Source of the DNA: Streptomyces sp. NBC_01431
Lineage (GTDB): Bacteria > Actinomycetota > Actinomycetes > Streptomycetales > Streptomycetaceae
Assembly (NCBI RefSeq): GCF_036231355.1
Contig: NZ_CP109496.1
Span: 6,386,001-6,450,000 of the forward strand
Direction: 5' to 3'
DNA: 64,000 bases
The position numbers and the translations under genes were made by a program. The first letter of the stretch is position 1. Each line of letters starts with the position of its first letter. Of this stretch, positions 1 through 64,000 are shown piece by piece. The notes beneath the pieces were generated by a model that saw only the letters and a program-made list of their open reading frames with translations, was not told the origin of the DNA and made no database searches.

Positions 1-1
1 C

Positions 2-673
2 GGGCTGCGGGACGACGTCCTGCTCGACGCGCTGCGCACGGTGCTGGGCCCGGAGGGGACGCTGGTGGTCCCGGCGTTCACCCCGGAGAACTCCGACACG
101 TCCCCGGCCCACCGCGCGCTCGTACGCCAAGCCCCCGACCCGGCCGCGTTCCGGGCCGCGATGGCGCCCTTCGACCCGGACCGCACCCCGTGCCCCGGGA
201 TGGGCCGGCTGGCCGAACGGGTCAGGACCACCGAGGGCGCCGCCCGCAGCGACCATCCGCAGACCTCCTTCGCGGCACTCGGTGCCCGCGCCCCGGAGCT
301 GATGAAGGGCCACGCCCTCGACTGCCACTTCGGCGCCGAATCCCCGCTCGCCCGGCTGATCGCCGCCGCGGCGCAGGTGCTCCTGGTCAACGTGGGCTTT
401 GCGGAGTGCACCGCGTTCCACGCCGCCGAATACCTGGTGCCGTCGAACCCGGTGCGTACCTACCGGGCGGTGATCAGGGACGAGCGGGGCGGTCGCACCT
501 GGTTCGAGTACACCGACGCCGCGCTCGACGACAGCGACTTCGCGCTGATCGGCGCCGCCTTCCCGGCCGAGCACGTACGCCGGGGGCCGGTGGGGCGGGG
601 CAGTGCGCGGCTCTTCCCGATCCGCGAGGCGGTCGACCACGCGGCCGCCTGGATGTCCGAGCACAGGCGGTGA
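2..673 (+). CDS. AAC(3)-family aminoglycoside N-acetyltransferase, 5' end missing
   Basis: The reading frame is open from base 2, so the gene begins before the window; 223 residues and the stop are visible. The core LVVPAFTPENSD and the RSDHPQTSFAALG stretch are typical of the AAC(3) antibiotic N-acetyltransferase family, where the HP-containing loop shapes the acetyl-CoA and aminoglycoside site. Known members acetylate the 3-amino group of aminoglycosides, but many chromosomal Streptomyces paralogues have other or unknown substrates, so resistance is not implied. A gap of about 180 bp separates it from the next gene, which is probably transcribed independently. Confidence 0.85.
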   Translation, partial: GLRDDVLLDALRTVLGPEGTLVVPAFTPENSDTSPAHRALVRQAPDPAAFRAAMAPFDPDRTPCPGMGRLAERVRTTEGAARSDHPQTSFAALGARAPELMKGHALDCHFGAESPLARLIAAAAQVLLVNVGFAECTAFHAAEYLVPSNPVRTYRAVIRDERGGRTWFEYTDAALDDSDFALIGAAFPAEHVRRGPVGRGSARLFPIREAVDHAAAWMSEHRR

Positions 674-855
674 ACGACGGCCCGGAAAGCGGTGAGCCCC
701 GATGGACCATGGCCCCCTCACCCGGTCGGGCCGCCGGTCTCCGCGGCTTTTCCCGTGCGGCGCCGGCCCACTCGCGCGGTGACCGGGGCTCCCCTTGGGG
801 GACAAGCAGAGTTACCGTCGAGGTACACGTCCGATTCGGACCCTTGGGGGCCGTG

Positions 856-1815
856 ATGGTCGAGGCACTGGTGACAGCCGGCATCGCCGTCGCATCAGCC
901 GGAGTCGTCTATGTGCTGGCGGCGGCACGGGTCATCAAGCAGTACGAGCGCGGGGTGGTCTTCCGGCTCGGGAGGCTGAAGGACTCCGTGCGCGGCCCCG
1001 GTTTCACCATGATCCTTCCGTTCGCCGACCGGCTGCGGAAGGTGAACATGCAGATCGTCACCATGCCGGTGCCCGCACAGGACGGCATCACGCGGGACAA
1101 CGTGACGGTCCGGGTGGACGCGGTCATCTACTTCAAGGTCGTCGACCCGGCGGACGCGGTCATCCAGGTCGAGGACTACCAGTTCGCGGTCGCGCAGATG
1201 GCCCAGACCTCGCTGCGCTCGATCATCGGCAAGAGCGATCTGGACGACCTCCTGTCGAACCGGGAGAAGCTCAACCAGGGCTTGGAGCTGATGATCGACA
1301 GCCCGGCGATCGGGTGGGGCGTACAGATCGACCGCGTCGAGATCAAGGACGTGTCGCTGCCGGAGACGATGAAGCGCTCGATGGCCCGCCAGGCGGAGGC
1401 CGACCGCGAGCGCCGGGCCCGGGTCATCAACGCCGACGCCGAACTCCAGGCCTCGAAGAAGCTCGCCGAAGCGGCCGGAGTGATGTCGAAGGAGCCGGCC
1501 GCGCTCCAACTCCGGCTGCTCCAGACCGTGGTGGCGGTGGCCGCGGAGAAGAACTCGACGCTGGTCCTGCCGTTCCCGGTGGAGCTGCTCCGCTTCCTGG
1601 AGCGCGCCCAGCAGCCGGCACCGGGGCCCGTGGAGCCCGCTGTGGGGCCCGCGGCCGAGCCCGCTGTGGAGCCCGCTCCCGCAACGACCGCGGTCGAGCC
1701 CGCTCCAGAAGCTTCCACTCCTGAGGTCCCCGCCCCAGGGGCCTCCGTTCCTGAGGCTCTCGTTCGAGAGGCTGCCGCTCCTCCTGTTCCCGATGCCGAG
1801 CTGCCGATGGCGTAA
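856..1815 (+). CDS. SPFH/band-7 (slipin-type) membrane protein
   Basis: 319 residues. One N-terminal membrane segment (about 3-22) is followed by a stomatin-like SPFH domain with the characteristic run IKQYERGVVFRLGRL and the central RSIIGKSDLDDLL region, then the alpha-helical region near KRSMARQAEADRERRARVI. Family members form cage-like oligomers in membrane microdomains and often modulate proteases or membrane fluidity. The last ~55 residues are a low-complexity Pro/Ala/Glu-Val tail (repeats such as VEPA), longer than in typical slipins. The ATG at 856 is preceded in frame by GTG at 853; either could start the protein and a GGGGG stretch serves as a weak ribosome site. No NfeD partner gene is adjacent. 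Confidence 0.88.
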   Translation: MVEALVTAGIAVASAGVVYVLAAARVIKQYERGVVFRLGRLKDSVRGPGFTMILPFADRLRKVNMQIVTMPVPAQDGITRDNVTVRVDAVIYFKVVDPADAVIQVEDYQFAVAQMAQTSLRSIIGKSDLDDLLSNREKLNQGLELMIDSPAIGWGVQIDRVEIKDVSLPETMKRSMARQAEADRERRARVINADAELQASKKLAEAAGVMSKEPAALQLRLLQTVVAVAAEKNSTLVLPFPVELLRFLERAQQPAPGPVEPAVGPAAEPAVEPAPATTAVEPAPEASTPEVPAPGASVPEALVREAAAPPVPDAELPMA

Positions 1816-1845
1816 GGGGGCGCGACCCAAAGCGATGGGGGAGGC

Positions 1846-2862
1846 TCACGTGCCCACCGGTGGGCCGGCGCGATCCTGGCGCAGCCCGGCCAGGAGCACG
1901 GTGACGACGGCGCCGGCCGCCGCCCAGATGGAGAGCACCTGGAGCGGGCTGCTGATCGCGTTCCCCCTGAAGTACGCGATGGAGCGCGCCGCCCAGGTGC
2001 CCGCGCCCGGCGGAAGGCCGGGCCCGATCGTCCGCCAGAACGGCGGGAGCAGCGGATACGGATAGGCGCCGCCCGCGCTCGGATTGCCGAGGACGACGAT
2101 GACCAGGATCGCCAGGCCGATGCCGACGACCCCGGCGAGCCCCTGGAAGGCGAGCGTGGTGGCGCCCACCGCGAACACGACGAGGGCGCCGAGTCCGGCG
2201 AGCCCGATGTAGCTGCCCGGCAGCGCGTCGAGCACCGGCCCGATGATGAGCGAGCCGAGCAGCCCGGCGGCGATCGAGTACAGCGCGAGCACCGCGAGCC
2301 GGATCAGCGCGCGATGGGGGTTGGCGGGCCGGGCGCCCGCGCTGATCGCGAGGATCGCGGCGCACAGGTAGCCGCCCACGCACCAGCCGACGACGAGGTA
2401 GAACGAGGACAGGGTGCGGGAGTCGCCCGCGGCGACGGGGGCGACGTCCACCACCTTCACGGTGCGCTGCTGCGTCTTCTCGGCGGCCGTCACGATCGCC
2501 TCCACGGCCTGCGCGAGCGAGGCCCCGCCGCCGCTCGCCACGAGCACCGTGTCGGTGGTGCCCCGCGGATCGACGATCAGGGCCCCGTCGATGCCGCGCT
2601 CGCGCAGCTGCCGGGTGGCGTCGGCCGCGTCCTTGGCGGTCCGTACGTCCAGCGGCCCGCCGGGCAGCGCGCCCAGCTTCTGCGTGAGCTGCGGGCTGAT
2701 CTGCGGGGGAGCGACCACCGCGAAGGGGATGTCCTTCGGCTTCGGGCTGTGGAAGGCACCGGCGTAGGACGCGATGAAGGCGACCATCAGCCCCAGTACG
2801 CCGATGACCAGCAGGGCGGCCCGCACGGTGACGGCGGTCTTCACCTCGTCGACGAAAGTCAT
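1846..2862 (-). CDS. DUF3533/YhgE-Pip-like ABC-2-type membrane protein
   Basis: 338 residues starting MTFVDEVKTAVTVRAALLV. Topology is typical of the YhgE/Pip and DUF3533 group: one membrane segment at about 13-35, a large extracytoplasmic domain (about 40-160), then five to six closely spaced hydrophobic segments to the C-terminus. Related proteins resemble the permease half of ABC-2 exporters, but no ATPase is next to it, so transport is not shown. The ATG at 2862 was chosen because the ~60 in-frame residues upstream are low-quality. It converges with the SPFH gene with a 30-base gap and no clear terminator. Confidence 0.75.
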   Translation of the reverse strand: MTFVDEVKTAVTVRAALLVIGVLGLMVAFIASYAGAFHSPKPKDIPFAVVAPPQISPQLTQKLGALPGGPLDVRTAKDAADATRQLRERGIDGALIVDPRGTTDTVLVASGGGASLAQAVEAIVTAAEKTQQRTVKVVDVAPVAAGDSRTLSSFYLVVGWCVGGYLCAAILAISAGARPANPHRALIRLAVLALYSIAAGLLGSLIIGPVLDALPGSYIGLAGLGALVVFAVGATTLAFQGLAGVVGIGLAILVIVVLGNPSAGGAYPYPLLPPFWRTIGPGLPPGAGTWAARSIAYFRGNAISSPLQVLSIWAAAGAVVTVLLAGLRQDRAGPPVGT

Positions 2863-3028
2863 GCCCCCACGCTCGGCCGCGCCGGGTGCGCACGCAGTCG
2901 GGGCGGGGCCGAACGGCTGACTCCCCCCGGCCGGTCCGCCCCCTCGAACGGGCACCGGCTGCCACGCTGGAGGCAGGTTCCCGGGGCTCGCTTCCCCGGG
3001 AGGACTACACAGCCGACAGGAGCACTCC

Positions 3029-3817
3029 ATGCTGACCTCCACGCAGGTACCCGGCGGGCTGAACTGGCTCGACCTGGGGACCCCCGACCCCGACGCGGCC
3101 GTCGTTTTCTACGCGGGCGTGTTCGGCTGGGATTTCCGGTCCGCGGGACCGGAGGCCGGGGGCTACGGCTTCCTCCAGAAGGACGGCAGGACGCTCGCCG
3201 GCCTCGGCCCGCTGACCGAGGAGGGCGCGAGTTCCGCCTGGACGGTGTACTTCCGCACCGTGGACGCCGACGCCACCGCCAAGGCCGTCGAGCAGGCGGG
3301 CGGCTCGGTCCGCGTCGCGCCCGCGGAGGTCTTCACGGCCGGGCGGATGGCCGGCTTCACCGACCCGACGGGCGCCGAGTTCGCCGTGTGGGAGCCCCGG
3401 GAGATGGACGGCCTGGAGATCGTCAACGAGCCCGGCAGCGTCAGCTGGATCGAGCTGTACACGACCGATGCCGCGGTGGCGAAGGACTTCTACCGCACGG
3501 TCCTGTCGTGGGACACCCGCGACATGCCCATGAGTGAGGACATCGTCTACACGATCGCCGGTGCGGCGGGCGGCGGCGAGCAGTCCATGCACGGCGGCCT
3601 CATGCAGCTGCCCCAGGAGAACCTGGACGCGGGCTCGACCTCCGAATGGCACCCGTACTTCGAGACCGAGGACTGCGACGCCACGGTGGTCAGGGCACAG
3701 GAGCTGGGTGCGACCGTCATCATCCCGCCCGCCGACGCCGAGGGCGTGGGACGGTTCGCGATGCTGCTCGACCCGTTCGGCGCCCCGTTCGCGGTGATCA
3801 CGAGCGCCACCGCCTGA
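3029..3817 (+). CDS. VOC-family protein with two glyoxalase-like domains
   Basis: 262 residues with two tandem vicinal-oxygen-chelate modules. The first starts at GGLNWLDLGTPDPDAAVVFY and the second at VSWIELYTTDAAVAKDFY; each ends in a characteristic DPTGAEFAVWEP or DPFGAPFAV segment. Internal duplication like this is typical of a fused VOC dimer. In Streptomyces such proteins are usually annotated as hydroxylases or glyoxalase-like bleomycin-resistance relatives; metal and substrate cannot be read from the sequence. An AGGAG ribosome site precedes the ATG. It appears monocistronic, upstream of the SOS-controlled dnaE2 promoter. Confidence 0.85.
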   Translation: MLTSTQVPGGLNWLDLGTPDPDAAVVFYAGVFGWDFRSAGPEAGGYGFLQKDGRTLAGLGPLTEEGASSAWTVYFRTVDADATAKAVEQAGGSVRVAPAEVFTAGRMAGFTDPTGAEFAVWEPREMDGLEIVNEPGSVSWIELYTTDAAVAKDFYRTVLSWDTRDMPMSEDIVYTIAGAAGGGEQSMHGGLMQLPQENLDAGSTSEWHPYFETEDCDATVVRAQELGATVIIPPADAEGVGRFAMLLDPFGAPFAVITSATA

Positions 3818-3868
3818 CCTCCCGAGAACGGCCGGCGGACCGCTCCGGCAGACATTCGAACATGTGTG

Positions 3869-3897
3869 TCGCACGCACGTTCGAACTGGTCTATGGT
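3869..3897 (+). promoter_or_regulatory. LexA (SOS) box and likely -10 of dnaE2
   Basis: TCGCACGCACGTTCGA at 3869-3884 matches the actinobacterial/Gram-positive LexA consensus TCGAAC-N4-GTTCGA with one mismatch. A second perfect half site TCGAAC lies just upstream at 3856-3861. TATGGT at 3892-3897 is placed as a possible -10 element. The position directly upstream of dnaE2 supports damage-inducible control. Confidence 0.75.
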
Positions 3898-3936
3898 GGA
3901 AGGGAGGGGGTGAGAACGGATCAGTAGGAGGTGCGG

Positions 3937-6900
3937 ATGTCCGGCTTCACGCATCTGCACACCGTTTCGGGATTCTCCCTGCGGTACGGGGCCTCCCACC
4001 CGGAACGGCTGGCCGAACGCGCCGTCGACCGCGGCATGGACGCCCTCGCCCTGACCGACCGGGACACCCTCGCGGGCACGGTCCGCTTCGCCAAGGCCTG
4101 CGCCAAGGCGGGCATCCGGCCGCTGTTCGGGGCCGATCTGGCCGTGCCGGAACACCTGGAAGACGCCGGGCCCGCTCGGGGGCAGGCCCGGCGCACGCCC
4201 GTACGGGGCGGTGCGTTCGTCGACGAATCGGCTCCCCGGGTCACCTTCCTCGCCCGTGACGGCGCGACCGGCTGGGCCGAGCTCTGCCGCCTGGTCAGCG
4301 CCGCGCACACCGCCGGGGGGCGCCCGCTGCTCGCCCGCTCCGACCTGCCCGCCGAGGGGCTCACCGTGCTGCTCGGACCGGCCTCCGAGATCGGCCGCGC
4401 GCTGAGTGCGGGCCGCCCCGACCGGGCCGCGAGACTGCTCGCGCCCTGGCGGGAGATCTACGGCGACTCGCTCCGCCTCGAAGCCGTCCACCACGGGCTC
4501 AGGGGCACCGGGCCCGGCTCGCTGCGGCTGGCCGCGCGCACCGTCGGGTTCGCCGCCGAACAGGGCGTGCGCGCCGTGCTGACCAACGCCGTGCGGTACG
4601 CCGATGCCGGCCAGGGCCCGGTCGCCGACGTGCTCGACGCGGCCCGGCGCCTGGTGCCGGTGCGGGCACCGTTCGACAGTGGCGAGCGCTGGCTCAAGGA
4701 CCCGGACGCCATGTTCAAGATCGCCGAACGGGTCGCCGAGGCGGCGGGCTGGCGGCGCGACGTCGCCCACCGGCTGCTCGCCATGACCGAGCAGACCGCC
4801 GCCGAATGCCTCGTCGACCCCCAGGACGACCTCGGCATCAAGACCTTCGCCTACTTCCCGGAGCCGCACCTGGTCGGCGCGGCCCACCGCACCCCGCAGC
4901 GCGTCCTCGCCTCCCGGGCCGCCGCGGGCATGGTGCTGCGCGGCTACGGCGACCGGCGCGCGTACTGGGAGCGGATGCACCACGAGCTGGACATCATCGC
5001 GCACTGGGGGTACGCCTCGTACTTCCTCACCGTCGCCCAAGTCGTGGACGACATACGGGAGATGGGGATCCGGGTGGCCGCGCGCGGCTCCGGCGCGGGC
5101 TCGCTCGTCAACCACCTGCTCGGCATCGCCCACGCCGACCCGGTGGAGAGCGGGCTCCTGATGGAGCGCTTCCTCTCCAAGCGGCGCCCGGTGCTGCCCG
5201 ACATCGACATCGACGTGGAGTCCGCGCGCCGGCTCGACGTCTACCGCGCGATCATCGACCGCTTCGGCACCGAGCGGGTCGCCACCGTCGCCATGCCCGA
5301 GACCTACCGGGTGCGGCACGCCATCCGGGACGTGGGCGCCGCGCTGTCCATGGACCCGGCCGAGACCGACCGGATCGCGAAGTCCTTCCCGCACATCCGG
5401 GCCCGCGACGCCCGCACGGCGCTGAAGGAACTGCCCGAACTGCGGTCCCTGGCGGGCGAGATGGAGAAGTACGGCAGGTTCTGGGAGCTGGTCGAGGCGC
5501 TCGACGCACTGCCGCGCGGCATCGCCATGCACCCGTGCGGCGTGCTCCTCTCGGACGCCTCCCTGCTGTGCCGCACCCCCGTCATGCCGACCAGCGGCGA
5601 AGGGTTTCCCATGTCCCAGTTCGACAAGGAGGACGTGGAGGACCTCGGGCTGCTCAAACTGGACGTCCTGGGCGTGCGGATGCAGTCGGCGATGGCCCAC
5701 GCGGTGGCCGAGATCGGCCGGGCGACGGGCGAGAAGCTCGACATCGACGACCCGGCGCAGGTACCGCCCGGCGATGCGAAGACGTACCAACTCATCCGGT
5801 CCACCGAGACGTTGGGCTGTTTCCAGATCGAGTCACCGGGCCAGCGCGACCTGGTCGGGCGGCTCCAGCCCGCCACCTTCCACGATCTCGTGGTCGACAT
5901 CTCGCTGTTCAGGCCCGGACCGGTCGCGGCCGACATGGTGCGGCCGTTCATCGAGGCCCGGCACGGGCGGGCCCCGGTGCGCTTCCCGCACCCCGACCTG
6001 GCGGACGCGCTGCGCGACACCTACGGCGTGGTCGTCTTCCACGAGCAGATCATCGAGATCGTGAACATCATGACCGGCTGTGGCCGGGGCGAGGCCGACC
6101 GGGCGCGGCGCGGACTCGGCGACCCCGAGTCGCAGGGCCGCATCAAGACCTGGTTCGCCCAACGAGCCGAAGAGCGCGGCTACCTGCCCGAGGTGATCGC
6201 CCGCACCTGGGAGATCGTGGAGGCCTTCGGCTCGTACGGCTTCTGCAAGGCGCACGCTGTCGCCTTCGCCGTGCCGACCTACCAGTCGGCCTGGCTCAAG
6301 GCGCATCACCCGGCCGCCTTCTACGCCGGGCTGCTCACCCACGACCCCGGGATGTACCCCAAGCGGCTGCTGCTCGCGGACGCGCGGCGGCGCGGGGTGC
6401 CTATCCTGCCGGTGGACGTGAACCGGTCCTCGGTCGCACACGGAATCGAACTGGTGTCCGGTGTGTGGGGGGTGCGGCTCGCGCTGGCGGACGTCCACGG
6501 GATCAGCGAGGCCGAGAGCGCGCGCATCGAGGCCGGCCGCCCCTACGCCTCGCTGCGTGACTTCTGGCAGCGGGCCCGGCCCAGCCGGCCGGTCGCCGAA
6601 CGGCTCGCCCGGATCGGCGCGCTCGACGCGTTCGGCGCCAACCGGCGCGACCTGCTGCTCCACCTGTCCGAACTGCACGGCGCCCGCCGTGCCGCGGGCG
6701 GTCAACTCCCGCTGGACGGCGGCCTGTTGACGGCCAGTACGGGACTGCCCGACCTGGATGACGCGGAACGGCTCAGTGCCGAACTCGGCGTCCTCGGTAT
6801 GGACGCCTCCCGCCACCTGATGGAGGACCACACGGAGTTCCTGAACGAACTCGGCGTCGTCTCCGCCAAGCGGCTGCGCGATGCCGAGCACGGCCGGACG

Positions 6901-7425
6901 GTCCTGGTGGCGGGCGCCAAGGCGGCCACCCAGACCCCGCCGATCCGCTCCGGCAAGCGGGTCGTCTTCAGCACCCTGGACGACGGCACGGGCCTGGTCG
7001 ACCTGGCCTTCTTCGACGACAGTCACGACGCCTGCGCCTACACCGTCTTCCACTCCTGGCTGCTCCTTGTGCGCGGCGTGGTGCAGCGACGCGGCCCGCG
7101 CAGCCTCAGCGTGGTGGGCGCCCGCGCCTGGAACCTCGCCGAACTGGCCGAACTGCGCCGGGTGGGCGGCCTGGACGCGGTCTCGGCCCGCCTCGCGACC
7201 CCGCCGGAACCCATCGAACCCGCCGCCCCCTCCTCGGAAGCCTCCGAAGCCTTTGAAGCCTCCGAAGCCTTTGAAACGGCGGCCGGGCGGTCCGCCGACA
7301 ACGGCCGCCGCATCCACCTGTCCACCGGCTACGAACTGAACCCCTGGGCCGACCTGCGACCGGCAGGTGAACAGGCCGCCACCGGACGGAAGTTGTGGCA
7401 CGCGAGCCCCGGGAGCGCGGGATGA
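3937..7425 (+). CDS. dnaE2: Error-prone DNA polymerase III alpha subunit DnaE2
   Basis: 1162 residues. This is the C-family polymerase used for mutagenic translesion synthesis after DNA damage. An N-terminal PHP domain begins FTHLHTVSGFS. The polymerase palm carries LPDIDIDVES (catalytic aspartates about D422, D424, D426 region) and FDKEDVEDLGLLKLDVLG holds the third acidic residue. A helix-hairpin-helix region and an OB-fold (about 960-1060) follow. The C-terminal ~45 residues include a repeated SEAFEASEAFE patch encoded by two exact 18-bp units. ATG at 3937 follows AGGAGG with good spacing; GTG at 3931 overlaps that site and is rejected. The stop overlaps the next ATG (ATGA), so the Y-family-like partner is translationally coupled. 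A LexA box lies upstream. Confidence 0.97.
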   Translation: MSGFTHLHTVSGFSLRYGASHPERLAERAVDRGMDALALTDRDTLAGTVRFAKACAKAGIRPLFGADLAVPEHLEDAGPARGQARRTPVRGGAFVDESAPRVTFLARDGATGWAELCRLVSAAHTAGGRPLLARSDLPAEGLTVLLGPASEIGRALSAGRPDRAARLLAPWREIYGDSLRLEAVHHGLRGTGPGSLRLAARTVGFAAEQGVRAVLTNAVRYADAGQGPVADVLDAARRLVPVRAPFDSGERWLKDPDAMFKIAERVAEAAGWRRDVAHRLLAMTEQTAAECLVDPQDDLGIKTFAYFPEPHLVGAAHRTPQRVLASRAAAGMVLRGYGDRRAYWERMHHELDIIAHWGYASYFLTVAQVVDDIREMGIRVAARGSGAGSLVNHLLGIAHADPVESGLLMERFLSKRRPVLPDIDIDVESARRLDVYRAIIDRFGTERVATVAMPETYRVRHAIRDVGAALSMDPAETDRIAKSFPHIRARDARTALKELPELRSLAGEMEKYGRFWELVEALDALPRGIAMHPCGVLLSDASLLCRTPVMPTSGEGFPMSQFDKEDVEDLGLLKLDVLGVRMQSAMAHAVAEIGRATGEKLDIDDPAQVPPGDAKTYQLIRSTETLGCFQIESPGQRDLVGRLQPATFHDLVVDISLFRPGPVAADMVRPFIEARHGRAPVRFPHPDLADALRDTYGVVVFHEQIIEIVNIMTGCGRGEADRARRGLGDPESQGRIKTWFAQRAEERGYLPEVIARTWEIVEAFGSYGFCKAHAVAFAVPTYQSAWLKAHHPAAFYAGLLTHDPGMYPKRLLLADARRRGVPILPVDVNRSSVAHGIELVSGVWGVRLALADVHGISEAESARIEAGRPYASLRDFWQRARPSRPVAERLARIGALDAFGANRRDLLLHLSELHGARRAAGGQLPLDGGLLTASTGLPDLDDAERLSAELGVLGMDASRHLMEDHTEFLNELGVVSAKRLRDAEHGRTVLVAGAKAATQTPPIRSGKRVVFSTLDDGTGLVDLAFFDDSHDACAYTVFHSWLLLVRGVVQRRGPRSLSVVGARAWNLAELAELRRVGGLDAVSARLATPPEPIEPAAPSSEASEAFEASEAFETAAGRSADNGRRIHLSTGYELNPWADLRPAGEQAATGRKLWHASPGSAG

Positions 7426-8390
7426 TCCTCTGTGCACGGTTCGCCCCGGGAGAGTCGGACGCGGCGCCTTCCTCGCTGGTCACGCTGGCCGAGGGCCTCA
7501 CCCCCACCGTCCAGGCGCTCCCGCCCGACGGGCTGCTCGCCGATCTGTGCGGCGCCGAGAAGTACTTCGGGCAGGACGCGGAGCGGCTCGCCGCCCTCCT
7601 GCGGGTCCGCGCGCTCGCCCACTTCGGCCTGGGCTGCGCCATCGGCCTCGCGCCCAATGCGATGCTGGCCAGGATGGCGGCCCGGGACGCCGGAGCCGGG
7701 ACGACCCGGGTGGTGCGCCCCGACGAGGTGGACCGGTACCTCGCCGTCAAGCCGGTCCGTGCGCTGGACGGGGTGGGGCGCTCGACCGCTCGCACCCTCT
7801 GCGCGTACGGACTCGACACGGCGGGGCGCCTCGCGGACGCTCCGCCGGGCACCGTTCAGCGGATCGTCGGCGCCAGGGCCGGACGCGAACTCCAGGAACG
7901 GGCCCGCGGCATCGACCGCACCCCCGTCGTGCCGAACGCCGCAGCCAGGTCCCTGGCGGCCGAACGCACCTTCTCCCGCGACGAGTTGGACCCCGTACAC
8001 CATCGCAGGGCGCTGCTCGCCCTGGCCGAGGAACTGGGCGTCCGGCTGCGCGGCGCGCACCAGGTGTGCCGTTCCCTCAGCCTCACCGTGCGCTACGCCG
8101 ACCGGTCCACCACCACCCGCACCCGCGGCCTGCGCGAACCCTCGGCGCACTCGCCCGCGCTCACCGACCTGGCGTACGGGCTCTACGCGGCGCTCGGCCT
8201 GCAACGGGCCAGGGTGCGGGGCATCTCGCTGCGGGCCGAGGGACTGATGGCGGCCGAACTCGCCGCCCAGCAGCTGACGTTCGACCCGGCGGACGACCGG
8301 GCTCGCCGGATCGAGGCGGTGGCCGACCGGGCCCGCGCCCGCTTCGGTCCGCGGGCCATCGTCCCGGGGACGCTGTCGGACGCGGCCTGA
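7422..8390 (+). CDS. Y-family polymerase-like protein lacking the catalytic N-terminus (ImuB-like)
   Basis: 322 residues resembling the DinB/UmuC group: little-finger and helix-hairpin-helix parts are recognisable (VKPVRALDGVGRSTARTL as the HhH; RGIDRTPVVPN leading into the little finger). The usual start with the DxDxFFAxVE motif is absent, and the SxDE motif is replaced by PPDGLLADL. Two of the three metal-binding carboxylates of an active Y-family polymerase are therefore missing. Together with translational coupling to dnaE2 this fits an ImuB-type adaptor that links DnaE2 to the sliding clamp, although it is shorter than mycobacterial ImuB (about 500 residues). No imuA-like gene is present in the window. 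Confidence 0.8.
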   Translation: MILCARFAPGESDAAPSSLVTLAEGLTPTVQALPPDGLLADLCGAEKYFGQDAERLAALLRVRALAHFGLGCAIGLAPNAMLARMAARDAGAGTTRVVRPDEVDRYLAVKPVRALDGVGRSTARTLCAYGLDTAGRLADAPPGTVQRIVGARAGRELQERARGIDRTPVVPNAAARSLAAERTFSRDELDPVHHRRALLALAEELGVRLRGAHQVCRSLSLTVRYADRSTTTRTRGLREPSAHSPALTDLAYGLYAALGLQRARVRGISLRAEGLMAAELAAQQLTFDPADDRARRIEAVADRARARFGPRAIVPGTLSDAA

Positions 8391-8406
8391 GCGAGGGCGG
8401 GCGGGT

Positions 8407-9066
8407 TCAGGAAGCCAGCCGTTTCCTGACGTCCGCGGCCTGGGGGCCGAAGTCGACCGCCGGGATCCGCCACCGGGAGTCGCCCCCGGCGGCGTCGACG
8501 TAGACCAGGATGCCGCCGCCGGCCTGATCCGGCGTCAGATCGAAGACCTCGGAGCGCAGCTGGTGGCCGCCCGGTTCGATCCGGCCGACGCCGTTGTACC
8601 CGCTCACCAGGACCTTGTGCGCGGCGCCGGTGCCCTCGAAGACGCTCTGGCCGTTCGCGGCGATCCAGCGCCAGCCGCCCTTCGTGCCGTTGGCGGGCTC
8701 CTCGTCGGCCGCGTTCGCCGACAGTGAGGCGTCCTTGGTCGTGATGACGGCGAAGGTCCCGAACCGCGAGGCCGTGCCCTGGGCCTTCCTGGTGTAGACG
8801 ACGGTCGTCGGCGTGATCTCCAGGATGCCGACGAGCTCGGTTCCCACGGTCCGGGACGCCACGCCGAGGGCCAGGGCGGCGGCATCCGGACCGGGCGCGG
8901 CCGGGGTGTTGGCCGCCGGAGGTGTCGGGGTGGCCGACTGCGGGCCGGCGGCCCCCGCGGTGGGCGGCTTGTCAGCAGAGTCGTGGCTGCCACCCGGACC
9001 GCCGGTGGCGCAGGCGGTCAGGGTCAGACAGGCGGTGGCAGCGGTGGCGAGCAGGATCTTGCGCAT
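8407..9066 (-). CDS. Secreted lipoprotein of unknown function
   Basis: 219 residues. The N-terminus MRKILLATAATACLTLTAC is a lipoprotein signal with lipobox LTAC and lipidated Cys19. A Gly/Ser/Pro/Ala-rich spacer (about 20-65) leads into a single domain of about 150 residues without a motif I recognise. The ATG at 9066 was chosen over one nine codons upstream because it gives a canonical signal peptide. It is tail-to-tail with the Y-family-like gene, with a 16-base gap. Probably tethered to the outer face of the membrane. Confidence 0.8.
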   Translation of the reverse strand: MRKILLATAATACLTLTACATGGPGGSHDSADKPPTAGAAGPQSATPTPPAANTPAAPGPDAAALALGVASRTVGTELVGILEITPTTVVYTRKAQGTASRFGTFAVITTKDASLSANAADEEPANGTKGGWRWIAANGQSVFEGTGAAHKVLVSGYNGVGRIEPGGHQLRSEVFDLTPDQAGGGILVYVDAAGGDSRWRIPAVDFGPQAADVRKRLAS

Positions 9067-9348
9067 GGTTCCCCCCAAGGCGTTGACGCTCACCGGGAAC
9101 GTACCGCGACGGTGCCGACACCCAGCGTGAAGTCGCCGAACCGGGACGAAGCGGTGTCCTGTAGTGACGAATCCACCCCATCTGACGGGCCGACAGATTT
9201 TTACTGACGCGTAACTTCACTCTTGCGCTACTCGTGCGTAATTTGGCGTGAGCACGACCGTACGTATCCCGTACGGCACCCACTTGTGGTCCGGGCCGCA
9301 GGGCGAATCCCCCATCGCAACTCCCTTGAGCCGCAAGGAGATCACCCG

Positions 9349-10209
9349 ATGCTGCCCTGGAAACGCGTGCTCAGACCGCTCTCGGCGGTGCTGCTGGCCG
9401 CCGCGGCCACCCTCGTTCCCGCGACGGCCGCGCACGCCCAGTCCGCGCCGAGCAGTGGCTGGAACGACTACTCCTGCAAGCCGTCCGCCGCCCACCCCCG
9501 GCCCGTCGTCCTGGTGCACGGCACCTTCGGAAACGGCACCGACAACTGGCTGGCCCTCGCCCCGTATCTGGTCAACCGCGGGTACTGCGTTTTCTCGCTC
9601 GACTACGGCCGGCTTCCCGGTGTGCCCCTCTTCGACGGCCTCGGCCCCATCGACAAGTCGGCCGCCCAGCTCGCCACCTTCGTGGACACGGTGCTCGCCG
9701 CGACCGGAGCGCCCAAGGCCGATCTGGTCGGCCACTCGCAGGGCGGCATGATGCCGCGCTGGTACCTGAAGTTCCTCGGCGGCGCCGCCAAGGTCAACGC
9801 GCTCGTCGGGATCGCCCCCGACAACCACGGCACCACCCTGGACGGCCTGGCCCAACTGCTGCCGTACTTCCCCGGCGCCGAGAACCTCCTGACGCTCGCC
9901 ACTCCCGGACTCGCCGACCAGATGGCCGGGTCGGCGTTCGTCACCAAGCTCAATCAGGGCGGCGACACCGTCGCCGGCGTCCACTACACCGTCATCGCCA
10001 GCAAGTACGACGAGGTGGTCACCCCCTATCGCTCGCAGTTCCTGGACGGCCCGGACGTCCACAACGTCCTCATCCAGGACAAGTGCGCGCTCGACCTGTC
10101 CGAGCATGTGGCGATCGGCCTCACCGACCGCGTCGCCTACCACGAGGTGGTGAACGCGCTCGACCCCGCGCACGCCACCTCGACCACGTGCGCCTCCGTC
10201 ATTGGCTGA
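9349..10209 (+). CDS. Secreted alpha/beta-hydrolase lipase (Streptomyces LipA/EstA type)
   Basis: 286 residues. A Sec signal peptide (MLPWKRVLRPLSAVLLAAA with AHAQS cleavage near residue 33) precedes a compact alpha/beta-hydrolase. Visible motifs are VLVHGTFG (oxyanion hole), VGHSQGG with nucleophile Ser130, and SEHVAIG with the likely catalytic His; Asp is expected in SKYDEVV. This is the small extracellular triacylglycerol lipase family of Streptomyces, with cysteines consistent with disulfides. AAGGAG precedes the ATG. It converges on the LPMO gene with a hairpin between them. Confidence 0.92.
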   Translation: MLPWKRVLRPLSAVLLAAAATLVPATAAHAQSAPSSGWNDYSCKPSAAHPRPVVLVHGTFGNGTDNWLALAPYLVNRGYCVFSLDYGRLPGVPLFDGLGPIDKSAAQLATFVDTVLAATGAPKADLVGHSQGGMMPRWYLKFLGGAAKVNALVGIAPDNHGTTLDGLAQLLPYFPGAENLLTLATPGLADQMAGSAFVTKLNQGGDTVAGVHYTVIASKYDEVVTPYRSQFLDGPDVHNVLIQDKCALDLSEHVAIGLTDRVAYHEVVNALDPAHATSTTCASVIG

Positions 10210-10224
10210 CGGCCCGTCACATGA

Positions 10225-10254
10225 CCGCCCCTCACCGGCAGTCGGGAGGGGCGG
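10225..10254. terminator. Bidirectional hairpin between lipase and LPMO genes
   Basis: Perfect 9-bp arms CCGCCCCTC and GAGGGGCGG flank a 12-base loop that can itself pair (CCG/CGG). It lies between two convergent stop codons, so it probably ends both transcripts. Confidence 0.7.
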
Positions 10255-10268
10255 TGCGCCCCGCGAAG

Positions 10269-11321
10269 TCAGCGGCCGTGGCGCCCGGCCGGAGCGGCCT
10301 TGCGGCGCAGTGTCACGAAGAGCGCCGCGGCACCGACGGCGAGCGCGCCCGCGCCGCCCATGGCGAGGTACGGGGTACTGCTGTCGCCCCCGGTCTCGGC
10401 GAGGTTCTGCGTGCGGGTCGCGCCGGTGGTGTCGGTCGTGCTCGGCGTTCCTGTCGAGGCGATCGGCGTGGACGCGGCCCCGTCCGCCTGCGGCCCGCTG
10501 CCCTTGCCGGCCGGGACGGTGTTCGGCCCCTTACCTGGAGCGGCGCCGTCGTGATGGTGCTGGACGGTCGACTTGGCCGCGCCGTCCGCGATCTCCTGGT
10601 CGGTGGGCGCCGAGGCCGCCGGTGCCGGTGCGCCCGCCGTCCCGCTGTCCTTGCCGAACACCACGTCGGAGCAGGTGTAGAACGCCTCGGGGCTGTCCGA
10701 GCGCTGCCAGATCGAGTAGATCAGGTGGCGGCCCGACCTGGCCGGGATCTTCCCGTCGAAGACGTAGTCGCCATTTCGCATCGGCGGGTCGGTGACCTTC
10801 GCGAACGGCGTCGCCTCCAGGTCCGACCACTTCAGCGGCTTCGACGGGTCGTAGCCGTCCTTGGTGATGTACAGCTCGAACGACCCCTTGTGCGGCGCCG
10901 TTCCCTTGTAGTGGAAGGTGTGGCTGCCCGCCGAGAGCTTGGTGGCCGGCCAGTCGGCGCGCGCCAGGTCGAGCCCCCTGTACTTGTCGTTGCCGGCGCT
11001 GCACAGCTTCCCGTCCGGGATGATCTGCTTCGAACGGCCGGCGGCGTTGGCCATGTTCACCGCGTTCCAGTCGTAGAACGCCTGCGGGCCGCTCGCCGCG
11101 ACGGCGGCCTTGCACGCCGCGGACCTGGGGCTCTCGGGGCCCTCGGCGTAACAGGCGGAGACCCGGCTCACCGGGTCCGTCATGGAGCCGTGGGCGGCGG
11201 CGGGCCCGGCCGCGAGCCCCGTGAGGGCGAGCGGCGCGAAGCCCAGGGCGGCGACCGCGGCCACCTTGCGACCACGGGGCCCCCGCTGCTCGGACGCGGT
11301 GGAGAGCTGGGGGAAGGTCAT
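10269..11321 (-). CDS. AA10 lytic polysaccharide monooxygenase with sortase LAETG wall anchor
   Basis: 350 residues. The signal peptide ends AAA before His44, so the mature protein would begin HGSMTDPVSR, the N-terminal His of the copper histidine brace; the second brace His is in GTAPHKG (His144). The catalytic domain ends near residue 240. An acidic/Ala-Thr-Pro linker, a short basic stretch with HHH, and then LAETG (307-311), a hydrophobic segment and RRK follow. LAxTG is the class E sortase motif of actinobacteria, so the enzyme should be covalently attached to peptidoglycan rather than released. Family members oxidatively cleave chitin or cellulose; substrate cannot be decided. AAGGAG precedes the ATG. 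Confidence 0.93.
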   Translation of the reverse strand: MTFPQLSTASEQRGPRGRKVAAVAALGFAPLALTGLAAGPAAAHGSMTDPVSRVSACYAEGPESPRSAACKAAVAASGPQAFYDWNAVNMANAAGRSKQIIPDGKLCSAGNDKYRGLDLARADWPATKLSAGSHTFHYKGTAPHKGSFELYITKDGYDPSKPLKWSDLEATPFAKVTDPPMRNGDYVFDGKIPARSGRHLIYSIWQRSDSPEAFYTCSDVVFGKDSGTAGAPAPAASAPTDQEIADGAAKSTVQHHHDGAAPGKGPNTVPAGKGSGPQADGAASTPIASTGTPSTTDTTGATRTQNLAETGGDSSTPYLAMGGAGALAVGAAALFVTLRRKAAPAGRHGR

Positions 11322-11374
11322 GGTGGCGTACTCCTTCGAGGGTGCACAGGCGTGGGGCGTGCGAGTCGCGAACC

Positions 11375-11392
11375 GCCGGACGTCCGTCCGGC
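11375..11392 (-). promoter_or_regulatory. Inverted repeat in the LPMO 5' region
   Basis: GCCGGACG-TC-CGTCCGGC is a perfect 8-bp inverted repeat with a 2-base centre, about 55 bases upstream of the LPMO start codon. It could be an operator or a leader hairpin. It is not a known DasR or CebR box. Confidence 0.4.
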
Positions 11393-11524
11393 GATCAGCA
11401 CGCTAACCCCGGAAGACCCTGAAATCCCCTGCTGGGAGCGGGCGTTGGCGATCCTTATGGTCGTTTTAAGGAGCCGCTCAGAAGTGATTAAGAACGGGGC
11501 TCGGCCGCCCCGTACCGTGTGCCC

Positions 11525-12007
11525 ATGAACGATGAGATCCGGCTCGCGACCCCCGATGACGTTCCCCGGGTGCGGGAGGTGACCGATGCCGCCTACCGCC
11601 CCTACATCGAGCGGATCGGCGTCGTGCCCGTCCCCATGGAGGCCGACCATGCGGCGAACGTGGCGGCGGGGCGGGTCTTCGTGACCGGCCATCCGGTCGT
11701 CGGCGTCCTGGTCCTGGTCCTGGTCCCGGAGCCGGACCACCTCTTCCTCGACTCGATCTGCGTACACCCGGACGCGAGGGGAACCGGCGTGGGCCGCGCG
11801 CTGCTGCACTTCGTGGACGCCCACGCGCGCGCACTCGGCCTGCCCGAAGTGCGGCTCTACACCAACGCGATGATGTGGGAGAACCAGAAGATCTATCCGC
11901 GCTACGGGTACGAACTCGTCGAGCGCCGCGCGGAAGGGGCCTACGACCGCTTCCACTACCGCAAGGTGCTCGCGCCGGAATCCGGCTCCGGGGCCGTTCG
12001 GGGCTGA
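11525..12007 (+). CDS. GNAT-family N-acetyltransferase
   Basis: 160 residues with the GNAT acetyl-CoA motif at DSICVHPDARGTGVGRALLHF (V-x-P-x-x-R-G-x-G-x-G/A) and a C-terminal YPRYGYELVERR strand typical of the fold. Substrate unknown. ATG at 11525 was chosen; an in-frame GTG two codons earlier is possible. Few bases upstream resemble a ribosome site, so the mRNA may be nearly leaderless. Confidence 0.85.
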   Translation: MNDEIRLATPDDVPRVREVTDAAYRPYIERIGVVPVPMEADHAANVAAGRVFVTGHPVVGVLVLVLVPEPDHLFLDSICVHPDARGTGVGRALLHFVDAHARALGLPEVRLYTNAMMWENQKIYPRYGYELVERRAEGAYDRFHYRKVLAPESGSGAVRG

Positions 12008-12036
12008 TTGTCAGTGCTGCCTGGCACGATCGGGGC

Positions 12037-12621
12037 ATGACCATCGACTGGGACGAAGCCGCCGACACGTTCGACCAGGAGCCCGACCACGGGCTGCTCG
12101 ACCCCGCGGTGCGGGCCGCCTGGGACGAGCGCCTCGCCGGCTGGCTGCCGGACCGCGCGGGCGATCTGCTCGACCTCGGCTGTGGCACGGGAAGCCTGTC
12201 GCTGCTCGCCGCCGCGCGGGGCCACCGGATAGCGGCTGTCGACCTCTCGCCCCGGATGGCCGAGCGGGCCCGCGTCAAGCTGGCCGGCACCGGCGCCGAG
12301 GTGCTGATCGGCGACGCGGCGCGTCCACCGGTGCGAGGGCGCACCTTCGACGTGGTGCTGGCCCGCCACGTGGTGTGGGCCCTGCCCGACCCGGAGGCCG
12401 CGCTGCGCCACTGGTGGTCGCTGCTGCGGCCGGGCGGCCGACTGATCCTGGTCGAAGGGGTGTGGGACGGCCCCGGCATACCCGCCGACCGCCTCACCGA
12501 CGCCCTCGCCGCGTTGCACGCGGAGCCGCGCTATGAACGGCTGTCCGGGGACGCGCGATTGTGGGGGCGCGAGGTGGACGACGAGCGGTACGTGGTGGTG
12601 GCCGAGGCCCCCGCGGCCTGA
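12037..12621 (+). CDS. Class I SAM-dependent methyltransferase
   Basis: 194 residues, Methyltransf_11/25 type. Motif I is LLDLGCGTGSLSLLAAARG (SAM glycine loop), followed by AAVDLSPRM (acidic residue for the ribose), IGDAARPPV and a post-motif LRPGGRLILVEG. Substrate cannot be inferred. It lies 29 bases after the GNAT gene and may share its transcript. Confidence 0.88.
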   Translation: MTIDWDEAADTFDQEPDHGLLDPAVRAAWDERLAGWLPDRAGDLLDLGCGTGSLSLLAAARGHRIAAVDLSPRMAERARVKLAGTGAEVLIGDAARPPVRGRTFDVVLARHVVWALPDPEAALRHWWSLLRPGGRLILVEGVWDGPGIPADRLTDALAALHAEPRYERLSGDARLWGREVDDERYVVVAEAPAA

Positions 12622-12776
12622 GGACGGACACGGGGGCAACGCACCTGGCGCGCCGCGCCCGGACACGGGGCCGCGGAAGCGGAACGCACGCGGCACGCGC
12701 CCAACGCCCCCACCCCCGCGCCGCGCACCCCCGCGCCCACGCCCCCCGACTCCCGTCCGCCGTTCGACGGCTCGCT

Positions 12777-13277
12777 TCAGTCGATGAGGGCGGTGAACTT
12801 CCCCAGTTTCGCCAGGAGTTCGAGCTCGTCCAAGGCGGCAAGCGCGCGGGCCGCCGCCTTTGGGTCGTGCTCGGACAGGCCGCTGGCGGCGAACTCGTCC
12901 TCGTCCAGGCGCAGTACGGTCGCGCCGTCGGCCGAGACCCACAGGTCGAGGTCCAGGTCCTCGGCGATCAGCTCGCCGTCCCGGACCACCGCGGGCCGGG
13001 TGATGTCGCAGTACCAGCCCTTGAGTACCGAGCCCGCCCCGCGGACCTCCTTCACGGCGTACCAGCGGTCGCGCCAGTAGTGCTCGGTGAACACATCGCC
13101 CGGCTCGAACCGCACGAATCCGAAGTCGCGGACGCCCGCCGCCGCCCAGGGAGCGCGCACGCTCAGCCGCGTCCCGTCGTCGGACTCCACCGACGCCGGG
13201 TAACGCAGCTTCGTACGCCCGGCCTTGACCAGGACGACATCAATGGGGGTGCCGGGCTCAACCGTGCTCGTGGACAT
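12777..13277 (-). CDS. DUF402-family protein
   Basis: 166 residues. The core WYAVKEVRGAGSVLKGWYCDITRP with the acidic follow-up GELIAEDLDLDLWV matches the DUF402/FomD-like fold, whose characterised members include nucleoside-diphosphate or nucleotidyl hydrolases such as FomD and the RNase AM/Ntdp group. GGGAGG precedes the ATG at 13277. It stands alone and diverges from the following GntR regulator. Confidence 0.82.
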   Translation of the reverse strand: MSTSTVEPGTPIDVVLVKAGRTKLRYPASVESDDGTRLSVRAPWAAAGVRDFGFVRFEPGDVFTEHYWRDRWYAVKEVRGAGSVLKGWYCDITRPAVVRDGELIAEDLDLDLWVSADGATVLRLDEDEFAASGLSEHDPKAAARALAALDELELLAKLGKFTALID

Positions 13278-13376
13278 GACGAACCTCCCTCGCGAACAGG
13301 TATCGCACGCTACGCGGGCACCCGGGGCGGGAGCCTTCCATTTTCGCGGCGGAGGCGAGCGGGGGAGAATCGGGTT

Positions 13377-13751
13377 GTGACCCTCAAGATCGTGATTGAC
13401 CAGGGCGCGGCCACCGCGCCGTACGAGCAACTGCGCGCCCAGATCTCCGACCGGGCCCGCTCCGGGAAGCTGCCGGTCGGCTACAAACTGCCCACGGTCC
13501 GCGGCCTCGCCGAAGAGCTCGGGCTCGCCGCGAACACGGTGGCCAAGGCCTACCGCGCCCTTGAAGCGGACGGCGTCATCGAGACCCGGGGCCGCAACGG
13601 GACGTTCGTCGCGGCGGCGGGGGAGGCCTCCGAGCGCCTTGCGGCCGCGGCCGCGGCGGTCTACGCAGGCGAGGCCAGGCGCCTGGGCCTGGGCCGGGAG
13701 GCCGCGCGAGCGGCGGTCGACGAGGCCTTGCGGGCGGCGTACGGCAGCTAG
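13377..13751 (+). CDS. Small GntR-family regulator (YtrA-like)
   Basis: 124 residues. The winged helix with PYEQLRAQISDRARSGKLPVG, TVRGLAEELGLAANTVAKAYRAL and ETRGRNGTFV is the classic GntR DNA-binding domain. The C-terminal part is only about 45 residues and helical, as in the YtrA subgroup, which usually controls ABC exporters. The start is GTG at 13377, after GGGGGAG. No ABC genes are next to it, so its target may be elsewhere. Confidence 0.88.
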   Translation: MTLKIVIDQGAATAPYEQLRAQISDRARSGKLPVGYKLPTVRGLAEELGLAANTVAKAYRALEADGVIETRGRNGTFVAAAGEASERLAAAAAAVYAGEARRLGLGREAARAAVDEALRAAYGS

Positions 13752-13865
13752 GAGCCTCCGCCTGGCCCTTCCCGAAGGCCCACTCTGCCCGAAATCCGGC
13801 CCTGCCCGAAGGCCCCCCTCTCCGAATCCCTCCGGCGGACACGTCCTCGGCCGCGGGCCGTCGCG

Positions 13866-13904
13866 GGCCCATCGCGGGGGTCCCCGCGCCCCGTTGGGGC
13901 GCGG
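13866..13904. repeat. GC-rich dispersed intergenic hairpin element (copy 1)
   Basis: The stem CCGCGCCCC-GTT-GGGGCGCGG at 13884-13904 is preceded by GGTCCC-like sequence. It resembles the element near 28367-28404 and, less closely, 46337-46373, and lies between two convergent genes, where it can also serve as a terminator. Confidence 0.6.
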
Positions 13905-13918
13905 CCCCGCGCAGGGGA

Positions 13919-15010
13919 TCAGAGATACAGCCCCGCGTCCGCGTCCGCCCGCTGGTCCGGGACCGACGCCGGCGACGTGCCGCGGCGCAGGGCGAACAGT
14001 TCGGCCAGCGTGGTGCCCTCGCGGCCCACGCCCTCCTCGGTGCCCAGCCAGCCGACCGCTTCCGCGCGGGTCAGCGGGCCGACCTCGATGCGGGCCAGGC
14101 AGCGGCCGGGGCGCACCACCGCGGGATGCAGCCGCTCCAGGTCCTCGTTGGTGGTGACACCCACCAGCACATTGCGGCCCTGGCCGAGCAGACCGTCCGT
14201 CAGGTTGAGCAGACGGGACAGCGCCTGGCCCGCCGTGTGCTTGGCCTCGCCGCGGATCAGCTCGTCGCAGTCCTCCAGGAGCAGCAGCCGCCAGCGGCCC
14301 TTCGCCGAGCCGTCGTCCTCACCGATCGCGATGTCCATCAGATAGCCGACGTCGTTGAACAGACGCTCCGGGTCGAGCACACAGTCCACCTGGCACCAGT
14401 CCCGCCACGAGCGGGCCAGGGTGCGCAGCGCCGAGGTCTTGCCCGTGCCCGGCGGTCCGTGGAGCAGCAACAGACGGCCCGCGATGTCATCCGGGGTCAC
14501 CTTCATCAGGCGGTCCATCGCCTCCGCCACCGGCGCCGTGTAGTTGGGCCGCACCTCCTCCCAGGTGCCCGCCGCGATCTGCCGGGTCGTACGGTGCGGG
14601 CCGCGTCGCGGAGACACGTACCAAAAGCCCATCGTCACGTTCTCGGGCTGCGGCTCCGGCTCGTCCTCGGCGCCCTCGGTCGACTGCTTCAGGACCTGCT
14701 CGGCCAGTTGCTCGGTGGTGGCGGTCACCGTCACGTCCGCGCCCCGGTTCCAGCGCGAGACCAGCAGCGTCCACCCCTCGCCCTCGGCGAGGGTCGCGCT
14801 GCGGTCGTCGTCGCGGGCGGCGCGCAGCACCTTCGCGCCGGGCGGCAGCAGGCTGAAGCCCTTCTTGACCCGGTCTATGGAGGAGCTGTGGGAATAAGGC
14901 TGCTCGCCCGTGGCGAAGCGGCCGAGAAAGAGCGCGTCGACGACATCGGACGGCGCATCGCTGTCGTCCACGGTCAGCCGGATCGGCAGCGCGGCCTCAG
15001 GGTTAGACAT
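13919..15010 (-). CDS. AAA-family ATPase of the DUF5925 type
   Basis: 363 residues. An N-terminal domain of about 140 residues is followed by an AAA module: Walker A LLLLHGPPGTGKTSAL, Walker B RLLLLEDCDEL, sensor-1 NVLVGVTTNE and the arginine-containing HPAVVRPGRCL stretch. This domain order is common in Streptomyces hypothetical AAA proteins annotated DUF5925. Substrate unknown. ATG at 15010 was chosen; an in-frame ATG three codons upstream (15019) is equally possible because neither has a strong ribosome site. Confidence 0.85.
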   Translation of the reverse strand: MSNPEAALPIRLTVDDSDAPSDVVDALFLGRFATGEQPYSHSSSIDRVKKGFSLLPPGAKVLRAARDDDRSATLAEGEGWTLLVSRWNRGADVTVTATTEQLAEQVLKQSTEGAEDEPEPQPENVTMGFWYVSPRRGPHRTTRQIAAGTWEEVRPNYTAPVAEAMDRLMKVTPDDIAGRLLLLHGPPGTGKTSALRTLARSWRDWCQVDCVLDPERLFNDVGYLMDIAIGEDDGSAKGRWRLLLLEDCDELIRGEAKHTAGQALSRLLNLTDGLLGQGRNVLVGVTTNEDLERLHPAVVRPGRCLARIEVGPLTRAEAVGWLGTEEGVGREGTTLAELFALRRGTSPASVPDQRADADAGLYL

Positions 15011-15138
15011 GTCGCCCATGATCCGGCAACGCGCCCGCCCGCGCACGTGTTTTGTCCCGTTGGCAGACCGGGGACGTTCCGTACCCGTTCCGCTGAAACC
15101 AGCCGGAATGACAACTGCCGCCACTACGCTGCCCCGTG

Positions 15139-16509
15139 ATGGAACGTCATCCCGCCACCGCCTCCCGACAGGGCGGCCCCGCCAGAACGCCCCGGGTCAG
15201 GACCTCGGTGCTGCTGGCCTTCGTGTTCCTCGCGGCCCTCGCGCTCCTCCTGACAATGTGCGGTCAAACGAACAGAACCGGCCGGGGCGGCCCAGGCGCC
15301 GACGACGCCGCCTCCGCGCTCGGCTGGGGTTTCACGCACACCCAGTACAGCGCCGACACCGGCGCTGACGACGCCGTGGCCCGCGCCCGCGACCTGCTGT
15401 CCGGGCAGAGCCTGCCGCAGAACCAGGCGCTGATGGGCTGGGGCGCGGGCAACCCGGAGCCGTCGCCGGGCACGTACGACTTCTCGGATCTCGACCGGCG
15501 CGTCGCGTTCATCCGTTCCACTGGCGCCACCCCCGTCATCACGCTGTGCTGCGCGCCCGACTGGATGAAGGGGGGCCGGGCCGGCGCGAGCAGGACCGAC
15601 TGGAGCGTGCAGTCGCTGGAATCGGCGCCGCTGCCCACCCACTACGAGGACTTCGCGACCCTGGCCGCCCAAGTCGCCCAACGCTACCCGGACGTCCGGC
15701 ATTTCATCGTCTGGAACGAACTCAAGGGCTTCTACGACGACGCCGCCGGGCGCTGGAACTACGAGGGCTACACACAGCTCTACAACCAGGTCTACAAAGC
15801 GGTGAAGAAGGTCAGCAAGGCCGATCTGGTCGGCGGGCCCTACCTGGTCATGGACAGCTACGCGCCCAAGGACCAGTCGTACGCCTCCGGCCTGTCGGGC
15901 CCCTGGGGTTCGGTGGACCAGCGCGTGCTCGACGCCTTCACCTACTGGAACGACCACAAGGCGGGCGCCGACTTCGTGGTCGTCGACGGCGCGAGCTTCA
16001 CCCGGGACGCCCAGCTGCTTCCCGACGCGTTCAGTGCCACTGACAAGCTGACGGCGGTCAGCGACTGGGTGCGCAAGGAGAGCGGCGGGCTGCCGCTGTG
16101 GTGGGCCGAGTACTACGTGGAGCCCGACCAGTCCGGCTGGAGCGAGCAGCGGCGGGTCGCCACCCAGGCCGTGGGCATGATGGCCCTGGCGCGCGGCGGC
16201 ACCAGCACCGCCTTCTACTGGAGCCCCGAGGAGCAGAGCGGACCCTGCCCGGGATGCCTGTGGACACCCACTCAACTCGGCGACGGCGGGCGCGAGTTGG
16301 CGATGTACACACTGGTCGCCAAGTTCGCCGGGGCCTTCGGGCCGGGCGCCCGCTTCACCCCCGTCAGTGTGGATCCACCGACCCTGCGGGTGCTGGCGAG
16401 CGGCAAGGACGTCCTCGTCGTCAACACCCTCGACCGTGCCGTCGACGCGACGGTCGACGGCAGGCCGCTCTCCCTCGCGGGCTACGAAGTGCGCTGGCTG
16501 ACCCGGTGA
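15139..16509 (+). CDS. Secreted GH39-like glycoside hydrolase (beta-xylosidase-type fold)
   Basis: 456 residues. A membrane-spanning signal anchor (about 23-42, then Cys) exposes a TIM-barrel domain. Candidate catalytic acids are Glu194 in VWNELKG (the NE acid/base of clan GH-A) and Glu324 in WWAEYYVEP (nucleophile). The layout resembles GH39 beta-xylosidase/iduronidase relatives. It points toward the polysaccharide export genes and overlaps the flippase stop by 28 bases tail-to-tail, so it may trim or degrade the polymer made there. GTG at 15136 and ATG at 15139 are both possible starts; no strong ribosome site is present. Confidence 0.78.
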   Translation: MERHPATASRQGGPARTPRVRTSVLLAFVFLAALALLLTMCGQTNRTGRGGPGADDAASALGWGFTHTQYSADTGADDAVARARDLLSGQSLPQNQALMGWGAGNPEPSPGTYDFSDLDRRVAFIRSTGATPVITLCCAPDWMKGGRAGASRTDWSVQSLESAPLPTHYEDFATLAAQVAQRYPDVRHFIVWNELKGFYDDAAGRWNYEGYTQLYNQVYKAVKKVSKADLVGGPYLVMDSYAPKDQSYASGLSGPWGSVDQRVLDAFTYWNDHKAGADFVVVDGASFTRDAQLLPDAFSATDKLTAVSDWVRKESGGLPLWWAEYYVEPDQSGWSEQRRVATQAVGMMALARGGTSTAFYWSPEEQSGPCPGCLWTPTQLGDGGRELAMYTLVAKFAGAFGPGARFTPVSVDPPTLRVLASGKDVLVVNTLDRAVDATVDGRPLSLAGYEVRWLTR

Positions 16510-17804
16510 GGCTCGGCCGTCCGCAGCACTCCGAACAGTTTCACCGCCGCGATCGCCGCGATCACCGAAAGGCTCGCGACCTCCGCGATGCCGACGCCGG
16601 TCAGCCCCAGTGGGCCAAGGAGCGCCAAGGTGGAGCCGAGCACCAAGGCGCACAACCCGCCCTGCAAAAGGGCCAGGCCGGCCGTCCGGTTCCGCGCGCG
16701 CAGCACCGCGAAGTACAGCTCGATCACCACCCGCAGCAGCGCCCCCACCACCAGGCACCGCAGCAGCCCGGTGGCGTGAGCCGCGTACCCCTCGCCGAAC
16801 ACGTGCAGGACGTGCGGGGCGAAGGCGAAGATGAACGCGCAGATCGGTACCACGATCTTGACCATACGGAACAGCGCGGCCCGCGCGTTCCGTCCGAGCC
16901 GCTCCGGGTCGTGCGCGCCCTCGACGGTCAGCGAGGCGCCCATGTTGATGGCGAGCAGTTCGACGGTGCCGCCGATGGTGGCGGTGATGTAGAAGTACGC
17001 GTTGTCCGCCGAGCTGATCCGCGCGGCGACGATCACCGGGACCAGGTAGACCACGGCCAGCGCGAACAGCGAGCCCGTGTAGTCGCCCGCCAGGAAGCGG
17101 CCCAGCTCCCGGTAGGACGGCGGGTGGGCGGTGTGCACGGTGAGTTCGACATGGCGCGGCACCAGACGCCGGAACACCAGCCAGCCCAGCGGCAGTACGG
17201 ACACCGCGATCGCCGCCACCCAGGACACGAACACCCCACTGGTCGGCAGCGAGGCGGCGATCGCCACCAGGAGCAGCAGTTTGACCGCGGAGAACGCGGT
17301 GTTGCCGACCGGCACCCAGAACGCGCTGCGCAGTCCGGTGAGCACCCCGTCCTGGAGGGTGAGCACCGACCAGGCCATGACCGCCGCGATGAAACCGAGC
17401 CCCTTGAACGGGCCGTGCAGAAAGCGGTAGGAGGGACCCCAGAAGTCCAGGGTCTCCATGAACACCAGCGCGGCCACGCCGACGACGCAGGTGCTCAGCG
17501 TGTAGGCGCGCAGGACGAACCGTCCGGTGGCGGCGCCCGCCACCGGGATGAAGCGGGCCATCGCCCCGGTCAGGGTGAGCGCGGTGATCCCCGCGAGGAA
17601 CTTCATCGCGGCGATCGCGGCCGAGCCCTGGCCCACCGCGTCATCGGTGTAGTACCGGGCGGCGATCAGCCAGAAGCCGAGCCCGAGCACCGCACTGATG
17701 CCCGTGTTGAGCATCAGCGCGTAGGCGTTGCGGAAGAGTGGGGTGCCCCGGTGTCTGCCCCGGGGCTGCGTCCTTCGGTCCTGGGCGGTGGTCACGTCAG
17801 CCAC
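16482..17804 (-). CDS. Polysaccharide flippase (MOP superfamily, Wzx-like)
   Basis: 440 residues with about 12-14 predicted membrane segments from NAYALMLNTGISAVLGLGFW onward, typical of the oligosaccharide flippase group that moves lipid-linked glycans across the membrane. The start is GTG at 17804, after GGAAGG. It lies 28 bases downstream of the deacetylase gene as the last gene of a four-gene minus-strand operon, and its 3' end overlaps the GH39-like gene. Confidence 0.88.
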   Translation of the reverse strand: MADVTTAQDRRTQPRGRHRGTPLFRNAYALMLNTGISAVLGLGFWLIAARYYTDDAVGQGSAAIAAMKFLAGITALTLTGAMARFIPVAGAATGRFVLRAYTLSTCVVGVAALVFMETLDFWGPSYRFLHGPFKGLGFIAAVMAWSVLTLQDGVLTGLRSAFWVPVGNTAFSAVKLLLLVAIAASLPTSGVFVSWVAAIAVSVLPLGWLVFRRLVPRHVELTVHTAHPPSYRELGRFLAGDYTGSLFALAVVYLVPVIVAARISSADNAYFYITATIGGTVELLAINMGASLTVEGAHDPERLGRNARAALFRMVKIVVPICAFIFAFAPHVLHVFGEGYAAHATGLLRCLVVGALLRVVIELYFAVLRARNRTAGLALLQGGLCALVLGSTLALLGPLGLTGVGIAEVASLSVIAAIAAVKLFGVLRTAEPHRVSQRTS

Positions 17805-17832
17805 GAGTGCCGCTCACCTTCCGGTCGGGTCT

Positions 17833-18642
17833 TCAGCCGCCGCCGAGCCTGCGCCCGGCCTGCCGGGCCCTGCGCAGTACCGCGTAGCCCTTCGTCAGGA
17901 CGCGGTCCGCGGCGAAGGCGCGCGCGATGTCGCGGCCGGTGCCCGCGACGAGCCGCTCGAACTCGTCGATGCCGGTGGTGCGCCGGACCGTCACCCGCTC
18001 CAGGGCGTACGGTCCCTGGCGCCGCCGGGCGAGCGAGTTGCCCACGGCCAGCGCCTGGGTGAAGCCCGCGGCCCGCACGGTGCGCCGCACCCGGCGGCTG
18101 GAGTAGCCGTAGGGATAGGCGAACGAGACCGGCCGCCGCCCCAGCTCGTCGGTGAGGATCTCCTTGCAGCGCAGGGTCTCGAACCACAGCCGCTGGTCGT
18201 CGAGTTCGTCCATCCGCGGATGGCTGTGACTGTGCCCGCCGATCTCGGTGCCGGCCGCGACGAGCTCACGCACCTGGCCCCAGTCGAGCATGGTGTCCAG
18301 GGCGCCGCCCTCGTCGTACGCGCCGCGCAGCCAGCCCGTCGACACGAAGAGCGTGGAGGCGAAGCCGTACTTGGTGAGGACCGGCAGGGCATGGCGGTGC
18401 ACGCCCTCGTAGCCGTCGTCGAAGGTGATCAGGACGGGATGGCGTGGAAGCGCTCCCGCGGTGCGCCAGGCGTGCCCGAGCTGCGCCGTGGTGACCGGGG
18501 TGAACCCCAGCTCGGCCAGCAGCTCCATCTGGTCGGCGAAGGCGTCCGGTGATACGGACAGGCCGTAGGCCGCCTTCGCGGGGCTGTGGGCCACCGCGTG
18601 GTACATCAGGATGGGCACCGGCCCCGTTCCCGTCGCCGTCAT
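17833..18642 (-). CDS. Polysaccharide deacetylase (NodB/CE4 family)
   Basis: 269 residues. Catalytic motifs are visible: ILMYHAV, LITFDDGYEG (TFDDG base and metal Asp), GGHSHSHPRM (metal His pair) and SFAYPYGYSS. CE4 enzymes remove N- or O-acetyl groups from polysaccharides or peptidoglycan. No signal peptide is evident, so it may act on lipid-linked intermediates or leave by a non-classical route. Its ATG overlaps the stop of the preceding glycosyltransferase (ATGA). Confidence 0.93.
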   Translation of the reverse strand: MTATGTGPVPILMYHAVAHSPAKAAYGLSVSPDAFADQMELLAELGFTPVTTAQLGHAWRTAGALPRHPVLITFDDGYEGVHRHALPVLTKYGFASTLFVSTGWLRGAYDEGGALDTMLDWGQVRELVAAGTEIGGHSHSHPRMDELDDQRLWFETLRCKEILTDELGRRPVSFAYPYGYSSRRVRRTVRAAGFTQALAVGNSLARRRQGPYALERVTVRRTTGIDEFERLVAGTGRDIARAFAADRVLTKGYAVLRRARQAGRRLGGG

Positions 18643-19673
18643 GCCGCTTCGTCCTCTCCGGTGCTCCTCTTGCCCGTGTTCTCTTCGTCCGGTACGCGTT
18701 CGATGGGAGCCACCTGGAAGCTCGCCGCGCCGCGGCGGGCCCGCACGGTGCCGAGCAGATACCCGCCGGCCGCCACCGCGACGCCCGTCACGATCGCGCC
18801 CGCGCGGCCCGCGCCTCCCGGCCGCCCGAGCACCGCGTCCCGCACCCCGCGCACCACACCCGCCGGAAGGACCCGGGTCGTGTAGCGCCGCTCGGACTCA
18901 AGTCCCTTGCCAGTACCGACACTTCGGGCCACCAGCGCCTTGGAGAGACCCTCCGCGTACGCCCGCGTACGGAAGTAGCCGAAGCGCTCGCGGGCCGCGG
19001 GCACCCGATGGTGGATCACCGCGCGGTCATCGATGAGCAGCACGGCATCGGGCAGCGCCCTGCTGAGCCGGATGCACAGCTCGGTCTCCTCGCAGCCCAG
19101 TGGCCGCTTGTCGCCGTCGCGACCGATGCCGGTGGCGAAGCCGCCCGCCGCGTCGAACGCCGACGTACGGAAGGAGGCGTTGCCGCCGAGGACGTTGCGC
19201 ACCACCACCCGGCCCGGCGGCAGGCCCCGGTAGGTGCAGCCGACGACCCAGTCGAACTCCTCGGGGAACCAGGCGGGACGGTGCCCCGAGGCCCAGGCGG
19301 GCATCGTCCTGCCGCCGACCGCCATCACCCGCGGGTCGTCGTACCCCGCGGCGAAGTGGCGCAGCCAGTCCCGCTCGGCCACGGCGTCGTCGTCGAGGAA
19401 GGCCACGAACTCGCCCCGGGCGGCGGCGATACCGGTGTTGCGACCGGCCGAGAGGCCGCGGGGGCCCGCGTTGGCGAGCACCCGCACCTTCTCGGCCGGG
19501 GCCGTGAACTCCGCGCGGAGCCGTTCCAGGAGCCGCTCGTTGTGGTCCACCACGAGCAGCGTCTCCAGGGCGGGCAGCGACTGCGTGCGCACCGAGGAGA
19601 CGGCCGCCAGGATGTCCTCCCAGCGGTCCTCGGTGTACACGCAGATCACCACGGAGAATTGACGCTCCGTCAA
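18639..19673 (-). CDS. Family 2 glycosyltransferase
   Basis: 344 residues. The GT-A fold begins FSVVICVYTEDRWEDILAAV, with DDDAVAE as the DXD metal site and GCEETELCIRL as the likely ED catalytic loop. A hydrophobic C-terminal segment (about 300-320) may attach it to the membrane. The start is an unusual TTG at 19673 whose first bases overlap the stop of the upstream gene (TTGA), with GGGGAGAGG as ribosome site; this implies tight translational coupling. Confidence 0.88.
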   Translation of the reverse strand: MTERQFSVVICVYTEDRWEDILAAVSSVRTQSLPALETLLVVDHNERLLERLRAEFTAPAEKVRVLANAGPRGLSAGRNTGIAAARGEFVAFLDDDAVAERDWLRHFAAGYDDPRVMAVGGRTMPAWASGHRPAWFPEEFDWVVGCTYRGLPPGRVVVRNVLGGNASFRTSAFDAAGGFATGIGRDGDKRPLGCEETELCIRLSRALPDAVLLIDDRAVIHHRVPAARERFGYFRTRAYAEGLSKALVARSVGTGKGLESERRYTTRVLPAGVVRGVRDAVLGRPGGAGRAGAIVTGVAVAAGGYLLGTVRARRGAASFQVAPIERVPDEENTGKRSTGEDEAA

Positions 19674-20533
19674 GAGACCTCTCCCCGCCGTGTGTTCAGG
19701 AACACCGCCTGCGTCCGGCGGCGTGCGCGGGGCACCGCCTTCTCCTTGAGGATCACCTTCAGGACGCGGATGCCGTCGCGCACCGCGCTGAGGTTGGAGA
19801 CGCCGTGGATCCGGTTGTACTCGTAGCTCGGGACCTCTTGTACGCGCAGGCCCGCCTTGACGATCCGGACGTTGATCAGGGTCTCGATCTCGAATCCGGA
19901 GCAGTCCAGCACGATCTTGTCCAGGCAGTGCCGCCAGAAGGCGTTGTAGCCGTAGCAGAGGTCGGTGTAGCGGGCGCCGAACTTGCGGTTGACGATGCCG
20001 CACAGGACCGCGTTGCCGAGCTTGCGGATCGGTGTCATGTCGTCGGTGCCGCCGCCGTTGGCGAAGCGGGAGCCCTTGGCGAAGTCGGCGCCGCCGACCA
20101 GCGCCGAGACGTAACTGACGATCTCCTCGCCGTCCGCCGAGCCGTCCGCGTCGACCATGACGATGATGTCGCCGGTGCAGGCCGCGAAGCCGCTGATCAA
20201 CGCGTCGCCCTTGCCCTTTCCGACCTGTTTGACGACCTTGACGTCGGGCCACAGTTCGCGGGCCACCCGCACGGTGTCGTCGGTGGAATTCCCGTCGACC
20301 AGGACCACTTCGTGGATCCAGTCCGGAAGTGTCTTGAACACATACGGAAGGTTTTCGGCCTCATTCATCGCGGGGATGACCACGCTCACCGGCGGCGCAA
20401 TGGCGAGATTCGCCGAAACGGGCCGGTACTCAGCTGGTATTCGGTTGTCCGCGGCCGTGGCCGTGCGGCCGTGCGGCGAATCCGGAATTAATTGATCTTG
20501 GCCCGGCACGGCCGGGCGCACCGAAGAAGTCAT
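19670..20533 (-). CDS. Family 2 glycosyltransferase (dolichyl-/polyprenyl-phosphate sugar synthase-like) with a TTA codon
   Basis: 287 residues, DPM1-like. VSVVIPAMNEAENLPYVF opens the GT-A domain; DGNSTDDTV and VMVDADGSADG carry the nucleotide-sugar and DXD residues. No C-terminal membrane segments are present, as in soluble DPM1. Such enzymes load a sugar onto a polyprenyl phosphate, consistent with a lipid-linked pathway ending in the flippase. Residue 15 is encoded by TTA (bases 20489-20491), the only in-frame TTA seen in the window, so translation should need the bldA tRNA. This is the first gene of the polysaccharide operon; ATG at 20533. Confidence 0.9.
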   Translation of the reverse strand: MTSSVRPAVPGQDQLIPDSPHGRTATAADNRIPAEYRPVSANLAIAPPVSVVIPAMNEAENLPYVFKTLPDWIHEVVLVDGNSTDDTVRVARELWPDVKVVKQVGKGKGDALISGFAACTGDIIVMVDADGSADGEEIVSYVSALVGGADFAKGSRFANGGGTDDMTPIRKLGNAVLCGIVNRKFGARYTDLCYGYNAFWRHCLDKIVLDCSGFEIETLINVRIVKAGLRVQEVPSYEYNRIHGVSNLSAVRDGIRVLKVILKEKAVPRARRRTQAVFLNTRRGEVS

Positions 20534-20850
20534 GATGAGTCTCTGTCCCTCTCGTCCGGTGGACCGCCCGCCCCCGGGTGGTCCGGATGAGTTTCCGGTT
20601 ACGAAAGGGGGGTTCTCACCCCGGTCATGACGGCGCGGAACACCGCACTGATTGGGCGAGCTGGCTTTACTGGCCGCGCGGCCCGTGTTCCGGCCTCCGC
20701 ACTGCGAGGACCGAGCACGGCACCCCCCTACCGCGCCCCGCTCCGGCACCCATCGTGACGCTTGAGCCCTCCCCTTGCGTCGCAATACCCGATGGACCGA
20801 TGCGGGTGGATGTAAGACGGTATTGATGCTTGGGACTGTAGGGCAAGACC
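20534..20850. other. Promoter region of the polysaccharide operon
   Basis: 317 bases without a gene. It holds the 5' leader of the operon, including a hairpin GGACCGCCCG/CGGGTGGTCC at 20561-20584 just upstream of the start. Inverted arms CAATACC (20783-20789) and GGTATTG (20819-20825) lie nearer the small membrane protein. I cannot place a confident promoter. Confidence 0.5.
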
Positions 20851-21279
20851 TCAGGCGAGGCCTCGCGTTTCCTTATTTTCGGCCGTACTTTCACGGCCAC
20901 GTCCGGAACGATGCGCTCCCGTCCCCACCAGGAATAGAAGAAGGCTGATCACGCCAACTGCCGTGACGCCGCTCCGGATAGACCACATGTGCAGAGCCGC
21001 CATGCTTTCGGCGGTCAGCAGATCGATGAGTACTGCTCCTGATATCGACGCCACCGAGCGGCTGAGCGGTTCCAGCCGGTTCAGGGCGAATGCGGCCGCT
21101 TCGGCGGGCGCTGCTATCAGGAAGAAGAGCGCGAGCGGTGCGCGCAACGGAGAGTCCAGGCCGCCGAGGGCCAGCACGGCGCCCGCCGCGGACACGGCGA
21201 GCGACGCCCCCGCGAGGACGGGCAGCAGATCGGCGCCCACCGAGGCGCTCCCTGCCGGTCTGTCACTGATGGTCTGCAT
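20851..21279 (-). CDS. Small four-helix membrane protein, unknown function
   Basis: 142 residues starting MQTISDRPAGSASVGADLL, with four hydrophobic segments at about 17-40, 45-65, 75-95 and 102-122 and a hydrophilic tail. GGGGGG precedes ATG at 21279. It resembles no family I can name. It is on the same strand as the polysaccharide operon and 317 bases upstream of it, so it may be part of the locus but is probably transcribed separately. Confidence 0.65.
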   Translation of the reverse strand: MQTISDRPAGSASVGADLLPVLAGASLAVSAAGAVLALGGLDSPLRAPLALFFLIAAPAEAAAFALNRLEPLSRSVASISGAVLIDLLTAESMAALHMWSIRSGVTAVGVISLLLFLVGTGAHRSGRGRESTAENKETRGLA

Positions 21280-21455
21280 TGGCGACGGTTCCCCCCGATG
21301 CGCCGGATGCGAGGCTTCAATGTGGCGCAGTCCGGACACTCCCGTCAAGACCGACTCTCCTGCGACGAACGGAAGTTGACGGTGCGTCAGCGGAGTGTGG
21401 GGCTCCGGTGAAGGATTACTCGCGAGTTGCTGACGGATCACCAGATAGGCACACA

Positions 21456-21483
21456 TGTCCATTCGGCGTTCTTGGCATGGACA
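21456..21483 (+). promoter_or_regulatory. Inverted repeat upstream of the SGNH lipase gene
   Basis: TGTCCAT (21456-21462) and ATGGACA (21477-21483) are perfect 7-bp arms 14 bases apart, about 65 bases upstream of the start. Candidate operator; regulator unknown. Confidence 0.4.
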
Positions 21484-21546
21484 CTTCCCGCGGCCTGTGG
21501 GGGCTGGTACCACTGCCGTGGCGGAAAACCCGCTAAAGGAGGTTCC

Positions 21547-22356
21547 ATGAAACTGTCCCGAATCGCGGCATATGCATGGGCGCTCGTGCTGGCAGTCGCG
21601 CTTTCCCTCACCGGGGCCGGCGTGGCCGCAGCGGCAACCCAGGCGGCCGGATCCCACTACGTGGCCCTCGGCGACTCGTACTCTTCCGGCCTGGGCGCCG
21701 GCAGCTACGACAGTTCGAGCGGCAGCTGCAAACGCTCCACCAAGGCCTACCCAGCCCTGTGGGCGGCGGCGAATTCACCCGTCTCATTCGACTTCACCGC
21801 GTGCTCCGGCGCTCGTACGGGTGATGTGACGGCGAGCCAGCTCGGCCCGCTCAGCTCCACCACCGACCTCGTGTCCATCACCATCGGCGGCAACGACGCG
21901 GGCTTCGCGGACGTCATGACCAACTGTGTCCTGTACTCGGAGTCCACCTGCCTCAGCAAGGTGGCGGCGGCCCGCGCCTACGTCGACTCGACGCTGCCCG
22001 GCCTGCTCGACTCGGTGTACTCGGCGATCAGATCCAAGGCGCCCAACGCCCATGTCGTCGTCATCGGCTACCCGCACTTCTACAAGATCGGCGGCAACTG
22101 CCTCGCCGGTCTCAGCGAGAACTCCCGTACAGCGATCAACGGCGCCTCCGACGAGCTCAACGCGGTGACCGCCAAGCGCGCCGCCGACAACGGCTTCAGC
22201 TTCGCGGACGTCGTACCGGCCTTCGCCGGACACGAGATCTGCTCCAGCAGCCCGTGGCTCAACAGCGTCCTGTGGACCAACATCGGCGAGTCCTACCACC
22301 CCACCGCCGCCGGACAGTCGGGCGCCTACCTGCCGACCTTCACCAACGCGGCCTGA
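21547..22356 (+). CDS. Secreted SGNH/GDSL lipase-esterase
   Basis: 269 residues. A Sec signal peptide (cleavage near VAAAA, about residue 30) precedes an SGNH hydrolase with block I VALGDSYSSGLGAG (nucleophile Ser), block II ACSGARTGDV, block III ITIGGNDAGF and block V SYHPTAAGQ (catalytic Asp/His region). Six cysteines fit the three disulfides of the extracellular Streptomyces lipase/phospholipase group. A strong AAAGGAGG site precedes the ATG. Its last 31 bases overlap the convergent kinase gene. Confidence 0.93.
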   Translation: MKLSRIAAYAWALVLAVALSLTGAGVAAAATQAAGSHYVALGDSYSSGLGAGSYDSSSGSCKRSTKAYPALWAAANSPVSFDFTACSGARTGDVTASQLGPLSSTTDLVSITIGGNDAGFADVMTNCVLYSESTCLSKVAAARAYVDSTLPGLLDSVYSAIRSKAPNAHVVVIGYPHFYKIGGNCLAGLSENSRTAINGASDELNAVTAKRAADNGFSFADVVPAFAGHEICSSSPWLNSVLWTNIGESYHPTAAGQSGAYLPTFTNAA

Positions 22357-23975
22357 CGCGGCCGGACGGCGGGCAAGGACGGCCCGCCCGTCGGCGGCTG
22401 CGAGGAGGAGGCCCCGCCCGTCGGGGTCTCCTTCTCACATGTGACCTTGTACGCAACGGAATTGGACGCGACCCGCACCGGACTCCGCACCTCGGCGTGG
22501 ACCTCGTTGGAGCCGCTCTGCTCGGGGGACTCGGTGTGCGGAACCTGGCGGGTCGACGGGCCGCCCGAGGGGAACGAGAGCGTCTTCCAGCCGGGATCAC
22601 CGGACTGGCCGTCCCGGGTGACCCAGCGGTACTCCACGTCCGCCGGCGTGCGCCCCACGGTGAAGACGGCGACCATCGCGGGCGCCGAGGCGCTCGGCGC
22701 CGGGCACACTCCGTCGTAACTCCCGCGCACCGCCCGCATGGTGACCTCCACCGACTGCGAGGGAGACGGCGAGGGCGACGGGGACGGCGAGGGGCTCGCG
22801 CTCGCGGACGGCGAGGCGGCGGATGGGCTCCTGGCGCCGGACGGTGGCGGCACTCCCGCGGAGTGCGACACGGACGGCGCGGACGAGCCGCCGCCCGACG
22901 CGCTCCCCTGGTGGCCCTGCCCGTCACCGCGCACCAGCGCGTACAGGAGCCAGCCGAGCGCCAGCAGCAGCACCAGGACCCCGATGAGCAGGACGGCCCC
23001 GGTGCGGCGGGGAGGAACGGTGCCGCGGGCCGTCGTGGTGGTGGCGCCCGAAGGGGCCGCGGGCAGCGGGAGGACCGGCGGCGCCCCCGGCGGCCCGGTC
23101 ACGAGCGTCGTCGCCTCGGACCGCCCCAGCGGGGCCCGCACCGTGCCGCCCGCCGCCACGATCCGCAGCTGGTGCTCGGCCTCTTCGGCGGGCAGGCGCT
23201 CGGCCGGGGACTTGCGCAGCAGCCCCTCGATGACCGGAGCCAGCGGGCCCGCCCGGCGCGGCGGCGGCAACTCCTCGTCGACCACCGCCCGCAGCGTGGA
23301 CAGCGGGGTCTCCTGGCGGAAGGGCGAATGGCCCTCGACCGCCGCGTACAGCAGCACCCCCAGCGACCAGAGGTCCGAAGCGGGGCCCGGCGTGCGCCCC
23401 AACGCCCGTTCGGGAGCGAGGAATTCGGGGGATCCGACGACCTCGCCGGTCATGGTGAGCGTCTGGGTACCCATCACCATGGCGATGCCGAAGTCGGTGA
23501 GCACCACCCGGCCGTCGGTTGCGAGCAGTACGTTCGCCGGCTTCACGTCGCGGTGCAGCACCCCCGCCTCGTGGGCGGCCCGCAGTGCCGCGAGCACCTC
23601 GGCGCCGATGTGCGCGGCGCGTCCGGGACTCATGGGCCCCTCCGCGTCAAGCACGTCGGACAGCGCGAGACCGCGCACCAGCTCCATCACGATCCACGGC
23701 CGGCCGTCCTCGGTGGCCACGTCGTACACCGTGACCACATTGCGGTGCGAGATCCGGGCGGCGGCCCAGGCCTCGCGCTCCAGGCGCGCGTACAGCCGCC
23801 GGACGTCCGGGGTGTCCAGCGCGGGCGGCGCCAGGACCTCCTTGACCGCGACCTCGCGACCGAGGACCTCGTCCCGTCCCCGCCAGACCACGCCCATGCC
23901 GCCCCGGCCCAGCGGAGAGATGAGCCGGTAGCGTCCCGCGATCAATCGCTGCTCACTGCCCGGCACTTCGCTCAC
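22326..23975 (-). CDS. Membrane Ser/Thr protein kinase with extracytoplasmic domain
   Basis: 549 residues. The cytoplasmic Hanks-type kinase (about 15-270) has GRGGMG glycine loop, Lys45, HRDVKPAN with Asp143 and DFG Asp161; all catalytic residues are present. A juxtamembrane linker, one membrane segment (about 325-350), a Ser/Pro-rich stalk containing SPSPSPSPSPSPS, and a ~110-residue outer domain follow. The outer domain looks like the Ig-like sensors of Streptomyces kinases, not PASTA repeats. The start is GTG at 23975 after GGGAGG. Ligand unknown. Confidence 0.93.
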   Translation of the reverse strand: MSEVPGSEQRLIAGRYRLISPLGRGGMGVVWRGRDEVLGREVAVKEVLAPPALDTPDVRRLYARLEREAWAAARISHRNVVTVYDVATEDGRPWIVMELVRGLALSDVLDAEGPMSPGRAAHIGAEVLAALRAAHEAGVLHRDVKPANVLLATDGRVVLTDFGIAMVMGTQTLTMTGEVVGSPEFLAPERALGRTPGPASDLWSLGVLLYAAVEGHSPFRQETPLSTLRAVVDEELPPPRRAGPLAPVIEGLLRKSPAERLPAEEAEHQLRIVAAGGTVRAPLGRSEATTLVTGPPGAPPVLPLPAAPSGATTTTARGTVPPRRTGAVLLIGVLVLLLALGWLLYALVRGDGQGHQGSASGGGSSAPSVSHSAGVPPPSGARSPSAASPSASASPSPSPSPSPSPSQSVEVTMRAVRGSYDGVCPAPSASAPAMVAVFTVGRTPADVEYRWVTRDGQSGDPGWKTLSFPSGGPSTRQVPHTESPEQSGSNEVHAEVRSPVRVASNSVAYKVTCEKETPTGGASSSQPPTGGPSLPAVRPRQAALVKVGR

Positions 23976-24266
23976 TGGCGAGCCTCCCGTCCGCGGCGGA
24001 GAAACCCTTCCAAGTTAGCCCAGGGCCGCGCCCCTGCCGCCCCCTTGAACGGCAATCCGCACTCCGTGCGAAATCAGCTCGCGACCCTGCGTGACGACCA
24101 GTCAGTGATCTGTCCAACTCACCCTGGAATCAGCAGAATTCGGAGCGTAGTTGTCAACCTGGGGCCTCTCAAGGTGAATCCTGCCACCGGGATACACGAG
24201 TGTGATGCGGGGGCGATAGGGTTACCCTGCCCGGGGCCGGGTGCCCTCGTACGGGTGGGGAGTGAC

Positions 24267-24530
24267 ATGGAACAGATAACAGTGCGCAGCAGGGCGCGAG
24301 TCCCTGCCATCACCTGCGGGAGCAGTGCGACCAGCTCGCGGCTCGACCGCCACCTCTCGGTGCTCGGCGGCCCTGCCGTCCCGCAGCGCGAGGCGGCCGA
24401 GGCGACGTTGCTGATGCGTGAGCTGACCTCGCGTGATATTACGCACACCCGCAAGAGCAAGAGCCACCGCGTCTCGCTCTTCGCGCCGCTGCGGCGGCTG
24501 CGCCGCTCGCTCTTCGGCAGCCGCGGCTGA
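24267..24530 (+). CDS. Small conserved Streptomyces protein
   Basis: 87 residues with a Cys-Gly-Ser-Ser patch (ITCGSSATSSRLDRHLSVLG) and a basic C-terminus (LRRLRRSLFGSRG). I recall near-identical short proteins in many Streptomyces genomes, but no function is known to me. A GGGGAG site seven bases before ATG at 24267 supports translation. It sits alone between the kinase (divergent) and a CoA-transferase (convergent). Confidence 0.7.
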   Translation: MEQITVRSRARVPAITCGSSATSSRLDRHLSVLGGPAVPQREAAEATLLMRELTSRDITHTRKSKSHRVSLFAPLRRLRRSLFGSRG

Positions 24531-24558
24531 ACCCACTTCCGACACTGTGAGACCGCGC

Positions 24559-25755
24559 TCAGGCGATCACGCCGTCCCGGCGCAGCTCAGCCAACTGCTC
24601 GTCCGTCATTCCCAGGGCTCGCAGGGTTGCGCGGGTGTGCTCGCCGAGCGCGGGCACCGCACCCATCCGAGCTTCTTGGCCGCCGCCCAGATTGATGGGC
24701 GGCAGCAGGGCCCGCAGCGGCCCCACCGGTGACTCCACATCCCGCCAGCGGTCGCGTGCCGCGAGTTGCGGGTGTCCGGCGACATCGCCGACGGTGTTGA
24801 GCCGGGCGCAGGCGATTCCCGCCGCTTCCAGTCGGCCGACCGCTTCGGCGGTCGTGCGGCAGGCCAGCGCCCGCGCCACCAGATCGCCCGTCTTCTCCCG
24901 GTTCGCCACCCGCGCCGCGTTGGTGGCGAACTCCGGATCGTCCGCCAACTCGGCCTGCTCCAGGACCTGTTCGGCCAGGCGCCGCCATTCGCGGTCGTTC
25001 TGCACGGAGAGCAGCACCTGGCCGCCGTCCGCGGTGGTGTAGGCGTCGTAGGGCGCGATCACGGCGTGCGCGACTCCGGTGCGCGCCGGTTCGGTGCCCC
25101 CGTGCATCACGTGGTGCAGCGGATGCCCGAGCCATTCGGCGAGCGCCTCCAGCATCGAGATCTCCACCGGACCGCCGCGACCCGTCGTGCCGCGCCGCAC
25201 CAAGGCCGCCAGGACGCCCGAGAAGGCGTACATGGCGGCCGCGATGTCGGCGGCCGGGATCCCGGCCTTGACGGGCTGCTCCGGCGTCCCGGTGACCGAC
25301 ACCAGACCCGCCTCGCACTGCACCAGCATGTCGTAGGCCCGCTTGTGGGCGTAGGGCCCGTCGGCCCCGTAGCCGGATATGTCCACCGCGATCAGCCGGG
25401 GACGAGCCGCGCACAGGCTCGCCGCGTCCAGGCCGAGCCGGGCCGCCGCGCCGTGCGCCAGGTTCTGCACGAACACGTCGGCGTCCGCGATCAGCCGGTG
25501 CAGCACGTCCAGGCCGCGCCGGTCCTTCAGGTCGAGGGCCACCGACTCCTTGCCGCGGTTGCACCACACGAAGTGCGAGGCGAGGCCGCGGGCGGCGGTG
25601 TCGTAACCGCGGGCGAAGTCGCCGCCGTCGGTGCGCTCGACCTTGATGACGCGGGCTCCCAGGTCGGCGAGCTGCCGGGTCGCGAACGGTGCGGAGACGG
25701 CCTGTTCGACGGCGACGACGGTGATTCCCGCGAGGGGCAGTGGCTGAGTGCTCAT
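24559..25755 (-). CDS. CaiB/BaiF class III CoA-transferase
   Basis: 398 residues, the usual length. It begins LAGITVVAVEQAVSAPFATRQLADLGARVIKVER, a family hallmark. The catalytic aspartate that forms the acyl-aspartyl anhydride is in the RAYDMLVQCEAG segment (about residue 142), and MLEALAEWL follows. These enzymes move CoA between organic acids, for example in carnitine, oxalate or steroid/aromatic acid metabolism; the substrate here is unknown. An inverted repeat CCGTAC-N7-GTACGG (25761-25779) lies just upstream of the start. Confidence 0.92.
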   Translation of the reverse strand: MSTQPLPLAGITVVAVEQAVSAPFATRQLADLGARVIKVERTDGGDFARGYDTAARGLASHFVWCNRGKESVALDLKDRRGLDVLHRLIADADVFVQNLAHGAAARLGLDAASLCAARPRLIAVDISGYGADGPYAHKRAYDMLVQCEAGLVSVTGTPEQPVKAGIPAADIAAAMYAFSGVLAALVRRGTTGRGGPVEISMLEALAEWLGHPLHHVMHGGTEPARTGVAHAVIAPYDAYTTADGGQVLLSVQNDREWRRLAEQVLEQAELADDPEFATNAARVANREKTGDLVARALACRTTAEAVGRLEAAGIACARLNTVGDVAGHPQLAARDRWRDVESPVGPLRALLPPINLGGGQEARMGAVPALGEHTRATLRALGMTDEQLAELRRDGVIA

Positions 25756-25806
25756 GACAGCCGTACCTATCGCGTACGGACCGTCCCTGTCACCCCGCGC
25801 CCGAGC

Positions 25807-26589
25807 TCAGCGGCCACAGTTCGCGTACCGGCGGACGGCCAGCGGCACGAACACGGCCAGCAGGAGGGCGCACCAGGCCAGCGAGCCCGCGACGGGGTGG
25901 GCGACGGGCCAGGCGGCGTCCGCGGCGGGTCGCGCGTTGCCGCAGAGGTCGCGGACGGCCGCGGCGACGGCGCTGATCGGGTTCCACTCGGCGATCGTGC
26001 GCAGCCAGCCGGGAAGGTTGTCGGTGGGGATGTAGGCGTTCGAGAGCAGCGGCAGGACGAAGGTGGCCGAGCCCAGTTGTCCGGCGGCCTCCTCGCTCCG
26101 CGTCAGCAGCCCGAGGAACAGCCCCGTCCACGTGGCCGCCAGGCGCAGCAGCATCAGCAGCCCGAAGGCGCCGAGCGCGCCGAGCGGTCCGTCACTGGCG
26201 CGCCAGCCCACCGCGAGTCCGACAAGCATCAGCGCCGTCATGCCGAGCGCGGTGGTCAGCAGATCGGCCGCGGCCTGGCCGACGGGCACCGCGGCCCGGC
26301 TCATCGGCAGGGTGCGCAGGCGGTCCATCACGCCGCGGTGGGAGTCCTGCGCGGCCTGGAACATCCCGGTCATCAGGCCGCCCGCGGCGGTGGCCACCAG
26401 GAGACCGGGCACCAGATAGGCCCGGTACTGATCACCCGGCATGGCCAGCGCGCTGCCGAAGACGTAGCCGAAGAACAGCAGCATCGTGATCGGCATGGTC
26501 TGGGTGAGGATGAGCACGCCGGGCGCGTGCCTGAGTCGCTGGAACTGACGGCCGAGCATGGCCGAGCTGTCGTGGGCGAGCGAGGTCAT
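25807..26589 (-). CDS. ABC-2 exporter permease (DrrB-like)
   Basis: 260 residues with six membrane segments and the ABC-2 signature region near RTLPMSRAAVPVGQAAADL, typical of the DrrB daunorubicin-resistance permeases. Its start overlaps the ATPase stop (ATGA), so both are made as one complex. Controlled with the ATPase by the divergent TetR gene. Confidence 0.92.
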   Translation of the reverse strand: MTSLAHDSSAMLGRQFQRLRHAPGVLILTQTMPITMLLFFGYVFGSALAMPGDQYRAYLVPGLLVATAAGGLMTGMFQAAQDSHRGVMDRLRTLPMSRAAVPVGQAAADLLTTALGMTALMLVGLAVGWRASDGPLGALGAFGLLMLLRLAATWTGLFLGLLTRSEEAAGQLGSATFVLPLLSNAYIPTDNLPGWLRTIAEWNPISAVAAAVRDLCGNARPAADAAWPVAHPVAGSLAWCALLLAVFVPLAVRRYANCGR

Positions 26590-27548
26590 GTCACGAGCTC
26601 CTTGCGGCTGGGGGCGGCGTCGGTGAGGCGCAGGTACACCTCGTCGAGGGTGGGCGGGCGCAGGCCGGCGTCCAGGATCGGGACCCCGGCCGCGTCCAGC
26701 TCGCGCACGATGCGGGGCAGGGTGAGCGTCGGGTCGGCGGACGCGACGCCCACCGTCAGCCGATCGGCGTCCAGGTGGGGCTCGGCGCCGGTCAACTGGT
26801 CCAGAACGGCGGCGGCTTGGGGGAGTGCGTGCGCGTGGGCGACCACGACCTCGGCGTACGAGCCGATCCTGGCCTTGAGCTCGGCGGGGGTGCCGGTGAC
26901 GGCGGCCCGGCCGTGGTCGATCAGGACCACGTCGTCGGCCAGTTGATCGGCCTCCTCCAGGTACTGGGTGGTGAGCAGCACCGTGGTGCCCTCGGCTGTC
27001 AGGGCGCGCACCGCCGCCCAGATCCGGTTGCGGCTCTGCGGGTCGAGACCGGTGGTGGGTTCGTCGAGGAAGAGCACTCGGGGGCGGGTGATCAGGCTCG
27101 CGGCGAGGTCGAGCCGGCGCCGCATGCCGCCGGAGTACGTGCCGGCCGCCCGGTCGGCCGCGTCCAACAGGTCGAACTGCTCCAGGAGCTCGGCGGCGCG
27201 GGCGCGGCCCGCCGTGCCGCGCAGCTTGTGCAGCTTGGCGAACAGCTGGAGGTTCTGCCGACCGGTGAGCTCGATGTCGACCGAGGTGGACTGGCCGGTC
27301 ACGCCGATCGCCCGGCGTACCGCGTCCTGGTCGCGCACCACGTCGTGGCCCGCGACCCGTGCCGAGCCCGCGTCCGGCGCGAGCAGCGTCGTCAGCAGCC
27401 GTACGGCCGTCGTCTTGCCCGCGCCGTTGGGGCCGAGCACCCCGCAGACGGTGCCTTCGGCGACCGCGAGATCGAGGCCGCGCAGCGCGTGGACCTCGCC
27501 GAAGCGCTTCTCCAGACCTTCACTAAGTACAGCGTACGAAGTTGTCAT
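26586..27548 (-). CDS. ABC exporter ATPase (DrrA-like)
   Basis: 320 residues. Walker A LGPNGAGKTTAV, Q-loop GVTGQSTSVD, signature YSGGMRRRLDLAASL, Walker B RVLFLDEPTTGLDP and H-loop TTQYLEEAD are all present. The C-terminal extension of about 90 residues is typical of DrrA-type drug exporters. ATG at 27548 is preferred; GTG three codons upstream is possible. The start region overlaps a second copy of the TetR operator (27524-27540). Confidence 0.95.
   Translation of the reverse strand: MTTSYAVLSEGLEKRFGEVHALRGLDLAVAEGTVCGVLGPNGAGKTTAVRLLTTLLAPDAGSARVAGHDVVRDQDAVRRAIGVTGQSTSVDIELTGRQNLQLFAKLHKLRGTAGRARAAELLEQFDLLDAADRAAGTYSGGMRRRLDLAASLITRPRVLFLDEPTTGLDPQSRNRIWAAVRALTAEGTTVLLTTQYLEEADQLADDVVLIDHGRAAVTGTPAELKARIGSYAEVVVAHAHALPQAAAVLDQLTGAEPHLDADRLTVGVASADPTLTLPRIVRELDAAGVPILDAGLRPPTLDEVYLRLTDAAPSRKELVT
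27524..27540. promoter_or_regulatory. Second TetR operator, inside the ABC ATPase start
   Basis: Read on the minus strand TTCGTACGCTGTACTTA matches the main palindrome at 14 of 17 positions. Centre-to-centre distance is 44 bp, about four helical turns, so two dimers could bind on one DNA face. Confidence 0.6.
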
Positions 27549-27567
27549 GCGGCCCACCGTACCGCAC

Positions 27568-27584
27568 TACGTACGCCGTACGTA
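27568..27584. promoter_or_regulatory. Palindromic operator between ABC exporter and TetR gene
   Basis: TACGTACG-C-CGTACGTA is a perfect 17-bp palindrome in the 64-base divergent intergenic region. It very likely is the site for the TetR protein encoded at 27613, repressing both directions. Confidence 0.8.
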
Positions 27585-27612
27585 ACTACGATGGGGGGCG
27601 AGGTGATGATCC

Positions 27613-28320
27613 ATGGCAGGGCGACCTGCTGAACCAGAAGTGATCTGGGCGCGCCCCGAGCGCGCCGGACGGGGCCCCAGGCCCGCATTCAGCCGTGCCG
27701 ACATCGCGGCCGCCGCCGTGCGGATCGCGGACGCGGACGGCATCGACGCGCTCTCCATGCGCCGGGTCGCGGCCGAGCTCGGCTGCGGAACGATGTCGCT
27801 GTACAACTACGTCCCGCGCAAGGAGGACCTGTACGAGCTGATGGTGGACGCGGTCAGCGCCGAGTACGAGCTCAGCGCTCCGACGGGCGACTGGCGGGCG
27901 GACATGATCGGCCTCGCCCGGCAGACCCGGGCGCTGATGCACCGCCACCCGTGGCTACCCCGGCTGATGTCCCCGGTGTACGGCTTCAGCCCCAACGCGC
28001 TGCGCTACCTGGAGCACTGCCTGGCCTGCCTGGAGCCGCTGGACCTGAAGGCCGGGACGAAGATGGAGCTGATCGCCTCGGTGACCGGCGTCGTCACGAC
28101 CTACGTCGCCAACGAGATCGCCACGGCGGAGCGGGCGCGCTCGCTGCCGTGGTCGGTGGAACAGGAGCACGGCGTGCGGATCGCCTACCTCTTCAGCCAG
28201 GTCTCCACCGGCCGCTACCCCCGCCTCGCCGCCGCCTTCGCCGAGGACTCGGGCCCCATTGACCTGGACGCGGTGTTCGACCGGGCCCTGACCAGGACGC
28301 TCGACTCCTTCGGTCGCTGA
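27613..28320 (+). CDS. TetR-family repressor of the ABC exporter
   Basis: 235 residues. The N-terminal helix-turn-helix is ALSMRRVAAELGCGTMSLYNYVPRKEDL; the C-terminal part has a TetR_C-like ligand domain (VTTYVANE, SLPWSVEQEHG). Divergent to a DrrAB-type exporter with two palindromes between, so it most likely senses the exported compound and derepresses the pump. GAGGTGAT is the ribosome site before ATG at 27613. Confidence 0.93.
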   Translation: MAGRPAEPEVIWARPERAGRGPRPAFSRADIAAAAVRIADADGIDALSMRRVAAELGCGTMSLYNYVPRKEDLYELMVDAVSAEYELSAPTGDWRADMIGLARQTRALMHRHPWLPRLMSPVYGFSPNALRYLEHCLACLEPLDLKAGTKMELIASVTGVVTTYVANEIATAERARSLPWSVEQEHGVRIAYLFSQVSTGRYPRLAAAFAEDSGPIDLDAVFDRALTRTLDSFGR

Positions 28321-28366
28321 GCGCTCCGCCGCAGGCGGCGTTCCCCGGCTGCGGGACGGCCGCGGG

Positions 28367-28404
28367 ATGGTCGCGCGGTTCCCCGCGCCCCTTCGGGGCG
28401 TGGG
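28367..28404. repeat. Dispersed intergenic hairpin element (copy 2) / terminator
   Basis: TGGTCGCGCGGTTCCCCGCG leads into a 10-bp stem (28382-28404, one G-U pair) closed by CTTCGG, an extra-stable UUCG loop. It follows the TetR stop and resembles elements near 13866 and 46337. I recall similar sequences in many Streptomyces intergenic regions. Confidence 0.65.
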
Positions 28405-28490
28405 TGGCGCACCCGGCTTCCCGCGGGACCGGCCGGGCACTCGCCAACACCGATTTCCGGCTGGGCCCCACAGCCGTGCAGGATGACCCC

Positions 28491-29024
28491 ATGACCGAGA
28501 TCCGCACCCCCCGCCTCCTCCTGCGCCGATGGACCGACGACGACCTCGTTCCCATGGCGGAGATCAACGCCGACCCGGAGGTCATGCGCTGGATCGGTGA
28601 CGGCTCGGTCCGTGACCTGGAGCAGACCGCCGAGGACATCGAGAGCTGGGAGGAGGAGTGGGACGAGGAGGGCTTCGGCCTGTTCGCCGTCGAGCTGCTC
28701 GCCTCCGGTGAACTGATCGGCTTCGCCGGCCTCTCGGTCGCCGAGTTCCAGCCGGAGGGTGTGCCCGACGTACAGATCAGCTGGCGCCTTGGCCGACCGT
28801 TCTGGGGTCAGGGGTATGCCTCCGAAGCCGCCCACGCCACCTTGGAGTTCGCCCTCCAGGACCGCGGGCTCGACGGGGTCATCAGCATCACGCACCTGAG
28901 CAACACCGCCTCCGAGAACGTCTCGCGCAAGCTCGGCATGGACCTGGCGAGCGAGATGCGGCACCCGGTGTACAAGACCCCGCAGCACATCCACACCATC
29001 GACCTGACGGAATACGCCGGCTGA
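28491..29024 (+). CDS. GNAT-family (RimJ/RimL-type) acetyltransferase
   Basis: 177 residues. It begins IRTPRLLLRRWTDDDL, a typical RimJ/RimL-like start, with the acetyl-CoA loop in WRLGRPFWGQGYASEAAHATLEFA and NTASENVSRKLGM at the end of the fold. Related enzymes acetylate ribosomal protein N-termini or small amines; the target here is unknown. ATG at 28491. It ends seven bases from the convergent type ISP-like gene. Confidence 0.88.
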   Translation: MTEIRTPRLLLRRWTDDDLVPMAEINADPEVMRWIGDGSVRDLEQTAEDIESWEEEWDEEGFGLFAVELLASGELIGFAGLSVAEFQPEGVPDVQISWRLGRPFWGQGYASEAAHATLEFALQDRGLDGVISITHLSNTASENVSRKLGMDLASEMRHPVYKTPQHIHTIDLTEYAG

Positions 29025-29031
29025 CACCCCC

Positions 29032-30270
29032 TCAGATGAGGGCGAACTGTCCGCCGGGACCCTCCTCGTGGTGGTCGAACACGGACGCCGGGCGGCGCGC
29101 GGCGTGCGGCACCGGCAGCACTCCGGCCGCCGCCAGGTGCTCCCGGGTGAGCGGCGGCCCGATCTCCAACTCGGCCTGATCCGTGCCCAGTTCGGCCAGC
29201 AGTGCGAGCACCGTGATCAGTTCGAGCAGGTCGGAGGTCCACTCCTGCGGCCAGCTCGTCGGGCCCACCGCGCGCAGCGTGCCCGGCTCCGTGGGTTCCG
29301 TACGCCGCTGGAACCACAGCTCGATCATCCGCACACCGCCCACCCGGAACTCCCAGGCCTGTCGCGGCACCGGAGAGATCCGGCCGCCCTCACCCACGTG
29401 CAGGGTCTCCTCCTCGGCCGCGTACCGCAGCTCCCGCGGGCGGGCCGGGAGCGCGGCCCGCACATACGGGCGCCGCCCGCCCGGCAGCCGCGGCTTCTCG
29501 CCGCCGTGCGCCCCGCGTAGCATCACCGCACGCATCCGCCTGCCCAACTCCACTCCTGTGAACCAGAGTTGGGGGTCTGCGGTCAGCGGGACCGTACAGC
29601 CCCCAGGGCCCGGACGGGCGGCCGCCACGATCCAGGCGAGCACGTCGAAGGGCGTGACATCGCATCCGTACGTCCGGCACAGAAAGGCGAGCAGACCCGG
29701 GGCGAGGTTGGGTTCGAGGCCGTCCGGGCGGCGGTGCAGCGGACGGATACGGCCCGGCCGCCCGGTGGGGGAGCGGCCGTCGGGCAGCACCGCCGAGACG
29801 GTCAGCGCGGGACCGGCCTCCCCCCAGCCCTCACCTTTCCTTCGAGCACGGGGGACCCCCGTCGATACGTACCCCTGCTCGATCACGAAGAGCTGCCGCT
29901 CGTCGGCCACCCGCCACAGTTCGGGGCGGGCCGCGTCGATCAGGCGCTGGTCCGGTATCAGCCACTGCTCGTCGAAGGGGCCGTGCTGGATGCGCACCGG
30001 GCCGGGGCAGGTGCCCCGCTCCTGGGCGAAGGGGCCGGTGCCGGCCGTCCGGCCGGGCAGCGCGGCGACCGCGGAGCGCGGCGTACGTGCCCGGCTCGGG
30101 CCGAACAGCCGCTCCCGGTCGGCCCCTTCGGACCGTACGAGCAGATCCCAGCGGGCCCGCAGGGTCCGCTCGTCGGGCGCCACCACCCAGTCGCGCCCCA
30201 GCCGCAGCGGAGCCACCGACCAGGGCATCAGGTCGTCGAGGAGAGGCACGTCATCGCTCACAGCCAGCAT
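29032..30270 (-). CDS. Stand-alone type ISP restriction-modification C-terminal (specificity) domain
   Basis: 412 residues. The pattern HGPFDEQWLIPDQRLIDAARPELWRV, the middle LLAFLCRTYGCDVTPFDVLAWI and the late RQAWEFRVGGVRMIELWFQRR match the target-recognition domain of single-chain type ISP enzymes such as LlaBIII. Full enzymes are ~1500 residues with nuclease, helicase and methylase modules; none is present here or nearby. The protein could be a domesticated DNA-reading module or an accessory subunit. ATG at 30270 has no clear ribosome site; GTG at 30261 and MPWSVAPL further in are alternatives. Confidence 0.78.
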   Translation of the reverse strand: MLAVSDDVPLLDDLMPWSVAPLRLGRDWVVAPDERTLRARWDLLVRSEGADRERLFGPSRARTPRSAVAALPGRTAGTGPFAQERGTCPGPVRIQHGPFDEQWLIPDQRLIDAARPELWRVADERQLFVIEQGYVSTGVPRARRKGEGWGEAGPALTVSAVLPDGRSPTGRPGRIRPLHRRPDGLEPNLAPGLLAFLCRTYGCDVTPFDVLAWIVAAARPGPGGCTVPLTADPQLWFTGVELGRRMRAVMLRGAHGGEKPRLPGGRRPYVRAALPARPRELRYAAEEETLHVGEGGRISPVPRQAWEFRVGGVRMIELWFQRRTEPTEPGTLRAVGPTSWPQEWTSDLLELITVLALLAELGTDQAELEIGPPLTREHLAAAGVLPVPHAARRPASVFDHHEEGPGGQFALI

Positions 30271-30396
30271 GCTAGGCGCGCGGCGCGAGCGGCGTCGCTC
30301 GGCCGCGGGGTCGACCGCGCCTTCCCGGTGCCCCTTCAAGGCGCGGAACCGGACCGGGCTGCCACGCCACCGCTCGGTGCCGCACGCGCCCCCGGA

Positions 30397-31149
30397 TCAG
30401 CGGGCCTCGACAGTCACCGAGAACGCGAAGCGGTCGCCGCGGTAGTGGATCCGGGCGACGTCCACCACCTGGCCGGCGCCGTCGTAGGCGATGCCCGTGT
30501 AGTGCAGGATCGGTGAGAGCAGCGGCACTTGGAGCAGTTCGGCGGTGACCGGATCGGCGAGGCGGGCCTCCACGGTGTCCGTGATGCGGCCGATGTCCAC
30601 CCCCACCGCGTCCCGCAACACCTTCGTCATCGGCCAGCGCTCCAGATCGGCGAGGTCGATCCGCTCGGCCACCTCCGGACGCACCGTGTTGTGCGCCCAG
30701 TTGGTGGGCTCGCCGTTCTCGCCGTCGCGCCGCAACCGCCGGTACGTCACGACCTGCGGGCACTGCGGGAAGTACGCTGCCAGATCCCCGGGCACCGGCT
30801 CCGGGCCGTGGCCCAGGATCGTGGTGTGCTCGCCCGACTGCTGGGCCACGATCGCGTCGATCGAGCCGAGCAGCCGGACCGGGGAAGCGCGGCGGGCGGC
30901 GGGGTCGATGAAGGTGCCGCGCCGCCGGTGCCTGGTGATCAGGCCCTCCTCCTCCAGCTCCTTGAGCGCCTGGCGCATCGTGAGCACGCTCACCCCGAAG
31001 TGCGCCGCGAGCTGCTCCTCGGTGGGCAGTCGCAGCGAGGCGTCGGGAGAGCGGCCCAGTATCGAGGCGCGCAACGACTGGGAGACCTGGTACCAGAGCG
31101 GCAGCTTCCGGTTCAGGACCAGGGAGTCGGGTGCGAAGGAGGAGGTCAC
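30397..31149 (-). CDS. GntR-family regulator with UTRA effector domain (HutC type)
   Basis: 250 residues. The winged helix covers about 15-82 (LPTEEQLAAHFGVSVLTMRQALKELEEEGLI, RRGTFI). A UTRA domain follows, with LRRDGENGEPTNWAHNTV and ILHYTGIAYDGAGQVVDVARIHYRGDRF. The start is GTG at 31149, 23 bases after the hmgA stop on the same strand, so the two genes are probably one operon and tyrosine/homogentisate catabolism is the likely control target. Confidence 0.93.
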   Translation of the reverse strand: MTSSFAPDSLVLNRKLPLWYQVSQSLRASILGRSPDASLRLPTEEQLAAHFGVSVLTMRQALKELEEEGLITRHRRRGTFIDPAARRASPVRLLGSIDAIVAQQSGEHTTILGHGPEPVPGDLAAYFPQCPQVVTYRRLRRDGENGEPTNWAHNTVRPEVAERIDLADLERWPMTKVLRDAVGVDIGRITDTVEARLADPVTAELLQVPLLSPILHYTGIAYDGAGQVVDVARIHYRGDRFAFSVTVEAR

Positions 31150-31172
31150 AGATGATCCGTATCAGGTGGCGC

Positions 31173-32498
31173 TCAGGCGGGGAAGTGGCGCTGGAGACCC
31201 TGCCACACCTCGTCGTAACCCCGCTGGAGGTGTCCGGCCGTCGCCGCCTGCCCGGTGGCGGTGACCGGCCAGCGCGTCTCGAACATGAAGGCGAGGCCGT
31301 CGTCGATCTTCTGCGGCTTCAGCTCGGCGGCGCTCGCCCGGTCGAAGGTCTCCCGGTCCGGTCCGTGCGCCGACATCATGTTGTGCAGCGAGCCGCCGCC
31401 GGGCACGAAGCCTTCGGCCTTGGCGTCGTACGCGCCCTCGATCAGGCCCATGTACTCGCTCATCACGTTGCGGTGGAAGTACGGCGGCCGGAAGGTGTCC
31501 TCGCCGACCAGCCAGCGCGGCGCGAACACCACGAAGTCGACCCCGGCCAGGCCCGGGGTGTCGGACGGCGAGGTGAGCACCGTGAAGATCGACGGGTCGG
31601 GGTGGTCGTAGCTGATGGTGCCGATGACATTGAAGGTGCGCAGGTCGTAGACGTACGGCGTGTGGTTGCCGTGCCAGGCGACCACGTCCAGCGGGGAGTG
31701 GTCGTACGTCGCGGCCCACAGGTTGCCGCAGAACTTGTTGACGACCTCGACCGGCCCTTCGGCGTCCTCGTACGCGGCGGTGGGCGCCCGGAAGTCCCGT
31801 GCGTTGGCGAGACCGTTGGCGCCGATCGGACCGAGGTCGGGGAGCTGGAAGGGCTGCCCGTAGTTCTCGCACACGTAACCGCGGGCACTGTCGTCCAGGA
31901 GCTCGACCCTGAAGCGCACGCCGCGCGGGATCAGGGCGACCTCGCCGGGGCGGGCGGCGAGCAGGCCGAACTCGGTGCGCAGGAGCAGTCCACCCTGCTC
32001 GGGGACGATCAGGAGTTCGCCGTCGGCGTCGCTGAACACCCGTGATTCCATCGAGGAGTTGGCGTGGTAGAGGTGCACCGCCATGCCGGTGCGCTGGGTG
32101 GCGTCGCCGTTGCCGCCGAGCGTCCACAGGCCCGCCAGCCAGTCGGTGCCGGACGGCGGCTCGGGCAGCGGGTTCCAGCGCAGCCGGTTCGGGTCGGGGA
32201 CCGTCTCGGTGAAGGGCGCCGAGCGGAGGTGGCCGTTGTCGGTGCGGGTGAACGCCGGGTGCGCGGCCGACGGGCGGATCCGGTAGAGCCAGGAGCGGCG
32301 GTTGTGGGCGCGCGGCTCGGTGAAGGCGGAGCCGCTGAGCTGCTCCGCGTACAGGCCCAGCGGGGCGCGCTGGGGGGAGTTGCGGCCGTGCGGGAGGGCG
32401 CCGGGGACGGCCTCCGAACTGTGCTCGTTGCCGAAGCCGCAGGAGTAGGCGAGGCCCTGTGCGGTCTTCCTCGCCTGTTCACCGGTTGTCGTCGTCAT
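31173..32498 (-). CDS. hmgA: Homogentisate 1,2-dioxygenase
   Basis: 441 residues, normal length. The enzyme opens the homogentisate ring to maleylacetoacetate in tyrosine and phenylalanine breakdown. It begins with the family start [22 protein letters not shown]; the Fe(II) ligands fit [11 protein letters not shown] (His and Glu) and MMSAHGPD (second His). AGGAGAG precedes ATG at 32498. maiA/fahA-like partners are not adjacent. A TetR gene diverges from it across a region holding a 7-bp inverted repeat, and a GntR gene follows it. Confidence 0.97.
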
Positions 32499-32525
32499 CG
32501 TCCGCTCTCCTGCTTGCCGTGCCGG

Positions 32526-32549
32526 AATCCTATGCTCAACCGTAGGATT
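32526..32549. promoter_or_regulatory. Inverted repeat in the hmgA/tetR divergent promoter
   Basis: AATCCTA-N10-TAGGATT, perfect 7-bp arms, lies between hmgA and the divergent TetR gene. It is a good candidate operator for that TetR protein or for the downstream GntR. Confidence 0.6.
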
Positions 32550-32601
32550 ACGATCGGGACGCGTCAACGGGAAAACCGGCCGGGCCGGGCATGATGGGCC
32601 C

Positions 32602-33222
32602 GTGCCTCCTGCTCCTGATGTCCACGCGAACCTCCGTCGCGCGCCCGTGCAGCGGCGCAGCGCCGAGCGGCTGTCCCGGATACTCGACGCCTGCGCCGAA
32701 CTCCTCGACGAGACCGGCTACGAAGAGCTCTCGACGCGGGCCGTGGCCCAGCGCGCGGGCGTGCCCATCGGTTCCGTCTACCGCTTCTTCGGAAACAAAC
32801 GGGCCATGGCCGAGGCGCTCGCCGCCCGCAACCTCGACCGCTACGCCGTCATGATCAACGCGCGCCTGGAGAGCATCGACGCGGCCGACTGGCGGGGCGC
32901 CGTCGACGCGGTCCTGGACGAGTACCTCGTCCTGAAACAGACGGTGCCCGGCTTCAACCTGGTCGACTTCGGCGGTCCCCAGCCGGTGCCCGACCCCTCC
33001 TCCGACGCCAACCACCTGCTCGCAGACCGGCTCGCCGAACTCCTCCCGGCCCAGTTCGGCCGCACCCTGGACGCGGATCTGCGGCGGGTCATCCTGGTCG
33101 CGGTGGAGGCTGCCGACGCCACCCTGCGTCTCGCCTTCCGCACGGACCCGCAGGGCGACCCCCACATCGTCGCCCAGACGCGGGAGCTGCTGCACGCGTA
33201 TCTCGCCCGGACCCTGGACTGA
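32602..33222 (+). CDS. TetR-family regulator divergent from hmgA
   Basis: 206 residues. Helix-turn-helix: [31 protein letters not shown]. The ligand half ends [22 protein letters not shown]. The start is GTG at 32602. Placement suggests control of hmgA and itself. The molybdopterin oxidoreductase gene lies 77 bases downstream on the same strand but has its own palindrome upstream. Confidence 0.9.
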
Positions 33223-33243
33223 TCCGTCCGGGACCTCCCGCGC

Positions 33244-33261
33244 ATGCCTACCGGTCGGTAT
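33244..33261. promoter_or_regulatory. TetR-type operator upstream of molybdopterin oxidoreductase
   Basis: ATGCCTACCGGTCGGTAT fits the pattern AT-RCnnACnnGTnnGT-AT shared with sites at 52375 and 58571 (one mismatch in the ACnnACnnGTnnGT core). It is nearly palindromic and lies about 40 bases before the start codon. Confidence 0.6.
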
Positions 33262-33299
33262 GCTCGAAGCGCCCGCGCGCCGCCGCCCTGGGAGGACGT

Positions 33300-35525
33300 A
33301 TGTCCCGCACCGCCCTGCGTATCTGCCCGCTCTGCGAAGCCACCTGCGGGCTGAGCCTCACCCTGGAGGGCGGCCGGATCACCGGCGCCCGGGGCGACGC
33401 GGACGACGTGTTCAGCCAGGGGTTCATCTGCCCCAAGGGCGCCTCCCTCGGGGACGTCGACAGCGACCCCGACCGGCTCACCACACCGCTCGTACGGCGC
33501 GACGGCGTCCTTGAGCCGGCCGGCTGGGCCGAGGCCTTCGACGCGATCGCCGCCCGGCTGCGGCCGATAGTCGAGCGGTACGGGCCCGACGCGGTGGGCG
33601 TGGTGCTCGGCAATCCCAACGTCCACACCATGGCCGGAGCCCTCTACCCGACCGCCCTGCTGCGCGCGCTGGGCACCCACAACCTCTTCACCGCGAGCAC
33701 GCTCGACCAGATGCCCAAGCACGTCTCCAGCGGGCTGCTGTACGGCGACCCGTTGGCCATCCCGGTGCCCGACCTGGACCACACCGGACATCTGCTGCTG
33801 CTCGGCGCCAACCCGCTCGAATCCAACGGCAGCCTGTGCACCGCCCCCGACTTCCCGGGCAAGCTCAAGGCCCTGCGCCGGCGCGGCGGCACGCTCACCG
33901 TGGTCGACCCGCGCCGCACCCGCACCGCGAAGCTGGCCGACCGGCACGTCGCCATCCGGCCCGGCACCGACGCCCTGCTGCTCGCCTCGATCGCCCAGGT
34001 GCTCTTCGAGGAGAAGCTCACCGCGCCCGGGGACCTGGCCGAGCAGCTCGAAGGGTTCGATGAACTGGCCCGCGAACTGAGGGAGTTCACGCCCGAGGCC
34101 GTCGCCGCCGCCTGCGACGTGGAGCCGGCCGACATCCGGGTCATGGCCCGCGAACTCGCCGCCGCGCCCACCGCGGCCGTATACGGCCGGATCGGCAGCT
34201 GCACCGTCGAGCACGGTACCCTGGCCAGCTGGTTGGTCGACGTACTCAACGTTCTCACCGGCAACCTCGACCGGCCCGGCGGCGCGCTCTTCCCGCTCTC
34301 CGCCACCGACCGGGCCCCGCGGCCGGCCGGACCCGGCAAGGGATTCGCGCTCGGGCGCTGGCACAGCCGGGTCGCACGGCACCCGGAGGCGAAGTCCGAA
34401 CTGCCCATCGCCGCGCTCGCCGAGGAGATCGAGACACCGGGCGAGGGACAGATCCGCGCGGTCATCGCGTGCGCGGCCAACCCCGTGCTCTCCGCGCCGG
34501 ACGGCGACCGGCTCGACCGGGCGCTCGCCGGGCTGGACTTCATGATCAGCATCGACCCGTACCTGAACGAGACCTCGCTGCACGCCGATGTCGTACTGCC
34601 CCCGCCGCCGCCCTCGCAGAGCGCGCACTTCGACTTCACCTTCAACGCCTTCGCCGTCCGCAACCAGGTCCGCTACACGCGGGCCGCGGTGCCGCTCGCC
34701 GAGGGGCGCATGGACGAGTGCGAGATCCACGCCCGGCTGGTGCTCGCCGTCAGCGGGATGCACGGCGCCGAGCCCGCCGCGGTGGACACCATGGTCATCG
34801 ACCGCACGCTGGCCGCCGCGGTTGCCGACCCGCACTCCGCCGTGCACGGCCAGGACGCCAAGGCGCTCGCCGCCCGCCTCGCCGGAGCGAGCGGGCCCGA
34901 GCGCCGTCTCGACCTCATGCTCAGGCTCGGCCCCTACGGCGACGGCTTCGGGGCGCGGGCCGACGGCCTCACCCTGGAGCGGGTGCTGGCCCACCCTCAC
35001 GGCATCGACCTCGGGCCGCTTCAGCCCCGTCTCCCGCAGGTCCTCAGGACCCGCAGCGGGCGGATCGAACTGCTCCCCGCGCCCGTCGCCGCCGACCTGC
35101 CCCGGCTGCGCGCCGCCCTCGAAGAGCGTCCCGCCTCCCTCGTGCTCGTCGGCCGGCGTCATCTGCGCTCCAACAACAGCTGGCTGCACAACATCCCCGC
35201 CCTCAACGGCGGTTCCAACCGCTGCACACTTCAGATCCACCCCGACGACGCGGCCCGGCTTGGCCTCGCCGACGGCGCCGAGGTACGGATCACGTCGGAC
35301 GGCGGCGCGGTCGCGGCCCCCGTGGAGATCACCGACAGCGTGCGCAGGGGCGTCGTCAGCCTGCCGCACGGCTGGGGACACACCAGGCCCGGCAGCCGGC
35401 TCGCGGTGGCGGCCGACCGCCCCGGCGTCAACGTCAATCAGCTGCTCGACGGCTCCCGGCTCGACCCCCTGTCGGGGACCTCGGTGCTCAACGGCTTCCC
35501 CGTCACCCTCGTACCCCTGCCGTGA
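33300..35525 (+). CDS. Molybdopterin-dependent oxidoreductase (FdhF/BisC family)
   Basis: 741 residues. An N-terminal 4Fe-4S site is formed by Cys9, Cys12, Cys16 and Cys44 (CPLCEATC and ICPKG). The molybdopterin domain has TLDQMPKHVSSGLLYG where the Mo ligand is expected; Asp appears where formate dehydrogenases have Cys/Sec, suggesting a different chemistry. GANPLESNGS and VDPRRTRTAKLADRH are pterin-binding loops, and the C-terminal beta domain includes RSNNSWLHNIP. No electron-transfer subunit is beside it. GGGAGG precedes ATG at 33300. Substrate unknown. Confidence 0.92.
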   Translation: MSRTALRICPLCEATCGLSLTLEGGRITGARGDADDVFSQGFICPKGASLGDVDSDPDRLTTPLVRRDGVLEPAGWAEAFDAIAARLRPIVERYGPDAVGVVLGNPNVHTMAGALYPTALLRALGTHNLFTASTLDQMPKHVSSGLLYGDPLAIPVPDLDHTGHLLLLGANPLESNGSLCTAPDFPGKLKALRRRGGTLTVVDPRRTRTAKLADRHVAIRPGTDALLLASIAQVLFEEKLTAPGDLAEQLEGFDELARELREFTPEAVAAACDVEPADIRVMARELAAAPTAAVYGRIGSCTVEHGTLASWLVDVLNVLTGNLDRPGGALFPLSATDRAPRPAGPGKGFALGRWHSRVARHPEAKSELPIAALAEEIETPGEGQIRAVIACAANPVLSAPDGDRLDRALAGLDFMISIDPYLNETSLHADVVLPPPPPSQSAHFDFTFNAFAVRNQVRYTRAAVPLAEGRMDECEIHARLVLAVSGMHGAEPAAVDTMVIDRTLAAAVADPHSAVHGQDAKALAARLAGASGPERRLDLMLRLGPYGDGFGARADGLTLERVLAHPHGIDLGPLQPRLPQVLRTRSGRIELLPAPVAADLPRLRAALEERPASLVLVGRRHLRSNNSWLHNIPALNGGSNRCTLQIHPDDAARLGLADGAEVRITSDGGAVAAPVEITDSVRRGVVSLPHGWGHTRPGSRLAVAADRPGVNVNQLLDGSRLDPLSGTSVLNGFPVTLVPLP

Positions 35526-35562
35526 CCTGGAGTTTTGCTCGTATTGCTCAGGTGTCAACATC

Positions 35563-35592
35563 TTGTTAAGGATTGAAACGGCGACCTAACGT
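35563..35592 (+). promoter_or_regulatory. Possible promoter of the citrate transporter gene
   Basis: TTGTTA (35563-35568) and TAACGT (35587-35592) are separated by 18 bases and resemble vegetative -35/-10 elements. The -10 overlaps the left arm of the leader inverted repeat. Confidence 0.45.
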
Positions 35593-35640
35593 CATCCGCA
35601 CCGCCAGCCCCTGGCGGGAGTTCAAGGGTGAACGTTAGGT
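35584..35640 (+). promoter_or_regulatory. Nested inverted repeats in the citrate transporter leader
   Basis: Outer arms ACCTAACGT (35584-35592) and ACGTTAGGT (35632-35640) enclose an inner perfect hairpin CCGCCAG-CCC-CTGGCGG (35601-35617). The right outer arm ends seven bases before the start codon and covers the ribosome-binding region, so it could be an operator pair or a translational switch. Confidence 0.55.
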
Positions 35641-35647
35641 GTTCTGA

Positions 35648-37027
35648 ATGCTGACCATCCTCGGCTTCGGCATGATCGCGACCTTCCTGGTCCTGATCAT
35701 GCTGAAGAAGATGTCGCCGATCGCGGCGCTGGTTTTGATCCCCGCTCTCTTCTGCGTCTTCGTCGGCAAGGGAGCCCATCTCGGCGACTACGTCATCAAG
35801 GGCGTCGGCTCGCTCGCGCCGACCGCCGCGATGCTCATGTTCGCGATCATCTACTTCGGCGTGATGATCGACGTCGGCCTCTTCGATCCGGTCGTCCGGG
35901 GCATCCTGCGCTTCTGCAAGGCCGATCCGATGCGGGTCGTGGTCGGCACGGCGGTGCTCGCCGCGATCGTCTCGCTCGACGGCGACGGTTCCACCACCTT
36001 CATGATCACGGTCTCGGCGATGTACCCGCTGTACAAGCGGCTCGGCATGAGCCTCGTCGTGATGACGGGCGTCGCCGCCACCGCCAACGGGGTCATGAAC
36101 ACGCTGCCCTGGGGCGGCCCGACCGCCCGCGCCGCCACCGCGCTCAAGCTGGACGCCTCCGACATCTTCGTGCCGATGATCCCCGCGCTCGCGGTCGGCC
36201 TGGTCGCCGTCTTCCTCCTCTCATACGTGCTCGGCATGCGCGAGCGCAAGCGCGTCGGCTACCTGTCCCTCGACAAGGTGCTCGCGCCGGAGTCGGAGAC
36301 CGTGCTGGTCGGGGCCGCGGGCTCCGGCGAGGTTCCGCGCAAGGCGAGCGGCGGCGCCGGAGCGGACTCCTTCGAGGGCGACGACTTCCAGGGGCTCGAC
36401 TCCGCCCGGCCGACGCTGCGACCCAGGCTGTACTGGTTCAACGCACTGCTCACCGTCGCCCTGCTCACCTCCATGATCATGGAGTGGCTGCCGATCCCGG
36501 TACTTTTCCTGCTCGGCGCAGCGCTCGCGCTGACCGTGAACTTCCCGCACATCCCGGACCAGAAGGCCCGCATCGCCGCCCACGCGGACAACGTCGTCAA
36601 CGTCTCCGGCATGGTCTTCGCGGCAGCCGTCTTCACTGGCGTCCTCAGCGGCACCGGCATGGTCAAGCACATGGCGGACTGGCTGGTCGGTGTGGTGCCG
36701 GACAGCATGGGCTCGCAGATGGGCCTGGTCACCGGAGTGCTCAGCCTGCCGCTCACCTACTTCATGTCGAACGACGGCTTCTACTTCGGCGTCCTGCCCG
36801 TCCTCGCCGAGGCCGGTGCCGCGCACGGCGTCTCCCCGCTGGAGATCGCCCGCGCCTCCCTGGCCGGTCAGGCCCTGCACATGTCCAGCCCGCTGGTCCC
36901 CGCGGTGTACGTGCTGGTCGGCATGGCCAAGGTCGAGTTCGGCGACCACACCCGGTTCACCGTGAAGTGGGCCACGATCACCTCGCTGGTGGTGCTGGGG
37001 GCGGGGATACTGTTCGGCACCATCTGA
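35648..37027 (+). CDS. CitMHS-family citrate-metal symporter
   Basis: 459 residues with about 11-12 membrane segments. Family-typical stretches are ISLDGDGSTTFMITVSAMYPLYKRL, NTLPWGGPTARA and the late TYFMSNDGFYFGVLPVLAEAGAAHGV. CitM/CitH proteins import citrate complexed with Mg2+, Ca2+ or other divalent metals. A hydrophilic loop of ~70 residues (about 205-265) divides the two halves. ATG at 35648 has no strong ribosome site, and the leader contains nested inverted repeats. Confidence 0.92.
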   Translation: MLTILGFGMIATFLVLIMLKKMSPIAALVLIPALFCVFVGKGAHLGDYVIKGVGSLAPTAAMLMFAIIYFGVMIDVGLFDPVVRGILRFCKADPMRVVVGTAVLAAIVSLDGDGSTTFMITVSAMYPLYKRLGMSLVVMTGVAATANGVMNTLPWGGPTARAATALKLDASDIFVPMIPALAVGLVAVFLLSYVLGMRERKRVGYLSLDKVLAPESETVLVGAAGSGEVPRKASGGAGADSFEGDDFQGLDSARPTLRPRLYWFNALLTVALLTSMIMEWLPIPVLFLLGAALALTVNFPHIPDQKARIAAHADNVVNVSGMVFAAAVFTGVLSGTGMVKHMADWLVGVVPDSMGSQMGLVTGVLSLPLTYFMSNDGFYFGVLPVLAEAGAAHGVSPLEIARASLAGQALHMSSPLVPAVYVLVGMAKVEFGDHTRFTVKWATITSLVVLGAGILFGTI

Positions 37028-37055
37028 CAGCTCCGCGGGGGGCCCTGGCGCTGAA

Positions 37056-37074
37056 AAACTAACAGCGTTAGTTT
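37056..37074. promoter_or_regulatory. Palindromic operator upstream of the ALDH-ADH genes
   Basis: AAACTAACAGCGTTAGTTT is a perfect 8-bp inverted repeat with 3-bp centre, 40 bases before the aldehyde dehydrogenase start. It matches at 14 of 19 positions the site at 41423-41441 next to a TetR gene. Confidence 0.7.
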
Positions 37075-37113
37075 GAGCGACGGACGACAACGGCTCCGCC
37101 CGGGAGGAATGCG

Positions 37114-38508
37114 ATGAAGGCCCACGACGGCATGTACATCGGCGGCGCGTGGCGGCCCGCCGTCGGCCAGGACACCATCGCGGTGGTGAATCCGGCCGAC
37201 GAGCAGGTCATCGGGCACGTGCCGGCCGGTACGGCCGAGGACGTCGATGCGGCGGTACGCGCCGCCCGCGCGGCACTGCCGGCCTGGGCCGCGACCGAAC
37301 CGGCCGAGCGCGCCGCCAAGCTCAGCGCGCTGCGGGACCACCTTCTGGCCCGCAAGGACGAGATCGCCGAGACCATCAGCGCGGAACTCGGCGCACCGTT
37401 GCCGTTCGCGCAGGCCGTGCAGACGGGGCTGCCGATCGCGGTCGCCGCCTCGTACGCCGAACTCGCCGCCTCGTACCGCTTCGAGGAGAAGATTCAGAAC
37501 TCCGTCGTCCACCAGGAGCCGGCCGGGGTCGTCGGGGCGATCACGCCCTGGAACTATCCGCTGCACCAGATCGTCAACAAGGTGGCACCCGCATTGGCGG
37601 CGGGCTGCACGGTCGTCCTCAAACCCGCCGAGGACACGCCCCTGACCGCGCAGCTCTTCGCCGAGGTGGTGCACGAAGCAGGCCTGCCCGCCGGGGTGTT
37701 CAACCTGGTCACCGGCCTCGGCCCCGTCGCGGGCCAGGCCCTCGCCGAGCACGAGGGCGTCGACCTGGTGTCCTTCACCGGCTCCACGGCCGTCGGCAAG
37801 CAGATCGGCGCCACGGCCGGCGCCGCCGTCAAGCGGGTCGCCCTGGAGCTGGGCGGCAAGTCCGCCAACGTCATCCTGCCCTCCGCCGACCTCGCCAAGG
37901 CCGTCGGCGTGGGGGTCGCCAACGTCATGAGCAACTCCGGCCAGACGTGCAGCGCGTGGACGCGGATGCTGGTCCACGCGGACCAGTACGAGGAGGCCGT
38001 CGAGCTGGCGGCGGCCGCGGCCGCCAAGTACACCGTCGGCGACCGCGTCGGCCCGCTCGTCAACGCCAAGCAGCTCGCGCGCGTCCGCGGCTACATCGAC
38101 AAGGGCGTGCGGGAGGGCGCGCGGCTGGTGGCCGGCGGCGCCGAGGCACCCCTGGAGCAGGGCTACTACGTCGCGCCGACCGTCTTCGCGGACGTCACCC
38201 CCGAGATGACCATCGCCCAGGAGGAGATCTTCGGCCCGGTCGTCTCGATCATCAAGTACGAGGACGAGGACGACGCGCTGCGGATCGCCAACGGCACGGT
38301 GTACGGCCTGGCGGGCGCGGTCTGGGCGGCCGACGAGGCCGAGGCCGTGGCCTTCGCGCGGCGCATGGACACCGGCCAGGTCGACATCAACGGCGGACGC
38401 TTCAACCCCCTCGCCCCGTTCGGCGGTTACAAGCAGTCGGGTGTGGGCCGGGAGCTCGGCGTGCACGGTCTGGCCGAGTACCTCCAGACCAAGTCGCTCC
38501 AGTTCTGA
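37114..38508 (+). CDS. NAD(P)-dependent aldehyde dehydrogenase
   Basis: 464 residues, full length. Active-site Cys279 is in NSGQTCSAW and the general base Glu245 in [10 protein letters not shown]; the Rossmann loop is [11 protein letters not shown] and PWNYPLHQI is typical of the ALDH superfamily. It oxidises an aldehyde to the acid; substrate unknown. GGGAGG ribosome site before ATG at 37114. Probably co-transcribed with the alcohol dehydrogenase 81 bases downstream. Its stop lies inside an exact 18-bp tandem duplication. Confidence 0.95.
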
Positions 38509-38533
38509 CCGGACGTCCAGTTCTGACCGGACG
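38498..38533. repeat. Exact 18-bp tandem duplication over the ALDH stop codon
   Basis: TCCAGTTCTGACCGGACG occurs twice without interruption (38498-38515, 38516-38533). The first copy contains the last codons and stop; the second repeats them downstream. Confidence 0.9.
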
Positions 38534-38589
38534 CCCTACTCTTTGGCCGCCGCCCTTTCCGTTCTGATCGTTCAGGAGTCACGCACGTC

Positions 38590-39669
38590 ATGGTTCGCGC
38601 CGCCGTACTACCTGCCGTCGGCTCTCCGCTGGAGATCACCGAAATCGACCTGCCCGAACCGGGCCCCGGCCAGGTGCGGGTGCGCCTGGCCGCCGCCGGG
38701 GTCTGTCACTCCGACCTCTCGCTGACCAACGGCACCATGCGGGTCCCGGTCCCCGCCGTCCTCGGCCACGAGGGCGCCGGGACGGTCGTCGCGGTCGGCG
38801 AGGGCGTCGGCTCCGTCGCGCCCGGCGACCGGGTGGTCCTCAACTGGGCGCCGTCCTGCGGCAGTTGCCATCCGTGCTCGCTCGGCGAGGTGTGGCTCTG
38901 CGTCAACGCGCTGAACGGCGCGGCCGCGGTGTACGCACGCACCGCCGGCGGCACCGAGCTCCACCCGGGCCTGAACGTCGCCGCGTTCGCCGAGGAGACC
39001 GTCGTCGCCGAGAACTGCCTGCTGCCGCTGCCGGACGGCATTCCGCTCACCGAGGCCGCGCTGCTGGGCTGCGCCGTCCTCACCGGGTACGGCGCCGTGC
39101 ACCACTCGGCGAAGGTGCGCGAGGGTGAGACGGTCGCGGTCTTCGGCGTGGGCGGGGTGGGTCTGGCCACCCTTCAGTCGGCCCGGATCGCGGGCGCCGC
39201 GCAGATCATCGCGGTCGACGTCTCGCCGGAGAAGGAGGCGCTGGCCCGCGAGGCGGGCGCGACCGACTTCGTCATCGCCTCCGAGACCACCGCCAAGGAC
39301 ATCCGCAAGCTCACCGGCGGCCAGGGCACCGACGTGGCCGTCGAATGCGTGGGCCGCGCGGTCACCATCCGTACCGCGTGGGAGTCCACCCGCCGCGGCG
39401 GGCGCACCACCGTCGTTGGCATCGGCGGCAAGGACCAGCAGGTCAGCTTCAACGCGCTGGAGATCTTCCACTGGGGCCGCACGCTCGCGGGCTGCGTGTA
39501 CGGCAACTCCGACCCGGCGGCCGACCTCCCGGTCCTCGCCGAGCACATCCGCTCCGGCCGCCTCGACCTCGACTCGATGGTGTCCGAGCGCATCGGCCTC
39601 GACGGCATCCCGGCCGCCTTCGACAACATGATCGCGGGCAAGGGGGGCCGGGCGCTGGTGGTGTTCTAG
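38590..39669 (+). CDS. Zn-dependent alcohol dehydrogenase (MDR superfamily)
   Basis: 359 residues. Catalytic zinc site GVCHSD and GHEGAG; structural zinc cysteines in CGSCHPCSLGEVWLC; NAD(P) loop FGVGGVGLATLQSA. Length and motifs resemble the NDMA-dependent/long-chain alcohol dehydrogenase group. With the upstream ALDH it would convert an alcohol to an acid in two steps. ATG at 38590; tail-to-tail with the DMT transporter gene (11-base gap). Confidence 0.94.
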   Translation: MVRAAVLPAVGSPLEITEIDLPEPGPGQVRVRLAAAGVCHSDLSLTNGTMRVPVPAVLGHEGAGTVVAVGEGVGSVAPGDRVVLNWAPSCGSCHPCSLGEVWLCVNALNGAAAVYARTAGGTELHPGLNVAAFAEETVVAENCLLPLPDGIPLTEAALLGCAVLTGYGAVHHSAKVREGETVAVFGVGGVGLATLQSARIAGAAQIIAVDVSPEKEALAREAGATDFVIASETTAKDIRKLTGGQGTDVAVECVGRAVTIRTAWESTRRGGRTTVVGIGGKDQQVSFNALEIFHWGRTLAGCVYGNSDPAADLPVLAEHIRSGRLDLDSMVSERIGLDGIPAAFDNMIAGKGGRALVVF

Positions 39670-39680
39670 CCGGACCCGGC

Positions 39681-40679
39681 TCAGCCGATCCGTTCCCCAG
39701 GGCTGGGCTCGCCCGCGTCCTTGGGGGCGGAGGGCGCGGCCCCGGCGGCGGGGCCGGCTGCCACGGTGACCCCGCCCGGGGAGGACCGCCGCGGCCGGGA
39801 CCGCGAAACGGCCACGCCCGCCAGGCAGATCGCGCCGCCGAGCAGCGTGAGCGCGGCCGGGACCTCGTCGAGCACCGCCCAGGACATCAGCACCACCATG
39901 GCGGGCACCACGTACGTCGTCGCGCCCATGCGGCTCGCCGCGGTGCGGGCCAGCGCGTACGCCCAGGTCGTGAACGCGAGGGCGGTCGGGAACACACCCA
40001 GATAGACGATGTTGAGGGTCGCCGAGGCGGGTGCGTGCGAGGCGTCCGAGATCAGCTGCCCGCTGAACGGCAGACAGGCCAGCGCCCCCACCAGGCAGCT
40101 GAAGAAGGTGACTTGGAGCGGGCTGCCGTGCCGCAGCGCGGGCTTCTGCAGGACGACTCCGGCCGCGTACGTGGCCGCCGCTGCCAGACACAGCAGCACG
40201 CCGAGCACCGAGGCGTGCCCGTCGCCCGACATCGAGAGGCCCACCGCGACCGCGCCCGCGAACGAGACGGCCATGCCCGCGAGCAGGCGCGGCGGCAGCG
40301 CCTCGCCGAGGAAGCGGGAGGCGAGCAGCGCCATGAGGATGGGGCCGACGTTCACGATCATCGCGGCGGTGCCGGCGTCGACCTGCCGCTCGCCCCAGTT
40401 GAGGACCACCATGTAGCAGCCGAACCACAGCACGCCGGACGCCACGATGCCGGGCCAGGCAGCCTTCGGCGGCAGCCCCTCGCGGCGTATGAGGAGCAGG
40501 AGACCGAGCACGAGCGCCCCGGACAGCAGACGGCCGAGGGCGAGTGCGCCGGGGGCGTAGGCGTCCCCCGCGCTGCGGATCGCAACGAAGGCCGAGGCCC
40601 ACAACACGACGGAGACCGCCACCGCGGCCAGGGCGAGCCGAGCGGAACGGCGCTCGGGTGAGAAGTTCGTCATGGTCAT
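39681..40679 (-). CDS. EamA/DMT-family permease
   Basis: 332 residues with ten membrane segments and two EamA repeats (about 15-140 and 160-290), ending in a Pro/Ala-rich cytoplasmic tail. Members export amino acids, purine-type metabolites or other small molecules; substrate not predictable. ATG at 40679, with ATG at 40673 also possible. A TetR gene lies upstream on the same strand. Confidence 0.9.
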   Translation of the reverse strand: MTMTNFSPERRSARLALAAVAVSVVLWASAFVAIRSAGDAYAPGALALGRLLSGALVLGLLLLIRREGLPPKAAWPGIVASGVLWFGCYMVVLNWGERQVDAGTAAMIVNVGPILMALLASRFLGEALPPRLLAGMAVSFAGAVAVGLSMSGDGHASVLGVLLCLAAAATYAAGVVLQKPALRHGSPLQVTFFSCLVGALACLPFSGQLISDASHAPASATLNIVYLGVFPTALAFTTWAYALARTAASRMGATTYVVPAMVVLMSWAVLDEVPAALTLLGGAICLAGVAVSRSRPRRSSPGGVTVAAGPAAGAAPSAPKDAGEPSPGERIG

Positions 40680-40719
40680 GCGAGGACAGTAGGCGTCCGG
40701 CGGTCGGGATTCGGCCGAA

Positions 40720-41394
40720 TTATCGAGCGGGGCCCGCCGCCTCGGGGGCGGGCTGGTCGCCCAGCGCTCCGTACTGGATCGCGAGCCCGTCGAGCAGGGC
40801 CTGGAGCCCGGTCTCGAAGGCGCCCTCGTCGATCCGCTCCTGACGCTCGGCGAGGAGGTGCGCCTGGCCCAGGTGCGGATAGTCCGCCGGGTCGTACGCG
40901 CTCTCGTCGTCCACGAATCCGCGCGCGAAGGAGCCGAGCGCCGAGCCCATGATGAAGTACCGCATCAGCGCGCCGATGCGGGTCGCCTGCGCGGGCGGCC
41001 AGCCCGCCGCGACCATCGCGCCGAACACCGCGTCGGCGAGCCGCAGACCCGCCGGCCGGCGGCCCGGCCCCTGGGCGAGCACCGGAACGATGTTGGGGTG
41101 GCGGGTGAGGACCGCTCGGTAGGCCACCGCCCAGTCGTGCAGCGACGTACGCCAGTCGCGGTCGTCGTCCGGGTCGAACATCGACAGGTCGACCTGTGCG
41201 GAGGTGGCGTCGGCCACGGCCTCCAGGATCTCGTCCTTGGTGCGGAAGTGGTTGTACAGGGACGGGCCGCTGACCCCCAGCTGGGCGGCGAGGCGCCGGG
41301 TCGAGACCGCCGCGAGGCCCTCCGTGTCCACCAGCGCGCTCGCCGTCGAGACGATGCGGTCGGGGCTCAGGAGGGGCTTGCGCGGTCGGGCCAT
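40720..41394 (-). CDS. TetR-family regulator, likely of acyl-CoA dehydrogenase and ALDH-ADH genes
   Basis: 224 residues. DNA-binding part: AAVSTRRLAAQLGVSGPSLYNHFRTKDEILEAVAD. The ligand domain includes RYFIMGSALGSFARGF, common in TetR_C_13-like proteins. It diverges from the acyl-CoA dehydrogenase; the 63-base gap carries AAACTAGCAGTGGTAATTA, resembling the palindrome before the ALDH gene, so one regulator may serve both. ATG at 41394; 41403 also possible. Confidence 0.9.
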   Translation of the reverse strand: MARPRKPLLSPDRIVSTASALVDTEGLAAVSTRRLAAQLGVSGPSLYNHFRTKDEILEAVADATSAQVDLSMFDPDDDRDWRTSLHDWAVAYRAVLTRHPNIVPVLAQGPGRRPAGLRLADAVFGAMVAAGWPPAQATRIGALMRYFIMGSALGSFARGFVDDESAYDPADYPHLGQAHLLAERQERIDEGAFETGLQALLDGLAIQYGALGDQPAPEAAGPAR

Positions 41395-41422
41395 GCGGCA
41401 CATAGTAGGGCCTGCCAACCAA

Positions 41423-41441
41423 AAACTAGCAGTGGTAATTA
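41423..41441. promoter_or_regulatory. Degenerate copy of the AAACTAAC-type operator
   Basis: AAACTAGCAGTGGTAATTA in the gap between the TetR gene and acyl-CoA dehydrogenase matches the 37056-37074 palindrome at 14 of 19 positions. Confidence 0.6.
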
Positions 41442-41457
41442 AAACTGGGGTGCAGGG

Positions 41458-42609
41458 ATGAACCTGGAGCTGAGCGAGGAGCAGGCGGCGGTGCGGCAGC
41501 TCGCCGAGGAGTTCGTGGGCCGCGAGATCACCCCGCACGTCATCGAGTGGGACCGTTCGGAGAACGTCGACAAGTCGATCGTGAAGAAGCTGGGCGCGCT
41601 CGGGTTCCTCGGGCTCACCATCGACGAGGAGTACGGCGGCTCCGGCGGCGACCACCTCGCCTACTGCCTGGTCACCGAGGAACTGGGTCGCGGTGACTCC
41701 TCGGTCCGCGGCATCGTCTCGGTCTCGCTCGGCCTGGTCGCCAAGACCATCGCGTCCTGGGGCGAGGAGGAGCACAAGCGGGCCTGGCTGCCGCGCCTCA
41801 CCTCCGGCGACGCCGTCGGCTGCTTCGGGCTCACCGAGCCGGGCACCGGCTCGGACGCGGGCAACCTCGCCACGCGGGCCGTGCGGGACGGCGACGGGTA
41901 CGTCATCAACGGCACCAAGATGTTCATCACCAACGGCACTTGGGCCGATGTGGTGCTGCTCTTCGCCCGCACCAACAGCGAGCCCGGCCACCGCGGTGTC
42001 TCCGCGTTCCTCGTGCCCGCCGACACCCCGGGGCTGAGCCGTCGCGCCATCCACGGCAAGCTCGGCCTGCGCGGCCAGGCGACCGCCGAACTCGTCCTCG
42101 AAGACGTACGGGTCCCGGCGAGCGCCCTGCTGGGCCCCGAGGGCAAGGGCTTCTCGATAGCGATGTCGGCGCTCGCCAAGGGGCGGATGTCGGTCGCGGC
42201 GGGCTGCGTCGGCATCGCCCAGGCCGCACTCGACGCGGCCGTGCGCTACGCCGGTGAGCGCGAGCAGTTCGGCAAGCCGATCGCCCACTACCAGCTCGTC
42301 CAGGAGCTGATCAGCGACATCTCGGTGGACGTGGACGCGGCCCGGCTGCTGACCTGGCGGGTGGCCGATCTGGTCGACCGGGGCCAGGAGTTCGCGACCG
42401 CCGCCTCCAAGGCGAAGCTGTTCGCCTCCGAGGCCGCGGTGCGTGCCGCCAACAACGCCCTCCAGGTCTTCGGCGGCTACGGCTACATCGACGAGTACCC
42501 GGTCGGAAAGCTGCTGCGCGACGCCCGCGTGATGACCCTGTACGAAGGCACCAGCCAGATCCAGAAACTCATCATCGGCCGCGCGGAGACCGGGGTTTCG
42601 GCATTCTAG
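41458..42609 (+). CDS. Acyl-CoA dehydrogenase
   Basis: 383 residues, full length. FAD- and substrate-binding motifs CFGLTEPGTGSDAGNL and MFITNGTWAD are present; ALQVFGGYGYIDEYPVGKLLRDARVMTLYEGTSQ contains the catalytic Glu in YEGTSQ, as in short-chain/butyryl-type enzymes. It makes the first double bond in acyl-CoA oxidation. TetR gene divergent. No electron-transfer flavoprotein gene is adjacent. Confidence 0.95.
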   Translation: MNLELSEEQAAVRQLAEEFVGREITPHVIEWDRSENVDKSIVKKLGALGFLGLTIDEEYGGSGGDHLAYCLVTEELGRGDSSVRGIVSVSLGLVAKTIASWGEEEHKRAWLPRLTSGDAVGCFGLTEPGTGSDAGNLATRAVRDGDGYVINGTKMFITNGTWADVVLLFARTNSEPGHRGVSAFLVPADTPGLSRRAIHGKLGLRGQATAELVLEDVRVPASALLGPEGKGFSIAMSALAKGRMSVAAGCVGIAQAALDAAVRYAGEREQFGKPIAHYQLVQELISDISVDVDAARLLTWRVADLVDRGQEFATAASKAKLFASEAAVRAANNALQVFGGYGYIDEYPVGKLLRDARVMTLYEGTSQIQKLIIGRAETGVSAF

Positions 42610-42686
42610 CCCCCGGTCCCAGTGAGTACGTCCCTGAGTACGAGAGCGGATATGGCGCGTGCCGCATCCGCCTCATGCTGTCCGTC

Positions 42687-42974
42687 ATGAGTGACACACC
42701 GGTCAAGCAGCAGAACACCGCGGCCTACTACGGGCAGGCCGTGGCCGCCTTCGCGACAGCGCTCTTCGCCACCGCGATCGGGATCCTCCGTCTCCAGGCC
42801 GACGCCTGGGTGCGCGCCTTCCTCGGCATCGCCGTCCTCTACCTCGTCACCTCCGCCTTCACGCTGGCCAAGGTGATCAGGGACCGGCAGGAGGCTGGGC
42901 AGATCGTCAGCCGCGTCGACCAGGCCCGACTGGAGAAGCTCCTCGCGGAACACGACCCGTTCCAGAAGCTCTAA
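42687..42974 (+). CDS. YiaA/YiaB-family inner-membrane protein
   Basis: 95 residues with two membrane helices (about 17-40 and 42-64) and a soluble tail EKLLAEHDPFQKL. Matches the small YiaA/YiaB membrane family; function unknown. ATG at 42687 was preferred to one four codons upstream. Its TAA stop touches the operator-like AAGCGCTTGCTCA of the next gene. Confidence 0.82.
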   Translation: MSDTPVKQQNTAAYYGQAVAAFATALFATAIGILRLQADAWVRAFLGIAVLYLVTSAFTLAKVIRDRQEAGQIVSRVDQARLEKLLAEHDPFQKL

Positions 42975-42985
42975 GCGCTTGCTCA
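42973..42985. promoter_or_regulatory. TetR operator-like sequence before the TetR gene at 43047
   Basis: AAGCGCTTGCTCA, identical over 13 bases to 44314-44326 upstream of maoC. The core AAGCGCTT is palindromic and resembles the mycobacterial KstR2-type motif. Confidence 0.6.
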
Positions 42986-43046
42986 CCCTCGGGGTATGGT
43001 GTTCGTCCCGCTGAACGGAAGTACGGACGGATGGAAGGGGCGAGCG

Positions 43047-43682
43047 ATGGGCACGGCTGACGTGACTGAGGAGACGGCCGGCGGCGAGGAGAAGCCCTGG
43101 GGTGAGGTCACGCCCGAGGCCGCCAGGCGACTGCTCGTCGCCGCCGTCGAGGCGTTCGCCGAGCGCGGCTACCACGCCACCACCACCCGTGACATCGCGG
43201 GCCGGGCCGGTATGAGCCCGGCCGCGCTCTACATCCACTACAAGACCAAGGAAGAGCTGCTCCACCGGATCAGCAGGATCGGCCACGACAAGGCGCTGGA
43301 GATCCTGGAGTCCGCGGCGGACGCCGAGGGGAGCGCGGCCGAACGGCTCTGTGCCGCCGTGCGCTCCTTCGTCCGCTGGCACGCCGGGCACCACATGACG
43401 GCCCGTGTGGTCCAGTACGAACTCGACGCGCTCGGCGACGAGCACCGCACCGAGATCGTGGAACTGCGCAGGCGCAGCGACGCCGCGGTGCGCCGCATCC
43501 TCAACGACGGGGTGGCGGCGGGGGAGTTCGACGTGCCGGACGTGCCCGGCACCACGCTCGCCGTGCTGTCGCTCTGCATCGACGTGGCGCGCTGGTTCAA
43601 CACCCAGGGGCGGCGCACGCCCGACGAGGTCGGCGCGCTCTACGCCGACCTCGTGCTGCGGATGGTGGGGGCCCAGAAGTAG
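43047..43682 (+). CDS. TetR-family regulator, likely of the MaoC hydratase gene
   Basis: 211 residues. HTH: TTTRDIAGRAGMSPAALYIHYKTKEELLHRI, characteristic of the TetR_C_-type acyl-CoA-responsive regulators. The C-terminal domain includes VRSFVRWHAGHHMTARVV. It shares a 13-base motif with the maoC promoter. GGAAGGGG precedes ATG at 43047. Convergent with maoC over a duplicated intergenic stretch. Confidence 0.9.
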   Translation: MGTADVTEETAGGEEKPWGEVTPEAARRLLVAAVEAFAERGYHATTTRDIAGRAGMSPAALYIHYKTKEELLHRISRIGHDKALEILESAADAEGSAAERLCAAVRSFVRWHAGHHMTARVVQYELDALGDEHRTEIVELRRRSDAAVRRILNDGVAAGEFDVPDVPGTTLAVLSLCIDVARWFNTQGRRTPDEVGALYADLVLRMVGAQK

Positions 43683-43725
43683 CGGCCCGCGGGGCCCGGC
43701 CGGGAAGCGCTCGCCCCGGGTGTCC

Positions 43726-43815
43726 CGCGGCGCCGGGCTCCACGGGCCGCGGAGCCGGTGTTCAGAAGGACCGCGGCGCCGGGCCCCGAAGGACTGCGGA
43801 GCCGGTGCTCAGAAG
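43726..43815. repeat. Imperfect direct repeat covering the 3' end of maoC
   Basis: About 43-44 bases (CGCGGCGCCGGG...GCGGAGCCGGTG...TCAGAAG) occur at 43726-43768 and again at 43772-43815. The second copy includes the maoC stop and last codons, so the first looks like a duplicated gene end. Confidence 0.7.
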
Positions 43816-44270
43816 AAGTAGCGGGAGACCGACTCCGCCACGCAGACCGGCTTGTCGCCGCCCTCGCGCTCGACGGTGACCTTCGCAGTGACCTGGACAC
43901 CACCGCCCGCCTCCACGACCCCCGTCAGCACGGCGGTGGCGCGCAGCCGCGAGCCCACCGGCACCGGGGCCGGGAAGCGGACCTTCTCGGTGCCGTAGTT
44001 GATGCCCATCTTCATGCCCTCGACCCGCAGGACCTGCGGGACCAGTGCCGGGAGCAGCGACAGGGTGAGGTAGCCGTGCGCGATGGTCGTCCCGAAGGGA
44101 CCGGCCGCGGCCCGCTCGGGGTCGACGTGGATCCACTGGTGGTCGCCGGTGGCGTCGGCGAACAGATCGATTCGCTTCTGGTCGATCTCCAGCCAGTCGC
44201 TGTGCCCGAGCTGCTCGCCGACGCCGGCCTTCAGCTCTTCGGCGGACGTGAAGATCCTCGGCTCTGCCAT
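43809..44270 (-). CDS. MaoC-like (R)-specific enoyl-CoA hydratase
   Basis: 153 residues. The hot-dog hydratase-2 signature is clear: FADATGDHQWIHVDPERAAAG with catalytic Asp and His, then AHGYLTLSLLP. It hydrates trans-2-enoyl-CoA in lipid breakdown. ATG at 44270 follows AAGGA. The promoter region carries the AAGCGCTTGCTCA motif of the nearby TetR gene. Confidence 0.93.
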   Translation of the reverse strand: MAEPRIFTSAEELKAGVGEQLGHSDWLEIDQKRIDLFADATGDHQWIHVDPERAAAGPFGTTIAHGYLTLSLLPALVPQVLRVEGMKMGINYGTEKVRFPAPVPVGSRLRATAVLTGVVEAGGGVQVTAKVTVEREGGDKPVCVAESVSRYFF

Positions 44271-44313
44271 GTCCTTGATCCCTGCCTTTCGCGACGCTCT
44301 CGCCGTCATGTAC

Positions 44314-44326
44314 AAGCGCTTGCTCA
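44314..44326. promoter_or_regulatory. TetR operator-like sequence upstream of maoC
   Basis: AAGCGCTTGCTCA within TACAAGCGCTTGCT, which fits a KstR2-like palindrome (CAAGCGCTTG is perfect) except at its first base. Identical to 42973-42985. Confidence 0.65.
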
Positions 44327-44398
44327 GCTAGCTCAGCATGGTTGGGGCCGCCGGTCCTGTCAACGACGTACGGAACGTGGACCAGTAGGGTTCGAGGG

Positions 44399-44860
44399 GT
44401 GCCGCAGATTACAGAGAAGATCCACGAGCTCACGGTCGGGCAGTTGTCCGCGCGCAGTGGGGCCGCCGTGTCCGCCCTGCACTTCTACGAGTCCAAGGGC
44501 TTGATCACCAGCCGCCGGACCGCGGGCAACCAGCGCCGCTACTGCCGCGACACCCTGCGCCGCGTCGCCTTCGTGCGGGCCGCGCAGCGCGTCGGCATTC
44601 CGCTCGCCACGATCCGCGACGCCCTGGCCGAACTCCCGGAGGGGCGCACCCCCACGAAGGAGGACTGGGCCCGCCTCTCCGAGAACTGGCGCTCCGAACT
44701 CGACCAGCGCATCAAGCGGTTGAGCCAGCTGCGCGATCACCTCACGGACTGCATCGGCTGCGGCTGCCTGTCGCTGAGCACCTGTGTCCTGTCCAACCCG
44801 GACGACGTGTTCGGCACCAGCATGGCCGGCTCCCGCCTGCTCGCGGAACGCAAGGGCTGA
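44399..44860 (+). CDS. soxR: Redox-sensing MerR-family regulator SoxR
   Basis: 153 residues. The MerR helix-turn-helix ([26 protein letters not shown]) and dimer helix are followed by the SoxR [2Fe-2S] ligands Cys118, Cys121, Cys123 and Cys129 ([12 protein letters not shown]). In Streptomyces SoxR responds to redox-active metabolites and activates efflux and oxidoreductase genes rather than a superoxide regulon. The start is GTG at 44399. No clear SoxR box was found in the divergent gap with maoC. Confidence 0.95.
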
Positions 44861-44986
44861 CGGCGCCCCCGTCCGTTGCCCGCGGCGGACTCGGCAAGCG
44901 CGGCCGACCAGAGCGGAACCGCCGCGCTGTCACGCGTACTTCGTGCGCCGTTGAGGCATGCCTGGAGCATGTGGTCGATGGTGCCG

Positions 44987-45091
44987 AACGGCACTGACAC
45001 CCCAACGGCACTGGCAACCCGAACGGCACTGAGACCCCAACGGCACTGGCAACCGAACGGCACTGGCAACGCGACCGGCACGGACAACGCG
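44987..45091. repeat. Tandem 17-18-bp minisatellite
   Basis: Five units starting AACGGCACTG (at 44987, 45004, 45022, 45039 and 45056) plus a diverged sixth (ACCGGCACGG at 45074). Unit lengths alternate 17/18 bases, so it does not encode a steady peptide. GCACGGACAACGCG recurs again at about 45108. It sits in the 289-base gap between soxR and the convergent zinc-ribbon gene. Confidence 0.85.
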
Positions 45092-45149
45092 CGGCGCGAT
45101 GTCGGCCGCACGGACAACGCGGGGGAGAGCCGGCTCGCCCCCGCGCCTC

Positions 45150-45761
45150 TCACGCCACCGATACCAGCGCTCCGCGCCGTACCGACTTGGCCCGCGCCAG
45201 CGCCTCGGAGGTCAGCACCGGCTGCGGCACCAGGATCCCGCAGCCCGAGCAGACCGGTCCGAACCACGGTTCATGGGCCAGATCCTGTTTCCACACCAGC
45301 AGTCCTCCGCCGCACGCCGGGCACGCTGCCCCGGGTGCCCCCCGCAGGGCCGAGATCATACGGCCGAGCACCTCGGCCATCGGGCCGTCCGGATGCACCG
45401 CCGGATCGTCGCACCACGCCACCCCGAAACCGCCCCAGGTGCGCCGGTGCCAGTCGTCGATGGAGCCCGGCCGCCGCAGCCCCTCGTGCTTCTCGCGCTT
45501 CCTGCGCTGGGCGAACTCCACTTCGTAGGCGAGCCAGACGGCCCTGGCCGCCTCCAGCTCGTCCAGCGCGGCCACCAGCCGCGCCGGATCGGGTGCCCGG
45601 TCCTCGGGCCCGATGCGGTGCCTGCCGCACAGATGGTCCCAGGTCGCCCGGTGCCCATAAGGGGCGAACCGTTCCAGGCACTTGCGCAGCGAATACCGCC
45701 GCAACGCGAGATCGTTCCTCGGGTCGCGCACCTGTCTCGCCAGACTGCGGAAACCAGCCAT
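45150..45761 (-). CDS. Hypothetical protein with C-terminal zinc ribbon
   Basis: 203 residues. A helical, Arg-rich N-terminal region (FRSLARQVRDPRNDLALRRY, LRKCLERFAPYG) is followed by CPACGGG and CSGCG about 30 residues apart, forming a likely four-Cys zinc ribbon. I recall related Streptomyces hypotheticals with no known role. GGAGGTGGCAGGG precedes ATG at 45761. Possibly nucleic-acid or protein binding. Confidence 0.75.
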   Translation of the reverse strand: MAGFRSLARQVRDPRNDLALRRYSLRKCLERFAPYGHRATWDHLCGRHRIGPEDRAPDPARLVAALDELEAARAVWLAYEVEFAQRRKREKHEGLRRPGSIDDWHRRTWGGFGVAWCDDPAVHPDGPMAEVLGRMISALRGAPGAACPACGGGLLVWKQDLAHEPWFGPVCSGCGILVPQPVLTSEALARAKSVRRGALVSVA

Positions 45762-46416
45762 GGCCCTGCCACCTCCGTCGCTCGTACTTCGGCGTCGAGG
45801 AATGGACGTACCGGAAGCCGATCCGGCTCCATCGAAATTCCGATGGCGTCCATTACGGGGGATTCGCCTACCCTGTCCGCTCCCCGGGAATCCGATTCTC
45901 ACGAAGTGCTCGGGAGCTGGCTCGAATGGCCCCGCCTCCCCGCCCACCTGCTCGAACGTCCCGAGGTGAGGGAAGGGGGCGGGCCGTGCGACGTGCGTGA
46001 GCCACGGCGGGAACCGGTCGGTCGGGCATCCGGAATCCCTTCAACCGGTCTGTTCCCCATGGCCACTTGGGCCCCACTGACACGAACCCCATTCGTCCGC
46101 CCCACATATCCCTGCGGAGCCCGGAAGAATTACGCGCACCGGCCGAGGCCGAAATGGGATCCACCGCCGGTGGCCGCCGCGGAGATCGCGGAGCTGATCG
46201 GGCGGCCGTGTGGGGATTCGGAGAAGGTGACGCATGTTCACCTTACGTTCTGCCGTACCCCTGAGTAGCCTCCGCGCATCGGCCCCCCACTAAGCGCTCC
46301 GCCGGAAGACCGGTTCGAAATCCGCGGGTAGTTCGTGGCTGGTCGCGCGGTGCGCCGCGCCCCTCACCGGGCGGGCCATCGCACCGGACTTTCGAGACGA
46401 CCGCTGAGGAGCGCGC
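45762..46416. other. 655-base region without a convincing gene
   Basis: Less GC-biased than neighbours and lacking Streptomyces codon bias in any frame. A frame from about 46135 to 46268 (ending VTHVHLTFCRTPE) looks faintly protein-like but has no start. A copy of the dispersed TGGTCGCGCGGT element is at 46337-46373. The rest should hold the promoters of both flanking genes. Confidence 0.5.
46337..46373. repeat. Dispersed intergenic hairpin element (degenerate copy 3)
   Basis: GGCTGGTCGCGCGGTGCGCC followed by GCGCCCCTCACCGGGCG resembles copy 2 at 28367-28404 with a weakened stem; it lies just upstream of the penicillin acylase-type gene. Confidence 0.5.
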
Positions 46417-49245
46417 ATGCGACGACGCACCGCAAGGCTCAGAACCGCCAACGGGAAACCCCGGGCACTCCCGCGCGTGCGGCGGGGCAGGGCGGCCGCC
46501 ACCGCCGCCACCGTCATAGCCCTGGCCGCCGCGATGCTCAGCCCCGCGATCCCGGCCGGCGCCGCCGAACCCGCGGACGGCGACCACTGCCAGGGGCAGT
46601 GCTCCGACATCCTGCCGCCCGGCGCCAACGGCAACGCGACTCTCGTGGAGATCCTGGGCAACAAGCTGTTCGGGACCCACCCCGCACACAGCGACGATCA
46701 ACTCGGCAAGTACGACGCCCTGGTGGCCGGTCAGTCCTCGCTCACCGACGACAAGCTCAACGGCTTCTTCAACGACGCCTCCTTCGGGGTGCCGAACGGG
46801 CAGGCGGAGTCCACCAGTTCACCGCGCCCCGACGTCACCATCACCCGGGACAAGGCGACGGGCGTACCGCACATCAAGGGCACCACGCGGTACGGGACCG
46901 AATACGGCGCCGGGTACGCGGCCGGCCAGGACCGGCTCTGGCTGATGGACCTCTTCCGGCACATCGGGCGCGGCGAGCTCACCTCCTTCGCGGGCGGTGC
47001 CCTCGCCAACCAGGGCCTGGAGCAGGAGTTCTGGCCGCAGGCCCCGTACACCGAGGCCGACCTCCAGGCGCAGGTCGACCGCATCCGCACCACCAACGGC
47101 GCCCGCGGCGAGCAGGCCATGGCCGACGCCCAGGCGTACGTCGACGGCATCAACGCCTATGCCAAGCAGTCCAAGGACGGCCGCTACTTCCCCGGCGAGT
47201 ACGTCCTGACCGGCAAGATCGACTCCATTACGAACGTCGGGGAGATCCAGCCCTTCAAGCTCACCGACCTGATCGCGCTGGCCTCGGTCGTGGGCGGACT
47301 CTTCGGCGGGGGCGGTGGCGGCGAGGTGCAGGCCGCGCTCTCCCTCCAGGCCGCGCAGGCCAAGTACGGCGTCGCCGAGGGCACCAAAATCTGGGAGTCC
47401 TTCCGCGAACGCAACGACCCCGAGGCGGCGCTCACCGTCCACGACGGCACCAGCTTCCCGTACGCGGGCAAGCCCGCCAACGCGCAGGGCACCGCGATGC
47501 CCGACCCCGGTACCGTCGTCCCCGAGCAGCTCGTCTACGACCGTACGGGCTCGGCGAACACCAATGCCAAGGCGGACGTGAAAGTTCCGCAGAAGCTCAA
47601 GCCGCTCAAGGGCATGTACGACAACGGCGCACTGCCCGGCATAGACCTCGGCAAGCCGCGCGGCATGTCCAACGCCCTCGTCGTGTCCGGCTCGCACACC
47701 GCGAGCGGCAACCCGGTGGCGGTGTTCGGTCCCCAAACCGGCTACTTCGCGCCACAGTTGCTGATGCTCCAGGAGATCCAGGGCCCCGGCATCAGCGCCC
47801 GCGGCGCTTCCTTCGCCGGGGTCGGCATGTACGTCCAGCTCGGCCGCGGCCAGGACTACGCCTGGTCGGCCACCTCGGCGGGCCAGGACATCACCGACAC
47901 CTACGCCGTGGAGCTGTGCCAGGACTCCACCCACTACCTCTACCGGGGCGTGTGCACCCCGATGGAGAAGCTGGAGAAGACCAACTCCTGGACACCGACG
48001 GTCGCCGACACCACCGCGGCCGGCTCCTACCGGATGCAGGTCTGGCGCACCAACTACGGCATCGTCACCGCCCGCGCCACCGTAGGCGGCAAGCCCGTCG
48101 CGTACACCTCACTGCGCTCCACCTACCGTCACGACGCCGATTCGATCATCGGTTTCCAGATGATGAACGACCCCTCCTACGTCAAGGACGCCAAGACCTT
48201 CCAGGAGGCGGCCCAGCACGTCGACTACACCTTCAACTGGTTCTACGCGGACTCCCGCACCGCCGCCTACTACAACAGCGGCCTGAACCCGGTCCGCAAC
48301 CCGAACGTCGACCCCTCGCTGCCCACCAAGGCCGAGCAGGCCTACGAATGGCAGGGCTTCGATCCCGCGTACAACACGGCGGCCTACACCCCGCCCGCCC
48401 AGCACCCCCAGTCGATCGGCCAGGACTACTACGTCTCCTGGAACAACAAGCAGGCCAAGGACTTCTCCACGGCCGGCTTCGGTGACGGCTCGGTGCACCG
48501 CGCCAACCTCCTCGACGACCGGGTCAAGGCACTGGTCGCCCAGGGCGGCGTCACCCGTTCCTCGCTCACCCGGGCCATGGCCCAGGCCGCCGTCACCGAC
48601 CTGCGCGGCGAGGACGTTCTGCCCGACCTTCTGAAGGTCGTGCGCAGCGCCCCCGTCACCGACCCCCAACTGGCCACTGCGGTACAGCAGTTGGAGTCCT
48701 GGAAGGCGGACGGAACCCAGCGCCGCGAAACCGCGCAGGGCTCGCACACGTACACCCATCCCGACGCGGTGCGCCTGATGGACGCCTGGTGGCCGCTGCT
48801 CGTGGAGGCCGAGTTCAGGCCCGGACTCGGCGACCCGCTCTACAGCGCCCTCACCGCCAATCTGAGCACCGACGAATCCCCCTCGGCCGCCCACGGCCCG
48901 ACCGGGGCGCACGCGGGCTCCGCCTTCCAGTTCGGCTGGTGGAGCTATGTCGACAAGGACCTGCGTACGGTCCTTGGGCAGCCGGTGCAGGGCCCGCTCG
49001 GCCGCGCCTACTGCGGTGACGGCAACCTGGCCGCCTGCCGCGACGCCCTGCTCGGCACCCTCAAGCAGGCCGCCGCGAAGACCCCGGCCCAGGTCTACCC
49101 CGGCGACGCCGGGTGCTCGGCCGGCGACCAGTGGTGCGCCGACAGCATCGCGCAGCGCCCGCTCGGCGGCATCACCCAGTCCGTCATCAACTGGCAGAAC
49201 CGGCCGACCTATCAGCAGGTGGTCGAGTTCCCGAGTCACCGCTAG
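46417..49245 (+). CDS. Secreted penicillin acylase-family amidase
   Basis: 942 residues, larger than typical (~800). An arginine-rich signal peptide (cleavage near AGAAEP, about 50) precedes an alpha chain, a spacer, and the beta chain whose N-terminal nucleophile is Ser418 in GMSNALVVSGSHTASG, where autocatalytic cleavage creates an Ntn-hydrolase. PVAVFGPQTGYFAPQ follows. Cysteines in the N-terminal GDHCQGQCSDI and C-terminal AGCSAGDQWCAD segments may form disulfides. Family members cleave penicillins, acyl-homoserine lactones or cyclic lipopeptides; the substrate cannot be told. GAGGAG precedes the ATG. Confidence 0.93.
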   Translation: MRRRTARLRTANGKPRALPRVRRGRAAATAATVIALAAAMLSPAIPAGAAEPADGDHCQGQCSDILPPGANGNATLVEILGNKLFGTHPAHSDDQLGKYDALVAGQSSLTDDKLNGFFNDASFGVPNGQAESTSSPRPDVTITRDKATGVPHIKGTTRYGTEYGAGYAAGQDRLWLMDLFRHIGRGELTSFAGGALANQGLEQEFWPQAPYTEADLQAQVDRIRTTNGARGEQAMADAQAYVDGINAYAKQSKDGRYFPGEYVLTGKIDSITNVGEIQPFKLTDLIALASVVGGLFGGGGGGEVQAALSLQAAQAKYGVAEGTKIWESFRERNDPEAALTVHDGTSFPYAGKPANAQGTAMPDPGTVVPEQLVYDRTGSANTNAKADVKVPQKLKPLKGMYDNGALPGIDLGKPRGMSNALVVSGSHTASGNPVAVFGPQTGYFAPQLLMLQEIQGPGISARGASFAGVGMYVQLGRGQDYAWSATSAGQDITDTYAVELCQDSTHYLYRGVCTPMEKLEKTNSWTPTVADTTAAGSYRMQVWRTNYGIVTARATVGGKPVAYTSLRSTYRHDADSIIGFQMMNDPSYVKDAKTFQEAAQHVDYTFNWFYADSRTAAYYNSGLNPVRNPNVDPSLPTKAEQAYEWQGFDPAYNTAAYTPPAQHPQSIGQDYYVSWNNKQAKDFSTAGFGDGSVHRANLLDDRVKALVAQGGVTRSSLTRAMAQAAVTDLRGEDVLPDLLKVVRSAPVTDPQLATAVQQLESWKADGTQRRETAQGSHTYTHPDAVRLMDAWWPLLVEAEFRPGLGDPLYSALTANLSTDESPSAAHGPTGAHAGSAFQFGWWSYVDKDLRTVLGQPVQGPLGRAYCGDGNLAACRDALLGTLKQAAAKTPAQVYPGDAGCSAGDQWCADSIAQRPLGGITQSVINWQNRPTYQQVVEFPSHR

Positions 49246-49268
49246 GCGCGCCACGGGCAGCGGGTCAA

Positions 49269-49296
49269 CTGCGGGCCGGCCGTGGTCGGCCCGCAG
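49269..49296 (+). terminator. Hairpin after the penicillin acylase-type gene
   Basis: CTGCGGGCCG and CGGCCCGCAG form a perfect 10-bp stem with 8-base loop, 24 bases after the stop. Confidence 0.65.
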
Positions 49297-49302
49297 CGGC
49301 CC

Positions 49303-49335
49303 GCGCCCCCGCACCCCCTCAGGGTGCGGGGGCGC
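49303..49335. terminator. Strong second hairpin, convergent terminator
   Basis: GCGCCCCCGCACCC and GGGTGCGGGGGCGC form a perfect 14-bp stem with a 5-base loop, between convergent genes. Confidence 0.75.
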
Positions 49336-49413
49336 ACCGGACTTCCACGAGACCGCTTGAGAAGCCCCGGCCCGTGATCACCGGGCACGCTTCGGCGGAT
49401 GAGCGGCCGCGGG

Positions 49414-50724
49414 TCAGACCCTGCCGATCCGGCCCGCGGCCAGCACCACCCGCGCCAGCTGCTCGTGGCAGATGTCGCTGTGCGCACCGGCCGGCGGCCC
49501 ACCGGCCTTCACCACGGACGCCGCGTCGACGCTGACGCAGCCCGAGTCCGGCACCCCGTCGCGCAGCGCCTCGTCCAGCGTCAGCGTGGTGCACGAGGTG
49601 ACCGCCTGGATGCCGTCGTGGCCCACCGCCCACCAGCGCTTCTCCAGTCCGGGCAGCTCGCTCGCATCGTCCCCGGACAGGGCTGAGGCCAGTGGGTAGA
49701 TGACGCCGAGCGCGGTGTCGAAGTGCGAGTAGCAGGAGACGAGCGGGCCGTCGATCCGCTGCTGCATGTCGGACAGCGCGCCCGCCCCGGTGAGGCCGTT
49801 GGGGAGCCGCTCGGCGAACGCGTAGTGGGAGAAGGCGCCTTCGAGCAGCGTCACCGACTTCACGGTGCGTGCCCCGCCCCCCAGCCCTTTCAGCGCGAAC
49901 GCGACCAGCCGCGCGCCCTGGCTGTGCCCGACCAGATGAATTCTCAAGTGGGGCTGAACGGAGGCCAGTTGACTGATGAGTGGCCCGAGACCGAGCTGTC
50001 CCACGGTTCCGGCCCGGCGTTTCATCTCGTAGTAGGTGGTCTGGCGCAGCACCTCCTTCGCGCCGTCCCAGAGGTGCTTCAGGGAGCCGCCGATCGAGAA
50101 CGAGGGGCCGGACGGACCCGGCCGCACCGCCATCCCGGTGTCGGCCAGGGCGGCCGTGAACCGCTGACAGAGGCCGAGTGTGTCGTCCGTCAGGATCGCG
50201 GGCGAGGCGCCGGGACCGTCCTCCACCGTCAGGTCCCCGACGGCTCGGGCCGCGCTGCTGGAGGCCGTCACCAGCTGCCGGGTCAGCCGCCCGAACTCGT
50301 TGAACGCCGCCTCGTCGTCGGGTTGTTGGGACAGCAGCGTGGCGATCCGGTCGACGGCCGGCCCCTGTCCGGGGAAGGCTCCCTTGAGCGCCGCCACGGT
50401 CGCGTCGTCAAGGCCGGGCCCCGCGGTGGCCGCGGCCGGATGCGGGAAGTTGGGGATGGTCTCGTCCGTGAAGCGGATCGACGGCCAGATCACGCCCGAG
50501 TACCCCAGCCGCACCCCGGGCGCGTTCGCGAGCAGGGCGGGAAACGGCGCGTAGAAGGCGCGGAACAGGTCTCTCGCGTTGGACGGGGTGTTGTTCCAGC
50601 CGTGCGCGAACATCACCAGGTCCGTCGCTTCCACGGTGGCCAGGGCCGCCCGCTGCGCAGGATCGGCGTCGCCGTCCGCGTCGAAGGTGATCTCCCGGTA
50701 CGGCTCGACTCCGATGTCCGTCAT
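49414..50724 (-). CDS. Alpha/beta-hydrolase of unknown function
   Basis: 436 residues. VMFAHGWNNTPSNA (oxyanion loop) and HLVGHSQGARLVAFAL (nucleophile Ser in GHSQG) mark an alpha/beta hydrolase, with a long helical insertion between them (about 110-270). No signal peptide, so cytoplasmic. GGAGG precedes ATG at 50724. Substrate unknown; the neighbour is a muramidase-like gene upstream on the same strand, 120 bases away. Confidence 0.85.
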   Translation of the reverse strand: MTDIGVEPYREITFDADGDADPAQRAALATVEATDLVMFAHGWNNTPSNARDLFRAFYAPFPALLANAPGVRLGYSGVIWPSIRFTDETIPNFPHPAAATAGPGLDDATVAALKGAFPGQGPAVDRIATLLSQQPDDEAAFNEFGRLTRQLVTASSSAARAVGDLTVEDGPGASPAILTDDTLGLCQRFTAALADTGMAVRPGPSGPSFSIGGSLKHLWDGAKEVLRQTTYYEMKRRAGTVGQLGLGPLISQLASVQPHLRIHLVGHSQGARLVAFALKGLGGGARTVKSVTLLEGAFSHYAFAERLPNGLTGAGALSDMQQRIDGPLVSCYSHFDTALGVIYPLASALSGDDASELPGLEKRWWAVGHDGIQAVTSCTTLTLDEALRDGVPDSGCVSVDAASVVKAGGPPAGAHSDICHEQLARVVLAAGRIGRV

Positions 50725-50844
50725 GGCCCGACCTCCGGTCCGCTCGACGATGAGCGAGCCCATCGTCCCGCCGGACGGGGGAGCTGACCATACGTGTGAC
50801 CCGCGGGGTGTGTACCGAATTACCGCCTGGGCTCGCGGTTCGGT

Positions 50845-52086
50845 TCACCCGTACATGAGGTACTCGCGGCGCACCGCCTCGAACGCGGCGAGCCCCGGCT
50901 GCCAGGCGGCCACCACCTCGTCCGCTCCCGCACCCGCGTCGATCATCGTCCGTACCAGCGCCGAGCCCGTGAGCTTGTCGATCCAGTTGTCCGGGCGCCA
51001 GGCGAAGCCGCTCCACACCCGCTTCGCGGTCACGAGCAGCAGGATCCCGGTGCGCACCGGATCGTAGGACTCCCGGTCGTGGACGTGCAGTTGGACCCCG
51101 CCGACCGTCTTCCCCTCGAATTTCGAGAACGTCGGCGCGAAGTACGCCTCGCGGAACCGGACGCCGGCCGGGGCGAGTTCATTGAGCGCGGCCGCCCACC
51201 GGCCGTCGATCCCGTCGGCTCCCAGCAGCTCGAACGGCCGCGTCGTACCCCGACCCTCGGAAAGGTTCGTGCCCTCGAACAGGCAGGTGCCCGAGTACAC
51301 CAGAGCCGTGTCGGCCGTGGGCATGTTGGGGCTCGGCGGCACCCACGGCAGTGCGGTGGCGTCGAAGAACCGCGAGCGCCGCCACCCCGTCATGCCCACG
51401 GTCGTCAACGCGACCTTTCCGCCGAGGAATTGGGCGTTGAAGAGCCGGGCGAGCTCGGCCGCCGTCATCCCGTGCGCCTGGGCGATCGGCTGCCGCCCGA
51501 CGAAGGTCGCGAACGCCGGATCGAGCACCGGGCCGGACGCCGCCCGCCCGGTCACCGGATTGGGCCGGTCAAGGACGACGAACCGCTTGCCCGCGAGCGC
51601 CGCGGCCTCCATGCAGTCGTACAGCGTCCAGATGTACGTGTAGAAGCGCGCGCCCACGTCCTGGATGTCGAAGACCACCGTGTCGACGCCCGAGGTGGTG
51701 AAGACGTCCGCGAGTGGCTGTCCGCTCTTCGTGTACGTGTCGTACACCGGCAGCCCGGTCGCCGGGTCGTTGTAGCGGCCTTCGGAGCCGCCCGCCTGCG
51801 CGGTTCCCCGGAAACCGTGCTCGGGGCCGAAGACCGCCACCAGGTTCACCCGGCGGTCGGCGTGCATGACGTCCACGATGTGGCGTACGTCCCCTGTGAC
51901 CCCGGTCGGGTTGGTGACCACCCCCACCTTCTGGCCGGCCAGGGCGGCGTAGCCGTCGGCGGCGAGCCGGTCGAATCCGGTGCGGAGCGCGCGGTTGCCG
52001 TCGGCGCGGGCGGGTGCGGCGGCGAGCGTTCCCCCTGCTCCGGCCGCGACCGTGCCCGCGATCAGACCCCGTCTGGACAGGTTCAT
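50845..52086 (-). CDS. NamZ-like exo-beta-N-acetylmuramidase (DUF1343), Tat-exported
   Basis: 413 residues. MNLSRRGLIAGTVAAGAGG is a Tat signal with twin arginine. DUF1343 landmarks include VGVVTNPTGVTGDVRHIVDVM, VAVFGPEHGFRGTAQAG, VVFDIQDVGARFYTY, LDRPNPV and LFEGTNLSEGRGTTRPFEL. In Bacillus NamZ removes MurNAc from the non-reducing end of peptidoglycan fragments in cell-wall recycling. A start two codons upstream is also possible. No NagZ/AmiE partners are adjacent. Confidence 0.92.
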   Translation of the reverse strand: MNLSRRGLIAGTVAAGAGGTLAAAPARADGNRALRTGFDRLAADGYAALAGQKVGVVTNPTGVTGDVRHIVDVMHADRRVNLVAVFGPEHGFRGTAQAGGSEGRYNDPATGLPVYDTYTKSGQPLADVFTTSGVDTVVFDIQDVGARFYTYIWTLYDCMEAAALAGKRFVVLDRPNPVTGRAASGPVLDPAFATFVGRQPIAQAHGMTAAELARLFNAQFLGGKVALTTVGMTGWRRSRFFDATALPWVPPSPNMPTADTALVYSGTCLFEGTNLSEGRGTTRPFELLGADGIDGRWAAALNELAPAGVRFREAYFAPTFSKFEGKTVGGVQLHVHDRESYDPVRTGILLLVTAKRVWSGFAWRPDNWIDKLTGSALVRTMIDAGAGADEVVAAWQPGLAAFEAVRREYLMYG

Positions 52087-52427
52087 CCGCACACCTCCGC
52101 GCTACGGCCCACTGTCATGCGCACGCTAGCGGGCGCGGGCCCCGCGCGGAACGAGGCGTGCCGCTGCCCTCCGGTGCGGGAGCCTCCCGGGCTGCGCCCC
52201 GGGCTCCGCATCGCGCCCGAACGCCGCTCGCCTTCAACCGCCGGACAAGCCGGGTATGCCCCGCGCCGCACACCGCTGGGGATTGCGGGGGGCGGCCATG
52301 CGCGGTCCGCGGGCGGAAGGGCGGGGCGGGGGCAGGGCGCGGGTCCGGAGGGCTCGGGGGGCTTCCCCCGGGACATACCGACTGGTTAGTCTGCCGTAGC
52401 AATCGGCACGCAGAGAGGCGGGTCTCG
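52087..52427. other. Divergent promoter region with a possible repeated element
   Basis: 341 bases between the muramidase-like and SDR genes. Near 52231-52253 lies CTTCAACCGCCGGACAAGC, which resembles a CGCCGGAC-type sequence I remember as dispersed in Streptomyces intergenic DNA. The SDR-side operator is at 52375-52392. Nothing else clear. Confidence 0.5.
52375..52392. promoter_or_regulatory. Shared TetR-type operator upstream of the SDR-synthetase operon
   Basis: ATACCGACTGGTTAGTCT matches the core ACnnACYRGTnnGT, as do 58573-58586 and (one mismatch) 33246-33259. It lies 36 bases before the SDR start, in promoter position. Confidence 0.75.
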
Positions 52428-53201
52428 ATGAGTACGGTCCAGGCATTCCAGGGCGCCACAGTGGTGGTCACCGGCGCCGGTGGCGGCATCGGGGCCGCCC
52501 TCGCCCGCAGATTCGCGGCGGAGGGCGCCCGGGTCGTCGTCAACGACCTGGACGCCGACAAGGCTCGCGCGACCGCCGACGAGATCGGCGCGATCGCCGT
52601 CCCGGGCGACGCGTCCGCGATCGTCGCGCCTGCCCGCGAGGCACTCGGCGGGACCATCGACATCTACTGCGCCAACGCGGGCCTGGGCTCCGGCGGTTCG
52701 GAGTCGGCGCCCGAGGACGTGTGGGCCGCCGCCTGGGACGTCAATGTGATGGCGCACGTCCGGGCCGCCCGCGAGCTGCTGCCCGACTGGCTGGAGCGCG
52801 GCAGCGGCCGGTTCGTGTCCACCGTGTCCGCGGCGGGCCTCCTCACCATGATCGGCGCGGCCCCGTACAGCGTCACCAAACACGGCGCGCTCGCGTTCGC
52901 GGAATGGCTGTCGCTGACCTATCGCCACCGCGGCGTCCAGGTCCACGCCATCTGCCCGCAGGGGGTGCGCACCGACATGCTGGCCGCCACCGGTTCGGCC
53001 GGTGACCTCGTGCTCAAGCCCACCGCCATCGAGCCGGAGGGCGTGGCCGAGGCGCTCTTCGCGGCGATGGCCGCCGACCGCTTCCTGGTGCTGCCCCACC
53101 CCGAGGTCGCCGACTACTACACCGCCCGCGCGGCCACCCCCGACCGCTGGCTGACCAGCATGAACCACCTCCAGCAGAAGTGGGAGGCGAACGCCGGATG
53201 A
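52428..53201 (+). CDS. Short-chain dehydrogenase/reductase (candidate 4-oxoacyl-CoA reductase)
   Basis: 257 residues. Cofactor loop VVTGAGGGIGAAL, ANAGLGSGG, catalytic Ser in STVSAAGL and YSVTKHG with the active Tyr and Lys. It overlaps the acyl-CoA synthetase start (ATGA). By analogy with LvaD of the Pseudomonas putida levulinate pathway it may reduce a 4-oxoacyl-CoA, but substrate is inference. GAGAGGCGGG precedes ATG at 52428. Confidence 0.93.
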   Translation: MSTVQAFQGATVVVTGAGGGIGAALARRFAAEGARVVVNDLDADKARATADEIGAIAVPGDASAIVAPAREALGGTIDIYCANAGLGSGGSESAPEDVWAAAWDVNVMAHVRAARELLPDWLERGSGRFVSTVSAAGLLTMIGAAPYSVTKHGALAFAEWLSLTYRHRGVQVHAICPQGVRTDMLAATGSAGDLVLKPTAIEPEGVAEALFAAMAADRFLVLPHPEVADYYTARAATPDRWLTSMNHLQQKWEANAG

Positions 53202-54853
53202 CCTCGATCTACGCGGCGAAGCCCTGGCTCACCCAGCTCAGCGAGGCGCAGCGGGCCCCCATCAGCCCGCCGGAGACCGTGCTCCAGTCCTTCCGGGCGG
53301 CCGTCGAGCGGGCGCCCGACCGGACCGCGCTCGCCTACTTCGACGGGCGGCTCAGCTACCAGGAGACCGACGCGCTCTCCGACTCCGTGGCCGGCCACCT
53401 CGCCGCCCGGGGCCTGGTCCGCGGCGACCGCGTGGCGCTCATGCTCCAGAACACCCCGCACTTCGTGATCGCCCTGCTCGGCGCGTGGAAGGCGGGCGCC
53501 ACCGTCGTCCCGCTCAACCCCATGTACAAGTCGGCCGAGGTCGCGCACGTCCTGAAGGACTCCGAAGCCGCCGCGCTGATCTGCTCGGACCGCGCCTGGG
53601 AGGGCTATCTGCGCGACACCGCGGCCGGCTCCCCGGTGCGCACCGTGCTCACCGCCGGCGAACTCGACCTCCAGACGCGCAACGACGAGCGGGTCCTCGG
53701 CTTCGAGCGGCTGCCCCGGCCCACCGACACCGACGACCTCGTCGCCGTCGCCCGGCAAGGGCTGACCGCCCCCGCGGAGCGGGAACTCTCCGCCCACGAC
53801 ACGGCGTTGATCAGTTACACCTCCGGAACCAGCGGCACCCCCAAGGGCGCGATGAACACCCATCGCGGCATCACCTACAACGCGGAGAGGCAGCGCACTG
53901 GACATCCGATAGCAGAAGGCTCGGGCTACTTCGCGCTCGCGCCGCTCTTCCACATCACCGGCATGGTCTGTGAACTCGCCGCCTGCATCGCCAACGCGGG
54001 CACCCTGGTCCTGGCCTACCGCTTCCACCCGGGCGTCGTCCTCGACGCCTTCGCCGAGCACCGCCCCGCCTACACCGTCGGCCCCTCCACGGCCTTCATG
54101 GCGCTCGCGGCCACCCCCGGCGTCACCCGGGAGCACTTCGCGTGCTTCCAGGTGATCTCCTCGGGCGGCGCGCCGCTGCCGCCCGCGCTGGTCGAGAAGT
54201 TCCGCGAAGGCTTCGGACCGTACATCCGCAACGGGTACGGACTGACCGAGTGCACCGCCCCCTGTGCCTCGGTGCCGCCCGAGAAGGAAGCGCCGGTCGA
54301 CCCGGTTTCGGGAACCCTGTCCGTCGGCGTGCCCGGACCCGAGACGCTGGTACGGATCCTGGACCCGGCCGGTGATGAGGTGCCCTTCGGCGAGCAGGGC
54401 GAGATCGTGGTGCGCGGGCCCCAGGTCGTGCCCGGCTACTGGCGCCGGCCCGACGCCACCGCCGAGGCCTTCCCGGACGGCGAACTGCGCACCGGCGACA
54501 TCGGCTTCATGGACCGCGACGGCTGGCTCTATGTGGTCGACCGCATGAAGGACATGATCAACGCGTCCGGGTTCAAGGTCTGGCCGCGCGAGGTCGAGGA
54601 CGTCCTGTACACCCACCCGGCGGTCCGCGAGGCGGCCGTGGTCGGCATCCCGGACGCCTACCGGGGCGAGAGCGTCAAGGCGTACGTCAGTCTGCGTCCG
54701 GGCGCCGAGGCCGGGCCCGAGGAACTCGCCGCGCACTGCAAGGAGCGGCTGGCCGCGTACAAGTACCCCCGCGAAGTGGAGATCCTGCCTGAGCTTCCCA
54801 AGACCACGAGTGGGAAGATCCTGAGGCGGGAACTGCGCTCCCAGGCGCACTGA
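53198..54853 (+). CDS. Acyl-CoA synthetase (AMP-dependent, long-/medium-chain type)
   Basis: 551 residues. Adenylation motifs: ISYTSGTSGTPKGAMNTHRG (P-loop), NGYGLTECTAP, YVVDRMKDMINASGFKVWPREVE and the C-terminal Lys in KTTSGKILRREL. It activates a carboxylic acid to its CoA ester; in the lva-like reading it would load the 4-oxo or 4-hydroxy acid. Translationally coupled to the SDR. A TetR gene follows at 54922. Confidence 0.94.
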   Translation: MTSIYAAKPWLTQLSEAQRAPISPPETVLQSFRAAVERAPDRTALAYFDGRLSYQETDALSDSVAGHLAARGLVRGDRVALMLQNTPHFVIALLGAWKAGATVVPLNPMYKSAEVAHVLKDSEAAALICSDRAWEGYLRDTAAGSPVRTVLTAGELDLQTRNDERVLGFERLPRPTDTDDLVAVARQGLTAPAERELSAHDTALISYTSGTSGTPKGAMNTHRGITYNAERQRTGHPIAEGSGYFALAPLFHITGMVCELAACIANAGTLVLAYRFHPGVVLDAFAEHRPAYTVGPSTAFMALAATPGVTREHFACFQVISSGGAPLPPALVEKFREGFGPYIRNGYGLTECTAPCASVPPEKEAPVDPVSGTLSVGVPGPETLVRILDPAGDEVPFGEQGEIVVRGPQVVPGYWRRPDATAEAFPDGELRTGDIGFMDRDGWLYVVDRMKDMINASGFKVWPREVEDVLYTHPAVREAAVVGIPDAYRGESVKAYVSLRPGAEAGPEELAAHCKERLAAYKYPREVEILPELPKTTSGKILRRELRSQAH

Positions 54854-54879
54854 CCGGTACGAACGATCAGCACAACACG

Positions 54880-54899
54880 GTGTGCGGCATGCCGCACAC
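54880..54899. promoter_or_regulatory. Perfect 20-bp palindrome upstream of the TetR gene
   Basis: GTGTGCGGCATGCCGCACAC is fully self-complementary and lies 22 bases before the TetR start. It may be an autoregulatory operator, unlike the ACnnACYRGTnnGT site. Confidence 0.65.
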
Positions 54900-54921
54900 G
54901 TACCAGAGAAAGGTGGCGGCG

Positions 54922-55518
54922 ATGGCCAAGGCGACGGACACGAACGGCACCACTCCCGTCCCCCAGCGGCTGCTCGCCGCCGCCACTCGCCTCTTCGCGG
55001 AGAACGGCTACGACCGCACCTCCGTGCAGGAGATCGTGGAGGCGGCGGGGGTCACCAAGGGTGCGCTCTACCACTACTTCGGCTCCAAGGAGGACCTCCT
55101 CCAGGAGGTGTACGCGCGGGTGCTGCGGCTCCAGCAGGAGCGGCTCGACGCGTTCGCCGACGCGGACGCGCCGGTGGAGCAGCGGTTGCGGGAGGCGGCG
55201 GCGGACGTGGTGGTGACCACCATCGACAACCTGGACGACGCCGCGATCTTCTTCCGGTCGATGCATCACCTCAGCCCGGAGAAGAACAAGCAGGTCCGTG
55301 CGGAGCGGCGGCGCTACCACGAGCGGTTCCGGGCGCTGATCGAGGAGGGGCAGGCGGCCGGGGTGTTCTCCACGGCGACGCCGGCGGACCTGGTGGTCGA
55401 CTACCACTTCGGGTCGGTGCACCACCTGTCGACGTGGTACCGGCCGGGCGGCCCGCTGACCCAGCAGCAGGTCGCGAACCACTTGGCGGATCTGCTGCTG
55501 CGGGCGCTGCGGCCGTAG
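54922..55518 (+). CDS. TetR-family regulator of the acyl-CoA module
   Basis: 198 residues. HTH: TSVQEIVEAAGVTKGALYHYFGSKEDLLQEVY; the rest is a TetR_C-type ligand domain with RSMHHLSPEKNKQV. It sits between the SDR-synthetase operon and the convergent kinase-dehydrogenase operon, so it is the natural candidate to read the shared operators. ATG at 54922, AAAGGTGG upstream. Confidence 0.92.
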   Translation: MAKATDTNGTTPVPQRLLAAATRLFAENGYDRTSVQEIVEAAGVTKGALYHYFGSKEDLLQEVYARVLRLQQERLDAFADADAPVEQRLREAAADVVVTTIDNLDDAAIFFRSMHHLSPEKNKQVRAERRRYHERFRALIEEGQAAGVFSTATPADLVVDYHFGSVHHLSTWYRPGGPLTQQQVANHLADLLLRALRP

Positions 55519-55683
55519 CGGGCTGCTTTGCCCCACCCCGCCCCTCGGAGCGCCGGGCGCAGAGCGGGACTTCGGGGCATGCGGGGAGGGGATCGCCTTC
55601 CAACGGGCGGGGGAGCCAATTCATCTTCCACGTGCGGGTGAATGAAGGCGTGTCCATTCAATGGGTTAGGCAGTTACAGGGGT

Positions 55684-55697
55684 GGCTCGAACGAGCC
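55684..55697. promoter_or_regulatory. Short hairpin upstream of the small peptide gene
   Basis: GGCTCG-AA-CGAGCC, extendable with GGT/GCC to nine pairs, about 45 bases before the GTG of the small peptide. Possible leader structure. Confidence 0.4.
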
Positions 55698-55740
55698 GCC
55701 GAGTCGGCGCCAAACTCCATTTCACAGCAAGGGGATTACC

Positions 55741-55827
55741 GTGCTCCCAATTCTTTCCGTCCTTGGTGGTGTCGTGGTCGGACTCGTCCACGTCGTGGGC
55801 GTCCTCCTGAAGGTCCTGCTCGGCTAG
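55741..55827 (+). CDS. Putative 28-residue hydrophobic membrane peptide
   Basis: GTG start at 55741 after AAGGGGA with six-base spacing, stop TAG at 55825. The product is nearly all hydrophobic (about 28 residues with VLPILSVLGG at the start and LLKVLLG at the end), one His and one Lys, enough for a single membrane helix. It lies in a lower-GC gap and is followed by a very strong hairpin at 55925. It resembles small membrane peptides such as type I toxins in general character only; coding status is unproven. Confidence 0.45.
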   Translation: MLPILSVLGGVVVGLVHVVGVLLKVLLG

Positions 55828-56278
55828 CGGGAGAGCAGTGGGCGGGTGAACTCGAACCGCCACCACTCTGCCTTCTCGCCGCTAACACGTGGGGACTGCC
55901 CGGGGCGGCGTCTGAGCCCCTTCCGCACCCGTACAGGCTGGTCAAGGCCTGTACGGGTGCAGTGCTGTGGGGAGTCACGCAGGCGCCCGCCCGGGGCAGT
56001 CGGCTCGGGGCACGAGAGGCTGCGGCGGTGCTGGAAATTGGCGACCGCAGACAAACAAACAGGATGCGGCACGGATATAACCGATGGCCGGCTTCGCGCG
56101 TACGCACCCCAGAAGCTCCGGGAAATACTTACGGACGAAAGGCTGCCCGGGGTCATATCTGCTGCGCCTACTACGTCTACTCGGGTAATCCTGGTGCTGC
56201 CCCGGGAAGACCGGGCGTTTTGGATAGGCTCGGGCACTCCGTAATGGCGGCCCGGTGCGCCGCCGCTTCCCTGCGTCG
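55828..56278. other. Low-coding intergenic region after the peptide
   Basis: 451 bases between the small peptide and the acyl-CoA dehydrogenase stop. It contains the 55925-55960 hairpin. A 132-codon open frame (55846-56244) lacks Streptomyces codon bias. I see no reliable gene. Confidence 0.5.
55925..55960. terminator. Strong hairpin (14-bp stem)
   Basis: GCACCCGTACAGGC and GCCTGTACGGGTGC are perfect arms around an 8-base loop, in the gap between convergent transcription units. Likely terminator for one or both. Confidence 0.7.
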
Positions 56279-57493
56279 TTATACGTACCTCTTCAGTTCC
56301 CGGCGGGCCAGCGAGCGCTGGTGGACCTCGTCGGGGCCGTCCGCCAGCCTCAACGTCCGTGCCGCGGCCCACAGTTCGGCCAGTGGGAAGTCCTGGCTCA
56401 CGCCGCCCGCGCCGTGCAGCTGGACCGCGTTGTCGATGATGTCGACGACCGTGCGCGGGGTGGCGATCTTGATGGCCTGGATCTCGGTGTGGGCTCCGCG
56501 GTTGCCCACCGTGTCCATCAGCCACGCCGTCTTCAGGACGAGCAGGCGCAGCTGCTCGACCGCGACGCGGGCGTCCGCGATCCACTCCTGGACCACGCCC
56601 TGCTGGGCGATGGGCTTGCCGAACGCGGTGCGGGTCACCGCCCGGCGGCACATCAGCTCGATCGCGCGCTCGGCCATGCCGATCAGCCGCATGCAGTGGT
56701 GGATCCGGCCGGGACCGAGCCGGGCCTGGGCGATGGCGAAGCCGCCGCCCGCCTCGCCGATCAGGTTGCCCGCGGGCACCCGGGCGCTGTGGAAGACGAC
56801 CTCGGCGTGACCGCCGTGGGAGTGGTCCTCGTAGCCGTACACCTGCATGGCCCGGCGCACCTCGACGCCCGGGGTGTCGCGCGGCACCAGGATCATCGAC
56901 TGCTGGCGGCGTACGTCCGCGTTGCCCGGATCGGTCTTGCCCATCACGATGAAGATCTTGCAGTCCGGGTTCATCGCCCCGGAGATGTACCACTTGCGGC
57001 CGGTGACGACGTACTCGTCGCCGTCGCGCTCGATGCGGGTCTCGATGTTCGTGGCGTCGGACGAAGCCACCACCGGCTCGGTCATCGCGAACGCCGAGCG
57101 GATCTCACCCGCGAGCAGCGGCTCAAGCCACCGCTTCTTCTGGTCGTCCGAGCCGAACTGCGCCAGGACCTCCATGTTCCCGGTGTCCGGGGCCGCGCAG
57201 TTCAGCGCGGTCGGCGCCAGGTGCGGGGAGCGGCCGGTGATCTCGGCGAGCGGGGCGTACTGGAGGTTGGTGAGCCCGGCGCCGTACTCCGCGTCGGGAA
57301 GGAACAGGTTCCACAGGCCCTGCCTGCGGGCTTCGGCCTTGAGGTCCGCCACCACCTGCGGGGTGTCCCAGGGGGAGGCGAGCCGGGCGCGCTGCTCCTC
57401 GACGGTGGCTTCGGCGGGGTACACGTGCTCGTCCATGAAGGCGAGCAGCCTGGTCCGCAGTTCTTCGGTACGGGCGTCGAATGCGAAGTCCAT
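56279..57493 (-). CDS. ACAD10/11-like acyl-CoA dehydrogenase
   Basis: 404 residues. FAD/substrate motifs FAMTEPVVASSDATNIETR and KWYISGAMNPDCKIFIVMG, then QARLGPGRIHHCMRLIGMAERAIELM and the end RTLRLADGPDEVHQRSLARREL. The RLADGPDEVH end is typical of human ACAD10/11 and bacterial relatives rather than classical ACADs. In mammals ACAD10/11 convert phosphorylated 4-hydroxyacyl-CoAs. The kinase gene precedes it by nine bases, consistent with a two-step partner reaction. Confidence 0.93.
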   Translation of the reverse strand: MDFAFDARTEELRTRLLAFMDEHVYPAEATVEEQRARLASPWDTPQVVADLKAEARRQGLWNLFLPDAEYGAGLTNLQYAPLAEITGRSPHLAPTALNCAAPDTGNMEVLAQFGSDDQKKRWLEPLLAGEIRSAFAMTEPVVASSDATNIETRIERDGDEYVVTGRKWYISGAMNPDCKIFIVMGKTDPGNADVRRQQSMILVPRDTPGVEVRRAMQVYGYEDHSHGGHAEVVFHSARVPAGNLIGEAGGGFAIAQARLGPGRIHHCMRLIGMAERAIELMCRRAVTRTAFGKPIAQQGVVQEWIADARVAVEQLRLLVLKTAWLMDTVGNRGAHTEIQAIKIATPRTVVDIIDNAVQLHGAGGVSQDFPLAELWAAARTLRLADGPDEVHQRSLARRELKRYV

Positions 57494-57502
57494 GAGGGGA
57501 GT

Positions 57503-58525
57503 TCAGCCTTCCTGGAGGGTCGTGAGGCCGTGCTCGATGAAGACGGGAACCAGCTCGCCGATGCGGTCGAAGCCGGCGCCCACGGTCTGGCCGAGGGTGT
57601 AGCGGTAGTGGATGCCTTCGAGGATCACCGCGAGCTTGAACCAGGCGAACGCCGTGTACCAGGCGATGGCGGAGGTGTCGCGGCCGGAGCGGGCCGCGTA
57701 CCGCTCGATCAACTCGGCGGGGGAGGGGTGCCCGGCCGCGCCCGCCGTGGTGGAGATCGGCGAGTTGGGCAGTTCCAGCTTGGCGCTGTACATCACGAGC
57801 AGGCCGAGGTCGGTCAGCGGATCGCCGAGCGTGGACATCTCCCAGTCGAGTACGGCCTTGATCCGGTCGTCGTCGCCGATCAGGACGTTGTCGAGGCGGT
57901 AGTCGCCGTGCACGACGGTGGGGGCGGGCGAGGCGGGCAGCTCGCGCCCGAGGGCGGCGTGCAGTTCGTCGATGCCGGCCAGTTCGCGGTTGCGGGAGGC
58001 GTCGAGCTGCTTGCCCCAGCGGCGCAGCTGGCGGTCGAGGAAACCGTCGGGCCGCCCGAAGTCGCCGAGGCCGACCGATTCGGGGTCGACGGCGTGCAGC
58101 TCCACCAGCGTGTCGACCAGGCCGAGCACGGCCGCCCTGGTGCGCTCGGCGCCGAGCGGGGCAAGCTGCTCGGCGGTGCGGTACGGCGTCCCGGCCACGT
58201 ACTCCATGACGTAGAACGGCGAGCCCAGCACCGACTCGTCCTCGCAGAGCAGGACCGGCTCGGGGACCGGCACCGCCGTCGGGTGGAGCGCGCTGATCAC
58301 CCGGTGCTCGCGCTTCATGTCGTGCGCGGTGGCGAGCACATGGCCGAGCGGTGGGCGGCGGACCACCCACTGCCCGGCGCCGTCCGTGACGACGTACGTC
58401 AGGTTCGACCGGCCCCCCTCGATCAGCCGGGCCCTGAGCGGTCCGCTCACGAGCCCGGGGCGCGCGCGGTCGAGGTGGGCACGCAGCCGCTCCGGGTCGA
58501 GGCCTGGCGGGGGGACTGTGCTCAT
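57503..58525 (-). CDS. APH-type phosphotransferase (candidate 4-hydroxyacyl-CoA kinase)
   Basis: 340 residues. Kinase-like fold: GGRSNLTYVVTD (phosphate loop), VHGDYRLDNVLIGDD (Brenner catalytic motif) and VLDWEMSTLGDPL (metal Asp). Proteins of this type adjacent or fused to ACAD genes include the N-terminal domain of human ACAD10/11 and LvaA of Pseudomonas putida, which phosphorylates 4-hydroxyacyl-CoA. GGAGG precedes ATG at 58525; shared operator at 58571. Confidence 0.92.
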   Translation of the reverse strand: MSTVPPPGLDPERLRAHLDRARPGLVSGPLRARLIEGGRSNLTYVVTDGAGQWVVRRPPLGHVLATAHDMKREHRVISALHPTAVPVPEPVLLCEDESVLGSPFYVMEYVAGTPYRTAEQLAPLGAERTRAAVLGLVDTLVELHAVDPESVGLGDFGRPDGFLDRQLRRWGKQLDASRNRELAGIDELHAALGRELPASPAPTVVHGDYRLDNVLIGDDDRIKAVLDWEMSTLGDPLTDLGLLVMYSAKLELPNSPISTTAGAAGHPSPAELIERYAARSGRDTSAIAWYTAFAWFKLAVILEGIHYRYTLGQTVGAGFDRIGELVPVFIEHGLTTLQEG

Positions 58526-58570
58526 GGTCGGCACCTCCACAACGGGACGGTCATGCTGTCCCGGGTCACG

Positions 58571-58588
58571 CTACCGACCAGTCGGTAT
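58571..58588. promoter_or_regulatory. Shared TetR-type operator upstream of the kinase-ACAD operon
   Basis: CTACCGACCAGTCGGTAT contains TACCGAC-CA-GTCGGTA, perfect 7-bp arms. Same core ACnnACYRGTnnGT as 52375-52392. Confidence 0.8.
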
Positions 58589-58634
58589 GCCGTCCAGAGC
58601 GGGCGGCGATTCCAGGTCCCGGGTGCGGCACGAT

Positions 58635-58952
58635 TCAGAACAGTATGGCGACGGCGAAACAGGCCAGGGCCACCGTGCAGGCGGTGGCGCCGATCGCGGT
58701 GCGCACCCCGAGCACCCGGGGCCGCCCGGCGCCGCTCAGACCCCGGATGCGGCGGTGCGCGACCGTCAGGAAGCCCAGCCACGCCAGCCCGCTGAGCGAC
58801 ACCGCGGCCATCGTCAGCGGCGAACTCCCTTTGTGCAGCGCCTGTTTGGCGGCAAGCAGCGCGGCCACCGTGCAGGCGAGCGTGGTACGCCGCCAGGCGA
58901 GCCGGGTCCGCTCCGGCTGGAGCCCGGGGTCCCGGGCGGGCGCGGGGGGCAT
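58635..58952 (-). CDS. DUF202-family membrane protein
   Basis: 105 residues with three membrane helices. The start LQPERTRLAWRRTTLACTVAALLA is the DUF202 signature (ERT-LAW-R). Its ATG overlaps the stop of the upstream DUF202 gene (ATGA), so the two are coupled and probably form one membrane complex. Function unknown. Confidence 0.85.
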   Translation of the reverse strand: MPPAPARDPGLQPERTRLAWRRTTLACTVAALLAAKQALHKGSSPLTMAAVSLSGLAWLGFLTVAHRRIRGLSGAGRPRVLGVRTAIGATACTVALACFAVAILF

Positions 58953-59353
58953 CAGCCCGCCCAGCCGAAGACGACGACCACCACCATCACGACCGCGACG
59001 ACCGCGACGGCGAGGCCGAGGAGGGTCGGGAACCGCGTCACCGGCAGGTCCTCGCCGCGCCGCATGGCCCGCTCGCAGCGAACCCAGTGGTTCACCGCGC
59101 GCAGCGCGCACAGCACCCCGGCGGCGAGCAGCGCGAGCGCGAGGCCGACCCGCACGCCCCAGCGCAGCTCCGGCAGGAACTGGTCGACCGCGAAACCGCC
59201 ACCGATCAGCGCGAGCGAGGTCCTGATCCAGGCCAGGAAGGTGCGCTCGTTGGCGAGCGAGAACCGGTAGTCGGGGGTCTCGCCCTCCTCGTCGATGCGC
59301 TGCGGCGCGAACCACAGCCGCAGGGTCTGCCCGATCGTGATCACCCGCCGCAC
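58952..59353 (-). CDS. DUF202/YidH-family membrane protein
   Basis: 133 residues: a short cytoplasmic head with YRFSLANERTFLAWIRTSLALIGGG (DUF202 motif), then two more helices ending FGWAG. Start GTG at 59353; GTG at 59344 has better spacing to GTAGGG and may be real. First of the coupled pair. Confidence 0.85.
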   Translation of the reverse strand: MRRVITIGQTLRLWFAPQRIDEEGETPDYRFSLANERTFLAWIRTSLALIGGGFAVDQFLPELRWGVRVGLALALLAAGVLCALRAVNHWVRCERAMRRGEDLPVTRFPTLLGLAVAVVAVVMVVVVVFGWAG

Positions 59354-59371
59354 CCTACCCGGGGCGACCCC

Positions 59372-59887
59372 TCAGGACAGGCTGAGCCCCGACGCCCGCA
59401 GCCGCCGCCAGGCCGCGAGGCCGTCCGGCACCCACTCCCACTCCCCGATCCGGCGTTCAAGCTCGGCCAGGGTCAGGAAGTCGTGCCAGGCGACCTCCTC
59501 CACCTGGGGGTGCACCGCGAGCTCGCAGCGCACTTCGTACACCGAGGACCACCAGGTCTGCGCGCCGTTCTCGTAGAGGAACTTGAACAGGGGCACGGGC
59601 CGGGGCAGACCGGACACGCCGAGCTCCTCCTCGGCCTCGCGCAGCGCCGCGGTGTCGTAGGACTCGCCCGCGCCGACCACCCCGCCGACGAACATGTCGT
59701 AGAGCGAGGGGAAGACGAGCTTGCCCGGGGTGCGGCGGTGGACGAAGATCCGTCCCGCGCCGTCCCGGGCGAGGACGAAGACGCAGCGGTGGCGCAGGTT
59801 CTTCGCGTAGGCCTCGGCGCGCCGGGCCTGCCCCGTCACCGTGTCGTGCTCGTCGACGATGTCCAGGATTTCGTCAGCCGGATTCAT
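59372..59887 (-). CDS. NUDIX hydrolase
   Basis: 171 residues. The Nudix box GGVVGAGESYDTAALREAEEELG fits GX5EX7REUXEEXGU fully. The start EILDIVDEHDTVTG resembles the YfcD/IPP-isomerase-like subgroup of Nudix hydrolases. It would cleave a nucleoside diphosphate linked to some moiety; substrate unknown. ATG at 59887, stop near the DUF202 gene (18 bases). Confidence 0.92.
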   Translation of the reverse strand: MNPADEILDIVDEHDTVTGQARRAEAYAKNLRHRCVFVLARDGAGRIFVHRRTPGKLVFPSLYDMFVGGVVGAGESYDTAALREAEEELGVSGLPRPVPLFKFLYENGAQTWWSSVYEVRCELAVHPQVEEVAWHDFLTLAELERRIGEWEWVPDGLAAWRRLRASGLSLS

Positions 59888-59945
59888 GCGGCCATGAAAT
59901 CACCGGCCGCGGGCACTGCTCCACAGGTCCGCCGGCGACCGGCTC

Positions 59946-60842
59946 TCAGTGCGGCTGGAGGTCGCGGACCTCTTCGCGCGCGGCCGTGCCCGACGGCATC
60001 GCCGGATGCAGCCCGAGCAGCACGATGCCGGTCACGATCGCCGCGAGCCCGGCCGCCTCCCACGCCAGCGCGCCCGCGTCCGTACGCAGCTGGTCCCCCA
60101 GGAAGCCGACCCCGCAGGCGATGCCCGCCAGCGGCTGGGCGGCCGTCAGGGCCGGCAGGGACATCCGCAGCGGGGCGGCCTCGAAGGCGCTCTGCACCAT
60201 GACGAGGCCGCTCACCCCGAGCGCGATCACGGCGTACAGCTGCCAGCTCGTCATCAGCCCCGCCCAGCCGCCGCCGGAAAGACGCTGCCCGCTGACCCGC
60301 GTCAGCGCGTCCTGGAGGCCGTAGAGCAGACCCGCGGCGACGGCCAGCATGACGGGGGCCGCCACGCTGAGCCGGTCGTGTTTGGCGAGCGCGGCGAGCA
60401 GCAGCGCGATCCCCACCACCAGGCCCACGATCAGCCAGTGGCGCAGCGGGCCCGCCACCGAGGTGCTGCCCTGCGGCTGGCCCGCCACGATGAAGGCCGT
60501 CACCCCGCCCGCGAGCAGCGCGAGCCCCGCCCAGCCCTGACGGCCAAGCGGCTGACGGGTCTGGAGTCTGGACAGCCACATGGCGAAGAACAGATTGGTC
60601 GCCACCAGCGGCTCGACGAGGGAAACCTCGCCCCGGCCCAGCGCCAGCGCGCTCAGCACCATGCCGGCCACCATCAGGCCTATTCCGGCCAGCCAGCGTG
60701 GCATCCGCATGAGGTCGAGCAGGAGCCGTGGCGACATGAAGTCGCTCATCGGGGCGTGTTGCGCCGCGTTCTGCTGCAGCACGAAGCCCGAGCCCAGACA
60801 ACACGCTGCGCTCACGGCGAGGACGAGGACCACTACCGACAC
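59946..60842 (-). CDS. DMT/EamA-like permease
   Basis: 298 residues with about nine to ten membrane helices, starting VVLVLAVSAACCLGSGFVLQQ. The layout (ALGRGEVSLVEPLVATNLFFAMWLS, WQLYAVIALGVSGLVMVQSAFEAAPL) resembles the drug/metabolite transporter magnesium-transporter NIPA-like group of DMTs. Start GTG at 60842 has a TTGAGG site with eight-base spacing; GTG at 60851 is an alternative. Substrate unknown. Confidence 0.82.
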   Translation of the reverse strand: MSVVVLVLAVSAACCLGSGFVLQQNAAQHAPMSDFMSPRLLLDLMRMPRWLAGIGLMVAGMVLSALALGRGEVSLVEPLVATNLFFAMWLSRLQTRQPLGRQGWAGLALLAGGVTAFIVAGQPQGSTSVAGPLRHWLIVGLVVGIALLLAALAKHDRLSVAAPVMLAVAAGLLYGLQDALTRVSGQRLSGGGWAGLMTSWQLYAVIALGVSGLVMVQSAFEAAPLRMSLPALTAAQPLAGIACGVGFLGDQLRTDAGALAWEAAGLAAIVTGIVLLGLHPAMPSGTAAREEVRDLQPH

Positions 60843-61008
60843 GACGTACACCTCAAGGACGGCCGGGGGCCGCTGACTTGGCCGACGATAGCGCGCCGTG
60901 GCCGCGGCCGCCTCCCGGGCGCCGGGCCCCGGGCGGTTGACGCACGCCGACGGGATACCGAAGATCTGACGCACGGGTAACTTGGCGGACGAGCGGAGTG
61001 AGCGGCCC

Positions 61009-62664
61009 ATGGCGTACGACGCCGATGTGATCGTGGTCGGGGCGGGGCTCGCGGGCCTGGTGGCCACCGCCGAGCTGGTGGACGCGGGCAAGAAGGTGAT
61101 CCTGCTCGACCAGGAGCCCGAGCAGTCGATCGGCGGCCAGGCGCACTGGTCGTTCGGCGGGCTCTTCCTGGTGGACTCGCCCGAGCAGCGCCGGATGCGG
61201 ATCAAGGACAGCCGCGCGCTCGCGCTCCAGGACTGGTACGGCACGGCGGGCTTCGACCGGGCCGAGGACCACTGGCCGCGCCAGTGGGCCGAGGCGTACG
61301 TCGACTTCGCCGCCGGCGAGAAGCGGGCGTGGCTGCACGCCCGGGGAGTGCGGTTCTTCCCCGTGGTGGGCTGGGCCGAGCGGGGCGGTTACGACGCCAA
61401 TGGGCATGGGAACTCCGTCCCCCGCTTCCACATCACCTGGGGCACCGGACCGGGCATCGTGGCCCCCTTCGAGCGGAGGGTGCGGGAGGGCGCCGCCCGT
61501 GGCCTCGTTCAGTTCAGGTTCAGGCACCGGGTGACGGGTCTGGGCCGCGGCGCCGGAGCGGTGGACACCGTGACCGGGGAGATCCTGGAGCCGTCCGACG
61601 CCGGGCGCGGGACCGCGTCCACCCGGACCGTCACCGGCTCCTTCGAGCTTACGGCGCAGGCGGTCATCGTGACCAGCGGCGGCATCGGAGGCAACCACGA
61701 CCTCGTGAGGTCCCAGTGGCCCCAGCGGCTCGGCACCCCGCCCGAGCACATGCTGTCCGGCGTCCCCGCCCATGTGGACGGGCTGATGCTGGGCATCGCC
61801 GAACAGGCGGGCGCGCACCACATCAACCGCGACCGGATGTGGCACTACACCGAGGGCATCCAGAACTGGAACCCGATCTGGGCCCGGCACGGCATCCGCA
61901 TCCTGCCCGGACCCTCCTCGCTCTGGCTGGACGCGCGCGGCAGCCGGCTGCCCGTGCCGCTCTTCCCCGGTTTCGACACCCTCGGCACGCTCGACCACAT
62001 CATGAAGACCGGCCACGACTACACGTGGTTCGTGCTCGACCAGAAGATCATCGGCAAGGAGTTCGCGCTGTCGGGCTCCGAGCAGAACCCCGACCTGACC
62101 GGCAAGTCGGTCCGGGGCGTCATCGGGCGGGCGCGGGCCGACGTGCCGGGCCCGGTGAAGGCGTTCATGGACCACGGCGCCGACTTCGTGGTCGAGAAGG
62201 ACCTCGCCTCGCTGGTGCGCGGCATGAACGCGCTCACCAAGGAACCCCTGATCGAGGAGGCCGCGCTGCGCCACGAGATCGTGGCCCGCGACCGCGAGAT
62301 CGCCAACCCGTTCACCAAGGACCTCCAGGTCACCGCCATCCGGGGGACCCGCAACTACCTCGGCGACAAGCTCATCCGCACCGCGCCGCCGCACCGCATC
62401 CTCGACCCGAAGGCCGGCCCGCTGATCGCGGTCAAGCTGCACATCCTCACCCGCAAGTCGCTCGGCGGCCTGGAGACCGACCTGTCCTCGCGCGTCCTGA
62501 CGGCGGGCGGGGAGCCCCTGCCCGGTCTGTACGCGGCGGGCGAGGCGGCCGGGTTCGGCGGCGGAGGCGTGCACGGCTACCGCTCCCTGGAAGGCACCTT
62601 CCTCGGCGGCTGCATCTTCTCGGGACGGGCGGCGGGCCGGGCCGCAGCGAAGGCGGTGGACTAG
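61009..62664 (+). CDS. FAD-binding dehydrogenase (succinate dehydrogenase/3-ketosteroid dehydrogenase-like)
   Basis: 551 residues. The dinucleotide-binding start DVIVVGAGLAGLVATAELVDAGKKVILLDQE and the end PGLYAAGEAAGFGGGGVHGYRSLEGTFLGGCIFSGRAAG define the FAD domain of the flavocytochrome c/fumarate reductase/KstD family. Length and layout match the FAD-binding dehydrogenase subgroup that stands alone without cytochrome. Substrate unknown. GGAGTGAG precedes ATG at 61009. Confidence 0.92.
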   Translation: MAYDADVIVVGAGLAGLVATAELVDAGKKVILLDQEPEQSIGGQAHWSFGGLFLVDSPEQRRMRIKDSRALALQDWYGTAGFDRAEDHWPRQWAEAYVDFAAGEKRAWLHARGVRFFPVVGWAERGGYDANGHGNSVPRFHITWGTGPGIVAPFERRVREGAARGLVQFRFRHRVTGLGRGAGAVDTVTGEILEPSDAGRGTASTRTVTGSFELTAQAVIVTSGGIGGNHDLVRSQWPQRLGTPPEHMLSGVPAHVDGLMLGIAEQAGAHHINRDRMWHYTEGIQNWNPIWARHGIRILPGPSSLWLDARGSRLPVPLFPGFDTLGTLDHIMKTGHDYTWFVLDQKIIGKEFALSGSEQNPDLTGKSVRGVIGRARADVPGPVKAFMDHGADFVVEKDLASLVRGMNALTKEPLIEEAALRHEIVARDREIANPFTKDLQVTAIRGTRNYLGDKLIRTAPPHRILDPKAGPLIAVKLHILTRKSLGGLETDLSSRVLTAGGEPLPGLYAAGEAAGFGGGGVHGYRSLEGTFLGGCIFSGRAAGRAAAKAVD

Positions 62665-62917
62665 CGGGTGGCCGGTGGGTGTCGGCCGGGCCGCGGGGAT
62701 GTCCGCAGGGGCAGAACCGGAGCCGGGCCTGCCCCGACGGCCCACGGCCGCTGCCCCGCCGGTCAACTGCCTTGAGCGCGGCTCGGGTTGAATGATCAAA
62801 CAGGCCGCACGGCCTTGACGCGGAGCACGGGGTGCCGCTTTGCTGTCGGCGACCATCGCGCACAGGTTCTGCGCACACCCATGCCCATGAGGCCCCGCCC
62901 ATACAGGAAGTACGCGG

Positions 62918-63868
62918 ATGTCCCCGCCGCCGCCCCCGCTCGGCCGCCCCCGCCGACGGGGCAGCCGGTCCTTCGACCCGGCCCTCGACGACATCGAACT
63001 CGCCACCGTCCGGGACCAGTTGGCCCAGGGCCGGTGGACCAGGGCCCGCTCGCTGCTCGCCGCCACCGGGGACGACTGGGATCGCAGGGGCCACCGGATG
63101 ACCGTGCTGGCCGAGCCCGCGACCAGCGCCGGCTGGGCCCGCGAATGGCTGCTGGCCGAACCCGACAGCGCCGATGCCGCCACCCTCTTCGCCTGCGCCG
63201 CTGTCCAGCGCTGCCTGCGCGGCAAGGAGTCCGCGGACCGCGCCCGCCAGGCCTGCCTGACCGCGGCCGAGCGCGCCCCGGGCGATCCCACCCCCTGGCT
63301 CGCCCTGCTCGCCCTGGCCCGCGCGCACGGCACCGAGGACGAGACCGTGCGCGCCTTCGAGGAGGTGCGCGCCCGCCACCCCGAACACCACCACGCCCAC
63401 CACCTGATGGCCGCGCGGCTGGCCGAGCGCCGCCCCGCCGAAGGCCCCGACCCGCTGCACGAGGTGTACGACTTCGCCGCCGCGTCGGCCGCCCGCGCCC
63501 CCGCCGACTCCCCGCTCGCCCTGTTGCCGCTGATCGCGCACGCCGAGCGCTACCGGGTACTGGCCGGCGCCGGGGGCAGGCCGGGTGATGCCGCGGCGTC
63601 CGGGCACTGGAGCGGCCGCCGGGCCGCCCAGGTGATCCGGACCGCGTTCGACTGGTGGCTGGAATGGGAGCGCGAGGACCACCCCAGGGCCGGCGTCGAC
63701 CTCAACTTCCTGGCGCACGCCAAGCACTGCGAGGGCCGCACCGCCGAGGCCGCCGCCCTCTTCCACCGCATCGGGCGCCACTTCACCCCCGCGCCCTGGT
63801 CCTACCCCGACCGCGATCCGTACCGCGCCTTCCACGCCGCCCGCAGCGCCGCGCTCGGCTCCGTGTAG
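62918..63868 (+). CDS. Hypothetical TPR-like protein
   Basis: 316 residues, mostly alpha-helical with Ala-rich, TPR-like stretches (DSADAATLFACAAVQRCLRG, RAPGDPTPWLALLALARAHG, SPLALLPLIAHAERY). It ends in an EGRTAEAAALFHRIGRHF segment. No catalytic motif seen. I recall similar Streptomyces hypotheticals; function unknown. ATG at 62918. Confidence 0.8.
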   Translation: MSPPPPPLGRPRRRGSRSFDPALDDIELATVRDQLAQGRWTRARSLLAATGDDWDRRGHRMTVLAEPATSAGWAREWLLAEPDSADAATLFACAAVQRCLRGKESADRARQACLTAAERAPGDPTPWLALLALARAHGTEDETVRAFEEVRARHPEHHHAHHLMAARLAERRPAEGPDPLHEVYDFAAASAARAPADSPLALLPLIAHAERYRVLAGAGGRPGDAAASGHWSGRRAAQVIRTAFDWWLEWEREDHPRAGVDLNFLAHAKHCEGRTAEAAALFHRIGRHFTPAPWSYPDRDPYRAFHAARSAALGSV

Positions 63869-63943
63869 CACCACCCCGGCCGCGACCACGGCCGGGCCCC
63901 ACGTCCCCGTTTCCGATGGCAGCTCCGAAAGGGCAGACCCCGC

Positions 63944-64000
63944 ATGCCGAGCCAGACCAGCGAGACCGAGATCAGTACGTACAAGGGGCAGGACCGGGCG
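63944..64000 (+). CDS. Start of an unidentified gene, runs out of window
   Basis: ATG at 63944, preceded by AAAGGGCAGA, opens 19 residues (MPSQTSETEISTYKGQDRA) to the window end with no stop. Too short to identify. It is likely real given the ribosome site and codon choice. Confidence 0.55.
   Translation, partial: MPSQTSETEISTYKGQDRA

Follow-up and report, generated by a model that had tools for sequence, protein, structure and literature searches.

A candidate translational leader switch and a codon-15 UUA in a Streptomyces polysaccharide operon

The polysaccharide operon and its UUA codon

The window, that is the whole 64,000-nucleotide stretch of Streptomyces sp. NBC_01431 DNA analysed here, contains on its minus strand a polysaccharide operon whose genes and upstream elements are collected in Table 1. 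Surface polysaccharides of Streptomyces have a part in aggregation, attachment and aerial growth, and the timing of their synthesis is, to our knowledge, poorly understood. The product of gene 1 has 287 residues. It matches the DPM1/AglJ polyprenyl-phosphate sugar transferases, its best solved relative being the dolichol monophosphate mannose synthase 5mlz (8e-19). The match to the AglJ model TIGR04182 (5e-41, 141 bits) lies below the curated equivalog cut-off of 325, and the protein further differs from AglJ by an extra, variable N-terminal linker of ~48 residues, which carries the TTA codon. Gene 2 matches the AglG-like model NF041394 (4e-65), also under its cut-off. The TTGA and ATGA overlaps named by the initial annotation are both read directly in the sequence, the former joining genes 1 and 2 and the latter genes 2 and 3, and the 4-nt overlap of the first pair is kept in 211 of 212 orthologues. 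Gene 4 had no match in Pfam or PDB sequence searches; its hydrophobicity and context make a saccharide flippase likely.

Table 1. Operon genes and upstream elements in window coordinates (leader strands are given as RNA)
Feature	Position	Strand	Remarks
Gene 1, DPM1/AglJ-like family 2 glycosyltransferase, ATG start	19670..20533	-	Pfam PF00535, 2e-22
Gene 2, GT2 glycosyltransferase, TTG start	18639..19673	-	PF00535, 5e-22
Gene 3, polysaccharide deacetylase	17833..18642	-	PF01522, 1e-27
Gene 4, hydrophobic membrane protein	16482..17804	-	Same strand, 28 nt after gene 3
TTA (UUA) leucine codon	20489..20491	-	Codon 15 of operon gene 1; read directly
Shine-Dalgarno region CGAGAGGG	20547..20554	-	Sequestered in one of two folds
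Ribosome-site hairpin GGACC.CCC/GGGCGGUCC	20561..20584	-	Between anti-SD and SD
Switching strand ACCCCCCUUUCG	20602..20613	-	Pairs with loop 20729-20722 or Shine-Dalgarno
Third hairpin CUCGCCC (20660-20654) / GGGUGAG (20621-20615)	20615..20660	-	
Second hairpin GCGCGG-UAGGGGGGUG-CCGUGC	20715..20736	-	95.8% of cells paired
5' domain, long bulged hairpin, 70 nt	20737..20806	-	Covariation
Promoter-like pair TTGCCC - 18 nt - TACCGT	20817..20846	-	-35 at 20846-20841, -10 at 20822-20817

Two neighbouring genes may be mentioned. A GH39-like glycoside hydrolase gene, below the Pfam cut-off, lies convergent with the operon (15136-16509, plus strand) and is a possible polymer-processing partner; it was found in 26 loci, many loci being too short to show such a gene. 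Upstream of the operon and in the same direction, a gene for a small hydrophobic protein (20851-21279, minus strand) is present in 75 of 230 loci and bears a TTA in 11 of these by a crude count.

A direct read places the TTA codon on the minus strand, at codon 15 counted from the ATG at 20533, as previously annotated. The accompanying statement that it is the only in-frame TTA among the genes of the window also holds, within a crude gene call of ~55 genes. The TTAs associated with an SDR gene (~52.4 kb) and a TetR gene (~41.4 kb) lie upstream of the likely starts, and that of an open frame at 59887-61009 (minus strand) precedes its first start codon. A wrong start codon, which would leave the TTA of gene 1 outside the gene, was also considered, since a compositional caller favoured an internal GTG. 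The orthologues share the upstream ATG, the N-terminal motif MSSxLRPAxxGQDP and a conserved ribosome-binding site 7-12 nt upstream, and the TTA thus lies in frame within a real coding sequence, as in bldA-dependent genes. A bldA-type tRNA-Leu(UAA) gene is found in the genome. The rarity of the codon in the window is uninformative with respect to a chance presence. Across 213 Streptomyces genomes the mean is 177 TTA genes per genome (PMC10327506), so a single TTA gene among ~55 is what the genus normally has (roughly 1-2 per 55 are expected), and rarity was therefore dropped as evidence in favour of the codon's position among orthologues.

Gene 1 orthologues are present in 163 of 296 same-genus genomes. 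One carrier of the gene is S. albidoflavus (locus L212), a species with laboratory strains. DNA from 149 of these, together with 80 named Streptomyces loci, gave 212 distinct genes, of which 36 carry TTA at codon 15 and one at codon 16; these positions account for 37 of the 41 TTAs across the whole set. It is the position of the TTA (codon 15/16), not its presence, that exceeds chance. The TTAs away from codon 15 are those of loci L122 (codons 16 and 247), L059 (codon 246), L207 (codon 220) and L211 (codon 53). Leucine at codon 15 (n=54) is encoded by TTA in 36 genes, TTG in nine, CTG in six and CTC in three; outside codon 15 only two TTAs occur among 3011 leucine codons (149 genes). The orthologues without TTA have Ser, Thr, Pro or Ala at the same place. 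The codon is missing from 83% of the orthologues, which nevertheless retain the operon and its leader. In the common layout, MSSxLRPAxxGQDP is followed by a hypervariable linker of very unequal lengths and then by the enzyme. Codons 2-14 (20492-20530) are well conserved despite the hypervariable linker after them and may have an RNA or translation-initiation role.

On a tree built from genes 1 and 2, the TTA state requires at least 21 changes, whereas shuffled states need 30 or more, and TTA turns up in about 24 distinct clades. Maximum likelihood places TTA at the root for all gain rates tried. As judged from these sequences, the codon-15 TTA is old and was subsequently lost many times. Its estimated loss rate, 7.1 per substitution per site, falls near the middle of the values for neighbouring codon states and for the AT-ending codons of the gene, inside both ranges. 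Strong purifying selection on the TTA is unsupported, loss being no slower than that of neighbouring codons, and selection for keeping it is thus unproven. Compensating TTAs elsewhere in the operon were considered and set aside, such codons being rare in genes 2-4. The gene has no entry in the list of frequently TTA-bearing genes (PMC4255298, Table 2) and is not among the 11 conserved TTA codons of PMC10327506.

A predicted conserved, structured leader upstream of gene 1

The region upstream of gene 1 contains near-invariant blocks over about 330 nt (20534-20850, minus strand), with a conservation far above that of the TTA. It is this putative structured leader, unnoticed in the initial annotation, that would be the operon's conserved control element. 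The predicted 5' leader has ~277 nt. Its promoter-like pair is nearly invariant as TTGCCA/TACCGT in 93 aligned upstream regions, although a stricter consensus scan made no call there. From this pair a transcription start at ~20810 is predicted, and the structured region begins within a few bases of it. A scan showed no terminator here.

The 5' domain is built from stems of the types CCCGC/GCGGG, CGG/CCG, CCAUC/GAUGG and GCGGC/GCCGC and is closed by the invariant cap AGGGGAGGGCUC (20775-20764). It is followed by the second hairpin, whose loop AGGGGGGU (20729-20722) is nearly invariant, and, after a variable stretch, by the third hairpin. The latter has at least six of its seven pairs in 132 of 178 sequences, a count somewhat biased because the partners were picked as the best match, and its fourth pair varies between AU, GC and GU. 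Closer to the gene, the ribosome-site hairpin GGACCGCCC/GGGCGGUCC can be enclosed by the pairing of CCCUUUCG with the Shine-Dalgarno (SD) sequence CGAGAGGG. In nearly all orthologues GAGAGGGA stands 7-12 nt before the start codon and can pair with CCCUUUCG.

The secondary structure is conserved and supported by covariation, computed on the hypothesis-driven alignments A2 and A3; RNAalifold on the gappy full blocks gave no structure. In the 5' domain and second hairpin together, both partners have changed in 11 of 24 pairs, with 54 compensatory cells versus 19.5 in shuffles (0/500 as high). In the 5' domain 90% of the cells are paired, a value that falls to 38-49% once the partners are slid, and the gene tree requires at least 32 independent Watson-Crick to Watson-Crick double changes in this domain. 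Compensatory changes affect six of the nine pairs of the ribosome-site hairpin (22 cells versus 5.2 in shuffles, 0/500), which the tree resolves into at least 18 independent double changes. The total for the leader is at least 50 independent compensatory base-pair changes.

A covariance model built from the 5' domain was searched in 296 Streptomyces-group genomes and found exactly one copy in 157 of them, and none in a sample of 89 further genera drawn at order and class level. The genomes with the RNA (157) and those with gene 1 (163) are the same set, apart from seven that have the gene but not the RNA and a single one where the reverse holds. Three of the seven are distant gene matches near 1e-66, and in the single RNA-only genome the contig ends inside the gene region, shortly downstream. 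The RNA thus holds a consistent position upstream of a defined GT2 gene. In Rfam 15 no family scores above its gathering threshold for the leader; weak scores against models of viral tRNA-like elements and plant miRNAs were taken as chance.

Two computed alternative folds of the leader

The strand ACCCCCCUUUCG has two possible partners. It is a perfect 8-nt complement of the loop AGGGGGGU in 177 of 212 genes and, over its CCCUUUCG part, it pairs with the SD, the pairing with CGAGAGGG being nearly invariant. The two pairings are mutually exclusive. The three elements involved (switching strand, loop and SD) hardly vary, so both alternatives are supported by complementarity and not by covariation.

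Constrained folding, in which the enforced pairs were verified, gives -142.8 kcal/mol for both folds of the window leader when each helix is enforced. Over 160 orthologues the energy difference between the folds is -0.6 +/- 2.6 kcal/mol. When the sequence context is shuffled by a simple procedure (dinucleotide blocks within segments) with the motifs kept, the energy spread is 7.5 kcal/mol. In 6 of 40 shuffled contexts, versus 27 of 40 real contexts, neither fold is more than 3 kcal/mol from the best energy. The long-range fold often leaves part of the SD paired, with one to three of its six bases free. The computed folds thus provide the two exclusive structures, one of them sequestering the SD, that characterize an expression platform. 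The best reading is that the leader is a candidate riboswitch-like bistable translational switch with an optional UUA gate downstream.

Proposed control of the operon and relation to known systems

In the model that we favour, with a probability of roughly 0.6, the operon would be controlled post-transcriptionally at two successive points, the leader switch and then the UUA gate. The leader would form the capped 5' domain, the hairpin with the AGGGGGGU loop and then the switching strand. In the OFF state ACCCCCCUUUCG would be paired with the SD and translation would not occur. In the ON state the same strand would be paired with the upstream loop, the SD would be less sequestered and translation could start. 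A ligand or a protein on the 5' domain would be expected to set the balance between the folds. Subsequently, in the source species and some others, elongation through the codon-15 UUA would require the bldA tRNA, and the overlapping genes downstream would be affected by polarity.

The nature of the signal divides the readings of the leader. It may be, tentatively, the founding member of a Streptomyces-restricted riboswitch class, in which the AGGGGAGGGCUC-capped 5' domain would bind a metabolite or signalling nucleotide and control polysaccharide synthesis via long-range anti-anti-Shine-Dalgarno pairing, with the bldA/UUA gate added in some species. A protein- or temperature-responsive RNA, or a translation-coupled attenuator, in place of a metabolite riboswitch is quite conceivable, if short of even odds. 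The association with a single gene, the restriction to one genus and the invariant purine-rich cap suit a protein site equally with an aptamer. The stems are, on the other hand, very GC-rich and stable for a simple thermometer, and no upstream reading frame for a conserved peptide was noticed on informal inspection. It is improbable that the upstream conservation reflects clustered transcription-factor sites, or a small RNA made separately, and not an mRNA leader. The many near-invariant blocks, promoter-like boxes included, would fit such elements, but the compensatory changes in the 5' domain and ribosome-site hairpin, the near-invariant complementarity to the SD and the single copy per genome directly upstream of the same gene all argue for a leader.

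The second point of the favoured model takes up the proposal of the initial annotation that bldA gates the polysaccharide locus. Such gating is plausible in view of the ancestral TTA, the bldA tRNA and the near-universal overlap of genes 1 and 2. A requirement shared by the orthologues is not indicated, because 83% of them are without the TTA, which is lost at a rate no lower than that of its neighbours. For the same reasons, and given the published leakage by which UUA can be mistranslated without bldA (PMC4932002), it is unlikely that the UUA is the main developmental gate, through which the supply of bldA tRNA would tie the polysaccharide to late growth and aerial development, even though TTA is the ancestral codon, makes up two thirds of the codon-15 leucines (36/54) and is matched by a tRNA in the genome. 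A polarity precedent exists in SCO6638/6637, a UUA gene with an overlapping stop/start for which a bldA mutant showed lower levels of RNA as well as protein (PMC2000904). On this precedent, polar effects of the UUA would be expected for the operon. The opposite view, in which the TTA is a relic in an unconstrained linker, decaying neutrally and with little regulatory effect, is possible and somewhat doubtful. It agrees with the Ser, Thr, Pro and Ala that replace the leucine and with a loss rate of 7.1 inside the range of the neighbouring states and AT-ending codons. However, the remainder of these genes strongly avoids TTA (2/3011 leucine codons), so it is not obvious that a codon kept only passively should persist in about 24 clades.

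The two-step model has known counterparts for each of its parts. As in the bldA/UUA-dependent genes adpA and SCO6638-SCO6637, a single TTA codon lies in an auxiliary gene, and the stop/start overlap of SCO6638/6637 with the next gene (PMC2000904) is like that between genes 1 and 2 here. Unlike in those genes, the TTA is kept in 17% of the orthologues and the dependence on bldA is a prediction. UUA gating is a known kind of control, to which this gene would add a new member with weak conservation.

For the leader, the closest parallels are the dauA, livJ and pntA motifs, described as orphan riboswitch candidates of Streptomyces in the parts of PMC11109978 available to us. These leaders too are structured, have a genus-level distribution and include the SD in the fold. 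Compared with their description there, the present leader precedes a different gene (that of the GT2 polysaccharide operon), is longer and has a long-range loop pairing exclusive with the SD pairing. The main text of that source names no polysaccharide gene and leaves one of the four S. avermitilis candidates without a name. Within these limits, the leader resembles the known Streptomyces candidates in type and not in gene or structure, and there is a real chance that it represents a new riboswitch class. Polysaccharide operons are also preceded by conserved elements in the JUMPstart/ops-RfaH and epsC (EAR) systems (PMC2864571). Those elements are tied to transcription elongation, whereas the present leader showed no terminator, has its invariant pairing directed at the SD and has no Rfam match.

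The leader RNA, present in over half of the sampled species, offers a single-copy handle on polysaccharide control and possibly a new RNA sensor. The operon is also a natural experiment on UUA gating, given by species that share the leader and the operon with and without the TTA, and including those with other leucine codons at codon 15.
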